Assembly: GCF_000175575.2 (NCBI RefSeq) | Contig: NZ_CP005986.1 | Span: 441,549-505,548 of the forward strand | From: Acidithiobacillus caldus ATCC 51756 | GTDB lineage: Bacteria; Pseudomonadota; Gammaproteobacteria; Acidithiobacillales; Acidithiobacillaceae | Length of the DNA: 64,000 nucleotides | Direction of reading: 5' to 3' | Shown: in pieces, positions 1-64,000 of the stretch | How positions within the stretch are numbered: the first letter of the stretch is position 1 | Layout: the number at the start of each line of letters is the position of its first letter | Made by a program: the position numbers and the translations under genes | Notes under the pieces: generated by a model | Told to the model about the DNA's origin: nothing | The model's input: only the letters and a program-made list of their open reading frames with translations | Database searches by the model: none

Positions 1-80
1 GTACGCGAATAGTAGGTAGAGGCGTCGATGAGGATGAGTTCCCGGAACCCTTGCAGCGCGGCGACCCGACGGCGATCCAC
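1..80 (-). CDS. Possible partial ORF running off the window start
   Basis: On the minus strand an open frame reads VAALQGFRELILIDASTYYSR before leaving the window. It has ordinary amino-acid composition and could be the start or interior of a gene beyond the edge. A GTG at 80-78 is one possible start, but the frame stays open further upstream into the DUF805 gene, so the start is unknown. The frame passes through the hairpin at 59-95, which weakens the case for coding. I do not recognise a family. Confidence 0.25.
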   Translation of the reverse strand, partial: MDRRRVAALQGFRELILIDASTYYSR

Positions 81-95
81 GCCGTCGGGTCGCCG
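59..95 (-). terminator. 15-bp perfect stem-loop just downstream of the DUF805 gene
   Basis: Bases 59-73 and 81-95 are perfectly complementary (15 bp, very GC-rich) around a 7-nt loop. The stem starts 5 bp after the stop codon of the DUF805 gene, which is where a transcript-end structure would sit. No T-run follows on the minus strand, so it is not a textbook intrinsic terminator. It may be a 3'-end stabilising hairpin. Confidence 0.5.
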
Positions 96-99
96 AGAG

Positions 100-645
100 T
101 CATGAAGCGGTCTCAGCCGTGCCGGACACTTTTGGCGAAACGGCTCTCCCATAGCGCACATGCGGGCCGTAGCGCTCGCCGCTGGGTCGGCTGGGCAGGA
201 GTGTAAAAATAAGCATCAGCAGTTCAATGAGGATAAACGAGACCACCACCGGGGCCAGCCACCACGGTGACAGGAGACGAAGCGCTGCAAGGCCGCCGAT
301 CAGGAAACCGGCAAACATGGATACATACGCAGCGAGTACCCACTTGCCCGATTGACCTGCGTCGTGCAGGCGCCGCACGGTGATGGAGAGCTCAGGTATG
401 GCAAACCAGAGCAGGACAATCCCATAGAATATGGTGAGTACGGTTCCAAGGAGGGTGGTCGTCTTCGTTTCAGAATCCCCAAAAATGTCGGAATCCCCAA
501 AAATGAGGGCGACGATCACGGTTGGGCCAAACAGGATAATGAGATAGGCCAACCGGTACCACCAGTAATCCACCCTTCGGGTACGACCAGTGAAGTTGAA
601 ATAGTTGAAAAAAACCTCGTACTTGAGAACGTCCAATAGGCGCAT
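100..645 (-). CDS. DUF805 family inner-membrane protein
   Basis: 181-residue integral membrane protein of the DUF805 (YhaH-type) family, whose biochemical role is unknown. The family pattern is clear: an N-terminal FNFTGRTRRVDYWWYRL segment, then hydrophobic helices at about residues 30-47, 66-86, 103-123 and 130-157, and the internal motif ELSITVRRLHDAGQSGKW. A longer in-frame extension exists, but the start at 645 (MRLLDVLKYEVFFNY) has a GGAGG ribosome-binding site 7 nt upstream. The gene stands alone, tail-to-tail with nothing visible, and ends beside a strong hairpin. Confident for family, not for function. Confidence 0.8.
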   Translation of the reverse strand: MRLLDVLKYEVFFNYFNFTGRTRRVDYWWYRLAYLIILFGPTVIVALIFGDSDIFGDSETKTTTLLGTVLTIFYGIVLLWFAIPELSITVRRLHDAGQSGKWVLAAYVSMFAGFLIGGLAALRLLSPWWLAPVVVSFILIELLMLIFTLLPSRPSGERYGPHVRYGRAVSPKVSGTAETAS

Positions 646-980
646 ACATACCCTCCAACACGGTATTGTGGTCATAGGCGACGCGGCGGGGAGTAGAAGG
701 AGTCCCGCCGGCAACCATTGGAGGGAGCAGAAGCGGCACGACCGGATAAACCCGGCCCTGCCCGAGATACGGCCACAGCTTTTGCTCCCTCCACTGCACG
801 TGGTTTTCTATTCAGCAACGCGGGGGACCGGCAGGCTGGACCAAAGGGCATTCAGCGCGTGGGCGAAGCCCAGCGAAAGGCACCCGAGAAGCCGTCGATA
901 GTATAATGGCTAAGCCATTGAAAAGGCAAAGAGGATCTGGGCTGGGTGGCGCTGCCAGGGCCCTTTGTTCCAGCCCGTCC
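646..980. other. Intergenic region between the DUF805 gene and metG 3' end
   Basis: 335 bases without a convincing gene; the open frames here are short and have no family signature. It should contain the promoter of the DUF805 gene and the end of the metG transcript. At 905-919 there is a short palindrome (AATGGCT-A-AGCCATT) that overlaps a TATAAT at 902-907 on the plus strand. I see no matching -35 box and no plus-strand gene for it to serve. Confidence 0.4.
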
Positions 981-3023
981 CTATTTGATACGCATACCGG
1001 GCTCAGCGCCGCTGTCTGGAGCCAGCAGAAAGGGTCCGCCCGTGGGGCCGCTGGCGGCAAGCACCATGCCCTCGGACAGGCCAAAACGCATCTTGCGCGG
1101 CGCGAGATTGGCCACCATGACCGTCAGGCGCCCCTGCAGGTCCTCGGGACGGTAGGCGGACTTTATACCGGCAAAGACCTGACGCGGCTTTTCCTCGCCA
1201 ATGTCGAGGGTGAGGCGCAGGAGCTTGTCCGCCCCTTCCACGGCCTCTGCCGCAACGATGCGGGCCACGCGCAGCTCCACGCGGGAAAAGTCTTCAATGG
1301 AAATGGTGGCCGGGGCTTGGGTTGCCTGGGTGCCACTCGCCGCCTCGGGACTGCGCTCCTCGGCTGCCTTGTCCTTGGGGGTTTGCGCCGGCGTGGGGCT
1401 GGCGATGAGGCTGTCCACGGTGCTTTTCTCCATCCGTTGCAGGAGGTGCTGGTAGGGGGCGATGTGGTGATCCAGCAGCGGCTCGGCAAGGCTATCCCAG
1501 TCCAGCGGGCAGTGCAGGAAATCCAGGGAACGGCGGGCGAGCTGCGGTACCACCGGGCTCAGCAGAGTGATCAGCAGACGAAAGGCATTGAGCGTGGTGG
1601 TGGCCACCCGCAACAGGACCTCGCGCTGTGCAGGATCCTTTGCCAGTTGCCAGGGCGCATGGCGATCGACGTAGGCGTTGACGCGATCGGCCATGGCCAT
1701 GATGTCGCGAATGGCGCGCGCGTAGTCGCGCTCGGCGTAGGCGGCACCGATTCGTTCCCGCTGTCCTGCCAGTTCGGCGTAGAAGGTGGCGTCCTCGCCC
1801 AGACTCGGGGCAAGGCGACCGCCACCGAACTGGTGAATGAATCCGGCGCTGCGGGCGGCGAGATTGACCACCTTGCCCACCAGGTCGCCGTTGCCCTTAA
1901 GCAGGAAATCCTCGAGGTTGAGGTCGATGTCCTCCGGACGCGGATTGAGCTTGCTGGCGAAGTAGTAGCGCAGGAACTCCGGCTCCAGGCGCTCCAGATA
2001 TCGGGCAGCGGTGATGGAGGTGCCGCGGGATTTGCTCATCTTGGCACCGTTCACGGTCATGAATCCGTGGGTGAAGATGGCCGTGGGCAGGCGGTAGCCC
2101 GCACCCTTGAGCATGGCCGGCCAGAAGAGGGCGTGGAAGTAGATGATGTCCTTACCGATGAAGTGGTAGACCTCGCTTTGGGCCTGGGCTCCCCAGTAGG
2201 TATCGAAATCCCGGCCGTGCTCCTCGCACCAGTGGGTCGTTGCCGCCATGTAACCGGGTAAAGCATCCAGCCAGACGTAGAAGAATTTGCCCTCGGTATC
2301 GGGAATGGGGATACCGAAGTAGGGGGCATCGCGGCTGATGTCCCAGTCGGCCAGACCGGCCTTGAACCACTCGTCGAGCTTGTTGGCCATCTCCTCCTGC
2401 AGCGTGCCGCTGTGGATCCACTCCTGCAGAAAGTCGGCAAAGTCGCTCAGGGTGAAGAAATAGTGCTCCGTGGGGCGCCGCACGGGGGTGGCGCCGGAGA
2501 CGGCTGAGACGGCATCCACGAGATCGGTGGGGCTGTAGGTAGCACCACAGACCTCGCAGTTGTCGCCATACTGATCGGCGGCGCCGCATTTTGGGCAGGT
2601 GCCGCGGATGAAGCGGTCCGGCAAGAAGATGCCGGCTACGGGATCAAAGGCCTGCTCGATCTCGCGCACGACGATGTGCTCGGCTGCCCGCAGCCGCCGG
2701 TAGATATCCTGGGAAATGGTGAAGTTCTCTGGCGAGTGGGTGCTGTGATAGCAGTCGAAACCGATGCCGAAGGCGGTGAAGTCACGCAGATGTTCCTTCT
2801 GCATGCGTTCCACCAGGGTTTCCGGCGAGATCCCCTCGCTCTGGGCGCGCAGCATGATGGGGGTGCCGTGGGCATCGTCGGCGCAGACGTAGACGCAGTC
2901 GTGGCCCCGCAGTTTGTGGTAACGGACCCAGATGTCCGTCTGGGTGTACTCGACGAGATGGCCAAGGTGCAGAGGACCATTGGCATAGGGAAGGGCGCTG
3001 GTGACCAGGATCTTGCGTTTCAT
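981..3023 (-). CDS. metG: Methionine--tRNA ligase
   Basis: 680-residue class I aminoacyl-tRNA synthetase that charges tRNA-Met in the cytoplasm. The Rossmann domain begins at residue 1 with the HIGH-type signature [11 protein letters not shown] (about 11-21). A zinc-binding insert has two CxxC pairs (CPKC and CEVC, about 143-158). KMSKS is present as AKMSKSRGT (about 330). The anticodon-binding helical domain follows. After a low-complexity linker (about 540-575) comes a C-terminal OB-fold tRNA-binding domain with [16 protein letters not shown], as in long dimeric MetG proteins. Length fits E. coli MetG (677). It is divergent from pepP across about 110 bp that must hold both promoters. Confidence 0.97.
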
Positions 3024-3135
3024 AGCCTGCTAAATTACCTGCCTTGCCGCCGCGGAGCAATGGGCCGGGGACTCCCGGCGCGGCAGACTTGCCGCCTTTG
3101 TGGCATACTGGATCCTTTGCGGATTTGGAGTTGCC

Positions 3136-4464
3136 ATGTCCAGTCACGACTTGCCCCGGCCAGACTATGCCGCCCGTCGCCGTCGCCTCATGGAGCGGCT
3201 TCCCGACGGGGTGGCCATCGTCCCCACGGCTACCGAAAAGTCTCGCAATGCCGATGTGCATTATCCCTTTCGGCCCGACTCCGACTTCTGGTACCTCACC
3301 GGCTTCGCCGAGCCCGAGGCGCTGCTGGTTTTGGTGCCTGGTCATCCCGATGGGGAGGAATGGCTGTTCTGTCGTCCCCGCGATCCGGAGCGGGAGATCT
3401 GGGACGGCCGTCGGGCGGGTCTGGAGGGCGCCCGAGAGCTCTGTGGTATCCAGCAGACGCGTTCCATCGCGGAGCTGGACAGCCTCCTGCCCGAGCTCCT
3501 GCGGAACCGGGAACTGCTCTGTGCGCCCTTGGGACGCTCCGCCGATTTCGACGCCCGCCTCATGCTCTGGCGCAACCAGGCCCGAAGCCGCTCCCGGGCG
3601 GGCATACGCTATCCCCAGGAACTGGTGGATCTGGGCTTTTTGCTGCACGAGATGCGGGTCATCAAGGACCCCGTGGAGCAGGAGCACCTGCGGGCGGCGG
3701 TGGGCATCAGTGCCGCCGGTCACCGCCACGGCATGCGGGTGTGTCGTCCCGGTATGACAGAGTATCAACTGCAGGCAGAGATCGAGTTCGTCTTCCAGCG
3801 CCTGGGTGCACGCAGCGTGGCCTACCCCAGCATCGTCGGTGGTGGTCCCAACGCCTGTATCCTGCACTACACGGAAAATCGCGATGCCCTTGCGGACGGT
3901 GATCTCGTCCTCGTCGACGCCGGTGCCGAGTACGGCAACTACGCTGGGGACATCACCCGCAGCTATCCCGTGAACGGGGTCTTCAGTCCGGCGCAGCGGG
4001 AGGTCTATGCGCTGGTTTTGGCAAGTCAGAAGGCAGCCATTGCTGCACTTGCCCCCGGTCGCTCCGTGGCCGACTACCACGAGGCAGCGGTGGCCGTCCT
4101 GGTGGACGGCCTACGGGATCTGAAGATCCTCTCGGAAAGTCGCGAGACGATCCTCGAACAGGGTCTCTATCGGAGTTTCTACATGCACCGCACCGGCCAC
4201 TGGCTGGGCCTCGATGTCCACGATGCCGGATCCTATCGCCAGCGCGACGGCAACTGGCGGATGCTGGAGCCGGGCATGGTGGTGACGGTGGAGCCTGGAC
4301 TCTACTTTTCCCTAGAGAATCCTGCCTGTCCGGAGCGTTACCGCGGTATCGGCATCCGCATCGAGGACGATTGCCTGATCACCGCCGAGGGAGTGGAGGT
4401 GCTCTCGGCGGCAGCACCGAAGGAGATCGACGAGATCGAGGCCCTCATGGCCCTGGGTGGCTAG
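3136..4464 (+). CDS. pepP: Xaa-Pro aminopeptidase (aminopeptidase P)
   Basis: 442-residue M24 metallopeptidase that removes N-terminal residues preceding proline. The N-terminal creatinase-like domain starts RPDYAARRRRLMERL and includes the FRPDSDFWYLTGF segment typical of PepP. The pita-bread domain shows the dinuclear metal ligands: two Asp in VDAGAEYGNYAGDITRSYP, His in HRTGHWLGLDVHD, and Glu in EPGLYF and IRIEDD. The ATG at 3136 is chosen over one 36 bp upstream because it has GGAG 6-9 nt before it and gives the family N-terminus. Often found near ubiquinone genes in gammaproteobacteria; here it faces away from metG and no ubi gene follows. Confidence 0.94.
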   Translation: MSSHDLPRPDYAARRRRLMERLPDGVAIVPTATEKSRNADVHYPFRPDSDFWYLTGFAEPEALLVLVPGHPDGEEWLFCRPRDPEREIWDGRRAGLEGARELCGIQQTRSIAELDSLLPELLRNRELLCAPLGRSADFDARLMLWRNQARSRSRAGIRYPQELVDLGFLLHEMRVIKDPVEQEHLRAAVGISAAGHRHGMRVCRPGMTEYQLQAEIEFVFQRLGARSVAYPSIVGGGPNACILHYTENRDALADGDLVLVDAGAEYGNYAGDITRSYPVNGVFSPAQREVYALVLASQKAAIAALAPGRSVADYHEAAVAVLVDGLRDLKILSESRETILEQGLYRSFYMHRTGHWLGLDVHDAGSYRQRDGNWRMLEPGMVVTVEPGLYFSLENPACPERYRGIGIRIEDDCLITAEGVEVLSAAAPKEIDEIEALMALGG

Positions 4465-4492
4465 CTGCCGGGGGTCGTAATAGCCGTTCCCG

Positions 4493-5053
4493 TCACGAAT
4501 TCGTACTGGTGGGCAAGCGCGCGGGCAGGATGCGCAATTCCGCTTCCTTGACGCCAAATTGCACGGCCTCGTGTACCGAATCCATGAGAATGTCCGCTGC
4601 CATTTTGTAGCGGGCGTTCATGGTATCCCAGACCACGCCGCGGATGACCTTGCCCGAGGACAGGACGATCTCCACGCGCTCGCCACAGCGGTTGCCGCCA
4701 TTTTTGCGGAAGAAGAGATCCTGGGAGAGGGCAATCTGATCCGGTCGCGTCGGGCCGCAGGCCGAAATCTCCGGGTCGCTACTGGTCTGCCAGGGTACGG
4801 CGTTGTAGGCCGTCACCCGATGCAGGTAAAAGACGCGATGGTCGAGGAGCAGGGCGCCTTTGTCCTGTTCTTCCAGCGTCGCGTCCGAATCCGTACCGGC
4901 TGCGGCGGTGATAGCCAAGGACGCTGCTGCCGCTGGACCGTCCACGGGTTGGGTCCAGGCCCAAGCGAGTTCGGGCCGGGCCAGAGACAGGGTATTGGGG
5001 AGCAGGAACGCCAGGAGGGCGACACCAGCACCCGCAAAAATACCTTTGAACAA
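4493..5053 (-). CDS. Secreted 3D/RlpA-like double-psi beta-barrel protein
   Basis: 186 residues beginning with a signal peptide (hydrophobic about 4-24, then ARPELAWA). After a variable linker comes a compact domain (about 85-172) with TAYNAVPWQTSSDP, CG and DTMNARYKMAADILM. That arrangement matches 3D-domain and RlpA-like double-psi barrels, which include lytic transglycosylases and other peptidoglycan-active proteins. The start is TTG, supported by AAGGAG 8 nt upstream; no ATG gives the signal peptide. It is likely a periplasmic cell-wall protein. The exact enzymatic activity cannot be told from the sequence. Confidence 0.7.
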   Translation of the reverse strand: MFKGIFAGAGVALLAFLLPNTLSLARPELAWAWTQPVDGPAAAASLAITAAAGTDSDATLEEQDKGALLLDHRVFYLHRVTAYNAVPWQTSSDPEISACGPTRPDQIALSQDLFFRKNGGNRCGERVEIVLSSGKVIRGVVWDTMNARYKMAADILMDSVHEAVQFGVKEAELRILPARLPTSTNS

Positions 5054-5160
5054 TCTGCAACTCCTTTTGCCTGATGGGATCTTCGCCGAGATCCGCTCGC
5101 CTCATAAAGCGTTCTTATCCACCAGCAATGGTTTTTGGGTCGCAAACTATCTCAAAAAAA

Positions 5161-5202
5161 TCGCTCTGAATCAATATCCTGCTTATAATCGTTCAGAATC
5201 AA
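5161..5202. promoter_or_regulatory. Duplicated 14-mer in the promoter region of the 3D-domain gene
   Basis: TCGCTCTGAATCAA (5161-5174) and TCGTTCAGAATCAA (5189-5202) form a direct repeat with 12 of 14 matches and a 28-bp period. It lies in an AT-rich stretch between the coaX stop codon and the 3D-domain gene, about 110-150 bp upstream of the latter's start. It resembles a tandem operator, but I recognise no regulator. Confidence 0.35.
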
Positions 5203-5217
5203 AGCATTAGAAACAAC

Positions 5218-5940
5218 TCACTGAAGCAGCAAGAAAAATCCCCGCAGGAGCAACTGCGGCGCAACCTCACCGTGGCCGAGCCGCTGGCGCAGCAGGGGCG
5301 CGTCCCCGCCGGTCAGGAGCAGATCCAGATCGGGGTAACGGCGGCGTCCGTCGAGAAGGGCTGCATCCACGGCCGCCGCCGCTCCCGCCGTGACGCCCAA
5401 GAGCAGGCACTCCTGGGTGGAGTTGCCAAAATCCCCCGTGCGGTCTTCTGGTACCAGTTCGGGAAGCCGGGCGGTCTGCTGGGCCAGTGCCCTCAGGCTA
5501 AGGCCGAGTCCCGGCAGGATGCGGCCGCCGCGAAAGCGTCCTTCGGCCAGCAGATCCAGGGTAATGGCGGTGCCTGCGTCCACCACCAGGAGGTTTCGCC
5601 CCGGCCAGTCGTAGGCGGCGGCCAGCAGGCAACAGCGGCGATCAAAGCCCAGACTTTCTGGCGGTCGATAGGCGTTGGGCAGGAGTGCGTGGAAACGCTC
5701 GGGATCCCAGGGGCATAGCTGTTCGCGGGCAAACTGCGCTCGCCAAGCGGCTTCCCGCTCCGGGACCACGCCGCCAATATAGACGGGTTCTTGCGCCAAC
5801 CAGCGGGGCCAGGGCGGCGGCAGCTGTGCACGCACATCGGCAATATCGGCGCTGCTGGGTCGGCGTTCCACCAGAAAGTCGTGCCCGTCCTCGGTGTGGG
5901 CGATCTGCGTGTGGGTATTGCCGACGGCGATGAGGATCAT
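5218..5940 (-). CDS. coaX: Type III pantothenate kinase (first conserved Asp missing)
   Basis: 240-residue ASKHA-fold kinase for the first step of coenzyme A synthesis (pantothenate plus ATP to 4'-phosphopantothenate). Family marks include GNT near the N-terminus, the pantothenate-binding region LGFDRRCCLLAAAY, VVDAGTAITLDLL (about 120) and RGGRILPGLGLSLRALAQQTARLP. The usual N-terminal D-x-G-N-T is AVGNT here, so the phosphate/metal-binding Asp at position 5 is Ala (codon GCC). The rest is intact. The start overlaps the birA stop by 4 bp, the usual birA-coaX coupling. No other pantothenate kinase is in the window. Confidence 0.88.
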   Translation of the reverse strand: MILIAVGNTHTQIAHTEDGHDFLVERRPSSADIADVRAQLPPPWPRWLAQEPVYIGGVVPEREAAWRAQFAREQLCPWDPERFHALLPNAYRPPESLGFDRRCCLLAAAYDWPGRNLLVVDAGTAITLDLLAEGRFRGGRILPGLGLSLRALAQQTARLPELVPEDRTGDFGNSTQECLLLGVTAGAAAAVDAALLDGRRRYPDLDLLLTGGDAPLLRQRLGHGEVAPQLLLRGFFLLLQ

Positions 5941-6833
5941 GGGCGGGCCCGGATGCGGACATCGGCGGCGTGAAGCCGCTCCTCATGGCCTTCGATCCGG
6001 ACCTGCAGGCGGCCTTCCTCGTCGACACCCAGGGCACGTCCAAGCCTTTGCCGACCATCCTGCTGGATCTCGACGATCCGATCGCGGAGGCGGTCCGCTA
6101 CTTTCCAGCGCTGGGTAAAGGCGACAAAGCCCGCTTGGTCCAGGAGCGCAAAGTCCTTTCGCCACTGCCGTAGGATGGCAGCGGCCAGCTCGTTGCGGTG
6201 GACGATGAGGCCATGCTCGGCCAGGCAGGTGGCCGCGGGCTCGAGACTCGGGTCCAGGTGGCAGTTGAGTCCCATGCCCAGTACCCAATCCTGCCGCCCG
6301 CCGCAATATCGGCCCTCGAGGAGAAAACCGCCCAACTTTTGCCCGCCGACCCAGAGATCGTTGGGCCACTTGACCCAAAGCCCCGGTAACTGGGCGGCGA
6401 GGAGCTGGTGCACACTGAGCGCCGCCACCAGCGGCAGACTAGCCGAGGTTCCGGGAATGGCGGGCAGCCGCAGGCTGAGGTAGAGGTGACGGCCAAAGGG
6501 CGAGTACCAGGAGCGACCACGCCGTCCCCGTCCGGCCCATTGCGCCTCGGCCAGACAAAGCATAAGCCCGGTGGCCTCGAAGAGGCGGGTATTGGTGGAA
6601 TCGCAAAAGGCGAGCGTGCGGACGGACTGCGGGGGGTATCCAGCGTCCGCGGCGATGCGCGCGGCATCCAGGGGCTCTGCGGGGTAATCCAGAATGGGCC
6701 CGTTGCCGGTAAAGGAGAGCGGCAGACCCCACCGTTGCGCCTCAGCGAGGACGGCGCGCCGTGTCGCGTCATCCAGCTGCGGTGGCGGCGTGCCCATGCG
6801 CCCGTCGGCGGCCGCTGCTACCACCTGCTGCAA
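5937..6833 (-). CDS. birA: Biotin--[acetyl-CoA-carboxylase] ligase
   Basis: 298-residue biotin protein ligase that makes biotinyl-AMP and attaches biotin to the carboxylase carrier protein. The catalytic domain is clear: CDSTNTRLFE, the adenylate-binding GRGRRGRSWYSP (about 123-134) and KWPNDLWV, followed by a C-terminal SH3-like cap. The N-terminal winged-helix region is present in length, but the LGVSRxAVWK recognition-helix consensus is replaced by LDDATRRAVLAEAQ. Repressor function is therefore doubtful. The predicted start is TTG, 13 bp after the proA stop; a GTG three codons later is an alternative. Overlaps coaX by 4 bp. Confidence 0.9.
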   Translation of the reverse strand: MQQVVAAAADGRMGTPPPQLDDATRRAVLAEAQRWGLPLSFTGNGPILDYPAEPLDAARIAADAGYPPQSVRTLAFCDSTNTRLFEATGLMLCLAEAQWAGRGRRGRSWYSPFGRHLYLSLRLPAIPGTSASLPLVAALSVHQLLAAQLPGLWVKWPNDLWVGGQKLGGFLLEGRYCGGRQDWVLGMGLNCHLDPSLEPAATCLAEHGLIVHRNELAAAILRQWRKDFALLDQAGFVAFTQRWKVADRLRDRIVEIQQDGRQRLGRALGVDEEGRLQVRIEGHEERLHAADVRIRARP

Positions 6834-6846
6834 CCAGGTGGAGGGT

Positions 6847-8109
6847 TCAGGAACGGATATGGCCGTCCCCCAGCACGATCCACTTCTGCAGGGTCAGGCC
6901 TTCCAGGCCCACTGGCCCGCGCACGTGCAGGCGATTGGTGGAAATCCCGATCTCTGCACCGAGTCCGTATTCAAAGCCATCGGCGAAACGGGTGGAGGCA
7001 TTGACCATCACCGAACTGGAATCCACCTCCCGCAGGAAGCGCCGGGCGGTGGTGAAATTCTCGGTAACGATGGACTCCGTGTGCCCCGAGCCGTAGCGGG
7101 CGATGTGGGCCATGGCCGCATCGAGATCATCGACGATCTTGAGAGAGATGATGGCCGCCAGATACTCCGTGGCGAAGTCTTCCTCCGTCGCCGCCACCGC
7201 CTCGGGTATGCGTGGGAGACTCTCGCTGCAGGCGCGAATCTCGACCCCTTTCTCGCGCAGGGCTGCCGTCAGGGGCTCGAGCAGATCGTCCACCCGGTCG
7301 CGATGCAGGAGCAGGCTCTCGGCGGTGTTGCAGGTTCCGAGTCTCTGGGTTTTGGCGTTGACCACGATCTTCAGGGCTTTGGCGGCATCGGCATCGCGAT
7401 CCACATAGACGTGGCAATTGCCGTCCAAGTGCATGATGACCGGGACCGTAGCCTCGGCGCGGATCCGGCTCAACAGCCCCTTGCCGCCCCGGGGGATGAC
7501 CACATCCACCAGATCGTCCATGCGGATGAGGGCACCCACCGCCTCCCGATCGGGAGTCTGCAGATACTGCACCAGGTCCAGAGGCAGCTGCGCCCGACCG
7601 AGGGCCGCACGCAGGCGTTCGGCGATGGCGAGATTACTGTGCAGGGATTCGGAGCCGCCGCGCAGGATCACGGCATTGCCGGATTTCACACAAAGACCGG
7701 CGGCATCGGCCGTGACATTGGGGCGGGATTCGTAAATCATGGCGATGACGCCCAGAGGCATCCGCATGCGCCCCACCTGAATGCCGCTGGGTCGATAGGT
7801 CAGGTCACTGATCTCTCCCACGGGGTCCGGGAGGGTCGCGATCTGTTCGAGGCCCTTGGCCATGGCCTCGATACGGCTCTCGTCCAGACGAAGACGGTCG
7901 ATGAAGGCGGGATCACGACCCGCCGCCTCGGCTGCACGCAGGTCCTTGCGGTTGGCGCGCTGGATGTCCTCGGCATCGCGGCGAAGCAATTCCGCCATTC
8001 CCCGTAGCGCCCGATCCTTGGCGCCACTGTCTCTGGCCAGAAGCTGTCCCTGAGCCTGACGCGCGCGTTGGCCGAGGGCGCGAACTTCCGCTTCGATTTC
8101 CTGGGTCAT
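6847..8109 (-). CDS. proA: Gamma-glutamyl phosphate reductase
   Basis: 420-residue NADPH-dependent enzyme of proline biosynthesis that converts gamma-glutamyl phosphate to glutamate semialdehyde. Typical segments include [38 protein letters not shown], the catalytic-cysteine region [19 protein letters not shown], and the C-terminal [22 protein letters not shown]. Length matches the family (about 417). The ATG has GGAG 6-9 nt upstream. It follows holA by 48 bp and runs directly into birA, so holA-proA-birA-coaX probably share a transcript. No proB is in the window. Confidence 0.97.
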
Positions 8110-8157
8110 ACGGTCTCCTAGCTAGTGGCGAGGCAGATGCGAATTTCCATTGTGCCT

Positions 8158-9147
8158 TCAGGGGCGGGCAGCGGCAATGCGCAGGGCGAGCGTGCCCAGG
8201 GCCGGCCACGGAGGGCTCGGATCCTGACCTTTGATGCGCGCATCGATGGCCGCGCAGCTGGCAAGGGCCTCCCACAGGGTGCGTGCGGGGATGCGCGCCG
8301 CCGCACGGCGCAGCCACTGGCTGCGGGGCGGAAAGAGCCGCTCCTCACGACACAGGGTAGTGACGTCTTCGCTCTGCAGACGCAGCAAGAGGCGCAGGTC
8401 GCGGTGCAATGCCCAGAGCAGGAGCACCGGCTCGGCATCGCCGCCCCGCAGTCGGTCCAGAATGTGGTCTATCCGCTCCACCTCGCCGCGCAGTGCCGCA
8501 TCGGCCAGTTCGAAGACCGTGAAGCGACTGTCATCGGCGAGCAGCTCGCGGACGGTGGCCGCATCGATGCGGGTCCCAGCAAACTCGCGCAGGCGCAGGA
8601 TGGCCTGCTGACAGGCGACGAGATTGCCCGCCGTCAGCTCGCAAAGCAGGTGCCTGGCCGAGTCGTCCGCCTCCAGACCTGCCTGCTGCAGCCGCCGCCC
8701 TACCCATTGCGGCCACTCCTGGGCATTGGGAGGATAGAGGATGAGCACGGTCGCGTGCTTTTCCAGATCCCGGAACCAGGCGCTCTTCTGCTGCCCGGCA
8801 TCGGGGCGTGGACCGACCAGGCACAGGCGGGCCATTTCTGCGGGGGCGGCGAGCCAGTGCGCCAGGGCATTGGTAGCGGCCCGGGACAATTTCAGCTGGT
8901 CCATCTGCAGGATCAGACAGCGTTTCTCGGCAAAGAGCGTGAGGGCGTCGCGCTCGTCGCGCAGCCGCTCCCAGGGTTCATCCTGTTGATAGAGCCGCTC
9001 GCGCGCGCTGAAGCCTTGGGTGTCGGCCGCCTTCAGGTAGTCTGCCAGGGCCTCCTCGCGCAAGAGGATCTCGTCGCTGAAGATGGCGGCAACGGCGGGT
9101 AAAGACCGCTGCAGGTGGGCCGACCACGTATCGCCTTTGACGCGCAT
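8158..9147 (-). CDS. holA: DNA polymerase III subunit delta
   Basis: 329-residue clamp-loader subunit that opens the beta sliding clamp. The sequence begins with the family pattern of a short loop before YLVxGxE-like ILLREEALADYLKAADTQGFSARERLYQ. It continues through an AAA+-like fold lacking the Walker motif (LILYPPNAQEWPQWVGRRLQQAGLEADDSA) and ends in the helical collar domain LLLWALHRDLRLLLRLQ. The start overlaps the lptE stop as TGATG, which indicates translational coupling. The leuS-lptE-holA order is widespread in beta- and gammaproteobacteria and supports the call. Confidence 0.92.
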   Translation of the reverse strand: MRVKGDTWSAHLQRSLPAVAAIFSDEILLREEALADYLKAADTQGFSARERLYQQDEPWERLRDERDALTLFAEKRCLILQMDQLKLSRAATNALAHWLAAPAEMARLCLVGPRPDAGQQKSAWFRDLEKHATVLILYPPNAQEWPQWVGRRLQQAGLEADDSARHLLCELTAGNLVACQQAILRLREFAGTRIDAATVRELLADDSRFTVFELADAALRGEVERIDHILDRLRGGDAEPVLLLWALHRDLRLLLRLQSEDVTTLCREERLFPPRSQWLRRAAARIPARTLWEALASCAAIDARIKGQDPSPPWPALGTLALRIAAARP

Positions 9148-9662
9148 CAGTGCCCGTCGCGCAGACCCTTGTCGTAGAGGATGCGACGCAGGATATCGCG
9201 GGCCGCCTCCCGGAACAGCAGGCGCTGGTCTTCCTCCTGCTGCACATTGGTGGCAAGGGGGTTGGAGCTACTGTAGCTGAAGCTGTGCTCCAACAGCAGG
9301 GGCTCGGGAGGGAGCAGTACCCGGTCGCCCTGGCGCAGACTGATCTCGGCGTGCAGGGTGTTGAGAAACTCCAGGGCGACGCCCGTACTCGGGCTGATAC
9401 TGATGATGCGCTGGCTGACGTAGGCGTTGCGGATATCGAGGACGGGCGCCGTGGGCGAACTCCGATTGCCGTCCAAGGCAAGCTCCCGCTCCACCGCCGT
9501 GGCCAGGGATCCTCCCGCCGGTCCCGAGGCAAGAACCTGCAGACCCTGCAGGCGCGGCGGGATCGTGCTGCCCGTGGGCAGATGGAAGCCGCAGGCGCTG
9601 AGGCTCATCCCCAGCAACGTCACCGCAAGCCGCAGCGCCCAAGCCCAAGGCAAGCGTTGCAT
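9147..9662 (-). CDS. lptE: LPS-assembly lipoprotein LptE
   Basis: 171-residue outer-membrane lipoprotein that plugs the LptD barrel during lipopolysaccharide export. A signal peptide with lipobox LSACGF (Cys about 24) is followed by the typical start of mature LptE, GFHLPTGSTIPPRLQGLQVL. It is joined by TGATG overlaps to both leuS (upstream) and holA (downstream), the standard arrangement. Sequence conservation in this family is low, so the call rests on lipobox, size and position as much as on residues. Confidence 0.88.
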   Translation of the reverse strand: MQRLPWAWALRLAVTLLGMSLSACGFHLPTGSTIPPRLQGLQVLASGPAGGSLATAVERELALDGNRSSPTAPVLDIRNAYVSQRIISISPSTGVALEFLNTLHAEISLRQGDRVLLPPEPLLLEHSFSYSSSNPLATNVQQEEDQRLLFREAARDILRRILYDKGLRDGH

Positions 9663-12133
9663 CAGGAGAGCACCAGATTGACGAGACGGCCAGGGACGAC
9701 GATGACTCGCCGCAATTCCTTGCCCTCCATGTGTTTCTGGACCTGGGGATGCGCCAGGGTCAGAGACCGTATTTCCGCCTCATCGGCGCTGGCGGGGAAG
9801 TCCAGGCGCTCCCGCAGCTTGCCGTTTACCTGCACCACCAGGGTCAGGGTGTCGGCAACCAAGGCCTCGGGGTCTACCGTGGGCCAGGGGGTGTGTGCCA
9901 GAGCCGTTTTTCCCCCCAGCGCCATCCAGCAGGCCTCGGCCAGGTGGGGAGTGAAGGGTGCGAGCATCCGAACCAGAGCGCTCAGACCCTCGCCCAGGAC
10001 TGCACGGAGTTCGGGATCCTTTCCGTCCACCCGCGCCAAGGTGTTGGTCAGCTCCATGCACGCCGCTATGGCCACATTGAAGTGGTGGCGCTCTTCGAGG
10101 TTGAAGGTTACGCGCTCTATACATTGGTGGATGGCGCGGCGCAGGTCCCGGGCAGCGCCCGAAAGTTTGGCGGGCAGGGGGGTGGGCTCGCCATCGTAGT
10201 CCTGCACCAGGCGCCAGACGCGCTGCAGGAAGCGGTAGGCTCCCTCGACGGCGCTGTCCGACCATTCCAGAGACTGCTCGGGGGGCGCGGCAAAAAGGAT
10301 GAAGAGCCGCGCCGTATCGGCTCCATAGCGGTCCAGCAGCTCCTGCGGATCGACGGTGTTGCCCTTGGATTTGCTCATCTTGGCACCGTCCTTGAGGACC
10401 ATGCCCTGGGTGAGGAGGCGACGGAAGGGCTCATCGAAGCGACCATCGGCGGGCAAGAGCCCGAAGTCGCGCAGCAAGCGATTGAAGAAACGCGCGTAGA
10501 GCAGGTGCAGGACGGCGTGCTCGACACCACCGACGTACTGGTCCACGGGCATCCAGGACCAAGCGCGGGCATCCAGCATGCTGGCAGCGTCGGGACAGGT
10601 GAAGCGGGCAAAATACCAGGAACTCTCGACGAAAGTGTCCATGGTATCCGTCTCGCGCTGCGCCGGGGCGCCGCACTGGGGGCAGGGGACGTCCCGGAAG
10701 CTTGGATCGTCCAGCAGCGGTGAGCGCGGATCGCGCAACTGGTAATGGGTCGGCAGAACCACCGGCAGCTCCGCCTCGGGCACGGGCACGACGCCGCAGT
10801 GCGGGCAGTGGATCATGGGAATTGGGGTGCCCCAGTAACGCTGACGCGAGATGCCCCAGTCGCGCAGGCGCCAGTTCACGGTCTTACGGCCGAGACCGCG
10901 GGCTTCCAGGGCCGCAGTGATGCGGCTTTTCGCCTCCACCGAATCCAGGCCATCAAAGGGCCCGGAATTATAGAGGCGCCCGGGGCCCGTGTAGGCGGCG
11001 TCTACGGTGCCCGCATTCTCTGCCTGGGCGGGCTGGATCACCGGGCGAATGGGCAGGCCATACTTCTGGGCAAACTCGAAGTCGCGCTGATCGTGGGCCG
11101 GCACGGCCATGACCGCACCTTCGCCATAGCCCATGAGCACGAAATTGGCCGCCCAAACCGGCAGGGTCTCTCCCGTCAGGGGATGGCGCACGGAGATCCC
11201 CAGGGGGCGGCCGGCTTTTTCCTGGGTCTCCACGGTGGCTTCGGATACGGCCACGTGTTTGCAGTCCTCGACGAAGGCAGCGAGGTCCGAATCGGCACGG
11301 GCACGGGCCAATACCAGAGGATGCTCCGGGGCGAGGGCCAGATAGGTGGCTCCCATCAGGGTATCCGGACGGGTACTGAAGACCTTGATCACCCCATCCT
11401 CGTCCACCAGCGGAAAATGGATCTCCGCGCCCTCGGAACGGCCAATCCAGTTGCGTTGCATGGTCAGCACCTGATCTGGCCACTGTCCCTGCAACTGCTC
11501 GAGACCCTGCAGCAGTTCGTCGGCGTAGGCGGTGATGCGCAAGAACCACTGGCGAATTTCGCGGCGTTCCACCAGCGCGCCCGAGCGCCAGCCGCGGCCA
11601 TCCACCACCTGTTCGTTGGCGAGCACAGTCTGATCCACGGGGTCCCAGTTGACCGTACTTTCCTTCTGGTAGACGAGACCCCTTTCCCACAGTTTCAGGA
11701 ATAGCCACTGCTCCCAGCGATAGTACTCCGGGGTGCAGGTGGCAAACTCCCGCGTCCAGTCGTAGGACAGACCCAGGCGTTTCAACTGGCCGCGCATGTG
11801 GGCGATGTTCTCGAAGGTCCACTGCGCCGGAGCGACTCCGTGTTTCAACGCCGCGTTCTCGGCGGGCAGACCGAAGGCGTCCCAGCCCATGGGGTGGAGC
11901 ACGCTCTTGCCGCGCATGCGCTGATAGCGGGCGATGGCGTCGACGATGCTGTAGTTGCGGACGTGCCCCATGTGCAACTGCCCCGAGGGATAGGGGAACA
12001 TGGCCAGGACGTAATATTTTTCACCCTCGGGCGTGGCTGGGGCGCGATGATCCTTGCGCTCTTCCCAAAATTTCTGGATTTCCGCCTCGAGGGTCTGGGG
12101 CTGATAGGATCGCTCGTTCAGGGTGTCACTCAT
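9662..12133 (-). CDS. leuS: Leucine--tRNA ligase
   Basis: 823-residue class I synthetase charging tRNA-Leu. The HIGH motif appears as [17 protein letters not shown] (about 44-60). The CP1 editing domain includes the TRPDT-type motif [13 protein letters not shown] zinc-type ribbon carries CPHC and CPQC, and KMSKS is [13 protein letters not shown] (about 585). An open frame extends 255 bp further upstream, but [23 protein letters not shown] at 12133 is the family N-terminus. First gene of the leuS-lptE-holA-proA-birA-coaX block, 88 bp downstream of yhbY. Confidence 0.97.
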
Positions 12134-12221
12134 GGTGTACTGGACTTCCGTCTCGGATAGGGTTGCCTGCTTGCGCGGCAGGAAGCTGTTCTGGAAAACG
12201 TGACGTGGATTGCGCCACGAC

Positions 12222-12563
12222 TCAGTGTCGTGTCCGCCGCGCCGCCACCTTTCGGGCAGGTACCGGCGTGGCTGCACTGGCCAAGGTGCCGGGCTCGGGT
12301 GGGCGCGGACGGTAAAGAATGAGGATACGACCGATACGGGCAATGGCTTCGGCACCACTGGTGGCCAGGATCTCGGCCACCATGGCATCCCGAAGCTCGC
12401 GCTCCACAGCGGGCAGGCGCACCTTGATGAGCTCGTGGTGGAGCAGAACCCGATCCAGTTCCTCCATCAGTGCCGGACCGAGGCCTGCGCTGCCCACCAG
12501 GAGCACGGGCTGCAGCGGATGGGCGCGCGCCTTCAGGGCCTGTCTTTCTTTGCTGCTCAACAT
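12222..12563 (-). CDS. yhbY: YhbY family ribosome-assembly RNA-binding protein
   Basis: 113-residue CRM-domain protein that binds pre-50S particles. The CRM fold spans about residues 1-95: [27 protein letters not shown], then ELIKVRLP and the GRILILYRP end strand, with the GxxG-type loop region. A basic tail ([11 protein letters not shown]) follows. The upstream in-frame extension is rejected because [12 protein letters not shown] is the family start and has GGGGAAG upstream. It is divergent from rlmE across 96 bp, a common pairing because both act on the large ribosomal subunit. Confidence 0.9.
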
Positions 12564-12659
12564 GCTATGCTTCCCCGACGGATGAGTGTGGAGAGTGTAC
12601 GGCCCAGCCTGCGGGTGGTCAAAGTCGCGGGCCTTGGTGTGTTGTCCTGGGGAGAGCCG

Positions 12660-13283
12660 GTGGCGCGCAGTAAATCCAGTAAGCAATGGTTACGCGAACA
12701 TTTTCAGGATCCCTTCGTGCAGCGGGCGGCGCGGGAGGGCTATCGTTCCCGGGCCAGCTACAAGTTATTGGAAATCCAGGAAAAGGACGGCCTCTTGCGG
12801 CGTGGGCAGCGGGTTCTGGATCTGGGCGCAGCACCGGGTGGCTGGACTCAGGTGGCCGCAGCCATCGTCGGATCTGAGGGACGTATCGTCGCCGTGGATC
12901 GTCTGGCCATGGATCCCGTCCCCGGAGCCTTGGTGATCCAGGGAGACATTTACGACGAAGCCGTCATCGCCCAATGCCGTGCCGCCTTTCCCGAGGGCGT
13001 TGATCTCATCCTCAGCGACATGGCGCCAAACCTCTCGGGCATTGCCAGCGCCGATCAGGCACGGGCCGTGGCCCTGTGCGAACTCGCCCTGGACTTGGCG
13101 CGGGAATGGCTGGTGCCCGGTGGCAAGCTGCTCATGAAAGTGTTCATGGGGGCCGGAGCGCAGGAGCTGCGCCGCGAACTGCAGGGTTCCTTTCGGCGCA
13201 TCGTCGTGCGCAAGCCCGAGGCCTCGCGCGCCCGTTCGGCAGAGCAGTACTGGTTAGCCCTGGATTATCGGCCCCCATCGTGA
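12660..13283 (+). CDS. rlmE: 23S rRNA (uridine-2'-O-)-methyltransferase RlmE
   Basis: 207-residue FtsJ/RrmJ methyltransferase that methylates U2552 in the A loop of 23S rRNA. N-terminus SKQWLREHFQDPFVQRAAREGYRSRASYKLLEI matches E. coli RlmE. The SAM-binding motif is VLDLGAAPGGWTQVA (about 55-69). The catalytic K-D-K-E set is visible: K in ASYKL, D in LSDMAPN, K in LLMKVFMG, and E in VRKPEASR. The start is GTG at 12660 with GGGGAG 6-11 nt upstream and gives the family length (209 in E. coli). An ATG at 12582 would add 26 atypical residues. Confidence 0.94.
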   Translation: MARSKSSKQWLREHFQDPFVQRAAREGYRSRASYKLLEIQEKDGLLRRGQRVLDLGAAPGGWTQVAAAIVGSEGRIVAVDRLAMDPVPGALVIQGDIYDEAVIAQCRAAFPEGVDLILSDMAPNLSGIASADQARAVALCELALDLAREWLVPGGKLLMKVFMGAGAQELRRELQGSFRRIVVRKPEASRARSAEQYWLALDYRPPS

Positions 13284-13332
13284 CGCTCCTGCCCACACGG
13301 TCCACCCAGCTCGCCTTGATCCCGGTGTCCCG

Positions 13333-13362
13333 TGGACAGGCTCCGTTGCTCCGCCCTATAAT
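13333..13362 (+). promoter_or_regulatory. Sigma-70-type promoter of tRNA-Arg
   Basis: TGGACA (13333-13338) and a perfect TATAAT (13357-13362) are separated by 18 bp and end 9 bp before the mature tRNA. The placement fits a stable-RNA promoter. Confidence 0.6.
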
Positions 13363-13371
13363 GCGGTTCAA

Positions 13372-13448
13372 GCGCGGTTAGCTCAGCTGGATAGAGCGTT
13401 GGCCTCCGAAGCCAAAGGCCAGAGGTTCGAATCCTCTACCGCGCACCA
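13372..13448 (+). tRNA. tRNA-Arg (anticodon CCG), island attachment site
   Basis: 77-nt cloverleaf with encoded CCA. The acceptor stem GCGCGGT/ACCGCGC is perfect. The D-arm is GCTC/GAGC, the anticodon arm is TTGGC-CTCCGAA-GCCAA (anticodon CCG), and the T-arm is AGAGG-TTCGAAT-CCTCT. A terminator hairpin follows (13457-13488) ending in TTTTTCTTT. The tRNA is intact and is followed 111 bp later by an integrase, so it is the reconstituted copy at an integration site. Its 3' part and terminator recur at 27195-27307. Confidence 0.97.
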
Positions 13449-13511
13449 AGTAAATCAAGGCTCTAGGTAATGGTCTAGGGCCTTTTTCTTTGCCAGATTG
13501 ATTTTCCGCGA
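13399..13511 (+). repeat. Left copy of 113-bp imperfect direct repeat (attL-like)
   Basis: Covers the tRNA-Arg anticodon arm through the CCA, the tRNA terminator and the sequence ending ATTTTCCGCGA. The copy at 27195-27307 has the same length with no net gap. The longest shared blocks are GGTTCGAATCC, CGCGCACCAA, ATCAAGGCTC, TTTTTCTTTGCC and TGATTTTCCGCGA. Differences in the stems are often compensatory, so the two copies derive from related but not identical tRNA-Arg genes. Confidence 0.7.
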
Positions 13512-13559
13512 CACTGGCGCGACACTCCCAGAAGAGCGAGGGCTTTTCTGGGGTCCGGT

Positions 13560-14633
13560 ATGGCAACCATCTCTCCACGGTACGATGACCAAAATATCCG
13601 CATCGGCTGGCAGGTGCGCATCCGCAAGCGGGGCTTTCCGCAGCAGGTCAGAACATTTCGCACCAAGGCTGAAGCCGAAGCCTGGGCACGGTCCATCGAG
13701 GCGGAGATGGATCGGGGCGTCTGGCAAGACCGCAGCGAAGCCGAGCGGACCACGGTAGGCGAGCTGCTGGATCGGTACGCAAGGGAAGTCTTGGCAGACA
13801 AGAAACACTGCACACCGGAGCTTTCCCGCCTCAAGACGCTCGATGATGCTTTTGGCCGCGTTGCTGTGGCCCGCCTCACGTCGAGCGCCATCGCTTCCTT
13901 TAGAGATAAGAGGCTCCGAGATGAGGGACGAGGCGGAAAGCCAGTCTCAGGTCAGACCGTCAAACACGAGATTGGGCTGCTGCATCGTGTGCTGAAGAAG
14001 GCAGAACGTGAATGGGGTATTGCGCTACCCATGGGCTTGCCGACAGAGAAGGTGCAGGCTCCAAAACTCCCCCAGGGCCGGGACCGTCGGTTACAGGGTA
14101 ACGAGGAAGAAAGGCTCTTGGCCGCGTGCGCCAGGGCGCGCAATCCCTGGCTCCTGCCGTTGACCCGGTTCGCCATAGAAACCGCCATGCGGGCCGGTGA
14201 GATGCTGGAAACGAAGGGCACGGCAGACCCAGAGACCGGCGAGCGGCCCATCCAGACAACCGGCCTGCTCTGGAAGCATGTTGACCTCAAAAAGCGCACG
14301 GCCACGCTTCCCATGACGAAGAACGGCACGGCGCGGGTGGTGCCCCTGTCGAGTGTGGCGGTGGAGATTCTGCGAGGCCTGCCGCGAAGCATGGATGGTC
14401 GGGTGTTCGGGACGACCTACGAAGCCATCCACTTGAGCTTCACGAGGGCCTGCAAGCGCGCTGGCATCGAAGACTTGCGGTTCCACGACCTGCGGCATGA
14501 GGCCACGTCCAGGCTCTTTGAAAGGGACCTCAATCCCATGCAGGTAGCCGCCATCACGGGCCACAAGACTTTGCAGATGTTGAAGCGGTACACGCACCTC
14601 CGAGCCGAGGACTTGGCGAGGCTTCTAGGATGA
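13560..14633 (+). CDS. Tyrosine-type site-specific integrase
   Basis: 357-residue phage-type integrase that probably inserted the island at tRNA-Arg. It has an N-terminal arm-binding region (about 1-60, RIGWQVRIRKRGFPQQVRTFRTKAEAEAWA), a SAM-like core-binding domain (about 65-160), and a catalytic domain. The catalytic residues are visible: Arg in ETAMRAGEM, Lys in PMTKNGTARVVPL, HDLRHEATSRLF, and GHKTLQMLKRYTH with the Tyr nucleophile. An unusual stretch of about 25 residues (ETKGTADPETGERPIQTT) sits between the catalytic Arg and the beta strands. The gene looks intact and points away from the tRNA, as expected. Confidence 0.93.
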   Translation: MATISPRYDDQNIRIGWQVRIRKRGFPQQVRTFRTKAEAEAWARSIEAEMDRGVWQDRSEAERTTVGELLDRYAREVLADKKHCTPELSRLKTLDDAFGRVAVARLTSSAIASFRDKRLRDEGRGGKPVSGQTVKHEIGLLHRVLKKAEREWGIALPMGLPTEKVQAPKLPQGRDRRLQGNEEERLLAACARARNPWLLPLTRFAIETAMRAGEMLETKGTADPETGERPIQTTGLLWKHVDLKKRTATLPMTKNGTARVVPLSSVAVEILRGLPRSMDGRVFGTTYEAIHLSFTRACKRAGIEDLRFHDLRHEATSRLFERDLNPMQVAAITGHKTLQMLKRYTHLRAEDLARLLG

Positions 14634-14728
14634 AAATTTTTAACTCACCACTCCGATGCAGAGGCGACGTATTCATTCGTCCACCCCATGAATTATACCG
14701 TGAAAGGATCTACGGGCGGCCGTTGGGC

Positions 14729-14932
14729 TCAGGGCAGGGTATCCGCCAGCCTCCTTATGGCGGGATGCGGAACTGGCGTGTCCTTGGCAGAGGAGGTGCC
14801 ATTGAACAATCCTCCCTCCTCGACGGCATAGCCAGGAGATTGATGGCCGAGCCAACCAGTCAGAGCGAAGGCCAGGATCAGCAACCCTGGCCATTGGCAC
14901 TTTTTGAGCAGTGTTGCATTCGTTGCCTGCAC
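14729..14932 (-). CDS. Small signal-peptide-bearing protein behind a LexA operator
   Basis: 67-residue protein from a GTG start at 14932 with GGGGG 9-13 nt upstream; a TTG start at 14947 would give 72. Residues 11-34 form a typical signal peptide or single transmembrane helix (KKCQWPGLLILAFALTGWLG) with a possible cleavage after SPGYA. The remaining 30 residues are polar. I do not recognise a family. The start is 21 bp from a near-consensus SOS box, so expression is probably DNA-damage induced. Convergent with the integrase gene. It could be a damage-induced membrane peptide, by analogy with TisB-type toxins, but there is no sequence similarity to claim. Confidence 0.45.
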   Translation of the reverse strand: MQATNATLLKKCQWPGLLILAFALTGWLGHQSPGYAVEEGGLFNGTSSAKDTPVPHPAIRRLADTLP

Positions 14933-14953
14933 GGTGAAAGCCCCCAAGACGAT

Positions 14954-14973
14954 TACTGTACATTTATACAGTA
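14954..14973 (-). promoter_or_regulatory. LexA (SOS) box
   Basis: TACTG-N10-CAGTA with the inner CTGT-N8-ACAG fully conserved and an AT-rich spacer, matching the gammaproteobacterial SOS box consensus. It forms part of a larger palindrome (14952-14975, 9-bp arms). It lies directly upstream of the small minus-strand gene at 14729-14932 and 28 bp from the left end of the IS5-like element. Confidence 0.75.
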
Positions 14974-15001
14974 ATAGTTCGGCCCAGCGCAGTTCCCATT
15001 A

Positions 15002-16262
15002 GGAAGCTGCTGAAAAAGTCGGTGGTATACTGGGCAAAATGGTGCAGCGGGGGGTGGAAAGATGCGTGGAGCCAAGGTAGAGACTCAAGGGTTATTCAGC
15101 TACGTTTCCCCGGAGCAACGGGTGCCCCAGGACCATCCGCTGAGAGCGATCCGGGCTATCGTGGAGCGGTCCCTAGCGGAGATGGATAGCCACTTCAGCA
15201 CGATGTACTCGAGCTACGGTCGCCCCTCCATTCCCCCGGAGTTTCTCCTGCGCGCACTGCTCCTGCAGGTCTTCTACAGCATCCGCTCGGAACGGCAGCT
15301 GATGGAGCAACTCAACTACAACCTGCTGTTCCGCTGGTTTGTCGGTTTGGGAATGGACGACGAGGTCTGGGTGCCCACGGTCTTTACTAAGAATCGCGAT
15401 CGGTTGCTGGATCACGGGACGGTACGGGAATTCTTCCGATCCGTACTGGAACAGGCTCGCGGCCAGAATCTGCTCTCCGAAGAGCATTTCTCCGTCGATG
15501 GTACGCTGTTGGAGGCCTGGGCCTCGCAGAAATCCTTTCAGCCCAAGGATCCCGAAGATCGTAGCGGTGATGGCTCCGACTTCCGGGGCCAGGAGCGCAG
15601 CAATGAGACCCACGCATCGGTGACGGACCCCGATGCCCGGCTGTACAAGAAGGCTCCCGGAGAGGCGTCCCGTCTGGCCTACCTGGGTCATGTGCTCATG
15701 GATAATCGGCATGGATTGATTGCCGGGGAACAGGTGACCACCGCCGATGGCACGGCAGAAGTGGATGCCGCTACCCAATTGGTGGATGATCTGGGCGGGA
15801 ACCAGCGCATCACCCTCGGTGCCGACAAGGGCTATGACCGTCACGGCTTTGTTCAGGATCTCCGGGACCGGAATGTGACCCCTCATGTAGCCCGCAAGCG
15901 GAAAGGCTCGGCCATCGATGCCCGGACTACTCGCCACCGGGGCTATGCCATGAGCATCCACGTCCGGCGGCGGATAGAATCCATCTTCGGCTGGATGAAG
16001 ACTGTGGGAGGGATGCGGAAAACCCGATTCCGTGGTTTGGAACGGGTCGGTCTGCACTTCTCCTTGGCGGCCACCGCGTACAACCTCGTGCGGATGGCGC
16101 GACTGGCAGTGGCTTGATGGGATTCGTGCGTCCGGAATCCGTCCAAGGGCTACCAAAAGCTCAGAAAAACAACAAAACAGCTGCGCCCGCGCCTGTTTCC
16201 CGGGGTTTTGTGACCGAATATCCCAATCAAAAGAGATTTTTCAATATTTTTTCAGCGACCTC
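15002..16262 (+). mobile_element. IS5-like insertion sequence with 3-bp target duplication
   Basis: 1,261 bp. Imperfect terminal inverted repeats share GCTGAAAAA (left 15002-15017 begins GGAAGCTGCTGAAAAA; right end read inward begins GAGGTCGCTGAAAAA). Both sides are flanked by TTA (14999-15001 and 16263-16265). It carries one transposase gene. The insertion sits between the SOS box and the end of the DUF2130 gene. Confidence 0.75.
15062..16117 (+). CDS. IS5-family transposase
   Basis: 351-residue DDE transposase with an N-terminal DUF772-type domain (HPLRAIRAIVERSLAEMDSHF... GRPSIPPEFLLRALLLQVFYSIRSERQLMEQL). The catalytic core has FSVDGTLLEAWAS (first Asp), LGADKGYDRHGFV (second Asp) and RRRIESIFGWMKTVGGMRKTR (Glu). 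The frame is intact and the element may still be active. ATG start at 15062 follows GGGGTGGAAAG. Group within IS5 not determined; the TNA-type target duplication would suit the IS1031 group. Confidence 0.92.
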   Translation: MRGAKVETQGLFSYVSPEQRVPQDHPLRAIRAIVERSLAEMDSHFSTMYSSYGRPSIPPEFLLRALLLQVFYSIRSERQLMEQLNYNLLFRWFVGLGMDDEVWVPTVFTKNRDRLLDHGTVREFFRSVLEQARGQNLLSEEHFSVDGTLLEAWASQKSFQPKDPEDRSGDGSDFRGQERSNETHASVTDPDARLYKKAPGEASRLAYLGHVLMDNRHGLIAGEQVTTADGTAEVDAATQLVDDLGGNQRITLGADKGYDRHGFVQDLRDRNVTPHVARKRKGSAIDARTTRHRGYAMSIHVRRRIESIFGWMKTVGGMRKTRFRGLERVGLHFSLAATAYNLVRMARLAVA

Positions 16263-16265
16263 TTA

Positions 16266-16279
16266 GAGGGGCGCCCCTC
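16266..16279 (-). terminator. GC palindrome downstream of the DUF2130 gene
   Basis: GAGGGGCGCCCCTC is a perfect 14-bp palindrome 14 bp beyond the DUF2130 stop codon, at the 3' end of the defence-like operon. It has no loop of its own and no T-run, so a role in termination is tentative. Confidence 0.3.
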
Positions 16280-16293
16280 CCCTGTTTGCTGAC

Positions 16294-17586
16294 CTATTTC
16301 GACAGCTCATCAAACTTTGCCTTCATGGTTGGGTTGCCTCGGGTTAGGCGCTTGATGGTGACGTTCTGGGCCTTGTCGTTGGCCAGACGTAGGTTGCGAT
16401 CGGCACCCAGGAGGGCGTCCTTGGTTTTCTGCAGGTGATCTATCGACTTGTCGATCTCGTCGATGGCGGTTTGGAATCGCCGGGCCGCCAGATCGTAGTT
16501 TTTGGCAAAAGCGTCCTTGAAGCCTTCCAGTTCGGCCTCGAAATTGGTGATGTCGATGTTCTGCGCCTTGACCAGGGCCAGCTCCTGCCGATAGCGCAGG
16601 CTGTTCAGCGCCGCATTGCGCAACAGGGTGATCATGGGGAGGAAGAACTGCGGCCGGATGACGTACATCTTGGGGTATCGGTGCGAGACGTCGACGATGC
16701 CGGTGTTGTACAGCTCGTTATCGGATTCCAGGAGTGAGACCAGCACCGCGTACTCGCAGCCCTTCTCGGTGCGGTCCTTGTCGAGCTCCTTGAAGAAATC
16801 CTCGTTGCGCTTCTTCGTGGTCGTGGTGTCTGCCTCGTTCTTCATCTCAAACATGATGGACACGATCTCGATGGGATTGGCGGGATCGGTGTGGTCGAAG
16901 TCACGGAAGATATAATCCCCTTTGCTCCCGGTGCGGGCGTCGGTGTCCTTCTCGAAGTAGGCATTGGGGAAGGCGGTAGCGCGAATTTGGTTGAAAGTGA
17001 CCTCACAGTGCTGTTCCAGCGTCTCACCCAGCATCTTGGTGGAGAGGCGCGCCTTCATATCGCGTAGTCGCTCGATGGCCTCGTCGCGGTCGCGGATCTG
17101 GGTTTGGTATTTTTCGATCAAGGCTTTTTCAGCCAACTCTTTTTCCAGCGCGGCTCGGTCCAAGGCTGCGCGTAGGGCATCGCGTTCCTGCTGCACGCTC
17201 TCGATAGACTCCCGGATGGCCAGGGCCTTGCTCGTGTCGTGGGCCTGGACCTGGGCCTGGAGCTTCTGGATCTCGGCGTCCTTTTCGGCAGCGACCCGCT
17301 GGAGCTGGTTCAAGAGCTTGGCCTCGGACAGTTCGGATAGCGAAGCAATCTGGGCCTGGAGCCTCGCGATTACTGCCTCTTTATCGGCCACCGACTGTTG
17401 GCGCTCCTGCTCCCATTGCGCGCGGGCGAGCTGCAAGGCCGTCTCCTTGTCGTGCTCCGCCAGTGCTAGACGCTCGGTCACTTGCTTGTTGAACTCCTTA
17501 TCGCGGACCTGTCGCAGTATTTCGGCATAGCCGGATTCATCGACTTGAAAGGCCGTATGGCAATGAGGGCAGACGATTTCTGGCAT
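16294..17586 (-). CDS. DUF2130 protein with PD-(D/E)XK-like nuclease motif
   Basis: 430 residues. An N-terminal zinc-ribbon half (CPHC, residues 6-9) is followed by a long charged coiled coil (about 25-185, rich in E, K, Q and A). The C-terminal DUF2130 domain has [29 protein letters not shown], where Asp224 and Glu247-x-Lys249 fit a D...ExK nuclease core. An upstream extension is dropped: ATG at 17586 has GGAG 8-11 nt before it and starts [14 protein letters not shown]. It lies 29 bp after the GIY-YIG gene and is probably the last gene of that operon. The coiled coil plus nuclease fold suggests DNA binding; the substrate is unknown. Confidence 0.75.
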
Positions 17587-17615
17587 GGTATGGCTCCTTG
17601 GCGAACGCGGACTTT

Positions 17616-18800
17616 CTAAGGAAGGGGCTTCAGGCTGGCCGACTCCCGATCGTAGATATAGTGGGTGATACTGCCATCTTTGATGCGCTCCACCGCTTCG
17701 TCGATAACGAATAAGGGCACCAAAAACCATTCCTCAGGTTGTACCGGATGACCGAAGCGGTCATGGATGGTGATATCGAGGCGCGCGGGCGCGAACAGCC
17801 GGTGCATGAGGTTTTCCAGACGGGTCCGCTGGATGCCCGCGAGTTTATACGTGGCCACCACCTCGACCTTGGCAAGGAGATAGGTGGCCTCGTGTTCGGC
17901 GTTGGCGATGCGGCTTTCCACCTTGCCTCGCGTTACGCCGATCTTGTGGATGAGCTCGCGGTGGGCGGCGATATAGGGATCGCTCGACAGCGACCGCAAG
18001 ACGTAGATGGTGCCGCTTTCCACGTCATCGGCATCGAACTCCCCGTCGAGGGCGAGCTGCCCGGTTTCGGGGGAAGCCAAGCGCCGGGCGGCAGGGTCAT
18101 TGTAGAAGGCCCGCTGCAGGGAGCGCAGTAATAGATTGCTCTCCGTTCCGTTGGAGTAGATAACCCGTAGACGGCGGTCGATCTCCCCAGCAGTGGTTTT
18201 CAGAGGCTCCCCTACCTCGGCGATATAGAGGGTGAGCCCGCCCAGAACAAAAAAATCCCCGACCTCAATACCCCGGCGTCCCGCCTCTATGGGCTGGGAC
18301 TGCCGCATACCCGTTTGGATATCGGTTTGTACCCGTTCGAAGAGCGGCCGAAAGGTCTCAAAGTCCTTGCACGGTGTGCGATCCGCGATTTCCTCTGCAG
18401 CGCGTTTCTCGGCACTGGCACGTACGTGGCGGAGCACCGTGATATCGTTGGTTTCCGTTACTTCCGACAGTTCCGCGGCCAGATCCTCGATATCTGGAGT
18501 TTCCACTGCCATCCGATCCTCGGGCGTGCCCGAGAGCAAGCCCTGATGATCCAGCGGCCGCAGCAGCTCCCGGCATTCTGGCAGGGCACGCAAGCGATCC
18601 AGGCGCACGGCATAGAGGCGTTCAAAGATATCCCGATCCTCCCCATGCTGCGGCACCCGCCCGTGGGTGGTGACAAAGCGTTGGATATCCTCAAATCCAG
18701 CAATGATGCGTTCTTCTCTGGCCGTCCTTCCTGCTTTTTTCTCGGGCGGCGCGAAGTCCGCGAGTTCTGCGGCTAGATCCTCGAGTTCACTGCTCGACAT
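17616..18800 (-). CDS. GIY-YIG nuclease family protein (T5orf172/MUG113-like)
   Basis: 394 residues. The C-terminal third has the GIY-YIG layout: GTIYVLRS (263-270), IHKIGVT (284-290), Arg297, and Glu329 in [11 protein letters not shown]. The N-terminal part has a helicase-associated-like segment [36 protein letters not shown] (36-71). EDLAAEL occurs twice (7-13 and 105-111), hinting at an internal duplication. The start [10 protein letters not shown] at 18800 overlaps the helicase reading frame (its restored stop is at 18787) by 14 bp. It is probably the nuclease subunit of the operon; activity has not been shown for this arrangement as far as I know. Confidence 0.78.
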
Positions 18801-20837
18801 AGCGGCCCTCTGCCCTGAAGCGCATGAACGCCGTGGCACCCTCGGCCATGCGACGCTCCCAAGGATCGTGAGCCGTGAGCGCCGGCACCCGTCCCCGCTC
18901 TTTTTTGAAAAGCACAGCGCGGACGGCCAGTTCCTTCGCTTCCTCCGGCGTCAAGCTCGTGCGTTTCGCCGTAATGGCCGCCGCTACCTGCTTCAGACTC
19001 TCCTCACTCATGGCCTTGGCAAGAATGGCATAGGCCTCCCCGAAGGGATTGATGCGATCGATGAGGTCGATGTCCAGCTCCCGTACGTCCATGGTAAAGC
19101 GGCGGACTCCGTGAAGTAGGGCGGTGTTGGCGTTTTCCTTTGCTCACTCTCGTTGGTGATCCGCTTGGCCTGCTGAGTCAGGTTCAATGCGGCAATGGCG
19201 TGCTGACGCACTGCCTCTTGATTTTGGGTGTCGAGTTCGGGGTATTTTTCCTTGATGATCCTGCCCAAACGCAGCTGGGTCAGTTCTTCCGGTACCAGGT
19301 CTTCATCAAAGAGCCCGCGCTCGATGCTGGGCTTGTCCTGCACAAAGGCAGCGATTACCTCGTTCAGATCCTCCCGGCAGATACGCGCCGCCTCCGGGCT
19401 CTTGGGCTCGGCCAGGCCCTTGATCTCGATCTGGTAGGTTCCCGTCTGTTCGTTGACTCCGACATTGCAGCGATCGGGAAGGTAGCCACCCTCGCCATAG
19501 TCAAAGCCCGGTGTTGGGCCATTGTCGGGGTGCTTGGCCTTGAACTCTAAGCGTGGGGCCAGGACCTGTTCCATCAGGAGGCTCGCGGCGATGGCCTTCA
19601 GGGTATCGTTGACGGCCTCGGTGACGGCGGCTTCTGCCGCATCCGGCTCAGCAATGAGGTTGGTGAAACGCGCCCGGGTCTTGCCCGGCGCGTCGCGGGT
19701 GGCGCGGCCAATGATCTGCACGATCTCGGTAAGACTTGCCCGGTAGCCTACGGTCAGAGCGTGTTCGCACCAGATCCAGTCGAAACCCTCCTTGGCCATC
19801 CCCAGCGCGATGATGATATCCACGTGGTCGCGATGGTGTTTCTGCGCCGGATCTTTGAGTGCGGCGGCGACCCGGTCGCGTTTGCTGGCATCGTCGTCCA
19901 CCAGATCGGCAATCCGTAAAATCCGCCCATCTGGGCGTCGGACCAGCTGGAAGCCCGTTGCGGGATCGACGCCTTGCCATTGCCCCAGGGCCTCGATGAT
20001 GTGCTCCACCTCGCGCATCTTGTCCTTGGTGCTCTCGCGGGAGTTGACGTTGGGAATGTGCAGGATGGTTTTTTCGTTGGGGTCGAGCACCTGGAGGATC
20101 TCTTCGACGTAGGCTCCACTGTAAAAGTAGTAGCCGATGTCGAGCTGCTTCAGGTAGACGTAGCCGTTCAGTTGCTCATAATAGGTGTAGGTAACGGACT
20201 CGAACTTGGCCTCGTCGATGGGTGCCAGAACGGACTCGGCGTCGCCCCGAAAGTAGGAACCAGTCATGGCGACGATGTGCGCCTTGCCCCGCTCGATGAG
20301 TGCGCCCAAATGGGTGCCGAGCTTGTTGTCGGGATTGGCGGAAACGTGGTGAAACTCATCGATGGCGATGAGACGGTCATCGAAGGCCTCGATCCCGTAG
20401 GCATCGACGGCAAAACGGAAAGTCGCGTGGGTGCAGACCAACACCCGATCCCCACTCTCCAAGAAGGCGCCAACGGCTTTGACCTTCCCGCCATTGTCGT
20501 TACCCGGCGCATTGCAGAGGTTCCATCTGGGTTCCACCCGCCAGTCCGCCCAAAAGCCGTGCTGAGACAGCGGTTCGTCATGGAAGCTCGCACCAATGGC
20601 CTTTTCCGGGACGACGACGATGGCCTGTTTGAGGCCCTGGTTCATGAGTTTGTCGAGGGCGATGAACATGAGCGCTCGGCTCTTGCCCGAGGCCGGTGGC
20701 GACTTGATGAGGAGATACTGCTCACCGCGCTTTTCATAGGCTCGCTCCTGCATGGGGCGCATCCCCAAGGCATTGGCCTTGGTGGAGCTGCCGTTTTGCG
20801 CGTAGGTAACGGAAACGGAAGGGACGCTTTGGGTCAT
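18787..20837 (-). pseudogene. DEAD/DEAH-type helicase with 3' frameshift
   Basis: SF2 helicase/translocase. Walker A is SPPASGKS (46-53), followed by IDEFHHV (159-165), VAMTGSYFRG, and motif VI QIIGRATR (374-381). The frame runs to a stop at 19008, but its last 40 or so residues (TPTPPYFTESAALPW...) look out of frame. From about 19135 the neighbouring frame reads KENANTALLHGVRRFTMDVRELDIDLIDRINPFGEAY and ends at 18787, overlapping the GIY-YIG start as an operon gene should. A one-base change near 19125-19145 therefore replaces the C-terminal 110 or so residues. ATG at 20837 is preferred over TTG at 20849. Both ATPase domains are intact. Confidence 0.75.
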
Positions 20838-20845
20838 GCTGCGCT

Positions 20846-21244
20846 TCAATCCTTCGGACCAGTCTTGGCCAAGAATGTCACATGGGGTAGCCCCTGAAAA
20901 TGCGCATCGCAGGTCAGCAGGGTCGCGCCGTGGTGGCGTGCCGTGGCGTAGACGATGGCGTCGGCAGTGGCCAGTTTGTATTCCCGGTGCATCTCAACGG
21001 CCAGGAGTGCGATGCGCGTATCCAGGGGCACGACGACGCACTTTTGCGAAAAGGCGATCACCTGATCGGCCTTATCCTCCCCCACCTCGCGCAGCAACCA
21101 CTTGGAGAGCTCGAATTGCACCAGGGTCGGCACGATCCAGCGCGACTTGTCCGGAAAGTGCTCAGCCACTTGTGCACCCAGCGTGGTACCGGCCAACCAC
21201 TCCACCCAGGCCGAGGTGTCCACCACACAGGGCGTAGCGGTCAT
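20846..21244 (-). CDS. PIN-domain toxin (VapC-like)
   Basis: 132-residue PIN-fold ribonuclease. Acidic residues expected for Mg binding are visible: Asp in VVDTSAWVEWL (residue 9), Glu in PTLVQFELSKW (about 45), Asp in TADAIVYATA (about 94) and Asp in LLTCDAHF (about 111). It overlaps the AbrB-type antitoxin gene upstream as TGATG and lies 8 bp before the preferred helicase start (or overlaps the TTG alternative). It is therefore physically part of the methyltransferase-helicase operon. Probable target is RNA, as in VapC toxins; the specific RNA is unknown. Confidence 0.85.
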   Translation of the reverse strand: MTATPCVVDTSAWVEWLAGTTLGAQVAEHFPDKSRWIVPTLVQFELSKWLLREVGEDKADQVIAFSQKCVVVPLDTRIALLAVEMHREYKLATADAIVYATARHHGATLLTCDAHFQGLPHVTFLAKTGPKD

Positions 21245-21456
21245 CAGACTCGATCCGTCCGGTCACGCAGCGCCTCAGTACGTGCCCCTTTTGCGATGCC
21301 AGCGAGCTCCGCCGCCTCGGGCACGGGCATCACCAGCACACCCTTGCCCTTGGGAATGAAAACGAACTCTTGCCCGGCCTGCCAGTGCTGCTCTTCGCGC
21401 ACCGCCTTGGGGATGGAGATCTGGTATTTGCTGGATAAGGTCGCCGTTGCCGTCAT
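21244..21456 (-). CDS. AbrB/MazE-type antitoxin (VapB-like)
   Basis: 70 residues with a SpoVT/AbrB swapped-hairpin DNA-binding domain at the N-terminus (ATLSSKYQISIPKAVREEQHWQAGQEFVFIPKGKGVLVMPV). A short C-terminal tail (AKGARTEALRDRTDRV) would wrap the PIN toxin. The ATG at 21456 has GGAG 11-14 nt upstream. It sits 72 bp downstream of the methyltransferase stop codon and overlaps the toxin gene by one base. Such antitoxins usually repress their own promoter, so this gap may hold an internal promoter. Confidence 0.85.
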   Translation of the reverse strand: MTATATLSSKYQISIPKAVREEQHWQAGQEFVFIPKGKGVLVMPVPEAAELAGIAKGARTEALRDRTDRV

Positions 21457-21528
21457 GGATCCTACTCCGTAAAAATCGATCAGCTGAAAGTAAGAATAGT
21501 CGATTCTGCCGTGACCTGCCAAAGCTCC

Positions 21529-24321
21529 TCAATGGTCCCTTACCTTCCTCCCGCGCTTACCCTTTACCGGCGTCGCCGCAGCGGTCATCTTGGTGTAGAG
21601 GTCGAAGAGCTTTTCCAGCCGCTCGGTGTCGTTCTTGAAGCGGCGGCCGATGTAGATGCGCTCCAGCACCTCGTCGTTGTGCTCGTGGGCGGCGCGCAGG
21701 TCGTCCGGCATGTTTGCGGGGTCGTAGAGCTCGGCGATGGTCGCCGGGAAATGATGCTCCCGCGCCAGCAGGATGTCCTCGGCGCAGCGGGTGAGATCGG
21801 CCTTGTTTTTCTCGGTCAGCGTCGGCACCGGGAAGGTATTCCAGCCAAGGGTGTTGGAGTAGGAAAAATCGGTTCGCATCCGGACACACACCGTGCCAAT
21901 CCAGACCCAGTGTAGGCGCGAGGCAATGAGCGCCATGTTCCAGAGCGGGGTATCGTAAAGAGCAAAGTTCCGGTCTCCGATGATGGTTTGTCCATCCTCT
22001 AGGCCGACGGGCAAATATTCGCGGTTTTCCGAACTTACACGGGCTACGACCAAGGAGTAATTCTTAGCAATCGACTGAATTTGGCGAAAGCGATGCGGGA
22101 AAGCAGCAGCAGGGCGCGTTTCTTCCGCCTTGCTTTCCGCACGCATCCTTGCGACCGCCTCAATGCGACGTTTCAGCTCGGGAATCTTTTCAGCATCGCC
22201 TCGCTCTGCATTTTCGATCCATATGCAATATCGTTGTTCCCCACGGATGAGCTCCTGAGCACCAAGAAATCGTTTGATGAAAAGATCCGCCTCCGGAAAT
22301 TCCCGCAAAACGGTATCCCGCTCATGAGGGGTCAGAAAGAGATTACCGCCGTCTGTTGGTTTGTTGCCCCATTCCATCAGGCCGCGTCCATCTGTCGGCC
22401 TCGGTATTGGCGAGACGATGACATCCCATCCTGGAACCAGGTAGGCGTTGATGAACTCGACCTGTTTCTCAATCGTCGAACCATCATCGGCCACTGAAAA
22501 CAGCCTCCGTGATTTGGCTGGGTGATTGCAAATAGCCACGATAATTACCGTAACACCCGCATTATGGCTGGCGAGATTCGCCCACTTGAACGAGGTGTGG
22601 GCAAACGCAATCTGATTGCCCGTGGCAAATATCAGCGGCCACAGAATCGGCACTTGCTGACCTTGGCAAATAGAGTTGGTGGACACGAACGCGGCAGTGG
22701 TTGGTGTGTGTGTGCCGTAATCAGCGGCTTTCATGAACCAGCCGGCTACGTAATCCAGCGATTTCCAGGTTTTGCAGCGGTTGCCAAAAATCGCTTTGAG
22801 GTCGTCTTTTTGCTCGGCGGATTGCCAAGTACTGCCCAGATAAGGCGGGTTGCCACAGATGTACGTCTCACCGCCTTCGTTCTCGAAGTCGATCTCTGCC
22901 TGATCGAGCGGAGAACCGAACAAGTCGTCGGCCTGCACTTTCACGCCGGTGCCGGTTGGTGGGCAAATGCTCAACCAGTCGATTCGCAGCGCATTGCCGC
23001 AGGTAATCCAGTTCTCTTGGCGCAGGGGGAGAAATTCGGCTAGAGCCAGCTTCGGCCCCCGGTGCAGCACGTCGCATTGATACTCGGCAATGACCAGCGC
23101 CAGGCGGGCTATCTCTGCCGGAAAGTCACGCAGCTCTATGCCCCGGAAGTTCGTCAGGGGAATATCCGAGCGGCGATCTGATTCTCCCCGTCGTTGGTTG
23201 ATCTCCGCCTCGATGGCGCGCATTTCTTTGTAGGCAATCACCAGGAAATTGCCGGAACCACAGGCAGGGTCAAACACCCGGATCCTTGCCATGCGCTTGC
23301 GCAGATTGAGCAACAGGCGGGGGTTGTCTCCCGCCTAGACAAGTTTCGTCCGCAGGTCATCCAGGAAAAGCGGATTCAATACCTTGAGGATATTGGGAAC
23401 ACTGGTGTAGTGCATCCCCAGCTCGCCCCTTTCCTCGTCTTCGGCGATGGCCTGGATCATGGAACCGAAGATATCGGGGTTGATCTTGGTCCAGTCCAAA
23501 CCACCGACGTGCAGGAGATAGGATCGGTCGATCTTGCTGAACCTCGGCACATCCAAACTGCCCGAGAATAAACCGCCATTGACGTAGGGAAAGTCGCGAC
23601 TGGCAGCCCAGCGTGGAATATTGGCTGTAGCCCGGTGATCGATAGGGGTGTTCATGGACAGAAACAGTTCGCCGATCACCTCATGGACATTGGCGGCGTC
23701 TTGGGTACTCATCTGCTGAATCGTCTCAGTAAACCGGCCTTGGCCACCAAAGATACCCGTATCCTCGGCAAAGAAGCAGAAGATCAATCGTGCCATGAAA
23801 TGGTTCATGTCGTGGCGGCGCTCTGCCACCGCCCACTCGGGATTGTCCTTGAGTAGCTCCACATAGAGCCGATTCAGGCGCTTGGTGGCGCCGATGTCGA
23901 AGGCGTTCTCGCTGATCTGGCGGACGGTGCTGATGCCGGCCAGTGGCAGGAAGAAACCAAAATGGACCGGGAGGTCCGTGTAGGAGCAGGCGATGGTCTC
24001 GCCGCTCATGAGGTCTTCTGCTTCGATGTCCACGCCATCCGTGGCAAGGATGAACTTGGCCTTGGCCCTGGCCGTAGCAGGGCTCGCTCGTAGGGCCGTC
24101 ATTGCCGACGGGATTTGTCCATCTGCGCATGTAAGGATGTGGATATTGTTGATCTGGAGCACACCGCCCAGGTCGGATTTGTTGGTCGCGCCACTGCGCA
24201 GGCGCTGGATAGTCGTGGTTTTGTTGCCGAAGGCTTCCAGAAACGCATAAGGAAACTCGGCCGGGTCAAAAGGCTGCCCGGCTAGGTCAGTAATGGCTTG
24301 TTCGATTTCTACAGCATTCAT
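21529..24321 (-). pseudogene. MmeI/YeeA-like class I DNA methyltransferase split by an in-frame TAG
   Basis: 931 codons in one frame with one amber codon at 23337-23335. The N-terminal part (328 residues) has the MmeI-type region and helical spacer (DMNHFMARLIFCFFAEDTGIFG) and ends MHYTSVPNILKVLNPLFLDDLRTKLV. After TAG the frame continues AGDNPRLLLNLRKRMARIRVFDPACGSGNFL, with SAM motif I at about 350-359 and the N6-adenine catalytic NPPY at about 491-494. A target-recognition and helical C-terminus (about 740-931) follows. A single GAG-to-TAG change would explain it. First gene of the operon. Without readthrough, no methylase core is made unless translation restarts internally. Confidence 0.82.
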
Positions 24322-24820
24322 TCGACTGCAACACCGTTTCCTGCCGGGACGTTGTGGGTAGGGTGAGTATCGAATTTTCGGCAGAGAGCGAGGCCGTTGC
24401 GATCAGAATTTCCGTACCCGGGGCAGTTGGCCGGACCAAAGCACCGCCAAGACTTTGGGCGGATCAGTGTGGAGCTGGAATGCACTTTGGACGGTGCCGG
24501 GATGCAAGCGGAATTCACTGAGGGATGGGGCATGGATAGATGACTCCAGCTCGGCCACTTGATACCGCAGTGCATGGTTTGTCTTTTTTCCCTCCACCAT
24601 TTGAGAGCTGACATTGTGGCCGAAAAGGCTGCCACCGGAAAGTCTGCTAGCCTGACAGGGTATTCACGACGGTGTTTGTGGTCATGAGGAAAGTTCCCTC
24701 TGTCGAAAGTCTGGTGGACCCCGAAAGGCCGGACGTCTAGTCGACTCGCACCGATGTAGATGTCCAGTAGGGTGCCCCACAGGCGTGCTAAAGGGTCCTT
24801 GTTGTCCACAGCAACGCACA
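24322..24820. other. Region between the methyltransferase and VapC genes
   Basis: About 500 bp with no recognisable complete gene. It should contain the promoter of the methyltransferase operon. One 65-codon minus-strand frame (24403-24600) has ordinary protein-like composition and is listed separately; a longer overlapping frame over 24318-24821 looks like noise. Confidence 0.4.
24403..24600 (-). CDS. Unrecognised 65-residue ORF, possibly a gene remnant
   Basis: Begins MVEGKKTNHALRYQVAELESS and ends VLAVLWSGQLPRVRKF, with balanced composition and no low-complexity sequence. The same frame stays open for about 22 codons before the ATG (SGGSLFGHNVSSQ), and no ribosome-binding site is seen. 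It may be the tail of a larger gene that was truncated when the island was assembled. No family recognised. Confidence 0.25.
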   Translation of the reverse strand: MVEGKKTNHALRYQVAELESSIHAPSLSEFRLHPGTVQSAFQLHTDPPKVLAVLWSGQLPRVRKF

Positions 24821-25249
24821 TTAGCCTTTACCGATGGAGGTGCTGATGCCTACCTTACTGGTCGCCTCCGCCAGGTCAGCATCGAGAGTTGCCAGTGGCA
24901 GCCCTTCGCGGAGGGCCAATTCCAGGTAGGCAGCATCGTAAACAGACAATCGGTGGCGGCGGGCTAGGTTAAGGGTATCCCCCGTGGCCTGCTTAGCGGT
25001 CGCTGAGTCTACCACGATGTTGAGTTGGCCCAGCAGAGCTAGATAACGCTGTGAATCCGCCTCGGTAAGTTGACCTTTCCCCTCCAGCTTGCAGATGACA
25101 TTGCCCACCTCGAGAAAGAACAGGGAAGGCACCACGGAACGCCCCTCTTTCAGTTGCTCCAGAACGCCCTGGGCGTAGGGCACGCCAGCAGGCTGGGTAC
25201 TCGGGATCAGCCAGAGAAGAGCGACGGAGGCATCCAGAACAAAGTTCAT
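24821..25249 (-). CDS. vapC: VapC-type PIN toxin
   Basis: 142-residue PIN-domain ribonuclease. Catalytic acids are visible: Asp in FVLDASVALLWL (6), Glu in PSLFFLEVGNVI (about 47), Asp in LSVYDAAYLELAL (about 104) and Asp in LATLDADLA (about 122). The start overlaps the Phd-type antitoxin stop by 4 bp (ATGA), typical of toxin-antitoxin pairs. This is the second PIN toxin in the island and is independent of the operon-embedded pair. The most similar arrangement is phd-vapC; the target RNA is unknown. Confidence 0.88.
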   Translation of the reverse strand: MNFVLDASVALLWLIPSTQPAGVPYAQGVLEQLKEGRSVVPSLFFLEVGNVICKLEGKGQLTEADSQRYLALLGQLNIVVDSATAKQATGDTLNLARRHRLSVYDAAYLELALREGLPLATLDADLAEATSKVGISTSIGKG

Positions 25250-25491
25250 GCTCGCCCCTCGTCCCTGAGCGCACGGATATCGACCGTTGCTTTGGAGGGG
25301 CGCGACGCCATGAAAGACAACATTTCTTCTGCGGCCCTACTAAAGACGGCCTGATGGCACGTTTCTGCCGGAACCAGCTCGGCTATTGGCTCTCCTCGCA
25401 GAGTAATCGTGTAGCGCTTGCCAGTTTGTATACCCCGCAGCAACTCGGGTAGCTTTGTCTTCGCCTCATAGGATCCAACCTCGATATTCAT
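25246..25491 (-). CDS. Phd/YefM-type antitoxin
   Basis: 81 residues with the Phd N-terminal DNA-binding fold: MNIEVGSYEAKTKLPELLRGIQTGKRYTITLRGEPIAELVP, followed by an extended C-terminus that would block the toxin. It partners the overlapping VapC gene. A pair of 8-bp direct repeats lies 24-43 bp upstream of the start and could be the autoregulatory operator. Confidence 0.88.
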   Translation of the reverse strand: MNIEVGSYEAKTKLPELLRGIQTGKRYTITLRGEPIAELVPAETCHQAVFSRAAEEMLSFMASRPSKATVDIRALRDEGRA

Positions 25492-25514
25492 CGCGCACTC
25501 CTCAGCCTAGTCGC

Positions 25515-25534
25515 TACAGACTAGCATACAGACT
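25515..25534 (-). promoter_or_regulatory. Candidate Phd operator (tandem TACAGACT)
   Basis: TACAGACT occurs at 25515-25522 and again at 25527-25534, a 12-bp period, just upstream of the antitoxin gene. CTAG tetramers flank the pair on both sides (25507-25510 and 25537-25541). Phd-type antitoxins usually bind short repeats or palindromes overlapping their promoter. Confidence 0.4.
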
Positions 25535-25637
25535 GGACTAGTTTATTCAAGGGGCCTACGAAACCGAAGCCTTCTCCGGAGCAGGACTGAATCCCCCCGG
25601 TTTTCGTGGAGGCTCTGGAGTGTGAAAAAATGGAGCC

Positions 25638-25970
25638 ATGGATACCATGAAATCGAGTCAAAAGGTTCCGCGGGAAGTACAGTCTCGCGCAGTGCGATTG
25701 GTGGAGGAGCATCGAGAGGAGTATCCCTCCCTTGCGGCTGCGCTGCAGTCGATTGCGCCGAAGATTGGTTGCACCCCCAAGACGTTGCGGGTGTGGGTGA
25801 ATCAAGCCGCAGTAGAGGCCGGCAGCCGGCCCGGGATGCCAGCGTCGGAACGACAGCGCATCCAGGAACTGGAGCGGGAGGTCAAGGCGCTGCGGCGAGC
25901 CAATGAGATCCTGAAGCTGGCCAGCGCGTTTTTTGCCCAGGCGGAGCTCGACCGCCGATGCAAGCGCTGA
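25638..25970 (+). CDS. IS3-family OrfA (helix-turn-helix)
   Basis: 110 residues: a helix-turn-helix domain ([48 protein letters not shown]) followed by a leucine-zipper helix ([29 protein letters not shown]). It overlaps orfB in the -1 frame. A T6G run in the codons TTT TTT GCC (25928-25936) lies in the overlap and is a plausible slippery site for the OrfAB fusion. Confidence 0.88.
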
Positions 25971-26865
25971 GGAGTTTTGTCGACCAACACCGCCGGTCCT
26001 ATGGGGTCGAGCCTATCTGCCGGGTCTTGCAGATAGCTCCATCGGGATACCGCCGCGCCGTGGCGTGCCAGAAACATCCCGAATGGAGAAGCCGGCGAGC
26101 CAGGCGAGATGAGGAGCTCTTATCCGCTATCCGCTCGGTCTGGGAAGGGAGCCGGCGGGTCTATGGAGCCGTCAAGGTTTGGCACAAACTGCGCAAGGAG
26201 GCACGGTGGCACGCTGTACCGTCGAGCGCCTGATGCGCTCTCAAGGTTGGCAGGGGGTCCGACGCGGCAAGCGGCAAAAGACGACGATTGCTGACCAACA
26301 GCAGCCCTGTCCGCAGGATTTGGTGCAGCGAGATTTTCGTGCCGAGCGGCCCAACCAGCTCTGGGTGGCAGACTTCACCTATGTGTCGACCTGGGAAGGG
26401 TGGACCTACGTGGCCTTCATCATTGATGTTTTCTCCCGCAGGATCGTCGGTTGGCAAACCAGCACCACCATGCACACGGACTTTGTTCTGGATGCTCTGG
26501 AGCAGGCCATCCACTCCCGGCGCCCCGGCCAAGGACTCACGCACCATTCTGACCGAGGCTCACAGTACCTTAGCATTCGCTATTCGGAGCGGTTAGAAGA
26601 AGCGGGTATTGCGGCTTCCGTGGGCAGCAAGGGGGACTCCTACGACAACGCCTTGGCCGAGACCGTCAATGGTCTCTACAAAGCCGAAGTCATCCATCAC
26701 CGCGGTCCCTGGAAGAACCGGACATCTGTGGAGTGGGCCACCTTGGAATGGGTCCACTGGTACAACACGGATCGGTTGTATGGACCCTTGGGATACATCA
26801 GCCCAGCAGAAGCAGAGGAGAACTACTATGCTCAGTTGAAACTGTCCACCTCAAAAGCAGCATGA
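25958..26865 (+). pseudogene. IS3-family OrfB transposase, one-base deletion
   Basis: The N-terminal part (25958-26233) reads [35 protein letters not shown]... RVYGAVKVWHKLRKEA and then goes out of frame. The rest (from about 26200) continues in another frame as GGTVARCTVERLMRSQGWQGVRRGK and contains the full DDE core: WVADFTYV, THHSDRGSQY, and NALAETVNGLYKAEVI. One missing G in the GGAGG run near 26198-26202 accounts for the break. The element is unlikely to transpose by itself. Confidence 0.85.
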
Positions 26866-26904
26866 GGAACGAATAAAGCCCTCCACAAAACTCGGGGGGA
26901 TTCA

Positions 26905-27391
26905 GGGTGGCTTGAAGTCCGCCATGCTTGGCGGCACCCCGCTACGTCTATACTAGTATCTTTCCGTGAGTTTGCAAGTAGGCTTCGTGGGTGTCACGCG
27001 GCTGGCGTGGGTGCTCTGAAAGTCATATTATACGGGCGATGCAGGCGAATCCGGCGCGACACTTGCGCGACAGCGCGGAAGTGACGAGAGATGATTTAGG
27101 ATGACGGGGAATGATAGTGTAGTGTTCAAATTATTGATATTGATGATGTCAGGAAAAGCGACGAATGGCGGGCATGGGGCAAAAATGGGCTACGTTGGAC
27201 TCCGAATCCAAAGTTCACTGGTTCGAATCCAGTATCGCGCACCAATTACATCAAGGCTCCGGGAGGCATCCTGGGGCTTTTTTCTTTGCCGATTTGATTT
27301 TCCGCGATTCTGCCGATAGTAGAGAAAACCTCGGAGGATTTTCCCGTGTCCGGGTCTCTGACGAGTCTTCTAGACGGCCTCGGTTTTCGTC
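26905..27391. other. Right end of the island, no gene
   Basis: 487 bp between the IS3 element and the DUF2256 gene. It contains a 10-bp palindrome ATACTAGTAT (26950-26959), the right-hand copy of the 18-bp CGCGACACTTGCGCGACA repeat (27055-27072), and the 3' tRNA-Arg remnant with its terminator (27195-27307). A 72-codon frame here overlaps the tRNA remnant and is not credible. Confidence 0.6.
27195..27307 (+). repeat. Right copy of the direct repeat: 3' tRNA-Arg(CCG) remnant (attR-like)
   Basis: The anticodon arm TTGGA-CTCCGAA-TCCAA (anticodon CCG), T-arm ACTGG-TTCGAAT-CCAGT and ATCGCGC-A-CCA are intact, followed by a good terminator hairpin (27251-27286, ending in a run of six T). Upstream there is no D-arm and no 5' acceptor strand complementary to ATCGCGC, so this is a truncated tRNA. 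Length and layout equal the left copy. Confidence 0.75.
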
Positions 27392-27586
27392 ATGGTAGGG
27401 TCAGCCGCCGTGCACAAAGGTAACAAACAATCGCTACCCACCAAGATTTGCGCGCATTGCGGGCGGCCCATGACCTGGCGTCGGGCCTGGGCTCGCTGCT
27501 GGGACGAGGTGCGTTATTGCAGTGAGGCCTGTCGTCGGCGAGCGCGGCAAGGTCGCGCTGAAACGCCACCCTCGGGGAAGCGTTGA
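27392..27586 (+). CDS. DUF2256 zinc-binding protein
   Basis: 64-residue small protein with the DUF2256 pattern HKGNKQSLPTKICAHCGRPMTWRRAWARCWDEVRYCSEACRRRAR, in which two CxxC/CxxxC pairs would bind one zinc. Function is unknown; homologues are often linked to photolyase/cryptochrome-like or DNA-repair genes, but none is adjacent here. The family usually starts one or two residues before HKGNK, so a GTG at 27410 is a good alternative start. Ends 18 bp before the convergent antiporter gene. Confidence 0.8.
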   Translation: MVGSAAVHKGNKQSLPTKICAHCGRPMTWRRAWARCWDEVRYCSEACRRRARQGRAETPPSGKR

Positions 27587-27604
27587 CCGAGACCCTGCGC
27601 CGAC

Positions 27605-29269
27605 CTATTCCGCGGACGGATCCGTGCCGCTTTCGGGGGACCGGGCAGCCGCAGCAGCGCCCGCCTCGCTTTCCTGGGTACGTAGCTCCTCGAGCCAACG
27701 TTCTCGCAGTGCGCGCGGCTGCGATTCCAGATCCAGGGTTTCCGCATCGAGATCGGCGCGCAGTTCGTCGAAGGTTCGCTGGCTGATGAGTCCCGCCTGC
27801 TGGGCGTCCAGGAGTCGCTTTTTCTGGCGCGCCAAAAGGCGCTGGTACAGGCGCGTAAAATCCCCCTGAAGGCGTTTGGCTGGGTCAAAGTCGAGGTTGC
27901 CGAGACTCGCCCGCGAGCTTTCCTGGATGGCGACAAAATGCTTGCGGATGAGTTCGACCGCTTCCTCGGAGTAGAACTCCTCGCGCCGCAGACGCTCCAG
28001 ATCGTCCAGGGTCCCCTGGGCGAGGCGCAGGCGCATGCGGCGGGCCTCCAGAACACTCCAGCGATCGTTGGGATCGATGATGCCGAGGCTCTTGGCGATG
28101 GGAGTCATGGTCAGGCCCTGGATGAGGATGGTCAGCAAGACGACGCCGAAGACCAGATTGACGAGGATCTCGCGGTAGGGGAAATGGGGCGGTAGGCTGA
28201 GCACCAGAACCATGGACAGCGCACCGCGCACCCCACCCCAGAGGAGGATGAAATGCCAGATCCAGGGGATGTGCGAGCGGGTCTTGCTGAGCAAGGCGCC
28301 GACGCCATAGACCACGCTGGCGCGGGCAAGGGTGATGGCGACGTAGGCGGCGAGAATGAGCGGCCAGACCCGGAAAAGCTCCGGCAGGTGAATGGTAAAG
28401 CCCACCAGCAGGAATACCAGGGAATTGAGGACAAAACCCAGATACTCCCAGAAGGTGTTCACGGCCAGACTGACGCTAGGGGCCATGCCTTGACGAATGC
28501 CCGTTGCGCCGCAGACGAGGCCCGCGGCCACGGTGCTGATGACCCCCGAATACCCCAGCTGATCGGCAGCCAGAAAACTGCCGTAGGCGGCCAGGATCGT
28601 GAGGGTGATCTCCACCATGGCGTCGTCCACGCGCTTGATCCACTCTGCCGCCAACCAACCGATGAAGCCGCCAACCAGAATACCGCCGCCGACGATCTCC
28701 AAAAAACTGGTGGCCAGAGACGTCCAGTGGGCGGAGGAGCCCATGGCAATGCCGAGAAAAAGCGTGAAAAAGACAATGGCGGTACCGTCGTTGAGCAGGC
28801 TTTCGCTCTCCACGAGCAGGGTGAGGCGGGCGGGCGCCTGCAATTGCCGAAAGATGGCGACCACGGAAATGGGGTCCGTTGCCGCGACCATAGCCCCAAA
28901 AACCAGGGCAATGCCGAAGGGCATGACCACTCCCTCCAGGTCGCCCAGAAAGTGGCTGCTCCAAACGAAGACGGCGGCAGTCAGAACGATGGAGAGAAGC
29001 ACTCCCGGCACCGCCAGACCAAAGATGGCAAGGCGGTCGCGCCAGAGGGCCGAAGCGGGAAGGTGATAGGCCGACTCAAAGATCAAGCCCGGCAGAACCA
29101 CATTGAAAAGGAGATCCTGGCTCAGCACCGGCGCCTGAAAAAGCTTCAAGGACCCCAATAGCAGGCCGCCGAGGACGAGCGCCACCACATAGGGTATGCG
29201 CACCCGATTGGCGATGACGGCCAGGAGCGATGCGCAGACGAAGAGGATCAGAAGGGTTTCCGGATTCAT
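27605..29269 (-). CDS. NhaP-type Na+(K+)/H+ antiporter
   Basis: 554-residue CPA1-family inner-membrane cation/proton antiporter. About 12 hydrophobic helices fill residues 1-400. Key segments include the core GAMVAATDPISVVAIFRQL, LLVESESLLNDGTAIVFFTLFLGIAMG (the ND pair of CPA1), and ILLWGGVRGALSMVLVLSLP. The C-terminal 150 residues are charged and helical, a cytoplasmic regulatory tail ending in a poly-Ala/Glu stretch. In an acidophile it would serve pH or potassium homeostasis; ion selectivity cannot be read from the sequence. Confidence 0.92.
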   Translation of the reverse strand: MNPETLLILFVCASLLAVIANRVRIPYVVALVLGGLLLGSLKLFQAPVLSQDLLFNVVLPGLIFESAYHLPASALWRDRLAIFGLAVPGVLLSIVLTAAVFVWSSHFLGDLEGVVMPFGIALVFGAMVAATDPISVVAIFRQLQAPARLTLLVESESLLNDGTAIVFFTLFLGIAMGSSAHWTSLATSFLEIVGGGILVGGFIGWLAAEWIKRVDDAMVEITLTILAAYGSFLAADQLGYSGVISTVAAGLVCGATGIRQGMAPSVSLAVNTFWEYLGFVLNSLVFLLVGFTIHLPELFRVWPLILAAYVAITLARASVVYGVGALLSKTRSHIPWIWHFILLWGGVRGALSMVLVLSLPPHFPYREILVNLVFGVVLLTILIQGLTMTPIAKSLGIIDPNDRWSVLEARRMRLRLAQGTLDDLERLRREEFYSEEAVELIRKHFVAIQESSRASLGNLDFDPAKRLQGDFTRLYQRLLARQKKRLLDAQQAGLISQRTFDELRADLDAETLDLESQPRALRERWLEELRTQESEAGAAAAARSPESGTDPSAE

Positions 29270-29437
29270 GCTGAGGCCCTAACCCATTAGGTCGTTGGTG
29301 ACGCTCAGGATACCGGAAATGGACGCGGGACGCCCGTCAGGCAGCGCCGGCGGCAGTTCACAAACGAAGAGCCCACACGTTGCCGACCGCGCAGGTGCAG
29401 GCTCTCCAGCGGCAGGAACCGCGCCGGGATAGTAGCC

Positions 29438-29695
29438 CTATTGGCCGTTGAGGGTTCTTTCGATACTGGGCAGTGCGGCCCCCACACCGGCGCCAACGGC
29501 GCCGCCAACGGCCGCGCCAAGCGCCGGATTACCGCCAGCGACGGCGCCCAGCACCGCACCGCCCGTGGCACCAATGGCACCGCCACTCAGGGCGCGTTGG
29601 CCCGTGGGGCTCATGTTTGCGCACCCGGCAAGACCGAGCACCGCCAGAGCCAGAATGCCCGCTCGCAGTATCGTTACGGGGTTATGCGTCGTCAT
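29438..29695 (-). CDS. Small glycine-zipper lipoprotein
   Basis: 85 residues with signal peptide and lipobox LAGCAN (Cys about 24). A glycine-zipper follows (GGAIGATGGAVLGAVAGGNPALGAAVGGAVGAGVGAALP), as in OsmB/YMGG-type outer-membrane lipoproteins. The ATG at 29695 has AGAGGA 8-13 nt upstream; longer in-frame starts exist but are less likely. Function unknown, probably an envelope-stress or structural lipoprotein. Confidence 0.75.
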   Translation of the reverse strand: MTTHNPVTILRAGILALAVLGLAGCANMSPTGQRALSGGAIGATGGAVLGAVAGGNPALGAAVGGAVGAGVGAALPSIERTLNGQ

Positions 29696-29778
29696 AGTAG
29701 TCCTCTCTTCTCTATCCATATGCGAACTTGGACCTGGGGTCATTCCGAAGATTCCCAAGGCGGAATCGGAGTGTAAAG

Positions 29779-30111
29779 TCAATCGTCGTCCCAGTGACCC
29801 CAGTGCCCCTCGTGATGCCAGCGACCGGCCCAGGGCGGCGGACCATGCCGCTTCCAGCGACGCCCTTCCGGGACCACGTAGTATCCAGGCGCCGGAGGAG
29901 CTACGTAGTACACTGGGCGCGGCGGCGCCACCACCACCGGCGGGGCGTAGTAATAGCGTGGGGCTTGGCCCAGATACAGGCTCGCCCCGGGGATCGCCAC
30001 ACCCAGAGAAAAATCGTCCGCCCGCGCGCTCTGGCTGGCTACCGTGGCCAGCACCGCGCTGCTAAGCATCAGGCCGAGAATGACCGCACGGTACCCTCTG
30101 TGTGCTTTCAT
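29779..30111 (-). CDS. Secreted Tyr/Pro-rich protein
   Basis: 110 residues. Residues 1-28 form a signal peptide (YRAVILGLMLSSAVLATVASQSARA) cleaved before DDFSLG. The mature part is rich in Y, P, H and W, with repeated YYYAPP/VYYVAPP-type units and an HGPPPWAGRWHHEGHWGHWDDD tail. Such small secreted proteins are common in proteobacteria and lack a defined role; the His/Asp-rich tail could bind metal. The ATG at 30111 has GGAG 12-15 nt upstream and gives the signal peptide. Confidence 0.7.
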   Translation of the reverse strand: MKAHRGYRAVILGLMLSSAVLATVASQSARADDFSLGVAIPGASLYLGQAPRYYYAPPVVVAPPRPVYYVAPPAPGYYVVPEGRRWKRHGPPPWAGRWHHEGHWGHWDDD

Positions 30112-30372
30112 AGGTCTTGCTCCGTTAGAATCCTCAATATCAACATAAGCATAAACCATGCCATGCTGCACGGCGCCGTACCACGGGTGCTTTTTCGTAC
30201 CTGTCGCCGCAAAGACTGTGGCAAGACGTCGACAATTCTCGTCGGAAAAGCTCAATATATTGAATATAATGAAAAATTATTGTCGCTAGGGAGATTCTCC
30301 CAGACCCTGGCCGGACACGAAAGCCCGTCCCCTTGCACCCATCACCCGGGGGGAGCGGTTTTCGCGCTGGTC

Positions 30373-31407
30373 TCAGGGAAGCAAGGCGATTGGTTCCAGA
30401 CCGAGGGTCTCAGGAAAATCAAAAAGCAGGTTCATGTTCTGCAGGGCCTGGCCAGCGGCACCTTTGACCAGATTGTCGATGACCGAGAGGACGACCACCT
30501 GGCCCGGTCGCGGCTGGTGTATGGCGATGCGGCAGACGTTGGCGCCACGCACGGAGCGGGTTGCCGGATGGGAGCCCCAGGGCAGTACATCGACGAAGGG
30601 CTCCTGCGCGTAGCGGTGCACATACGTGTCCTGCAGCTCGGTATCGGCCACGGATCGATTCAGGCGAGCGTAAAGGGTTGCGTGGATGCCGCGGATCATG
30701 GGCATGAGGTGAGGGCTGAACTGCAGCTCCAGTTCCTGTCCGCTGCTGCGACGTAGCACCGACTCGATCTCGGGCCGGTGGCGGTGCCCACTGATGCCGT
30801 ACGCCTGAACATTGTCGGCCGTCTCGGCGAGGATGAGCCCCAGACGCGCCGTTCGGCCTGCGCCACTGGCACCGGATTTGCAGTCGGCAATGAGACTGTC
30901 CGTGTGCAGGAGACCTGCCTGCAGGAGCGGATGCAGGCCGAGGATGACCGCCGTCGGATAACAGCCGGGGTTGGCCACCAGGCGACTATTCCGGATCTCC
31001 TCGCGAAAGAGCTCCGGTAGGCCGTAGCTGGCCTCAGCCAGAATATCGGTGGCGCTGTGGGCGAGGCCGTACCAGTGCTCGTAGCTGGCGGGGTCTTTCA
31101 GACGGAAATCGGCGCCGAGGTCGATGACCCGAACCCCTGCAGCAAGGAGTTCGGGTGCCATGTCCATGGCAACGCCGTGAGGCGTGGCGAAAAAGACGAG
31201 GTCGAGCCCGCGCAGGCGGGCGAGGTTCGGCTCCTCGTAACACAGCGTGGTGTGTCCGCGCAGGTTGGGGAAGTGATCGGCGAGGCTCTGCCCTGCCTCG
31301 GCGCGGGAGGTGACGATTTCCAGGCGTACCTTCGGGTGCCCCAGCAGGAGCCGTACCAGCTCAACACCCGTATAACCCGTACCGCCGACAATCCCGACTC
31401 GAATCAT
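30373..31407 (-). CDS. argC: N-acetyl-gamma-glutamyl-phosphate reductase
   Basis: 344-residue NADPH-dependent enzyme of arginine biosynthesis that reduces N-acetylglutamyl phosphate to the semialdehyde. The Rossmann start is [21 protein letters not shown]. The catalytic Cys is in [15 protein letters not shown] (about 147-150), with the catalytic His in the [12 protein letters not shown] region. The ATG at 31407 is preferred over a GTG three codons upstream, with AGGTG 7-11 nt before it. It follows rpsI beyond a strong terminator, so it is probably separately transcribed. Confidence 0.95.
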
Positions 31408-31446
31408 GGTGCCCACCTAAAAGCCTGCCAATCCGTCTACTGCCAA

Positions 31447-31472
31447 TGAAAAAGCCGCCCTGGGGCGGCTTT
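31447..31472 (-). terminator. Intrinsic terminator of rplM-rpsI
   Basis: A 10-bp perfect stem (AAAGCCGCCC / GGGCGGCTTT) with a 2-nt centre (31451-31472) runs into TTTTTC on the minus strand, 20 bp after the rpsI stop. Confidence 0.85.
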
Positions 31473-31492
31473 CGGCTAGCGGCAATCCACCA

Positions 31493-31879
31493 TCAGCGTT
31501 TGGAGAACTGATGGCTACGCCGTGCCTTGTGCTTGCCCACTTTCTTGCGTTCCACTTCGCGCGCGTCGCGGGTAACGAACCCGGCGCTGCGTAGCGGGCG
31601 ACGCAGGGTTTCGTCGTAACGCATGAGGGCGCGGGTAATTCCGTGACGGATGGCGCCCGCCTGACCACTGGCACCACCGCCGCTGACGTTGACCAGAATG
31701 TCGAACTGGCTGCCGTGCCCCGTGAGTTCCAGAGGCTGGAGGACGATCATGCGCGAGGTCTCGCGGCCAAAGTACTCTTCAAGGCTACGCTTGTTGATGA
31801 CGATCTTGCCCGAACCACGCCGCAGGTAGACGCGCGCCGTGGCACTCTTGCGTCGTCCGGTACCGTAATACTGTTCCAT
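31493..31879 (-). CDS. rpsI: 30S ribosomal protein S9
   Basis: 128-residue ribosomal protein of the small-subunit head. It shows [37 protein letters not shown] at the start and the conserved basic C-terminus [15 protein letters not shown] that reaches the P-site tRNA. ATG at 31879 gives the family N-terminus; an upstream extension is dropped. It lies 13 bp after rplM, the standard two-gene operon, closed by the terminator at 31447-31472. Confidence 0.98.
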
Positions 31880-31892
31880 GGATTTCTTCGCC

Positions 31893-32321
31893 TTAAATGT
31901 CGAGAGGGCGGGGCTGTTGGGCCGAATGCGGATGCTCGGCACCGGCGTATACCTTGAGCTTGCGGTACATGGCCCGACCCAAGGGATTCTTGGGCAGCAT
32001 ACCCTTGACCGCGATCTCGATGACGCGCTCCGGATGCGTTTCCATCATCTTCTCGAAGGATGCGCTCTTGAGGTTGCCGACATAACCGGTGTGGCGATAG
32101 TACATCTTGTCCTTGGCCTTGTTGCCGGTGACGGCGACCTTGGCGGCGTTGACGACGACGATGTAGTCTCCGATGTCCGCATGCGGCGTGAACTCTGGCT
32201 TGTGCTTGCCGCGCAAACGACGGGCCAGCTCCGCGGACAGGCGACCAAGCACCTTGTCGGTAGCGTCAACAACGAACCAGTCCCCTTGTACCTCGTGGGA
32301 CTTGGCGGAATAGGTTTTCAT
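31893..32321 (-). CDS. rplM: 50S ribosomal protein L13
   Basis: 142-residue early-assembly protein of the large subunit, beginning [41 protein letters not shown]. It contains [32 protein letters not shown] and [26 protein letters not shown]. Length equals E. coli L13 (142). First gene of the rplM-rpsI operon. Confidence 0.98.
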
Positions 32322-32385
32322 CGGGAAACTCCGGTTAGGGGTTCTTTGCCAAGGGTGCAGATACTACCCATCCGGCGAAGCCCTG

Positions 32386-32736
32386 TCAACGTAAGCTCTG
32401 ATCCACCCTGGTGCTTCCTTCCTCCGCGCGGCGCTTGCTGGCGGCCTCGCGGACATCGGATGGCGCCGACGCTCCTTTGCTGGTGACGCGCAGGTTGGCG
32501 CGCAGCAGGGTCCAGAAGCGCCGGTAGCGTGCCCTTTCCTCATCCAGGGCGAGCAGGCGGCTGGTGATTTCCGCCGGCGAGGCTTCGGGCAAGGACTGGA
32601 TGATGCTCTGCCACTGTCGCTCCAGCACGCTCTGACGCTCCGAGATGGCGGCGAGTACCTCGGCAAGGTCCGGCGTCCCCGGACTCTGACTGGTGTGGCA
32701 ACGGCTCAGTCGACTGAGAAGGTGTATGGCGCTCAC
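32386..32736 (-). CDS. Hypothetical cytoplasmic protein, charged and helical
   Basis: 116 residues from a GTG at 32736 with AAAGGA 7-12 nt upstream. The sequence is rich in Ala, Arg, Glu and Ser and predicted helical (DLAEVLAAISERQSVLERQWQSIIQ; AEITSRLLALDEERARYRRFWTLLRANLRVTS), without signal peptide or membrane segment. No family recognised. It lies downstream of the cydAB terminator and upstream of rplM in the same direction, so it is probably its own unit. Confidence 0.5.
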   Translation of the reverse strand: MSAIHLLSRLSRCHTSQSPGTPDLAEVLAAISERQSVLERQWQSIIQSLPEASPAEITSRLLALDEERARYRRFWTLLRANLRVTSKGASAPSDVREAASKRRAEEGSTRVDQSLR

Positions 32737-32821
32737 GGTGGGTCCTTTCAAGCAGGTCTTGCGGCAATATCTTTATGGTGGGTAGACCAGAGGAAGGCCA
32801 TAAAGTTGCGTCGGAGGAAAC

Positions 32822-32844
32822 GAAAAAGGGGCCACGCGGGCCCC
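32822..32844 (-). terminator. Intrinsic terminator of cydAB
   Basis: On the minus strand GGGGCC-CGCGT-GGCCCC is followed by TTTTT, 25 bp after the cydB stop codon. Confidence 0.85.
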
Positions 32845-32868
32845 GATGCGTTTTGCTCTGGACGATTA

Positions 32869-33957
32869 CTAGTGTCCGCCGTAGACGCTCTTCTTGGTGA
32901 AGCGACCGCGGAAGACCCAGATCTGGTACCAGTTGTACATGATCATCACCGGCACGAATCCCGTCATGAACAGGGTGAACACCGCCAGTGAGTTGGCCGG
33001 GTTGGCTGCCGCCTCGATGGTCCAGGTGTTGGGCACGATGTAGGGGTACATGCTTGCCCACATGGCGGCCCAGAGGGAAACCACGACCGCCTCCCCCCAG
33101 AGCAGGGCAGTGAAGTCGTGACCGCTGCTGTGGTTGGTCATGGATTGATAGGCGAAGGAGAGGGTCAGCAACAGCCAGCCTGCCCAGATGTACCAGTAAG
33201 GGCCGGTCCACTTGGCAGCCGCCCAGGGGAAGACGGCGTAGGACCAGACGATGGTGACCACGATGGCGGCCAGTGCCAGGAGCGAAAAGACACTGGTCCA
33301 GGTCTTGGCCCGCTCGTGGATGACATCCCCGGGAACGAACCGGGCACAGAGATAGAGTCCGCCGGCAAGCCCCGCCGCTATGACCGCTCCCACCCCCGTC
33401 CACAGGGAGAATGGGCTGAGCCAGTGCATGGCCGTGCCGGAAAAGTGCAGGACCGGAGTGGTGTAGTTGCCGCTGTCCACCCCCCCGATGGCGAGGCCCG
33501 ACGCCATGGGGAAGCCCTGCAGGGTGGCGCCCAGGGCGACCCCAGCAAAGAAGGTCGCAATGAGGCTGCCCAGCGCGAAGAACCAGCCCCAGATCTTGCG
33601 GCTGCTGCGTGCGTGGATATGGAACTCGAAGGCCACGGCGCGCATGATGATGGCCCACAGCGCCAGCATCAGCGGAACCATCAGGTAGTTGAAGGCAGAG
33701 CCGTAGACGAGGGGAAAGGCGCCGAAAAGGACACCGCCAGCCACCACGAGCCAGGTCTCGTTACCGTCCCAGAAGCCGGCCATGGACGCCATGATGGCGC
33801 CGCGCTCGTCCTCATCCTTGGAAAAGAGGGCAAAGATGCCCGCTCCAAGATCCGCCCCGTCCAGGGCAATGTAAAACAGAAACATCAGACCCAGCAGCAG
33901 CCACCACCAGGTGGATAGGGCAGAACTGATGTTTAGTATGTCGTGGCTTAATTCCAT
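32869..33957 (-). CDS. cydB: Cytochrome bd-type quinol oxidase subunit II
   Basis: 362-residue membrane subunit pairing with CydA. Nine or so hydrophobic helices are seen. Family motifs include ALDGADLGAGIFALF near the N-terminus, DGNETWLVVAGGVLFGAFPLVY (about 62-83), and EFHIHARSSRKIWGWFFALGS. It lies 71 bp after cydA and ends at a strong terminator. No CydX-like small subunit frame is visible downstream. With CydA it reduces oxygen with electrons from quinol at the inner membrane. Confidence 0.94.
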   Translation of the reverse strand: MELSHDILNISSALSTWWWLLLGLMFLFYIALDGADLGAGIFALFSKDEDERGAIMASMAGFWDGNETWLVVAGGVLFGAFPLVYGSAFNYLMVPLMLALWAIIMRAVAFEFHIHARSSRKIWGWFFALGSLIATFFAGVALGATLQGFPMASGLAIGGVDSGNYTTPVLHFSGTAMHWLSPFSLWTGVGAVIAAGLAGGLYLCARFVPGDVIHERAKTWTSVFSLLALAAIVVTIVWSYAVFPWAAAKWTGPYWYIWAGWLLLTLSFAYQSMTNHSSGHDFTALLWGEAVVVSLWAAMWASMYPYIVPNTWTIEAAANPANSLAVFTLFMTGFVPVMIMYNWYQIWVFRGRFTKKSVYGGH

Positions 33958-34028
33958 GATGGCGCTCCTTGTTTCTCACGGCGGGGCCGGCGCCGTGCCG
34001 ACCCCGCTGCCGGGTTTCCGTTACGGCC

Positions 34029-35486
34029 TCAGCGATTCCGTTCCAGGACGGGCTTGGCGAAGCTCGGCCGCGCATGACCACCGCCAGCGTGGCTTTCGTC
34101 CTCTTCCGTGTGGTGGAACAGGGTATCCGAGGGAGCGATATCGTCCACACCCTTGGCAATGACCCGGGTGAAGAAGTACCAGGCGCCTGCCCAGACCACG
34201 AGTTCGAAGACGATGTAGCCCGCGAACCAAGCGATTTCCTGGGCCACGCTCATGTGACTCACGCCTTCATAGGTGCGCATCATGCCGTACACGAGCCAAG
34301 GCTGGCGACCGATCTCACGCACCCACCAGCCGGTCCAGATGGCCAGGTAGGGCAGGAGGCTCGACAGCACCAGGGCACGTAGGAACCAGGGACGCTTCTG
34401 CAACTCCCGCGCCGTGAGCTTGCCCCGCAGGCGCAGCCAGTTGCCCCACAGGGCCACGAAGAAGAGGAAGAAGCCGATGGCTACCATGACCCGGAAGGCA
34501 TAGAAGGGTACCCAGACATCCGGGCGATCCTTGGCCGGGAACTGATCCAGACCTTTCACCACGCCGTTCCAGGTGTGGGTCTCCAAGAGGCTCAGGACGT
34601 GGGGGATGCCGATCGCAAAGACGTTGCCATCGTTCTGGGCATTGGGGATGGCGATGAGGTTCCAGGAGGTATTGGGGCTGCCATCGGGCAGGTAGGTGTG
34701 GTAATGCCCCTCCATGGCCGCCAGGGAGGTCGGCTGCGTGTCCGCCACATCCTTGCCGACACTGTCACCGATATAGATCTGGATAGGGGTGACGATGAGC
34801 AGCGCCAGGAGCGTGGGCTTCAGCAACTTGGTGAAGAGGTCGGCGTTGCGGTTCTTCAGGATGAACCAGCCTGCCACTCCGGCAAACACGAACAGGGACA
34901 ACTCGACGGTCGCCACCCACATGTGTGGGAAGCCCCAGACGAAGTTGTCATTGAAAATGGCGTGCCACCAGTTGGTCACCTGGAAGAGGCCGTCCTTGAG
35001 CACCACGCCGTTGGGCGTCTGCATCCAGGAGTTGGCCATCAGGATCCACATGGCCGACAGGCTCGAGGACAGGCCCACGTTGAAGGTCGCAAAGGCGTGC
35101 ATGGCCTTGCTCACCTTACCCCAGCCGAAGACCATGAGGCCGATGAAGCCCGCCTCGTACATGAAGGCAGTGATGGTCTCAAAGCCCAGGATGTTGCCGA
35201 AGAAGGGCCCTGCAGCCTGGGAAAAAGGCCCGTAGAGGATGCCGAAGGCCATCTCCATGGTCACACCGGTGGCCACACCGGCACCGAAGTTGATGATGAA
35301 GATCTTTTCGAAAAAGCGGTTGAGCTTGTACCAGCGCTCGTCACCGGTCTTGAGCCAGGCTATCTCCAAAGCGAAGAGCAGCCAGGACATACCGATGGTC
35401 AGCGGCGTCCAGAGGATATGCATGGTGGTGATCCAGGCAAAGTCCAGACGGCTGAGCAGGACCGGCAAGCTGTTTTCAATGATCAT
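34029..35486 (-). CDS. cydA: Cytochrome bd-type quinol oxidase subunit I, short Q-loop (CIO-like)
   Basis: 485-residue haem-bearing subunit. Conserved haem ligands and surroundings are visible: His in LDFAWITTMHILWTPLTIG, the EMAFG and GRQPW motifs, and Met/His candidates further on. The periplasmic Q-loop (DVADTQPTSLAAMEGHYHTYLPDGSPNTSWNLIAIPNAQND) lacks the long insertion of E. coli CydA, which places it with the CioA-type short-loop oxidases, often less cyanide-sensitive. ATG at 35486 has GGGGGG about 10 nt upstream. Operon partner of cydB. Confidence 0.94.
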   Translation of the reverse strand: MIIENSLPVLLSRLDFAWITTMHILWTPLTIGMSWLLFALEIAWLKTGDERWYKLNRFFEKIFIINFGAGVATGVTMEMAFGILYGPFSQAAGPFFGNILGFETITAFMYEAGFIGLMVFGWGKVSKAMHAFATFNVGLSSSLSAMWILMANSWMQTPNGVVLKDGLFQVTNWWHAIFNDNFVWGFPHMWVATVELSLFVFAGVAGWFILKNRNADLFTKLLKPTLLALLIVTPIQIYIGDSVGKDVADTQPTSLAAMEGHYHTYLPDGSPNTSWNLIAIPNAQNDGNVFAIGIPHVLSLLETHTWNGVVKGLDQFPAKDRPDVWVPFYAFRVMVAIGFFLFFVALWGNWLRLRGKLTARELQKRPWFLRALVLSSLLPYLAIWTGWWVREIGRQPWLVYGMMRTYEGVSHMSVAQEIAWFAGYIVFELVVWAGAWYFFTRVIAKGVDDIAPSDTLFHHTEEDESHAGGGHARPSFAKPVLERNR

Positions 35487-35864
35487 GATAGGTACCCCCC
35501 AGGTTACTTTTGACTTTTATCCAATTGAACCCATTACAAAAATTTCCGGACAGACAGGAGCAATCGCTGTGCCACGCTTTGGTGCAAGGCAAGGACCTGT
35601 AAAATCAGGAGATGGTAATATTCGGCGGGGTAGGTTTGTTCAAAAGCACCGGTATGTCGGTTCAAAAGACCCACCATCGAGCAAATCACCCAATATAATC
35701 ATATATCAAGACCAACATGTCCTGATAATCCCCGCTTTTTTCCACGGGGTATCCCAGGTTGGCTTGCGCTTTTTTCTTGCCGCTACGCCGTGCCTCACCT
35801 AAGCTCAAGAAGACCCGCCCGGCAGTCCCGGTCGCGTCACCCCCGGAATCGGAAGAGGTGAGGT
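35487..35864. promoter_or_regulatory. Divergent cydA/pgi control region
   Basis: 378 bp without a gene. GTTCAAAAG occurs twice (35638-35646 and 35660-35668) at a 22-bp period, about two helical turns, in an AT-rich stretch about 150-180 bp upstream of cydA. A CATATATCAAGACC segment (35700-35714) resembles half of an FNR/CRP-type site but lacks the second half. I see no recognisable operator with certainty. Confidence 0.45.
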
Positions 35865-37487
35865 ATGACGGAAAAAACTTTGGTAGATCTGGCCACTTGG
35901 CAGGATTTGCACAAGCAGGCGGCGGCGTGGCGCGGACGCCATCTGAAGGATCTGTTCGCCGAGGATCCGCAGCGTGGCGAGCGGTATCGCGCCGAGGCCT
36001 GCGGACTATACCTCGACTATTCCAAGAACTGGTTGGACGAGGCGGCTCTGGCTGGCCTCTTCAAGCTTGCCGAGGAGCGGGGTTTGGCGGCGCGGCGCGA
36101 TGCCATGTTCGCCGGCGAGCATATCAACGTCACCGAGGACCGTGCTGTCCTGCATGTCGCCCTACGCCTGCCGGCCTCGGCGCACTGCGTGGTGGACGGC
36201 GCGGACGTCGTACCCGAGGTGCAGGCCGTACTCCAGCGCATGGCGGACTTCAGCGCCCGCGTGCGCGACGGCAGCTGGCTCGGGGCCAGCGGCAAGCCGA
36301 TCCGGACGGTCATCAACTTGGGTATCGGCGGCTCTTACCTCGGCCCGGAGATGGCTTACCTAGCTCTGCGCCGCTTCCGCCATCCGCGTATCGAAGTGCG
36401 TTTTGTGGCTAATGTGGACGGCGCCGCCCTGGAGCAGGCCCTTGCCCGCCTCGATCCGGCGGAGACCCTCTTCATCGTCGCCTCCAAGACCTTCACGACC
36501 CTGGAGACCATGACCAACGCCCGCGCCGCCCGCCAGTGGCTGGTGGCAACCTTGGGAGAAGCGGCGGTCGCCCAGCATTTCGTCGCCGTCTCCACCAACG
36601 CCGAGGCAGTGCGGGCCTTTGGCATGGACACCGAGCACATGTTCGGTTTCTGGGACTGGGTGGGCGGCCGCTATTCCATGGATTCGGCCATCGGCTTGTC
36701 CACCATGATCGCGGTGGGCGCCGAGGCCTTTTTTGACCTGCTCGCCGGTTTCCATGCCATGGACGAGCATTTTCGAACTAGCCCCCTTCGGCAGAATCTG
36801 CCGGTGCTGCACGGCCTCATCTCCGTCTGGTACAACAACTTCTTCGGCGCCCAGAGCCAGGCCGTACTCCCCTATGCTCAGGATCTGCGCCGTCTGCCGG
36901 CCTACCTGCAACAGTTGCAGATGGAGAGCAATGGCAAGTCCGTCGATCTTCAGGGCCGACCCCTGCCCGTGGACAGCGGCATGGTCATCTGGGGCGAGCC
37001 GGGTACCGACGGCCAGCACTCCTTTTACCAGCTCCTGCACCAGGGTACCCGTCTCATTCCCTGCGATCTCATTGGCTTTCTGGAGCCTTTGGCGGAATCT
37101 GGCGCACAGCACGATCTGCTCATGGCCAACCTCATTGCCCAGGCAGAAGCGCTGGCCTTTGGCAGGACTGCCGAACAGTTGCGGGAGGAGGGCGCAGCGC
37201 CGGCGCAAATACCCTTTCGCGTCTGCCCCGGTAACCGCCCCAGTAATATCCTGCTGCTGGAGGCGCTGACGCCGCGGGCCCTGGGCATCCTGGTGGCCTT
37301 CTATGAGCACAGTGTGTTCACCCAGGGGGCCATCTGGGGTATCGACTCCTTCGACCAGTGGGGCGTGGAGCTCGGCAAGGTGCTGGCGCTGCGTGTCCTC
37401 GAAGATATCCAGGGCAAGGCGCAGCACGCCCACGACAGCTCCACCCAACAGATCCTCGCCCGCTATCGGGCAGCACGCAAGGGTTAG
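35865..37487 (+). CDS. pgi: Glucose-6-phosphate isomerase
   Basis: 540-residue enzyme interconverting glucose 6-phosphate and fructose 6-phosphate. Signature segments include [18 protein letters not shown] (about 147-164), [15 protein letters not shown] (about 205-219), the [17 protein letters not shown] motif with catalytic Glu/Arg region, and GVELGKVLA near the C-terminus with QWGVELGK. The ATG has GAGGTGAGG upstream. It is divergent from cydA and followed by a GC hairpin at 37495-37510. Confidence 0.96.
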
Positions 37488-37494
37488 GCTCCCC

Positions 37495-37510
37495 GGGGCG
37501 CTGGCGCCCC
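37495..37510 (+). terminator. Hairpin after pgi
   Basis: GGGGCGC-TG-GCGCCCC, a perfect 7-bp stem 8 bp after the pgi stop. No T-run follows, so termination strength is uncertain. Confidence 0.4.
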
Positions 37511-37581
37511 AGGGCCGGGAACTTTCGGGCGGCTTCCGCCTTCCAAGGGACATTCCGACAAGCCGAATGTGCCGCACGACC

Positions 37582-38742
37582 ATGAAGCCATCCCTGCCCG
37601 TTTTGGGTCTAGCCACGCTTTTTTCCACGCAGATTGCCCTGGGCGGTGTACCGCCCCTGCCCAGCCCACCGCCGCCACCGCCCATGCCAGCTCCGCAGAT
37701 TTCCGGGGTGCAGGCGGCCGTGCTGTTGGATGTGCAGACGGATCAGGTGCTCATGGATGAGCACGGCAATCGTCCCCTCAACCCTTCGGGGCTCGTCAAA
37801 CTGATGACGGCCTACCTGCTCCTGCAGGCGGAGCACCAGGGGCTGGTGCGTCCGGACCAGAACGTGCAGGTGTCGGATCGTGCGTGGCATGCCCAGGGTT
37901 CGCGGATGTTCATCCAGCCGGGCCTGCCGGTGACCGTGGCGCAGCTCGAACGGGGTCTGCTCATCGATGGCGGCAACGACGCCGCCATCGTCATTGCCCA
38001 AACCGTGGCCGGGAGTGTGTCGGGTTTCGTGGATCTCATGAATCGCGACGCCGCCGAGATGGGGCTGAAGCACACCCACTTTGCCAATCCCGATGGTCTG
38101 CCAGCGCCGGATCAGCGCAGCACGGCTCTGGACGTCGCGCGTCTTGCGCGGATCCTCATCGAGAATCACCCTTCGGTGCTGCAGGTGGCGGGGCAGCCCA
38201 AGTACACCTACAACCACATCACCCAGTACAACTACAATCCGTTGGCGGGTGAGAAAGGCATCAACGGTCTCGGTGTGGGGCTTGCATCCAGCAAGCATTG
38301 GGATCTGGCGGTGAGTGCCAGCCGCGACGGTCGCAGCCTCGTGGCAGTGGTCCTTGGAGCAGCCTCCCGCAGCAGTGCTGGAGCCGATGCCAGCGCCTTG
38401 CTGCACTACGGTTTTCACGGCTGGCAGCAGCACACCGTCTACGCCGCTGGGGCCCGGGTGGGAGAGATTCGCCACCTTTCCTGGAGTCCCGAGACCCTGG
38501 CGGTGACTACACCCAAGGCCATCGAGGTGGCGGTCCCGCGGGGCGGTATGGGTAAATTGAGCAGCCAGTTCGTTCCGGCGCCGGGACTCGCCTTGCCCAT
38601 ACGGGCCAGGGAAGTGGTGGGTCAACTGGAGCTGCGCTGGCAGGGGCGACTGCTGAAATCGGTGCCTGTGCAGGCGGCGCAATCCGTGCACCCTGCTGGT
38701 CTCGTCACCCGGCTCTGGCATCGCGTGCGGGCTTGGCTGTGA
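37582..38742 (+). CDS. DacA/DacC-like D-Ala-D-Ala carboxypeptidase homologue with degenerate active site
   Basis: 386-residue periplasmic protein of the S11 family. It has a signal peptide (1-20), a Pro-rich linker (PPLPSPPPPPPMPAP), the carboxypeptidase fold, and a C-terminal beta domain. The three catalytic motifs are altered. SxxK (usually PASLTK) reads PSGLVK (68-73), with Gly where the nucleophilic Ser aligns. SxN reads GGN (130-132), and the KTG region reads EKGINGLGVG. Surrounding residues (LMTAYLLL, NDAA, MNRDAAEMGLKHTHFANPDGL) are well kept, so the gene is under selection as a non-catalytic or altered protein. ATG at 37582; no strong ribosome-binding site seen. It precedes PBP1A by 62 bp. 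Confidence 0.8.
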   Translation: MKPSLPVLGLATLFSTQIALGGVPPLPSPPPPPPMPAPQISGVQAAVLLDVQTDQVLMDEHGNRPLNPSGLVKLMTAYLLLQAEHQGLVRPDQNVQVSDRAWHAQGSRMFIQPGLPVTVAQLERGLLIDGGNDAAIVIAQTVAGSVSGFVDLMNRDAAEMGLKHTHFANPDGLPAPDQRSTALDVARLARILIENHPSVLQVAGQPKYTYNHITQYNYNPLAGEKGINGLGVGLASSKHWDLAVSASRDGRSLVAVVLGAASRSSAGADASALLHYGFHGWQQHTVYAAGARVGEIRHLSWSPETLAVTTPKAIEVAVPRGGMGKLSSQFVPAPGLALPIRAREVVGQLELRWQGRLLKSVPVQAAQSVHPAGLVTRLWHRVRAWL

Positions 38743-38804
38743 GATGGGTGCTGGACTGCAGATGCAGATTCTGATGCGTGGCCGCGTGGTGAGGGCGCTG
38801 GGGC

Positions 38805-41282
38805 ATGGGTTCCGGCGTGCGTAGGCTGCGGCCTTGGCTCCTGTGGGGTCTGCTTTCCCTCGTCCCTCTATTTCTGTTGGTGTTGGCGGGCTTGGGGGTG
38901 TGGACCTACCGCCTCTGGGAGAGCCTGCCCGCCGTGCATCAGCTGGAGGACTGGCATCCGCAGGAGCCGCTGCGCATCTATGCCGATAATGGTCAACTGC
39001 TCGAGGTCATCGGTCCGCAGTTGCGTTATGCTCTGCCGCTGCAAAAGATTCCCCGCCACCTGCAGGAGGCCTTCATCGCCGCCGAGGATGCGAGCTTCTA
39101 TAGTTCCAATCCCTTCTACTATCCGGTGAGCTTTCCCGGTATTGCGCGGGCCGCCTGGGTGGATCTCACGCACCTTGCGCCGGTGCAGGGGGCGAGCACC
39201 ATTCCGGAGCAGGTGGCCCGGGATTTTTACCTGAGTCCCAAGAAGACGGTGACGCGCAAGGTGGCGCAAATCCTCCTGGCCTATAAACTGGCGGCGCACC
39301 TCGATCGCCAGCAGATTCTCGATCTCTATCTGAACAAGATCTATCTTGGTGAAGGTGCCTATGGGGTGCAGGCCGCCGCCAAGACCTATTATGGCAAATC
39401 GGTGGATCAGCTGACGTTGGGCGAGATGGCCACCCTGGCGGGTCTGCCGGCCGCACCCTCGGCCTTCAATCCCATTGCCTCGCCGGCGGCTGCCAAGGCA
39501 CGCCGCGACTACGTCCTGCGCCGCATGGCCCGACTTGGCTTCATCACCGCAGCTCAGGCACGGGCGGCTAGCGCCGAGCCGATCCGCGCGCGCTATCATG
39601 CCCCCGCCAGCAATGTGGCGCCCTATGCCACGGCCTGGATACGGCACTGGCTGGAGTCCCATTTCGGCGCCGATTTCACCTATCGCAGTGGTCTGCGTGT
39701 CTACACCAGTATCAATCCCGTGGATCAGCGGGCGGCGGATCGCGACATGGCAACGGGTCTGGAGAATTACGCCATGGGTCTGGACAGCATGGACCCCAAG
39801 GCCTGGCACGGGCCCATCGCCCAGTTGCACGGCGCAGCACTGGCCAGCGCCGTACACGGCACCCGACCGCCCTTGCTGCCCGAACACGATCCGGCCAATC
39901 TCCACTGGGCAGTGGTGCTGAAGGCCTCGGCCCGGAGTGCAGAGCTTTCCCTGCAAGGACGTCAGCGGGTGACGCTCAGCCTGCGCGATGTGCGCTGGGT
40001 GCGCTTGCCTCCCAGTGGGCGGGCGCCACAGGCGGTCGATCAGGTATTGCAGCGGGGCGACCTGGTCTGGCTGCGTCACTATGTGGCCGCGGCGACGGCG
40101 GGGACGGGCAACCCAGTCTGGGGTAGCAAGGTCTGGCATTCCGTACCCCACGGGGGGTGGCAGCTCACCCAGATTCCCCACGTGCAGGGGGCCTTGGTCT
40201 CTCTGAATAGTCACAGCGGGGGCATCCTCGCCCTGATGGGCGGCTTCAGCTACGAACTCAGCCATTTTGATCGTGCCCTCTACGCCTATCGCCAGCCGGG
40301 CTCGGGTTTCAAGCCCTTCGTCTATGCTGCGGCCATCGATGCGCCGGCGCTTCTGGCCAGCGGTCACCGGGGCTACTTCACGCCGGTATCCCTCATTGCC
40401 GATACGCCGCTCGTCATCCATCTGGCCAACGGGCAGATCTATGCGCCCACCAACTACAGTCGAACGTTCTCGAAGACCCCCTTCCCCATCTGGGAGGATC
40501 TTGCGGACTCGCACAATGTGCCCAGCGTCCGTCTCCTCATGGATGTGGGCATACCCTACGCCCGCGCTTACGTGGAGCGTTTTGGCATACCGGCAAAACA
40601 GATTCCCGCCAGTCCGTCCATGGTCCTCGGTTCCGGCGACTTCACGCCCTTGCAGATTGCACGGGCCTACGCCACCTTCTCCAGCGGTGGCTTCCTGCCC
40701 CATCCCTACCTGATCCGCAAGATTCTGACCCGCAATGGAACCCAGGTGTCCTTACTGGATTGCCCGCTGGGCTACCGCCCACCGCCCAAGGATACGGTGA
40801 TCCCTCCCGGAGTGGCCTATCTGCTCACGCGGATGATGGAACGGGTGATTCGGGAAGGCACCGGGGTGGCGGCGCAGATCCTGCATCGTCACGATCTGGC
40901 CGGCAAGACGGGTACCACCAACCACGAGGACAATGCCTGGTTCAATGGCTACAACCCCGACGTCACCACCTCCGTCTGGGTGGGTTACGACGACAATCAC
41001 AGCATGGGCACCTGGGCGGCCGGCGCCCGCGAGGCTCTGCCCATTTGGATCCGCTACATGCACACGGCCCTCAAGCCCTATCCGGATATCGGCTTTTTCC
41101 AGCCACCGGATGTCGTGACCGCTCGTTACGATCCCAAGACCGGTACCCTGGTGTCCAAGGACGATCCCAAGCGCGGCAGCAAAATCGGCTATTTCCTGGC
41201 GGGCTACCTGCCGCCCTCGGCCAAGGCCGAGCGACGTTCGCAGCTGCGCAGCTTCATCCACGCCCTGATGCATATTTTCTAG
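38805..41282 (+). CDS. Class A penicillin-binding protein (PBP1A type)
   Basis: 825-residue bifunctional peptidoglycan synthase anchored by one N-terminal helix (about 8-32). The GT51 glycosyltransferase domain has AAEDASFYSSNPFYY (catalytic Glu), QGASTIPEQVARDFYLSPKKTVTRKVAQ and LYLNKIYLGEGAYGVQAAAKTYYGK. The transpeptidase domain keeps all motifs: SxxK in GSGFKPFVYAA (about 504), SHN in LADSHNVPSVR (about 569), and KTGTTNHEDNAWFNGY (about 703). It follows the DacC-like gene and is 9 bp upstream of a 59-residue membrane peptide gene. Confidence 0.93.
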   Translation: MGSGVRRLRPWLLWGLLSLVPLFLLVLAGLGVWTYRLWESLPAVHQLEDWHPQEPLRIYADNGQLLEVIGPQLRYALPLQKIPRHLQEAFIAAEDASFYSSNPFYYPVSFPGIARAAWVDLTHLAPVQGASTIPEQVARDFYLSPKKTVTRKVAQILLAYKLAAHLDRQQILDLYLNKIYLGEGAYGVQAAAKTYYGKSVDQLTLGEMATLAGLPAAPSAFNPIASPAAAKARRDYVLRRMARLGFITAAQARAASAEPIRARYHAPASNVAPYATAWIRHWLESHFGADFTYRSGLRVYTSINPVDQRAADRDMATGLENYAMGLDSMDPKAWHGPIAQLHGAALASAVHGTRPPLLPEHDPANLHWAVVLKASARSAELSLQGRQRVTLSLRDVRWVRLPPSGRAPQAVDQVLQRGDLVWLRHYVAAATAGTGNPVWGSKVWHSVPHGGWQLTQIPHVQGALVSLNSHSGGILALMGGFSYELSHFDRALYAYRQPGSGFKPFVYAAAIDAPALLASGHRGYFTPVSLIADTPLVIHLANGQIYAPTNYSRTFSKTPFPIWEDLADSHNVPSVRLLMDVGIPYARAYVERFGIPAKQIPASPSMVLGSGDFTPLQIARAYATFSSGGFLPHPYLIRKILTRNGTQVSLLDCPLGYRPPPKDTVIPPGVAYLLTRMMERVIREGTGVAAQILHRHDLAGKTGTTNHEDNAWFNGYNPDVTTSVWVGYDDNHSMGTWAAGAREALPIWIRYMHTALKPYPDIGFFQPPDVVTARYDPKTGTLVSKDDPKRGSKIGYFLAGYLPPSAKAERRSQLRSFIHALMHIF

Positions 41283-41291
41283 GAGCTTCCC

Positions 41292-41471
41292 GTGACCGAT
41301 CCGCGCGCAGAGTATTCCCGGCAACCGTCATCGCGTGGCCGCGAGATTCTGGCCGTGGTCGTCCTTCTGCTGGTTTTCGCCCTGGCCTATATGCTTCTTC
41401 ACGCCTGGCTGGTGCAGGTCCCCGATCACCCCGACCCGCACCCTTTGCACGTCATCGCTCCGTCACGCTGA
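41292..41471 (+). CDS. 59-residue single-pass membrane peptide
   Basis: A GTG start with AGGAG 7-11 nt upstream opens a frame MTDPRAEYSRQPSSRGRE followed by a hydrophobic helix ILAVVVLLLVFALAYMLLHAWLV (about 19-41) and a short Pro/His tail ending IAPSR. The gene starts 9 bp after the PBP1A stop, so the two are probably co-transcribed. Its last 9 bp overlap the end of the convergent RND gene. No family recognised. The layout (N-in, one helix, short periplasmic tail) would suit a small partner of PBP1A, which is inference. Confidence 0.65.
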   Translation: MTDPRAEYSRQPSSRGREILAVVVLLLVFALAYMLLHAWLVQVPDHPDPHPLHVIAPSR

Positions 41472-44400
41472 AGTCCTTTTCCCGAAGGCTTTGGTAAGGA
41501 GCGCATACATCGCGGGCATTACCAGCAGTACCAGCGGTATCTCGAACACCAGGCCAGCGATGATGGCTACGGCCAGGGGGGCCTGCATCTGGGCACCGGC
41601 GCCGATCCCCAGAGCCAGGGGCAAGAGCGCCAGGATGGCGATGAGCGCGGTCATGAGCACCGGCCGCAGGCGCACCTGTCCCGCCCGGATGAGTTCTTCG
41701 GGACGGTCGTTGCGCAGCTCGGCAAAGTAGAAAATGGCGGTTTCGGTAACGATGCCGACGATCATGGTCATGCCGATCATGGCCGTGAGATTGCGCTCGA
41801 TTCCCGTAAGCCACAGGCCGATGAAGGTGGCGCCCAGGGCCAGCAGATCGGTGGCGAGGATGGCCAGGACCACGGAGAAGCGCTCGTAGAGAAAAAGCAG
41901 GAGCAAGGCGACGAGCAGTATGGCCGCCAGGAGCACCAGGGCCAGTTGCTGCATGGCACGCTGTTGCTCGGCATACAGACCGCCGTAGACCACCTGCACG
42001 CCCGCGGGCAGGCTCAGGCCGCGTACCACCCCTTTGACATCGGCCATGGTGCTGCCCAGGCTGCGTCCTTCGATGCGGGCGGTAACGGCCACCATGGGCT
42101 TGAGGTTTTCCGAGCGCAGTTCCGCCTGACCCGGCGCCACCCGGATGTCGGCCACATCGCGCAACTGGAAGTAGTGCCCGTCGGGGGCGAGGATGGGCAG
42201 GCGGCCGAGATCGTGGATGCGCTGCCACAGGGCGTGGGGGCCACGCAGGCGGATGCCGATGGTCTCTTCCGGCAACGGTATCCGGCTGGCGATCTTGCCA
42301 TCCATCAGCACCTGCAGCTGACCCGTGATCTGTCCCGGGGACATGCCTTGAATCGCTGCGCGCACGGGATCGATGCGGATATCGACGCCGTCGCCCACCA
42401 CCGTCACGCCATCGAAAATCTCCGTGACACCGGGCACGCGGGCAATGGCCTTGGCCACCCGCGGCGCAGTCCGCTCCAGCACCGCGGGGTCACTGCCAAA
42501 GAGCTTGATCTCGACGGGCTGCGGCACCGCGGTGAGGTCGCCGATCAGATCCTCCATGAGTTGACCCGTTTCTACCCGCAGGCCAGGCACGCGATCGTGG
42601 ATCTCTTGGCGCAGGCTCGCCATGATCTGCCAGATGTCGCGCTGACGATGCTCCTTGAGGCGGATGAAAAAATCGCCGGTGTTGGCCTCGGTGAGACCGC
42701 CGCCCAACTGCAGGCCGGTGCGGCGCGAATAGCTGGCCACCTCGGGCGTATGGGCGAGGATGTCCTGCACCTGGTTCAATAACCGGTCGGTCTCGGCCAG
42801 AGAGGTTCCGGGTGGAGCGGTGTAGTCCAGGACGAAACCGCCCTCGTCCATCTCGGGCATGAAGCCACTGCCCACCTGGCTGTAGGCAAGGAGGGAGAGG
42901 ACCAGGAGGGTGCCCACCGTGGGCAGGAGCAGCAGGGGACGGCGTAGGAGGGCGCCGATGCCCCGGCGGTACCAGCGCCCCAGGCTTTTCTGGAAACGGC
43001 CTTCGTGCTCCACCGCTTCGGCGTCGCGCTGACGCAGCAAGAGCTCGGCAAGCAGTGGCACGGCGATGAAGGCGACCAGGAAGGACACCACCAGTGCTGA
43101 GGCGATGGCGATGGCCAAAGCCTGGAAGAACGCGCCGGAAACGCCGGAGAGAAAGGCCAGCGGCGTGAAGATCACGATGGTGGCGGCGGAGGAACCGGCC
43201 AGGGGCCGGGCAAGTTCCAGCGCCGTCGGCAGGATGGGCAGGGGTCGTCCGGCCTCGCTGAAGCGGTGCATCAGATGCTCCAGCATCACCACGGCGTCGT
43301 CGATGATGAGGCCCACTGCCGCGGCCATGCCGCCCAGGGTCATGATGTTGAAGCTCATGTGAAAGACGTAGAGCATGAGCACGCTGGCCAGCAGTACGGC
43401 GGGCAGGGTGATGGCGACGATGAAGGTCAGCCGCAGATTGCGCAGGAATGCGAGCAGGACCAGGGCGGCCAGCACGGCGCCGATGAGGATGGCATCGCGC
43501 ACACTGCCGGCGGCGGCGGTGATGAGTTGGCTCTGATCGTACCAGGTGTGAATCTGTACCCCGGCGGGCACGTGCAGATCGGGAGAGGCCAGGGCTGCGC
43601 GCAGGGCGCGGTCGATGGCTACGGTATTGCCGCCCATCTGCTGACGGATGTTGAGGAGCACGGCATTCTTGCCGTTGGCCGTGACCGTGGTCCACTGGGG
43701 CACCGTATTTGCCTCGACCCGCGCCACATCGCCAATATTCACCACGCCATTGGGACCGCTCTTGAGGATGATGGCGGCGATGGCCTGGCGACTGCGCACC
43801 GGACTTTCGCTGAGGATCTGGTACAGTCGGTAGTGGCGCTGCAGGCGGCCCACGGCAGTGATGACGTTGCCCTCCGCCAGGGCCTTTTCCACATCGCTGG
43901 GGGTCAAGCCGTAGGCCTGCAGGCGCATGGGATCCACCACGACTTGATATTCGCGCTGCTCTCCGCCCTGGACATCGACGCCTGCGACGCCCTTCAGGGC
44001 CAGCAGGCGCGGGCGCAGACTGTAGTAGGCCCAGTGCCTCAGGGCTACGGGATCCAGGTCCTTGGAGGTGAGGGAGATACCCAGCACCGGGAAAACCGTA
44101 GGATCCATGCGCTGGGCGTGGTAGGTGGTGTCTGGCGGCAGTTTGGGCAAGGTCTGATTGATGGCCGCCTCCGCCTGCAGGAGGGCTTCGTTCATGGGCG
44201 CGCCCCAGGCAAACTGGACGGAGATCTCGGCGGCGCCGCGGCTGGTGGTGGCACGGATCTTCTCGACCCCCGGCACGCCGCGCAGCGCCTGTTCCAGGGG
44301 CAGGGTGAGGGCCGTCTGGGTCTCGGCAATGGGCATGTTGCCGCTATCGGCAGACACCACGATGCGTGGGAAGGTGATCTGCGGGAACAGGGCGACGGGC

Positions 44401-44504
44401 AGGCGCAAGGCCGTGAAGGCACCGCCCAGGACCAGCAGCGCGAGCAGAAACAGCAGCGAGCGGCGGTGTTGCAGCAGCCACTCCCCGAGGGCTGCGTGCT
44501 TCAT
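41463..44504 (-). CDS. RND-family efflux permease
   Basis: 1013-residue inner-membrane proton-driven exporter with 12 helices in the 1+5+1+5 RND layout and two large periplasmic loops. N-terminus RRSLLFLLALLVLGGAFTALRLPVALFPQITFPRIVVS is typical. TM4 reads GGMAAAVGLIIDDAVVMLEHLMHR, with the Asp-Asp proton-relay pair seen in drug-type RND pumps rather than the single-Asp pattern of many metal pumps. Substrate not determined. Overlaps the adaptor gene by 4 bp; last gene of the PepSY-RR-HK-OMF-MFP-RND operon. Confidence 0.92.
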   Translation of the reverse strand: MKHAALGEWLLQHRRSLLFLLALLVLGGAFTALRLPVALFPQITFPRIVVSADSGNMPIAETQTALTLPLEQALRGVPGVEKIRATTSRGAAEISVQFAWGAPMNEALLQAEAAINQTLPKLPPDTTYHAQRMDPTVFPVLGISLTSKDLDPVALRHWAYYSLRPRLLALKGVAGVDVQGGEQREYQVVVDPMRLQAYGLTPSDVEKALAEGNVITAVGRLQRHYRLYQILSESPVRSRQAIAAIILKSGPNGVVNIGDVARVEANTVPQWTTVTANGKNAVLLNIRQQMGGNTVAIDRALRAALASPDLHVPAGVQIHTWYDQSQLITAAAGSVRDAILIGAVLAALVLLAFLRNLRLTFIVAITLPAVLLASVLMLYVFHMSFNIMTLGGMAAAVGLIIDDAVVMLEHLMHRFSEAGRPLPILPTALELARPLAGSSAATIVIFTPLAFLSGVSGAFFQALAIAIASALVVSFLVAFIAVPLLAELLLRQRDAEAVEHEGRFQKSLGRWYRRGIGALLRRPLLLLPTVGTLLVLSLLAYSQVGSGFMPEMDEGGFVLDYTAPPGTSLAETDRLLNQVQDILAHTPEVASYSRRTGLQLGGGLTEANTGDFFIRLKEHRQRDIWQIMASLRQEIHDRVPGLRVETGQLMEDLIGDLTAVPQPVEIKLFGSDPAVLERTAPRVAKAIARVPGVTEIFDGVTVVGDGVDIRIDPVRAAIQGMSPGQITGQLQVLMDGKIASRIPLPEETIGIRLRGPHALWQRIHDLGRLPILAPDGHYFQLRDVADIRVAPGQAELRSENLKPMVAVTARIEGRSLGSTMADVKGVVRGLSLPAGVQVVYGGLYAEQQRAMQQLALVLLAAILLVALLLLFLYERFSVVLAILATDLLALGATFIGLWLTGIERNLTAMIGMTMIVGIVTETAIFYFAELRNDRPEELIRAGQVRLRPVLMTALIAILALLPLALGIGAGAQMQAPLAVAIIAGLVFEIPLVLLVMPAMYALLTKAFGKRTSA

Positions 44505-45556
44505 GGCTGGCCATCCGTGCGCAGCAACATGTGCTCGTGCAGCTCGTAATTGCCGAGCGTGACGACGGCCTCACCGACCTGGAGACCGCTGCGTATCCCT
44601 TGCCAGTGACCGTCCCGAGGGCCAAGCTCGAGCCAGCGCCGCTGGGCCCGGCCGTGTACGGCGATGAAGGCGTATGGCCGCCCCTTGTCGGTGAGGACGG
44701 CGCTATCCGGCACGGCCGGCATGCGCAGGGAGCGCAGGCGGATCTGCGCCGATACCATGCTGCCGGGCAGGAAGGGGCTATCTGCGGGCAGACTCACCAC
44801 AGCTTGGGCCAGGTGGGTGCGTGGATCCACCTGCGCGTATATCTGGCGGATCTTGCCCGCGATCACGGCACTACCCCGCTCTAGACTCTGCACCCGCACA
44901 TCGTCGCCAACGTGCACCCGGGCAAGATCTTCGGCTTCGATGCCCAGCACCACCCGCATCTGCCGACCTTTTTGCAGCTGGATCAGGGCCTGCCCGGCAG
45001 GAACGAGATCGCCGGCCTTGGCAAAGACCTGGGTGATGACGCCATTGCCCGGGGCACGCAGTACCCCGCCCTGCAGGGGCGCCAGGCGCGTGGCCAGGGC
45101 GTGGTAGTCCGCCGCTGCCTTGTCGCGGTTTTGCCGGGCGGTGGCCAGCTGGGCGTTGGTGGCCAGTTGTCGGGAGAGTAGGGATTCGGTGCGGTGCAGA
45201 TCTTCTTCGGCAAAGCGCAGATTGATTCGGGCCTGTTCCAGCATTTGCCGATCGTTACTGGACGGATTCAAGCGCAGCAGGCCCTCGCCTTTGCGCACCT
45301 CTTGCCCAGGGGCCACCAGAACCTGCTGGATGAGGGCTTCCGCCTGCAGGCTCAGGGTCTGGGCTCCCTGGGGATCGAATTCCACTGTGCCGTAGGCGCG
45401 CAGATCCTCATGTAGCTCGTGGACCGCAACATCCTGGAGCTGGACTTTGGCGGAGACTTCCGCCGCTGCCGTGTTGGGAAGGCTAAGGGCAAGCCAGGGT
45501 GCGAGTACTAGGGTCGTGGCAAAGCGTTGCAGGTAGCGATGGCGAGGCTGGGTCAT
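44501..45556 (-). CDS. RND efflux periplasmic adaptor (membrane fusion protein)
   Basis: 351 residues with a signal peptide (cleavage after ALSLPNTAAA). A split biotinyl-lipoyl domain follows (LQAEALIQQVLVAPGQEVRKGEGLLRLNP and LRAPGNGVITQVFAKAGDLVPAGQALIQLQ). An alpha-helical hairpin lies between (QMLEQARINLRFAEEDLHRTESLLSRQLATNAQLATARQNRDKAAADY), and beta-barrel and membrane-proximal domains follow. It links the RND permease to the outer-membrane channel; 4-bp overlaps with both neighbours support one complex. Confidence 0.92.
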   Translation of the reverse strand: MTQPRHRYLQRFATTLVLAPWLALSLPNTAAAEVSAKVQLQDVAVHELHEDLRAYGTVEFDPQGAQTLSLQAEALIQQVLVAPGQEVRKGEGLLRLNPSSNDRQMLEQARINLRFAEEDLHRTESLLSRQLATNAQLATARQNRDKAAADYHALATRLAPLQGGVLRAPGNGVITQVFAKAGDLVPAGQALIQLQKGRQMRVVLGIEAEDLARVHVGDDVRVQSLERGSAVIAGKIRQIYAQVDPRTHLAQAVVSLPADSPFLPGSMVSAQIRLRSLRMPAVPDSAVLTDKGRPYAFIAVHGRAQRRWLELGPRDGHWQGIRSGLQVGEAVVTLGNYELHEHMLLRTDGQP

Positions 45557-46995
45557 GGCGTTTTCCAGGTGGACCAGGGAGAACCGACGGCAAGCTCCAG
45601 GGCAACTTCCTGCTCGGCAAAGCTCTGCTCCAGGGCTGCCAGCTGCAGGGATTTGCTCAGGGCCTGACCGCGCAGGGTTTCGTAATCGAGGAGGGTGACG
45701 TTACCTTCGTTGAGGGCGGCGTCCAGGCGCTGGGCTTCTGCCTGCAGGGCCGGAACCTGCTCGCGCAGCAACTGGATTTCCCGACGCAGGCGTTGTAGAT
45801 CGGCGACCAGGGCGTGGATGTCGGCGCGGGTCTGGAATAGGCGCGCCGTGTAGTCCGCGTGGAGCTTTGCCCGGGTGGCTTCGGCCTCGGCGATGACGCC
45901 CCGGTTAGCATTGAAAAGCGGCAGCGTGAGGCTCACGTTGGGTCCCCAGGTCTGGACGTTGGAGGTATCGGCGGCACGGGTCAGGCCGATGGACAGTCCC
46001 GGATACTGGCCAAGAATGGCGCGGCGCAGGCGCGCATCCTGGGCGCTGTAGCCAGCGCGCAGGGCAGCGAGGTCTAGGCGGTGGCGCAGGGCCAGACGAT
46101 CCAGCATTTCGGTGGCGGGAATCGTCTCCCGCAATCGCGGGGGAGCGAGCTGCAAGTGCGCGTCGGGTGGTAGCCCCAGCGTTTGCAGGAGTTGGGCGCG
46201 TGCCTTGGTCACCTGCCGGGCCAAGGCCAGGGCGCGGTCCTCGCTATCGACGTAAGCAGCGCGCCGCAGGGCCGCCGTGGCCAGATCCAGATCTCCGCGC
46301 GCGAGCTCCGCCTCACTCTGCCGCCAGACCTTGCCGGTCAGTTGTGCAGCATCCCGGGCGATGGCCTCTTGCCGTTCCAGGTAGTACAGGCTGCGGGCCT
46401 GAAGACGCGCTTGTCCTGCCACGAGCCACTCGCGCCAGGCCACATCGTACCGCACCGAGCGGGCGTTGGCGCGCGCCGCCCGCAGATCCAGAGGGCGGGT
46501 GAAGAGACTGCCGATGCTCCAGTTGAGGCTCAGGTTGTAGGCGGTAAAGAGCTGTCCGTTGCCATTGCTGGGGAAGTCTGCGGCCAGGGAGATCTGCGGA
46601 TCGGGCAGGAGTCCGGCCTGAAAGACCTGCGCCTCTGCCAGGCCCTTTTCCTTGCGCAAGGCGCGCAGGTCCGGGTTGAGGAGTACGGCAATCTGGGCGA
46701 TCGCCTCACCGCTCAGGGGTGCGGCAAAGTCGATACCCTGGGTCTTCAGGGGCAATTGCGGAAGGGCCTGTGCCAGTTCGCGGTGCAGGCTGGCATCGCT
46801 GGGCGGGGCCTTGGCCAGGGGCAGGGCGGTGTAGTGGGCACAGCCGCCGAGGCCAAGGGCCAGGAGCAGCACGGGGAAAAGACCGCCGATCCGAAGCCGC
46901 CGGGGGGCTGCGGTTGGCGCCAGGGTGGCGGTAATGCCCGTATCGCGCCCAATCGGTCGCGACCTAAGACGGTGGTAGTCGAATCTAGGGGGCAT
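45553..46995 (-). CDS. TolC-like outer-membrane efflux lipoprotein
   Basis: 480-residue outer-membrane factor. A lipoprotein signal with lipobox GLGGCAHY (Cys about 53) follows an unusually long basic N-terminus (MPPRFDYHRLRSRPIGRDTGITATLAPTAAPRRLRIGG). The body is two long helical repeats with strand pairs (LSLNWSIGSLFTRPLDLRAARANARSVRYDVAWREWL; NVSLTLPLFNANRGVIAEAEATRAKLHADYTARLFQTRADI). The start overlaps the histidine kinase gene by 11 bp and has GGAG 8-11 nt upstream. Forms the outer-membrane channel for the adjacent pump. Confidence 0.88.
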   Translation of the reverse strand: MPPRFDYHRLRSRPIGRDTGITATLAPTAAPRRLRIGGLFPVLLLALGLGGCAHYTALPLAKAPPSDASLHRELAQALPQLPLKTQGIDFAAPLSGEAIAQIAVLLNPDLRALRKEKGLAEAQVFQAGLLPDPQISLAADFPSNGNGQLFTAYNLSLNWSIGSLFTRPLDLRAARANARSVRYDVAWREWLVAGQARLQARSLYYLERQEAIARDAAQLTGKVWRQSEAELARGDLDLATAALRRAAYVDSEDRALALARQVTKARAQLLQTLGLPPDAHLQLAPPRLRETIPATEMLDRLALRHRLDLAALRAGYSAQDARLRRAILGQYPGLSIGLTRAADTSNVQTWGPNVSLTLPLFNANRGVIAEAEATRAKLHADYTARLFQTRADIHALVADLQRLRREIQLLREQVPALQAEAQRLDAALNEGNVTLLDYETLRGQALSKSLQLAALEQSFAEQEVALELAVGSPWSTWKTP

Positions 46996-48343
46996 GGCGG
47001 GTCTCCACTGCCGGGGCGGTTCCCCTGGGATGACGGTAAATGAGGCGCAGGCCGCGTCCCTGGGCACCATCGGCCAGTTCGATGGTGCCGCCCAGGCGTG
47101 CGGCGGCAGCTCGGATGATGGCAAGGCCGAGGCCGCTGCCCTCGCCCGGACTCTCCGGCAGGCGGAAAAAGGGATCGAAGACCCGCTGGCGCAGCGGCCC
47201 GGGAATCCCGGGGCCTTCGTCTTCCACCACGAACTCCAGGGCCGTGTCCGACTCGACGACGCGCAAGGTAACCTGGCTCATCGGCGGACCGTATTGCAGG
47301 GCATTGTCCAGGGCATTGGCCAGCAAGGTTTCCAGGGCGATGGGATCGGCGTCTAATGAGAGGCCAGCCGGTGCCGCGAGGCCAAGGTCAATGCGGCGGG
47401 CTTCGGCAATGGGTCCGCGCTCGGCAAGCAATCGGTGCAGGAAGGGCTCCAGGGCAAAGTGCTGCCAGATCGTGGCCCGCGATTCCTGCCGCTCGAGACT
47501 CAGCAATTGATCGAGCAGGTGGCGGGCGCGCTCCAGCCCCTTATCCACCTGCTCCAGGCGCTGACGGCAGAGGCCAATAGCTTGGGCATTGCGGGCGTTG
47601 TCCAACTGTAGGGACAGGGCCGCCAAAGGGGTGCGCAGCTGGTGGGCAGCATCGGCGACAAAGCGGCGTTCGCGCTGGCGCAGTTCGCCGATGCGCTGCA
47701 AAAGGTGGGAGATGGCATCGAGAAAAGGTCGCAGCTCCGCCGGCACCCGCCGTTGTGGCCAGTGTAGCGGTGCTTCCGCCGGCTGGCGCTCGAGGTAGTC
47801 GGCCATCTCCCGCAGCGGCGCCAGGGCGCGATCCACCAGCAGCCAGGACACCAGCACCAGAAAGGGCAGGAGGATGAGGAAGGGCCAGAGCGTGCGCTCG
47901 GCGCCATCTTCGGCCGCTTCGGCCCGCAGCTGGGTCGGCTGCAGGACCGCGAGACCCACTCCTTCGGGATTTGGCCGGACGAAAACCCGCCAGTGGCGCT
48001 CGCCGAGTTTCAGGGTATGAAAACCCGGGCCCAGGGATGCGGGCAGGGGGTGGGGCGAGTTCGGGTCGCCCAGGCGTTCCACCAGGAGGCGATTGTCCCG
48101 ATCGATATCGCCGTAGAGGCGCTCCGGACTCGGGCTGGCGGCGGCGGCCAGGGAAACGTAGCGCGCCGTCTGTGCCAGGACATTATCCTGCATCTCCTGG
48201 GCGTCGCGATAGGCGAGCAGATAGGAGGCAACGGCCGCAAGGACACCAGCCCCTAAAATCCAGACGACGAGGGCCCAGGACAGGCGGCGGCGCAGGGAGA
48301 AATCGCCGGAACGCAAAGCGTCACGTCCGGTTTTGGTGCTCAC
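46985..48343 (-). CDS. Sensor histidine kinase (QseC/PmrB-like)
   Basis: 452 residues. There are two transmembrane helices (about 20-45 and 150-172) flanking a periplasmic sensor of about 105 residues, then a HAMP-like linker. The phosphoacceptor domain has FVADAAHQLRTPLAAL (His about 233), and the ATPase domain has a N-box NALDNALQYGPP, a G1 box VEDEGPGIP and a G2 box GEGSGLGLAI. It overlaps the response regulator stop by 4 bp. Signal unknown; the operon suggests it controls the efflux pump and responds to cations, lipids or drugs. Confidence 0.93.
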   Translation of the reverse strand: MSTKTGRDALRSGDFSLRRRLSWALVVWILGAGVLAAVASYLLAYRDAQEMQDNVLAQTARYVSLAAAASPSPERLYGDIDRDNRLLVERLGDPNSPHPLPASLGPGFHTLKLGERHWRVFVRPNPEGVGLAVLQPTQLRAEAAEDGAERTLWPFLILLPFLVLVSWLLVDRALAPLREMADYLERQPAEAPLHWPQRRVPAELRPFLDAISHLLQRIGELRQRERRFVADAAHQLRTPLAALSLQLDNARNAQAIGLCRQRLEQVDKGLERARHLLDQLLSLERQESRATIWQHFALEPFLHRLLAERGPIAEARRIDLGLAAPAGLSLDADPIALETLLANALDNALQYGPPMSQVTLRVVESDTALEFVVEDEGPGIPGPLRQRVFDPFFRLPESPGEGSGLGLAIIRAAAARLGGTIELADGAQGRGLRLIYRHPRGTAPAVETRHAP

Positions 48344-49011
48344 CCGCGCCGCTCCACCAGCCAGCCGGCACCGCGGATGTTCTGGATGGCATCGCTACCC
48401 AGTTTGCGCCGCAGGCTGTGGATGAGAAAGTCTATGCTGTTGCTCTCCACCTCTTCCCCCCAGGGGTAGAGGCGCGTCTCCAGCTCTTGACGGCTGAAGA
48501 TGACGCCGGGGCGGGACAGTAAGGTGGAGAGTAGGGCAAATTCCCGCTGGCCGAGGCGCTGTCGTTGCTCCTCTTGCCCCTCCCGCCAGGCTTCGAAGCT
48601 CGCCGGATCCATATGGATCTTGCCGTTGCTGAGGATGGCCTGACCGCTGCCGCCCTGGCGCCGCTGCAGCACGCGCAGGCGCGCTAGTAGCTCGCTGCTG
48701 GCGAAGGGTTTTACGAGGTAGTCGTCGGCACCGCTGTCCAGACCCTCGATGCGGGTTTCCAGGGCATCGCGGGCGCTCAAGATGATGACGGGCAGGGAGC
48801 TACCGCGCTCGCGCAGTTCCCGCAAGAGGTCCAGGCCCTCCCCATCGGGAAGGCCCAGATCCAGCAACAGAACCTCGTGTTCCGGGGGGTTCAGGGCGGT
48901 GCGCGCCGTCCTGGCGCTGCGCAGCCAGTCGACGGCATGACCGCCTTCGCGCAGGGCAATGACCAGGGCCTCACCCAGCATGACGTCGTCCTCGATCAGC
49001 AGAAGCCGCAC
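48340..49011 (-). CDS. OmpR-family response regulator (QseB/PmrA-like)
   Basis: 223 residues. The receiver domain has the acidic pair EDD (7-9), phosphoacceptor Asp in LLLDLGLPDGEG (about 51), Thr/Ser switch ILSARD and Lys in LVKPFASSEL. The winged-helix DNA-binding domain ends in SIDFLIHSLRRKLGSDAIQNIRGAGWLV. It is the first regulatory gene after the PepSY protein gene. An 11-bp-period CTAAT/CTAAG pair upstream of the PepSY gene resembles PmrA/QseB sites and may be its autoregulatory target. Confidence 0.94.
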   Translation of the reverse strand: MRLLLIEDDVMLGEALVIALREGGHAVDWLRSARTARTALNPPEHEVLLLDLGLPDGEGLDLLRELRERGSSLPVIILSARDALETRIEGLDSGADDYLVKPFASSELLARLRVLQRRQGGSGQAILSNGKIHMDPASFEAWREGQEEQRQRLGQREFALLSTLLSRPGVIFSRQELETRLYPWGEEVESNSIDFLIHSLRRKLGSDAIQNIRGAGWLVERRG

Positions 49012-49054
49012 GACCCCTCTCTCCCGGTTGTCATCCAGTGCCCAAGGACGAAAC

Positions 49055-49354
49055 TCAGTCCTTGCCGTCGTCCACGGAGTTCTCGAGGAGCTTGCCAGTT
49101 ATGGCATCCACCCCCACCTCGTGCACGACTTTACCGTTGCGGATGTCAAAAGAGTAGCGCAAGCCACTGCCACCCGCCTCCTTCTCCAGCTCCACATCTT
49201 CGATCTGGCCCGGGAAGGTCTTCAGGGCGGTGGCCTTGGCCTGCTCCAGCGAGACCTTGGCCTCCTTGCTGAATTGCTCGCCCTTGAAGGCCATGGCGGT
49301 ACCACTGACCACGAGGCCGGCGAGGACGACACCAACAACAAGCGCTTTTTTCAT
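49055..49354 (-). CDS. Periplasmic PepSY-domain protein
   Basis: 99 residues: signal peptide MKKALVVGVVLAGLVVSGTAMA, then one PepSY domain (FSKEAKVSLEQAKATALKTFPGQIEDVELEKEAGGSGLRYSFDIRNGKVVHEVGVDAITGKLLEN). PepSY proteins often accompany two-component systems and are proposed to tune sensor kinases or peptidases. It precedes the response regulator by 43 bp in the same direction. ATG with AGGAG 8-12 nt upstream. Confidence 0.88.
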   Translation of the reverse strand: MKKALVVGVVLAGLVVSGTAMAFKGEQFSKEAKVSLEQAKATALKTFPGQIEDVELEKEAGGSGLRYSFDIRNGKVVHEVGVDAITGKLLENSVDDGKD

Positions 49355-49417
49355 GACAGACTCCTGCAGTTTTGGGAACGCCCCATGCGTTCACGAAGCA
49401 GAGTGTGCCGGTCGGAA

Positions 49418-49433
49418 CTTAGGAGAAAATTAG
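49418..49433 (-). promoter_or_regulatory. Candidate PmrA/QseB-type box
   Basis: On the minus strand CTAAT (49433-49429) and CTAAG (49422-49418) form a direct repeat with an 11-bp period, matching the spacing of PmrA/QseB boxes (two 6-mers separated by 5 bp). It is 64-79 bp upstream of the PepSY gene, in the promoter region of the operon that encodes such a regulator. Confidence 0.4.
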
Positions 49434-49536
49434 CGCCGCCGCCCCCAAGTGGGCGTTGGAAGAACGGGAGGCGGGCGTACTGCCCATGGGCTTGGGGCAG
49501 TAGGCGGTGAAGGCAGTTACTGCGCGGTCTCGCCCC

Positions 49537-50484
49537 TCAGTCCATGAACAGGGAGCTGACGGAGTCTTCTTCGGCGATGCGGCGGATGGTTTCGGCCAAA
49601 AGCTCCGCAACGGACAGGACCCGGATCTTGCTGCAGTTGGCGGCGTCTTCCCGCAGCGGGATGGTGTCGGTGACGACGAGCTCGTCCAGATCCGAGGCGG
49701 CGATGCGGGCGGTGGCAGAGCCGGAAAGGACGGGATGGGTACAATAGGCGGAGACGCGCAGGGCGCCCCGTTCCTTGAGGGCGTGGGCGGCCTCGCAGAG
49801 GGTGTTGGCGGTGTCGACCATATCGTCCACGAGTACGCAACTGCGCCCGCGGACATCGCCGATGATGTTCATGACCACGGACTCATTGGGCCGGGGACGG
49901 CGCTTGTCGATGATGGCGAGATCCACCTCCAGACGCTTGGCGATGGCGCGCGCCCGCACCACGCCGCCGACGTCCGGCGAAACCACCATGAGGTCGGGAT
50001 AATTCTGGCGCCAGATATCGCCCAGGAGAATGGGCGAGGCGTAGATGTTATCCACGGGCACATCGAAGAACCCCTGGATCTGGTCGGCGTGCAGATCCAT
50101 GGTGAGGACGCGATTGGCCCCGGCGCGGGCGATGAGATCGGCCACCAGCTTGGCCGTGATGGCGGTGCGGGAGCGGGACTTGCGGTCCTGTCGCGCGTAG
50201 CCATAGTAGGGGATCACCGCCGTGATGCGATTGGCGGAAGCGCGTTTGAACGCGTCGATCAGGGTCAGCAGTTCCATGAGGTGGTCGTTGGTGGGCGCGC
50301 AGGTGGGCTGAATGGCGAAGACATCGCGTCCACGGACGTTTTCGAGAATCTCGACGAAGACCTCGCCATCGCTGAAGGTGCTGACGTCGGCCCGACCCAG
50401 GGGAATTTGCAGGAAGCGCGCCACCTGGGTCGCGAGGCGGGGATTGGCGTTCCCGCTGAAGACCATGAGATTACCGTGGGACAT
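49537..50484 (-). CDS. prs: Ribose-phosphate pyrophosphokinase
   Basis: 315-residue enzyme making PRPP from ribose 5-phosphate and ATP for nucleotide, His and Trp synthesis. Landmarks include the start [20 protein letters not shown], the catalytic region [19 protein letters not shown] (about 95-113), [17 protein letters not shown], and the PRPP-binding loop [14 protein letters not shown] (about 218-231). The ATG at 50484 has AAAGGAAG upstream; a 15-residue extension is dropped. It follows tRNA-Gln by 46 bp, as in many gammaproteobacteria (ispE-tRNA-Gln-prs). Confidence 0.97.
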
Positions 50485-50530
50485 GCTGGAAGACTTCCTT
50501 TGACTCGGCCTCAGGGCGCGACAATGCAAA

Positions 50531-50605
50531 TGGCTGGGGCGCCAGGATTCGAACCTGGGAATGCCGGAATCAAAATCCGGTGCCTTACCGCTTGGCTACG
50601 CCCCA
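50531..50605 (-). tRNA. tRNA-Gln (anticodon TTG)
   Basis: 75-nt cloverleaf with encoded CCA. The acceptor stem is TGGGGCG/CGCCCCA, D-arm GCC/GGC, anticodon arm CCGGA-TTTTGAT-TCCGG (anticodon TTG) and T-arm CCAGG-TTCGAAT-CCTGG. It lies 4 bp after the ispE stop and upstream of prs, probably processed from a common transcript. Confidence 0.97.
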
Positions 50606-50609
50606 AAAA

Positions 50610-51458
50610 TCAATCCTCGACCAGGTGCTGCAGCGGGTGGATATTGCGGCCCTGAACCACCCACGCCCGCCAGCCCGACGGTAACTCGGCTTGGAGAGCT
50701 TCCGGCTCCACCGTGCCACCAAGTTGGCCGAAACAGCATGCACCACTGCCCGTTAGCATGGGCTCATGAAGACCCGCCGCCGACATCCAGCGCAGGCATT
50801 CGTCCACCGCCGGATACAACTGCCGTACCAGTGCCTCGAGGGTATTGGTCGGGGCCTCGGCCAAGAACGCCGATATTGTGATGGGGGGGTGTCGACGTGT
50901 CAATCGAGGGTGCTGGAACACGGCGGCCGTGTGCACGGAGACGCCCGGATGGATGAGGAAAAAGCGCGGTTCGGAAAGCTCTGGAAGGGCCTGTAGGCGC
51001 TCACCGATGCCCTCGGCCCAGGCGCTGCGGCCAAAGAGGAATACGGGCACGTCCGCACCGAGGCGTAGACCGAGCTCCATGAGGTCCGGGCGCTTCAATC
51101 CACAGCCCCAGAGCCGGTTGAGGACGAGCAGCGTGGTGGCGGCATCGGAAGATCCTCCACCCAGACCACCGCCCATGGGCAGCGTCTTGTCCAGGGTGAT
51201 GGCAACGCCTTCACGGCAGCCCGTTTCCTCTGCGAGCAGGCGAGCGGCGCGCAGACAGAGATCCTGCTCCTCGGGGACCTGGGCGATCTTGGGGAAACGG
51301 CGAAACTGCCCGGCAGGAAGGGAGCGGAATTGCAGGGTATCGGCCAGATCCAGATACTGAAAAACCGTTTGCAGCAGGTGGTAGCCGTCTTCGCGTCGGC
51401 CCACCACCCGCAGCATGCGGTTGATCTTGGCGGGGGCGGGGAAGGTATCGCCGCTCAC
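50610..51458 (-). CDS. ispE: 4-diphosphocytidyl-2-C-methyl-D-erythritol kinase
   Basis: 282-residue GHMP kinase of the MEP isoprenoid pathway. The N-terminus FPAPAKINRMLRVVGRREDGYHLLQTVFQYLDL carries the substrate-binding Lys. The ATP loop is LPMGGGLGGGSSDAATTLLVLNRLW (about 90-114), and the C-terminal GHMP motif is MLTGSGACCFG. The start is GTG at 51458 with GGAG 10-13 nt upstream and overlaps the lolB stop by 4 bp (GTGA). A longer reading frame upstream is the lolB shadow. Confidence 0.95.
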   Translation of the reverse strand: MSGDTFPAPAKINRMLRVVGRREDGYHLLQTVFQYLDLADTLQFRSLPAGQFRRFPKIAQVPEEQDLCLRAARLLAEETGCREGVAITLDKTLPMGGGLGGGSSDAATTLLVLNRLWGCGLKRPDLMELGLRLGADVPVFLFGRSAWAEGIGERLQALPELSEPRFFLIHPGVSVHTAAVFQHPRLTRRHPPITISAFLAEAPTNTLEALVRQLYPAVDECLRWMSAAGLHEPMLTGSGACCFGQLGGTVEPEALQAELPSGWRAWVVQGRNIHPLQHLVED

Positions 51459-52066
51459 GAGTCGGCTCCCAATTGCCAGCGGGTCACCGCCAGGCGCAGG
51501 CGCACACCGTCCGGTCCGTCGGCCTGCAGCAGGCTCGGCATCTGTAATCCACCCACGGCCGCATAGCGCAGGTAATGAATGTCCCAGGCGCCCCGGCTCA
51601 GAGTTTCGGGCAGGCCCTGGGCATCGCGGTGCACGGCACTGGCGCCGTTGGTAAGGCCCAACATCCACAGGGGTAGTTCCCGGGCCGGCAGCTGCACGTG
51701 CAGAACGTCGTCGAGGAGGACCTCCAGACTCTCCGCCTTTTCCCGTTTGCCGTCGATGGTCTGCAGTTCGGCACCGTCCGGGCTGGCCGTCAGACGGGCA
51801 ACGGTGCGCCCCAGGGGATCGTAGATGGAGAGTTCCTGGTGGGATGGACTTTGCCGCCAGCGATAGGAGAAGCTCTCGCTGCCCTGGGGCGTCTGGATCG
51901 AGGCCGAGCCGCTCGCCTGCCACTCCTTGAGGCTCTGCAAGACCTGGGTGCGCTCTTCGCTGGGCAGGGTCAGGGTGGGTTCGACCTTTGGCGGCGTCAG
52001 ACTGGCGCAGGCATCCAATAGGAGCGGCAGGAAGAGCGCCAGCAGCAGAGTGCGGTAGTGCCTCAC
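51455..52066 (-). CDS. lolB: Outer-membrane lipoprotein receptor LolB
   Basis: 203-residue lipoprotein that accepts lipoproteins from LolA and inserts them in the outer membrane. Signal peptide with lipobox LLDACAS (Cys about 20). The half-barrel fold segments WQASGSASIQTPQGSESFSYRWRQSPSHQELSIYDPLGRTVARL and PLWMLGL are in the family positions. It is coupled to the TPR gene upstream (4-bp overlap) and to ispE downstream, the usual TPR-lolB-ispE order. Confidence 0.9.
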   Translation of the reverse strand: MRHYRTLLLALFLPLLLDACASLTPPKVEPTLTLPSEERTQVLQSLKEWQASGSASIQTPQGSESFSYRWRQSPSHQELSIYDPLGRTVARLTASPDGAELQTIDGKREKAESLEVLLDDVLHVQLPARELPLWMLGLTNGASAVHRDAQGLPETLSRGAWDIHYLRYAAVGGLQMPSLLQADGPDGVRLRLAVTRWQLGADS

Positions 52067-53715
52067 TGGTGCAGCGCCCTCTTCAGCGTGGCATTGTCGG
52101 GGTGGGCGCGCAGGGCTTCACGCCAAATGGCCCGCGCCTCGGTCTTGCGTCCAAGATCCCAGAGAACCCGACCCAGGTGCTCACCCACCTCGGCATCGGG
52201 GTGCAGCTGCCGCCAGGCCTCCTGCAGGTAGGGCAGGGCCTCCTTGTCCTTTCCCTGCCGGTGGAAGAGCCAGCCGACGCTATCCAGTATGGCCGGATCC
52301 TTGGGCGAGAGCTGCAGCGCTTTTTGGAGCAGGGTCGCGGCACGCTCCAGGTGCTGGTTCCGCTCCAGCAGGCTGTAGCCCAGAAAATTGTAGGCAGCGG
52401 CATCGTCCGGTTTAAGGCGGATGACCTCCGTCATGGCCTGCTCCATGGCGGGATAATCCTTGGCGAGTTCGGCCTGAACGCCCGCCTCGAACCACAGCCC
52501 GGCGTCCTCGGGGTGCTTGGCCAACGCCCCCTGCAGGACTTTGCGGGCGGCAGCGCGGGCCCCCGAATCGGCCAGCAGCTGGGCCTGAAAAAGCGCGATC
52601 TGGGTATTGTCCGGATGTTCTCGGGCGAGGCTGTCCAGATCCGCCAGGGCTTTTTCCCGCCGTCCCAGCCGGTACTCGGCCTGGGCGATATGCAGGCGCA
52701 GTTCCAGCGCTAGGGCAGAATCCTGGATCCTTTGGAAATATTGCAGTGCGGTGTTCCAGCGTGCCTGGGCCTCCGCTAGAAGTCCAAGATAATACAGAGG
52801 GATGGGGGACTGGGGGGCAAGCTCGCGGGCACGCTCGAGGGCGTTCTGGGCCACCTTCCATTGGGAGTTCTGCAGGGCAACGGCACCCAGGGAAACCCAG
52901 AGTTCCGGATTTTCCGAATCGTCGCGCGTCAGTTTTTGCAGGACGCGCATGGCCTGTTCCTGCCCCCCTACCTGCAGATACAGGGCAGCCAGGTAGCGTT
53001 GGGCATCGAGATCGCCGGGATGATGCGCCGTGAAGGCCTGGATACTCTGCAGGGCCGCCGTTGGACCCTGCTGCTGGCGCAGGGCCTCGGCCAGAGCGAT
53101 GGCGATGTGCCCATCATCGGGTTGCAGCGTGCTGGCGCGGCGCAGGGCGGTGATGGCTTCCTGGGGACGATTCTCGGTGAGGTAGACCCGGCCGAGGTTG
53201 AAGTACGCGCTGGCCGAGTCCGGGTGATGCTGGACGAAGTCCTGTAGCAGCCGTTCGGCGTCACCACGGCGGCCGTGCTCCGCGAGCAAGGCGGCCAGTT
53301 GCTCGGTCACCGTGGCGTCCTCGGGGAAGCGAGCGAGGGTGGCCTGCAACAAGGCGATGGCTTTCTGATCCTCTCCCTCTGCTAGCAGGAGCGCCGCCTC
53401 GAAGCGGGCAGCCTCGGGATCGTCCGGCGCCGTTTCGCGCCACAAGCGTGCCCAGCGCAGGGCGTCGGAACGGTCGCCAAAACGTGTCGCCGCCTTGGTA
53501 GCAGCGGCGAGGACATTGGCTTGTGGAGCAAGCTCGACGGCCTTCTGCCAGGCTGGCAGGGCGACCTCCGCAACTCCCTGGGTAGTCGCGAACTCCGCCG
53601 TCAGAAGGTAGTAGAGGGTCTCGCCCCCAAGTGCTGGCGGTGGGGTGGCGGCACATCCGGAGAGGGGGAGGAGCAGCGCCAGTCCCAACGTCAGCGTCCA
53701 CCAGCCCTTACCCAT
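52063..53715 (-). CDS. TPR-repeat outer-membrane or periplasmic lipoprotein
   Basis: 550 residues with lipobox LPLSGCAA (Cys about 21), then about a dozen TPR-like helical pairs over residues 35-545. Clear repeats include ASAYFNLGRVYLTENRPQEAITALRRASTLQPDD, PELWVSLGAVALQNSQWKVAQNALERARELAPQS and PAILDSVGWLFHRQGKDKEALPYLQEAWRQLHPD. It is probably a protein-interaction scaffold at the envelope. This TPR-lolB-ispE linkage is common in beta- and gammaproteobacteria; a specific function is not established by sequence. Divergent from hemA. Confidence 0.85.
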   Translation of the reverse strand: MGKGWWTLTLGLALLLPLSGCAATPPPALGGETLYYLLTAEFATTQGVAEVALPAWQKAVELAPQANVLAAATKAATRFGDRSDALRWARLWRETAPDDPEAARFEAALLLAEGEDQKAIALLQATLARFPEDATVTEQLAALLAEHGRRGDAERLLQDFVQHHPDSASAYFNLGRVYLTENRPQEAITALRRASTLQPDDGHIAIALAEALRQQQGPTAALQSIQAFTAHHPGDLDAQRYLAALYLQVGGQEQAMRVLQKLTRDDSENPELWVSLGAVALQNSQWKVAQNALERARELAPQSPIPLYYLGLLAEAQARWNTALQYFQRIQDSALALELRLHIAQAEYRLGRREKALADLDSLAREHPDNTQIALFQAQLLADSGARAAARKVLQGALAKHPEDAGLWFEAGVQAELAKDYPAMEQAMTEVIRLKPDDAAAYNFLGYSLLERNQHLERAATLLQKALQLSPKDPAILDSVGWLFHRQGKDKEALPYLQEAWRQLHPDAEVGEHLGRVLWDLGRKTEARAIWREALRAHPDNATLKRALHQ

Positions 53716-53837
53716 GGTCCTCTTTCCCCAGCCTCTGCGATGTCGGCACGATAGCGCCTCCCTCCACGGCTTGCAATCGGCCCAGGCCTTCGCGACAATC
53801 CGCGGATCGGTGAATTACGCAGCGGACGGGATCGGTT

Positions 53838-55100
53838 ATTTACTGCTTCGGCATCAGTCATCACGGCGCACCCATCGAACTGCGCGAGAAAGTGGCCTTT
53901 TCTCCCGAGCAGTTGCCTCTCGCCCATCGCGACATCCTGGACCGGCAGCTGGCACGTGAGGTGCTCATCCTCTCCACCTGCAACCGTACCGAGATCTATG
54001 CGCACGGCCTCACCGGGGGTGGGCCCGAGATCCTGCGCGACTGGCTGCGCACCTTTCATGGTCTCGATGCCTCGGTGCTCGCCGGGCAGGGTTTCCAGTA
54101 TCGCGGTGCGGAAGTCGCGCGTCACCTTTTCCGGGTGGCGTGTGGTCTGGATTCCATGATCATCGGTGAGCCGCAGATCCTGGGTCAGGTCAAGGATGCC
54201 TACCAGATTGCGGCGGACGTGGGAGCCACCGGTCCCGTCCTCAACCGCCTTCTGCACTGGGCCTTCCGCGTGGCCAAGCGGGTACGGACGGAGACGGCCG
54301 TCGGTGCGGCCCCGGTCAGCGTGGCCTATGCGGCCGTGAGTCTGGCCAAGCAGGTGCTGGGCACGTTGGAGGGCCGGCGGATATTGCTCATCGGCGCCGG
54401 CGAAACCATCGAACTCGTGGCTACCCATCTGCGTGAGCATGAGGTGGGCGGCTTTCGGGTGGCGAATCGCAGCCGGGAGCGGGCGGATGCCCTGGCCGAA
54501 AAGTTCGGCGCCAGTGCCCACGGGCTGGAGGAAATCCCAACGCTGTTGAAAGAGGCGGACCTGGTGGTCAGTTGCACGGCCAGCACGGAACCGGTTCTGC
54601 CCGAATCCCTGGTGGCCCAGATCCTGGGTGAGCGGGACGGACGCCATCTCCTCCTCCTCGACCTCGCGGTGCCGCGGGATATTGCCGCCGGGGTTGGTCA
54701 GCTGGACGGCTGTTTTCTGTACAGCCTGGACGATCTCAACGACATCGCCCAGGCGGGGATTCGGGCGCGGCGAGAGGCAGCCGACGCGGCGGAAGCCATC
54801 ATCCACGACGAAGTGGCCGACTTTCAGCGCTGGCGCGACAGCCTGGACGTGGTCCCGGCCATTCGCCGCCTGCGTGAGCACGTCGAACAGGCGCGCCAGG
54901 ACGAACTCAAACGTTTCTACCACTACCTGGATCAGGGGCAAGATCCGAAGCTGGTGCTGGAGTCCTTTTCCAAGGCGCTGATGAACAAGGTCTTGCACGA
55001 CCCCATTTCCACCCTGCGTCAGCCCTGCCAGGAGGCTACCAGCGAGGCCCTGGTGGCCTCCCTGGATATCCTCTTTCACCTTAGCGACGCCGAGGGATGA
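53838..55100 (+). CDS. hemA: Glutamyl-tRNA reductase, probable AUU start
   Basis: First enzyme of tetrapyrrole synthesis, reducing glutamyl-tRNA to glutamate-1-semialdehyde. Conserved features include [20 protein letters not shown] at the N-terminus, catalytic Cys in [12 protein letters not shown] (about 48), [25 protein letters not shown]-binding [15 protein letters not shown], and the C-terminal dimerisation helices. No ATG, GTG or TTG lies between an in-frame TGA (53811-53813) and the conserved N-terminus. The first GTG (53892) would delete the GISHHxAP segment. ATT at 53838 has GGGA 7-10 nt upstream and gives 420 residues, near the family length (418 in E. coli). Overlaps prfA by 4 bp. 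Confidence 0.88.
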
Positions 55101-56194
55101 GCCTCAGTCCTCGTCTGGAAGCTCAGCTGGAGCAGCTGGCCGAGCGTGCCGAAGAATTGCAAAAGGCCTTGGCGAGCCCCGAGATCGTGCAGGACAACGC
55201 CCGCTTTCAGGCCTTTTCCCGGGAGCTTGGTGAAATCCAGCCCATCCTCGAACTGTTGCAGGCACACGAAGAGCAGCGGCAACGGTGGGATGAGGCGCGT
55301 GAGCTCCTCCTGGCGGAGCGCGATCCGGAACTGCGCGCATTGGCCGAGGAAGACCAGCGCGAGGCCGAGGCGGAGCTTGCCCGCATCGAGGAATCCCTGC
55401 AGGTGCGTCTGCTGCCCCGCGATCCCAACGATGAGCGCAATGTCTTCTTAGAGATCCGCGCGGGAACGGGTGGGGAGGAGGCGGCCCTTTTCGCGGCGGA
55501 CCTCGCGCGCATGTACACCCGCTATGCCGAAGGTCGGGGTTTCGGTGTGACGGTCCTATCCAGCACCGAATCGGAGCGCGGCGGGTACAAGGAGATCGTC
55601 CTCGAGATCAGTGGCCGCGGGGCCTATTCGCGGTTGAAGTTCGAGTCGGGTGGGCATCGGGTGCAGCGGGTACCCGAGACCGAATCCCAAGGCCGTATCC
55701 ACACCTCTGCCTGTACCGTCGCGGTGCTGCCGGAGGTGGACGCCGTCCATGAGATCCACATCCAGCCCAGCGATCTGCGTATCGATACCTATCGGGCCAG
55801 CGGTGCCGGCGGTCAGCACGTCAACAAGACCGACTCGGCCATTCGCATCACCCATCTGCCTACAGGGCTCGTGGTCGCCTGCCAGGAGGACCGCTCGCAG
55901 CACAAGAATCGTGCCCGAGCCATGGCTCTGCTGCAGGCGCGCCTCTTGGAGATGGTGCGGGAGCAGCAGGAGAGTTCCACAGCCGCCACGCGGCGTTCGC
56001 TGATCGGCTCGGGGGATCGCTCCGAGCGCATTCGGACCTACAACTTCCCCCAAGGGCGGATCACCGACCACCGCATCAATCTCACCATCTACCGTCTGGA
56101 GGCCGTGCTGGCGGGTGAACTGGATGCCCTCATCGACCCGCTCATCCGCGAACATCAGGCAGAGCTCCTGGCGCAGAGTGCTGGCTTGAGTTGA
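55097..56194 (+). CDS. prfA: Peptide chain release factor 1
   Basis: 365-residue factor terminating translation at UAA and UAG. The tripeptide anticodon PxT appears as PET in [27 protein letters not shown]. The GGQ hydrolysis motif is [20 protein letters not shown] (about 235-254). The N-terminal helical domain and C-terminal [20 protein letters not shown] are typical. Start overlaps hemA by 4 bp, the classic hemA-prfA-prmC cluster. It recognises UAG, which matters for the amber-interrupted methyltransferase in the island. Confidence 0.97.
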
Positions 56195-57066
56195 TGGCCG
56201 TACCCCAAAGCTCGGTGCGTATAGCCGATGTGCAGCGCGATCTGGCGCAGGCCCTGGCGAAGGTCAGCGACCAGGCGCGAGCGGAGGCGCGCTGGCTTCT
56301 GGAGGCCGTGCTGGGATGGGATGCCGCTACGCTTCTGCGCCGTGCCGACGAGGCTCTGCCGGCAGCCGCCGCAGTTGCGCTTGACGCGCTCCTCTCCCGC
56401 CGCCTGTCTGGGGAGCCGCTGGCCTACTGTCTGGGTACTGCGCCTTTTCTCGACTTCGAACTGGCGGTATCACCAGCGGTGCTCATCCCCCGGGCCGACA
56501 CCGAGGTGTTGGTGCAGGCGGCGCTGGAGCGCATGCCTCTCTACGGGCGGCAAAAGGTGCTGGATCTCGGCACGGGCTCCGGCGCCATCGCCTTGGCACT
56601 GGCCCGCAGCCGACCCACGGCCGAGATTACCGGCGTCGATCTGAGCAGCGACGCCCTTGCCCTCGCCCGGGCCAATGCCAAGGCTCTGGGGCTTGTGGTG
56701 GATTGGCAGCAGGGGCATTGGTGTCGCGCCCTTGCACCGGGGCAACGCTTCGACCTCATCGTCAGCAATCCGCCCTATCTTGCCGCCGATGATCCTCACC
56801 TGGCGGAACTGCAGCACGAGCCCGCTCTTGCCCTCGTGGCGGGCCCTACGGGCTACGAGGCCTTCACGGAAATTCTGGAAGCCGTCCGAGATAGGCTGAA
56901 TCCGGGTGCCTGGCTGCTTTTCGAGCACGGCTGGGACCAGGGGCCAGCGCTTCGGGAAAGGCTCACGGCCAGCGGTTTTCGGGCGGTCTTTGGGCAGCGA
57001 GACGGCGCTGGGCGGGAGCGGGTCAGCGGCGGTCGATGGGGAGGGACAGATGCCGGAATTGCCTGA
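56194..57066 (+). CDS. prmC: Peptide chain release factor N5-glutamine methyltransferase
   Basis: 290-residue SAM-dependent enzyme methylating the GGQ glutamine of RF1/RF2. An N-terminal helical domain (to about 80) is followed by a methyltransferase fold with VLDLGTGSGAIALALA (about 121-136) and catalytic NPPY in LIVSNPPYLAADD (about 187-195). The ATG at 56194 overlaps the prfA stop as TGATG; a TTG one codon earlier is also possible. Directly follows its substrate gene. Confidence 0.95.
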   Translation: MAVPQSSVRIADVQRDLAQALAKVSDQARAEARWLLEAVLGWDAATLLRRADEALPAAAAVALDALLSRRLSGEPLAYCLGTAPFLDFELAVSPAVLIPRADTEVLVQAALERMPLYGRQKVLDLGTGSGAIALALARSRPTAEITGVDLSSDALALARANAKALGLVVDWQQGHWCRALAPGQRFDLIVSNPPYLAADDPHLAELQHEPALALVAGPTGYEAFTEILEAVRDRLNPGAWLLFEHGWDQGPALRERLTASGFRAVFGQRDGAGRERVSGGRWGGTDAGIA

Positions 57067-57862
57067 GGTGGAGGTCACCCGCCTGGCCCTCGCGCCCCAC
57101 CTGGAGGGACAGACCCTGACCGGCGCGGTGGTGCGCCAGAAAAAGCTGCGCCAGTGGGTGCCCCCGGATCTCGATAGCCGGTTACGGGGACGCGTGCTGA
57201 ACCGCCTGGATCGGCGCGGCAAGTATCTGCTGGCGGATTTTGTCCACGGCCAGCTCCTGCTGCATCTGGGGATGAGCGGCAGTTTGCGCCTGCTGCCTCA
57301 GGACATGGCAGCAACGGTCCACGATCACGTCGATATCCTCCTCGGCGATGGTCGCTGTCTGCGCTTTCGCGATCCCCGGCGTTTTGGCCTGATCCTGTGG
57401 AATACCGAGGGTGCAGCCCACCCACTGCTGCGGGACCTGGGGCCGGAGCCGCTGGCGGAAAATTTTTCCGGCCAAGTGCTGTATCGGCGCAGTCGCGGCC
57501 GGCAACAGGCGGTCAAGAGCTTCCTCATGGACAGCCACACGGTGGTGGGCGTTGGTAACATCTACGCTACCGAAAGCCTGTTCCGGGCGGGGATCGACCC
57601 GCGTCGAGCAGCAGGCCGCATCTCTGCGGCACGCTACGACGATCTCGCAATGGTCATTCGCACGGTGCTGCGTGAGGCCATCGCCCAAGGCGGTACGACC
57701 TTGCGCGACTTTTTCCAGCCCGATGGCGGTAACGGCTATTTTCGACTATCTCTACAGGCCTACGGCAGAGAGGGGGAGCCCTGCATACGCTGTGGTGGGA
57801 CTCTGCGCGGCCAGCGTCTCGGCGGACGTGCCACGGTCTTTTGTCCGTACTGTCAACATTAG
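57050..57862 (+). CDS. mutM: Formamidopyrimidine-DNA glycosylase
   Basis: 270-residue bifunctional glycosylase/AP lyase removing 8-oxoguanine. The N-terminal catalytic Pro-Glu is PELPEVEVTRLAL. LLLHLGMSGSLRL, the Lys in RRGKYLLADF, VVGVGNIYATESLFRAGIDP (H2TH) and the C-terminal zinc finger CIRCGGTLRG... FCPYCQH are all present. The ATG at 57050 has GGGGAGGGA upstream and overlaps the end of prmC by 17 bp. DNA-repair gene within the hemA operon. Confidence 0.96.
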   Translation: MPELPEVEVTRLALAPHLEGQTLTGAVVRQKKLRQWVPPDLDSRLRGRVLNRLDRRGKYLLADFVHGQLLLHLGMSGSLRLLPQDMAATVHDHVDILLGDGRCLRFRDPRRFGLILWNTEGAAHPLLRDLGPEPLAENFSGQVLYRRSRGRQQAVKSFLMDSHTVVGVGNIYATESLFRAGIDPRRAAGRISAARYDDLAMVIRTVLREAIAQGGTTLRDFFQPDGGNGYFRLSLQAYGREGEPCIRCGGTLRGQRLGGRATVFCPYCQH

Positions 57863-57879
57863 TCGCACAGGAGCGTTCG

Positions 57880-59853
57880 GTGGACCCAAAATCCTTGCAA
57901 TCCTCCCCTATTCTTCAGGGAATCGAGGACCTCAACGCTTGGCGAAGTGCGGTGGTGGAGCAGCTGCACGGGCTCTCCAACCTGACCAGCGAACTCGGTC
58001 TGTTACCGGGCAGCGTCATCCTGCATCTGGAGACCCTGGCCTTCGAGATCGAGCGGGATAGTCTGCGTCTCGCTCTGGTGGGCGAGTTTTCGCGGGGCAA
58101 GACCGAACTCATCAACGCCCTGTTCTTTGCCGATCAGGGTACCCGCCTGCTGCCCTCGGGCACGGGTCAGACGACCATGTGTCCGGTGGAGATTCGCGGA
58201 GCACCCCAGGGCCGCCCCGGTTTGCAGCTGCTGCCCATCGCCAGTCGGGCCATGGATGTCAGCATCGAGAAACTGAAACGGGCCGGCAGTGCCTGGGTGC
58301 GCTTGGCCTACGATTCGGCGCAGCAAGCCCATGAGCGCAGCGCCATGCTCAAGAGCCTCACGGAAACCACCTGTGTGGCCATCGAGGAGGCCCGTCGACT
58401 GGGGCTGTGTCCGCCGCTGAATCGCACGCCCAAGGATCGGGAGCGGAGCATCTGTCCCTCCTGCGGTCTGGGCAAGGTGCTCATTCCGCGCTGGCGCCAT
58501 GCCCAATTGTTTCTGCCTCATCCCATCCTGGACGCGGGTCTGACCATACTCGATACCCCGGGCCTCAATGCCATCGGTGCCGAACCCGAGCTGACCTTTG
58601 GCATGCTTGCCGACGCAGATGCCGTCCTCTTCGTCCTGGGCATCGACACGGGCGTGACGCAGAGCGACCTCACCATCTGGGATCAATACCTGCGGCGCAA
58701 CAAGGAGCAGCCGCAGCTGGTGCTCCTCAACAAGATCGACACGCTCTGGGACGAGCTGCGCGATCCCTTCGAGATCGAGGACGAGATCAGCATGCAGGTG
58801 GAAAAAACGGCGCAACGGCTCGGCATCGACGCGGAGCGGGTGCTTCCCGTATCTGGGCAGAAGGCCCTGTTGGCGCGTATCCGCGGCGATGCCCACCTAC
58901 TGGAGAAGAGTGGTCTGCCGCAACTGGAGGCGAGCATCGCCCGCCTGCTGATCCCGGCGCGCCGCGCGGTCTTGCAGGAGCGTTGTACCGCCCTGGTGGA
59001 GCGCGTGCAGCGCGACCAGCAACAGCTCTTGCAGGAGCAGGACCGTGCCATCGCCGTACAGATGGAGAGCATCCAGGCTCTGAAGGAGCGCACCAGTGAG
59101 AAGGTCCCCCGCCTCGTCGCTCAGCACAAGGCCATGCTGGCCAGTTTCGATCAGGACCGGCAGCGCTTCGAGGCGCGCAAGGCGGACTTTCGCGCCGCAG
59201 TGGACCGGGCCCTGTTGGCGCCCCTGTCCCCCGATCGCTTCGATGCCCGGATCGGGGCGGCGCGTAGCGAGATGCTCGCCGCTTGGACCACAGCCGGCAT
59301 CGTCGAACGCTTTCGCAGTTTTTTTGCCGAGGCCATCGCCCATTTCGATACGGCCCTGCGTGGCTCCGCCGAGGTCAATGCGCAGATTGCCGGGGAATAT
59401 GCCGCCCTCCAGGAGCGCTATCGGCTGCCGTCCCTGAGTACCATTCCCTACGCCATCATGCCCCGTCGTGCCGAGCTTCTGGCCATGGCCGAGAACTACG
59501 AGCGCTTCGGCATGATGCTGGAGATTGCGGTCAACACCCAGAGTGCCGTGGTGCGCAAGGCCTTTCTCACCGTGGCTGGCAAGGTACGCGATTTCATCGT
59601 CGAAACGCGCCGCGACGCCGAGGGTTGGGTGGACGAGATGATGGCGGTGATGAACCGCCAGCTGGAACTCTACCGGCAAAAGGCAGAGGAAGAACTGGAT
59701 GCCCTGGAGAACATCGCCGTCGCCATGGGCAACATCGATACCCGTCTCCAGCAACTGCGGGCCAATCGCGCGGCGCTTGCCGAGCGTAGTGCGGCCCTGG
59801 AACAGATCGCCAACCGACTGCACCGGGCCTTGCAGGGAAAATCTCTGGACTGA
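57880..59853 (+). CDS. Dynamin-like GTPase
   Basis: 657 residues. The GTPase domain (about 60-330) has G1 LVGEFSRGKTELINALFF, G2-type Thr in GTGQTTMCPV, G3 LDTPGLNAIG and G4 LLNKIDTLWDEL. Between G2 and G3 lies an insertion of about 110 residues with a CPSC pair. The rest is long alpha-helical stalk (about 370-655), as in bacterial dynamin-like proteins that bind membranes. The GTG at 57880 has AGGAG 8-12 nt upstream. It follows mutM by 17 bp, so it is probably expressed with hemA-prfA-prmC-mutM. Role unknown. Confidence 0.83.
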   Translation: MDPKSLQSSPILQGIEDLNAWRSAVVEQLHGLSNLTSELGLLPGSVILHLETLAFEIERDSLRLALVGEFSRGKTELINALFFADQGTRLLPSGTGQTTMCPVEIRGAPQGRPGLQLLPIASRAMDVSIEKLKRAGSAWVRLAYDSAQQAHERSAMLKSLTETTCVAIEEARRLGLCPPLNRTPKDRERSICPSCGLGKVLIPRWRHAQLFLPHPILDAGLTILDTPGLNAIGAEPELTFGMLADADAVLFVLGIDTGVTQSDLTIWDQYLRRNKEQPQLVLLNKIDTLWDELRDPFEIEDEISMQVEKTAQRLGIDAERVLPVSGQKALLARIRGDAHLLEKSGLPQLEASIARLLIPARRAVLQERCTALVERVQRDQQQLLQEQDRAIAVQMESIQALKERTSEKVPRLVAQHKAMLASFDQDRQRFEARKADFRAAVDRALLAPLSPDRFDARIGAARSEMLAAWTTAGIVERFRSFFAEAIAHFDTALRGSAEVNAQIAGEYAALQERYRLPSLSTIPYAIMPRRAELLAMAENYERFGMMLEIAVNTQSAVVRKAFLTVAGKVRDFIVETRRDAEGWVDEMMAVMNRQLELYRQKAEEELDALENIAVAMGNIDTRLQQLRANRAALAERSAALEQIANRLHRALQGKSLD

Positions 59854-59858
59854 GACGC

Positions 59859-60674
<816 letters not shown>

Positions 60675-60678
<4 letters not shown>

Positions 60679-61238
60679 GGGCTCACCTCGTGACGGTGGT
60701 ATAGGTGGTAGTGGCTGTCGCCGCAGTGACCGTGGCGATGCAGGGACCAGTCTTGGGGCAGGCTATCCTCTGGCCAGACCTCGTCCACGGCACTTTCCAG
60801 ATAGAGCCACCGGGCCTGCGCGAGTGCGGGGCTCGCGAACAGGCTTGCTTGCACGCGCCGCGGCCAATCCTGGTGAAACGGCGGATCCAGCAGGACGATG
60901 TCGAAGCCTTGCCGGCACTGTTTGAGGAAAACCAGGGCATCGTGACCACAGAGGGCGGACTCGGGGCAGGCGCAGGCGGCAAGATTGGCGCGAAGCAGAT
61001 CGCGGTGGCGTGGCAGCTTTTCCACGAGGCACACCTGTGCCGCTCCACGGGACCAGGCCTCCAGGGCCAGGGCGCCCGTGCCGGCGAAGAGGTCCAGTAC
61101 CCGCGCCCCCTGCACGGCAGCACCCAGCCAGTTGAAGAGGCGCTCGCGCACGATCCCCGGTGTCGGTCGCACGGACGTCCCCGGGGGCGTCCGCAGCACC
61201 CGCCCGCGGTGTCTACCGCCGACGATACGCAGGCTCAA
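60675..61238 (-). CDS. rsmD: 16S rRNA (guanine(966)-N(2))-methyltransferase
   Basis: 187-residue SAM-dependent enzyme modifying G966 of 16S rRNA. It begins LRIVGGRHRGRVLRTPPGTSVRPTPGIVRERLFNWLG. The SAM-binding motif is VLDLFAGTGALALEAWSRGA (about 50-69), and the catalytic DPPF is in IVLLDPPFHQDW (about 119). The start is probably TTG at 61238, but TTG at 61283 would add 15 residues closer to the E. coli N-terminal length. The frame remains open beyond that into ftsY. Divergent from ftsY across about 100 bp. Confidence 0.92.
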
Positions 61239-61338
61239 GATCGGGCGTGCGCTGCCGCAAGACAGCTTCCCGGATTGTCGCAACTGCGCCGAGGGGGGAT
61301 AATGCCCCACACCATTCCCAAACCTCCCCCTGGAAAAC

Positions 61339-62550
61339 ATGGTCTTTAATTGGTTCAAGCGTAACAAAGGCAAGGCAGAAGAGGAAAGCGGCGACACCAG
61401 CGCGTCGGTGCCCGAATCGCAGGTCGAGCCCGCGCCGCCGACGCCAACGCCACAGCAGGGCGAGAGCGCCGCTCCGCCGGAGGAGACCCCCGTCACCGAA
61501 GCGGCCCTCACGCCGGCTGGCACCATCGCCAGTGCGTCGGACCATGCGCCGGTGGCACCGTCCTCCACGAAGCCCGATGACGACACGCGCGGCGCGCGGT
61601 CGGAGGCGGACGCGGAGGCTCCACGTCGGGGGCTCTTTGGACGCTTGCGGGAAGGGCTGCGCCGCAGCCGGGAGCAGATCAGCGCCAGTGTCGAGCAACT
61701 GGTACTCGGTAAGAAGGTCATTGATGACGAGCTCTTGGAGGATTTGGAGGCCATCCTCCTGCAAGCCGACATGGGCGTGGCCGCGACCCGGGACATCATG
61801 GATCGGGTGACACAAAGGGTGCGCCGCAACGAGCTGAAAGATCCCGCGGCTCTGCGCGCCGCCATCCGTCAGGCCTTGCTGGATATTCTCCAGCCCCGGG
61901 CGCAGCCGTGGACGCCCGCCAAAGGGCAAACGCAGGTGCTGATGATGGTGGGTATCAATGGTGCCGGCAAGACCACGACCATCGGCAAGCTCGCGGCACG
62001 CTGGAAGGCCGAGGGCTATTCCATCCTCTTGGGCGCCGGCGATACCTTCCGCGCCGCCGCCGTCGAGCAGCTCACGGGTTGGGCCGAGCGGGTCCAGGTA
62101 CCCGTCATTGCCCAGGGTGCCGGCGCCGATAGCGCTTCCGTCCTGTACGATGCCTATGCGGCGGCGCGCGCACGCGGCATCGACCTCGTCATTGCCGACA
62201 CCGCCGGACGTCTGCACACCCAGGGTCACCTCATGGAAGAGCTGAAGAAGGTCAAGCGGGTGCTAGCCAAGCAGGATCCCGGCGCGCCGCATCAGATCTG
62301 GCTGGTGCTCGATGCCGGTACCGGGCAGAATGCCCTCCAGCAGGTACGGCAATTCCACGAGGCGGTGGGTTTGACGGGCATCTGCATCACCAAACTCGAC
62401 GGCACCGCCAAGGGTGGCGTGGTGGCGGCGGTGGCCAAGGCCCTGCCCCTGCCCATTCGCTTCATCGGCGTCGGTGAAGGGGTGGAGGATTTACGGCCTT
62501 TCTCGGCGGAGGCCTTTGTCGACGCCCTCGTTGCGGAGACCGGATCGTGA
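61339..62550 (+). CDS. ftsY: Signal recognition particle receptor FtsY
   Basis: 403-residue SRP GTPase that delivers ribosomes to the translocon. It has an acidic, Pro/Ala-rich A domain (about 10-95), then the N domain LFGRLREGLRRSREQISASVEQL and the G domain with VGINGAGKTTTIGKLA (about 210-225), GDTFRAAAVEQL, DTAGRLHTQGHLM and TKLDGTAKGG. Heads the conserved ftsY-ftsE-ftsX cell-division cluster; the stop overlaps the ftsE GTG start by 4 bp. Confidence 0.96.
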   Translation: MVFNWFKRNKGKAEEESGDTSASVPESQVEPAPPTPTPQQGESAAPPEETPVTEAALTPAGTIASASDHAPVAPSSTKPDDDTRGARSEADAEAPRRGLFGRLREGLRRSREQISASVEQLVLGKKVIDDELLEDLEAILLQADMGVAATRDIMDRVTQRVRRNELKDPAALRAAIRQALLDILQPRAQPWTPAKGQTQVLMMVGINGAGKTTTIGKLAARWKAEGYSILLGAGDTFRAAAVEQLTGWAERVQVPVIAQGAGADSASVLYDAYAAARARGIDLVIADTAGRLHTQGHLMEELKKVKRVLAKQDPGAPHQIWLVLDAGTGQNALQQVRQFHEAVGLTGICITKLDGTAKGGVVAAVAKALPLPIRFIGVGEGVEDLRPFSAEAFVDALVAETGS

Positions 62551-63215
62551 TCGAGTTCATCAATGTCACCAAACACTACCCGGGACGGCGGCACGTCCTG
62601 CGCGAGATCAATCTACGCTTGCCCAAGGGCGAGATGGCGCTGCTCACCGGACCTTCGGGTGCGGGCAAGAGCACCCTGTTGAAGCTCCTCACCCGTCTGG
62701 AAGACGTCAGCCACGGCACCCTGATGGTGGGTGGCGTGGATCTCGCCACCCTCAAGCGTCGCCACATCCCCGCCTATCGTCGGCGCGTCGGGGTGGTCTT
62801 CCAGGATCACAAGCTGCTCATGGATCGGGACGTCTACAGCAATGTCGCCCTCACCCTGCAAGTGGCCGGGGTGCCCCCCCGGCAGATCGAGAGCCGGGTA
62901 CGGGCGGCACTGGAAAAGGTCGGCCTCGGTGACCGTCTGCGCGAGCTGCCGGCGACTCTGTCCGGTGGCGAGCAACAGCGGGTCGGCATCGCTCGGGCTA
63001 TCGTCCACACCCCGGAAATTCTGCTGGCGGACGAACCCACGGGTAACCTCGACCCGGCCCTGAGCGATGAGATCCTCGATCTTTTCCGGGATTTTCATCG
63101 CCACGGCACAACGGTCCTCGTCGCCACCCACGACGCCCGACAGATAGCGCGACTCGGCCTGCCGGCCCTGCACCTGGAGCAAGGCCGCCTGCATGCTCCC
63201 AAGGAGTTCTCATGA
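62547..63215 (+). CDS. ftsE: Cell division ATP-binding protein FtsE
   Basis: 222-residue ABC ATPase of the divisome. Walker A is LTGPSGAGKSTLLKLL (about 34-49), the Q-loop VVFQDHKLL, the signature LSGGEQQRVGIARAI (about 138-152), and Walker B ILLADEPTGNLDP. GTG start overlaps ftsY; its stop overlaps ftsX by 4 bp (ATGA). With FtsX it controls periplasmic peptidoglycan hydrolases during division. Confidence 0.97.
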   Translation: MIEFINVTKHYPGRRHVLREINLRLPKGEMALLTGPSGAGKSTLLKLLTRLEDVSHGTLMVGGVDLATLKRRHIPAYRRRVGVVFQDHKLLMDRDVYSNVALTLQVAGVPPRQIESRVRAALEKVGLGDRLRELPATLSGGEQQRVGIARAIVHTPEILLADEPTGNLDPALSDEILDLFRDFHRHGTTVLVATHDARQIARLGLPALHLEQGRLHAPKEFS

Positions 63216-64000
63216 ACCTGCACCTGCGCCTGGATGCCCTGCGCAATGCCCGCGACACACTCCTGCGGCAACCCCTGGCGACCCTACTGACGGTATTGGC
63301 CCTGGCCATCGTGCTGGCGCTGCCCGTGGGCCTTTTCACCGCCTTGAACAATCTGCAGCTGCTCCTCGGCCAGTGGCGTGATCAGGCGCAGATTTCCCTG
63401 TACCTCCACAAGGATGCCAGTGCCGCCGAGGTGGCCAAGCTGCGCGATCGCGTCGCCCGTGGCGCGGGGGTGGTGGCCGTACACTACATCAGTCGGGAAG
63501 AGGCGCTGGCGGATTTCGAGCGCAGCGCCGGTATGCAGGCCGCCGTGGATGTTCTGGGCGAAAATCCGCTTCCGGCCTCTCTGGTGGTGGAAATCAATCC
63601 CCTGGCCCAGAGTTCCGCCGATCTCGATGCTCAGGTACGTTCCTGGGCCAAGGAGCCCATCGTTGCCAGTGCTCAGTCGGATCTCCATTGGGTCGCCCGT
63701 CTGCAGGCGATATTGGCGCTGGGTACACGGGCAGTGTGGATCCTCGCGCTGCTTCTGGCCCTGGGGGCAGTACTCGTCATGGGCAATACCATCCGTCTGC
63801 ACATCGCCCAACGGCGCGATGAGATCGATATCGCCTCCCTGGTGGGGGCGACGCGCAGTTTCATCCGTCGTCCCTTTCTCTACCAGGGACTGATTCAGGG
63901 CCTCCTGGCGGGAGCTCTGGCCTGGGCGGTGGTGGCCATCGCCATCCTGAGCCTGCAGGGGCCCGTCGATCGCTTGGCGGCCCTGTATGGCACCCACTTC
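63212..64000 (+). CDS. ftsX: Cell division protein FtsX, 3' end outside window
   Basis: Partial gene, 263 codons to the window edge with no stop. It begins MNLHLRLDALRNARDTLLRQPLATLLTVLALAIVLALPVGLFTALNNL (first membrane helix about 24-45). The extracellular domain follows with QISLYLHKDASAAEVAKLRDRV, VHYISREEALADFERSAGM and ENPLPASLVVEINP. Later helices and MGNTIRLHIAQRRDEIDIASLVGATRSFIRRPFLYQG are the FtsX family core. Only the last helix and tail should be missing. ATG overlaps the ftsE stop. Confidence 0.95.
   Translation, partial: MNLHLRLDALRNARDTLLRQPLATLLTVLALAIVLALPVGLFTALNNLQLLLGQWRDQAQISLYLHKDASAAEVAKLRDRVARGAGVVAVHYISREEALADFERSAGMQAAVDVLGENPLPASLVVEINPLAQSSADLDAQVRSWAKEPIVASAQSDLHWVARLQAILALGTRAVWILALLLALGAVLVMGNTIRLHIAQRRDEIDIASLVGATRSFIRRPFLYQGLIQGLLAGALAWAVVAIAILSLQGPVDRLAALYGTHF

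Follow-up and report, generated by a model that had tools for sequence, protein, structure and literature searches.

The small gene at 14729-14932 on the minus strand of the window (the whole 64,000-nucleotide stretch of Acidithiobacillus caldus ATCC 51756 analysed here) very probably, at about 0.9, encodes a small, single-pass membrane protein under LexA repression, whose family is known to date from Acidithiobacillaceae alone, a reading drawn from sequence comparison. The gene starts with GTG, specifies 67 aa and belongs to clade A of a family marked by the motif WLGHQ, within which it is a copy without umuDC.

The predicted LexA box and the peptide behind it

The predicted LexA (SOS) box occupies 14954-14973 (minus strand), 21 bp before the start codon. 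It reads TACTGTATAAATGTACAGTA on the coding strand and TACTGTACATTTATACAGTA on the forward strand, an exact TACTGT-N8-ACAGTA that agrees at 18/20 positions, and at 8/8 core letters, with the E. coli LexA consensus, which we take as the scoring standard for 20-letter boxes. The window contains TACTGTN8ACAGTA once and none of 100 dinucleotide shuffles contains it, and the near-consensus SOS box that the initial annotation had placed 21 bp before a GTG-started 67-codon gene is thereby confirmed. The shorter CTGTN8ACAG with at most one mismatch was found 12 times in the window against 17.7 expected, no commoner than chance, and was discarded as uninformative; its exact form occurred 17 times in the whole genome (2.99 Mb) versus 13 in the control, hardly above it. 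The weight therefore rests on the full 20-mer, since the short form lay barely above, or below, its control.

A -10-like TATAAA (14963-14968, minus strand) lies inside the predicted box, and a -35-like hexamer, CTGCGC (14987-14992, minus strand; read from the sequence), stands 18 bp before it. No promoter at the peptide gene was called by a simple sigma-70 scan. In a comparison of 15 promoters, the first three bases of the -35 were TTG in 14 and CTG in the window copy alone, whose -35 looks weakened relative to the others. Directly before lexA in the same genome, a box of the same kind can be observed, AACTGTATAAATTTACAGCA, and the neighbouring protein carries both LexA domains, with an NCBIfam score of 218.8 bits (cut-off 110.95). 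Since a similar box precedes a lexA with full LexA domains, the box type suits the organism's own LexA, which we infer to bind the box in the window. Near-consensus AT-rich boxes (at most two mismatches) stand at four places in this genome, namely the window, the copy on the 172-kb replicon, lexA and a place termed L106; no SOS gene was recognised near the weak box places L106 and L109.

GTG was preferred as start to a TTG five codons upstream because it lines up with the ATG of the relatives, and a GGGGG tract is a possible ribosome-binding site. The structure model of the peptide, of low confidence (mean pLDDT 57) and too weak for a fold search, predicts a single membrane helix at residues 13-28 (14849-14896, minus strand). 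The W-L-G-H-Q motif spans residues 27-31 (14840-14854, minus strand) in the 18-member alignment, where W27, L28 and G29 are invariant in 18/18 members, H30 is nearly so and Q31 is replaced by P in two. The aligned members share one layout: a short N-terminus, one hydrophobic stretch, WLGH, mostly Q, a Tyr and then a variable polar tail. In clade A the net charge before the helix is +1 to +5, favouring an N-inside topology; in clade B it is 0 to +1, and the topology is not decided by charges. Furthermore, G21, G25 and G29 of the clade B helix are invariant (8/8), forming a putative small-xxx-small face that would be suited to helix contacts. The initial annotation had proposed a secreted or membrane peptide with a signal-peptide-like helix. 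The membrane part of that proposal stands, with one predicted helix; a cleaved signal peptide was rejected as unlikely, because clade A members have G, R, Q, P or A at -3 of the possible YA cleavage site.

A separate resemblance was seen in a phylum genome, where the anchor of the protein at L168:1426-2220 reads IGLWLGHQVDKY, strikingly like the IGLWLGHQDKGY of clade B, and has no LexA box. That protein presumably resembles DjlA, with the hydrophobic stretch as its membrane anchor, and the likeness is possibly a convergent helix-packing motif.

Members, boxes and gene neighbourhoods of the family

No relative of the peptide had been seen at the outset, a statement that proved wrong: the organism's own genome (G000; replicons of 2,777,717 and 171,972 bases and two others that together make 37,356) carries a second copy on the 172-kb replicon, a megaplasmid, and members occur in 15/17 genomes of the sister genus g2. 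The first protein search, in 40 genomes, returned this second copy at 55% identity, four relatives at E < 1e-8 and a fifth at 0.001. A profile (A1) was built from the first alignment and a wider one (A2) from 18 members, and with A2 the second clade was reached. In 29 genomes of the family, the own genome included, A2 gave 26 strong places at E < 1e-10, the members being mostly 67-88 aa with one predicted helix followed by the WLGHQ motif. Clade A accounts for 11 places in 7/29 genomes (the window and the 172-kb replicon in G000, two each in G002, G016 and G023, and one each in G018, G020 and G022), one of the G002 copies having a frame of 48 aa. Clade B accounts for 15 places, one apiece in 15 of the 17 g2 genomes, six of which also carry clade A; the frame in G394 is just 45 aa, and profile A2 found no clade B member in G012 and G393 (81% complete). 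By the same profile the family is absent from the ten g3 and g4 genomes and from the other g1 genome. G007 gave one weak match, inside a 458-aa frame, and those of the weaker g2 places (E 0.003-0.1) that were read belong to another kind. In addition, four Acidithiobacillaceae loci (L148, L155, L156 and L158) hold frames of 49-87 aa whose hydrophobic stretch ends in W-I-G-H-Q-G-H and which lack a good LexA box; judging from this motif, they are perhaps a related family under other control.

The members tried had no match in Pfam, NCBIfam or PHROGs, and no SulA, LysM or DinI-like domain was found in the peptides by Pfam. Neither the tblastn search of plasmids with the L002, window and clade B peptides nor the phage search with the window peptide alone gave a match. 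Scans with one clade A motif (A1), clade B being left out, gave 8 pattern matches and 0 confirmed in viral contigs, and 30 pattern matches with 2 confirmed in genome contigs; the latter, in A. ferruginosus CF3 and A. sulfurivorans RW2, are taken as the same loci as those of G020 and G016. Among 369 genomes of the class, A1 gave nine non-own places at E <= 0.01, in frames of 197-773 aa or with an internal stop (the one in G025 was read). A2 gave 22 places at E <= 0.1 besides the two own ones. Eight of these were read, none with a box of at least 16/20; the remaining 14 fall in frames of 183-617 aa or contain stops. The best class match (L111, E 5.5e-5) proved to be the membrane anchor of a thioredoxin-like protein, again without a 16/20 box. 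Among 398 genomes of the phylum there were four other places, with no good box at the three read (L169 was left out). At most 15 (14) candidates per genome were scored in the class and phylum searches, so that absence outside Acidithiobacillaceae is not proven by them. No such peptide family was recognised in the open-access literature covered: the words umuD and umuC are absent from the A. caldus island paper (PMC3826726), umuD, umuC, SOS and LexA are absent from a 2025 plasmid paper, and the available text of a 2023 paper mentions umuD a single time, in an ICE.

The box is common to the family. All 26 strong members were examined, the G016 clade B copy last, and 25 have a box of at least 16/20 at 18-22 bp before the start, and none of 4534 control windows, each of 100 bp and taken from these loci, reaches that score; it should be noted that the 26 members are related, and the counts are not independent. 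Among the 25 members other than this G016 copy, all eight core letters are present in 15 and at least seven in 20. In clade B the box reaches 16/20 in 14 of 15 genomes, that of G394 being weak (13/20). Five clade A copies (two in G002, G016 on C159 and two in G023) carry a variant close to TACTATATAAATATATAGTA, with 6/8 core letters, which may alter the affinity for LexA. SOS control, as initially suggested, is supported by a box that is shared through the family and overlaps the -10-like TATAAA in the window.

Clade A is often the first gene of an overlapping peptide-umuD-umuC operon. At L002, SRAP (188.9 bits) is followed in turn by the box, the peptide gene, umuD (S24, 107.9 bits) and umuC (IMS, 133.2 bits). 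The UmuD scores 157 bits with NF007621 (cut-off 110) and is counted as UmuD; the UmuC, from a gene cut by the end of the locus, scores 377 bits with NF002955, below the cut-off of 431. L004 has the same order, with umuD starting 11 nt before the peptide gene ends; at L058 the two genes share 8 nt, provided that the first ATG is the start of umuD, which gives 8-11 nt in the three loci read. Among 17 umuD-type loci, a chosen part of the matches of which many remaining ones are LexA-like, the peptide lies ahead of umuD in 8 and is missing in 9; two of the latter (L060 and L062) keep a box of at least 16/20. At L060:1477-1948 (G021:C9), umuD stands directly behind the SOS box, its C-terminal end is altered, and it lies 313 bp beyond an integrase that shares 58% identity with that of the window; no peptide is found there. 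Other copies lack an intact operon: at L007 of G023 a SRAP-like frame lies ahead of the peptide and no umuD frame behind it, and at L046 and L082 of G016 the peptide copy is accompanied by a cut umuD. Clade B lies away from umuDC in 8/8 loci read, and in all eight a same-strand gene follows at 52-86 bp. In L052 (1727-1996) it encodes 89 aa, beginning LELDHK (LELDHKAREAIEDIINRREG...), for which no Pfam or NCBIfam match was found. Clade B and this gene may share a transcript, and its product is a possible partner.

The window copy on its island

The gene lies in a genomic island beside tRNA-Arg(CCG) (13372-13448, plus strand), identified as the attachment site from the sequence and from table 2 of PMC3826726. 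The tyrosine integrase of the island (13560-14633, plus strand; Phage_integrase, 88.7 bits) is convergent with the peptide gene across 95 bp, in which a simple scan found no terminator-like site. On the other side, an IS element (14995-16270, plus strand; transposase 15062-16117) starts within about 10 bp of the -35; its ends are approximate, set by a 74% inverted-repeat pair. A partial second copy of the tRNA-Arg end (27193-27244, plus strand; 52 of 77 bp, 83%) is likely the right end of the island. GIAcaTY.1 has been described as an island of 13.7 kb, located at tRNA-Arg(CCG), that carries an integrase together with VapC/Phd and MazF/MazE modules (PMC3826726). The tRNA-Arg(CCG), the integrase, the VapC-like and AbrB-like frames recognised by eye in the window and the tRNA-end repeat point to the same island, with one discrepancy, the repeat being 52 bp at 83% here versus 77 and 77 bp in that paper. 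The copy of GIAcaTY.1 in strain SM-1 is almost identical (PMC3826726), which suggests that A. caldus SM-1 carries the peptide gene too. The island cargo at 16294-24321 resembles a restriction or defence block: comparable plasmid DNA is annotated with a DUF2130 protein, a GIY-YIG nuclease, a DEAD helicase and a DNA methyltransferase, and the methyltransferase-like stretch in the window is split over adjacent frames (21529-23313 and 23335-24321).

Alignment of the window copy to the other members extends from the -35 as far as about codon 58; the tail beyond is not alignable and is shorter. Both umuDC and SRAP are missing, and the integrase end stands where umuD would follow. Poor conservation of the frame, named in the initial annotation as one of the observations that would count against its reading, was not seen. 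Relative to the copy on the megaplasmid, differences fall at 26.8 of 53.2 synonymous sites and at 41.2 of 147.8 nonsynonymous ones, giving a dN/dS of 0.42 (Fisher p 0.002; p 0.037 for the first 36 codons alone). A G023/G016 pair, neither copy of which is followed by intact umuDC, gave 0.36 (p 0.008), and two clade B pairs gave p values for constraint of 4e-7 and 7.5e-12; the Fisher tests comprised seven comparisons of the authors' choosing. The computable pairwise values run from 0.14 to 0.79 (0.79 for G023-G002; 0.44-0.77 for close clade B pairs except one at 0.14), as obtained with a simple Nei-Gojobori script that is saturated in many pairs and leaves unmasked the last clade A codons overlapping umuD. 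Constraint on the frame, as estimated from these sequences, is moderate. The value for the window and megaplasmid copies is shared by both branches, and the present-day working of the window copy is therefore not proven by it.

Possible functions of the family

The best guess at function, held tentatively and at somewhat less than an even chance, is that the peptide acts as an SOS checkpoint on cell division, in the manner of SosA, SidA or YneA. On DNA damage, RecA would be activated and LexA would leave the box on the -10; the peptide would then be made and inserted in the inner membrane, where the helix and the conserved WLGHQ segment would bind the septal cell-wall machinery at the level of FtsW/FtsI/FtsN. 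Division would be held until repair is done, as by SosA, YneA, ChiZ and SidA. With clade A copies ahead of umuDC, checkpoint and translesion polymerase would be made together, and the window copy, its umuDC lost, would act alone.

By description, the family resembles SosA and SidA in the SOS box, the short protein, one predicted helix, conservation just behind the helix and a variable tail. The LexA-like box is present at 25 of 26 strong members, and the single helix and small size are predicted. SosA, of 77 aa, has one TM at 10-30, conservation just after it and a less conserved tail (available text of PMC6851548), and appears by analogy to be the best parallel in length, single helix and conserved stretch. 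The peptides have no Pfam or NCBIfam match, and they differ from SosA and SidA in the place of clade A in a umuDC operon; moreover, the lexA region of the own genome (L090) holds ImuA and no peptide, so the SosA-type position next to lexA is not found. YneA and ChiZ are likewise SOS-controlled single-pass membrane proteins, from which the family differs in lacking a LysM domain. A 2026 study, in its available text, places YneA on FtsW and suggests the same for ChiZ, SosA and SidA from models not of high confidence (PMC13396833). PF03846 (SulA) scores above cut-off in 16/29 family genomes, including the window's and 5/17 of g2. That of the organism's own genome proved to be ImuA (206 bits, cut-off 150), with SulA models below cut-off, and no true SulA was recognised there. 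Since 15 of the 16 above-cut-off places lie at most 210 bp from a LexA-like match, the others are by position probably ImuA too, a reading tested in one genome. Because no SulA was recognised and the peptide is kept through a genus, an SOS-boxed membrane protein is a fair checkpoint candidate. Against it stand the lack of a Pfam, NCBIfam or PHROGs match, the moderate level of constraint, the clade B charges that leave the topology undecided, the above-cut-off PF03846 matches, on whose reading as ImuA the absence of SulA depends, the overlap of clade A with umuD, suggesting a link with Pol V rather than division, the possible co-transcription of clade B with the 89-aa gene, which could point to another role, and the weakened -35 and shorter, diverged tail of the window copy.

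The chief rival is a Pol V accessory, a membrane anchor or timer co-made with UmuC and UmuD that would keep the mutagenic polymerase membrane-bound up to the cleavage of UmuD. It is ranked first among the rivals because E. coli UmuC sits at the membrane before activation, being sequestered at the inner membrane until UmuD cleavage (available text of PMC4552617). The overlaps of 8-11 nt and the 8 of 17 umuD-type loci with the peptide ahead of umuD agree with such a role, which we nevertheless consider doubtful: 9 of the 17 loci do without the peptide, and clade B, the window copy and one G023 copy keep box and frame without umuDC, which speaks against it as the sole role. The impCAB operon likewise has a LexA box and a small first gene followed by umuD and umuC homologues. 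ImpC is regarded as soluble, in which it differs from the membrane-type family peptide, itself without a DinI match. The impCAB box on pTF2 lies at -21, and ImpC is DinI-like (available text of PMC12211044).

The window copy would have another standing if it were a non-functional remnant of a peptide-umuDC operon, truncated at the side of the integrase and also by the IS element. The loss of umuDC and SRAP, the changed -35 and the short tail, unalignable past about residue 58, fit such decay, and constraint from the shared past and from the partner copy feeds into the dN/dS of 0.42; this is rather unlikely, however, given a box with 8/8 core letters (18/20), an open frame, that same ratio (p 0.002) and an intact core motif. 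TisB is an amphipathic peptide of about 29 aa with an antisense RNA antitoxin, and the TisB-class parallel drawn initially fits poorly. Small size, a hydrophobic helix and the SOS box are shared with it, and other toxin-antitoxin genes lie on the island (PMC3826726, table 2). However, the proteins have 67 aa (window) to 88 aa, the helix is followed by a conserved motif and then a polar tail, and much of clade A, several copies at least, is joined to the umuDC repair operon; a toxin that depolarises the membrane and slows growth on SOS induction is distinctly unlikely. SOS control of island excision or of integrase expression, for example through antisense read-through into int, is very improbable. 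The peptide gene does point at the 3' end of int with no terminator-like site recognised between them, but the relatives read lie in a umuDC operon or a chromosomal locus and not beside such an integrase, and no link to an excisionase or repressor was seen. The earlier suggestion of excision timing thus finds no support.

A wider version of the checkpoint reading, itself unlikely, is that one peptide, encoded in overlap with umuD so that two arms of the SOS response share an operon, both stalls the divisome and times Pol V, with UmuC held at the membrane, and that it escaped as a solo gene onto the island and into a fixed chromosomal locus, where it replaced SulA as checkpoint. If the checkpoint reading is true, the missing SOS checkpoint of an extreme-acidophile family used in bioleaching would be named. 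Small membrane division inhibitors would have a further, independent origin in Acidithiobacillia, and such a peptide would be joined by gene overlap to an error-prone polymerase. With one clade that has umuDC and one that lacks it, whether the checkpoint role can be separated from the Pol V role could be tested directly.
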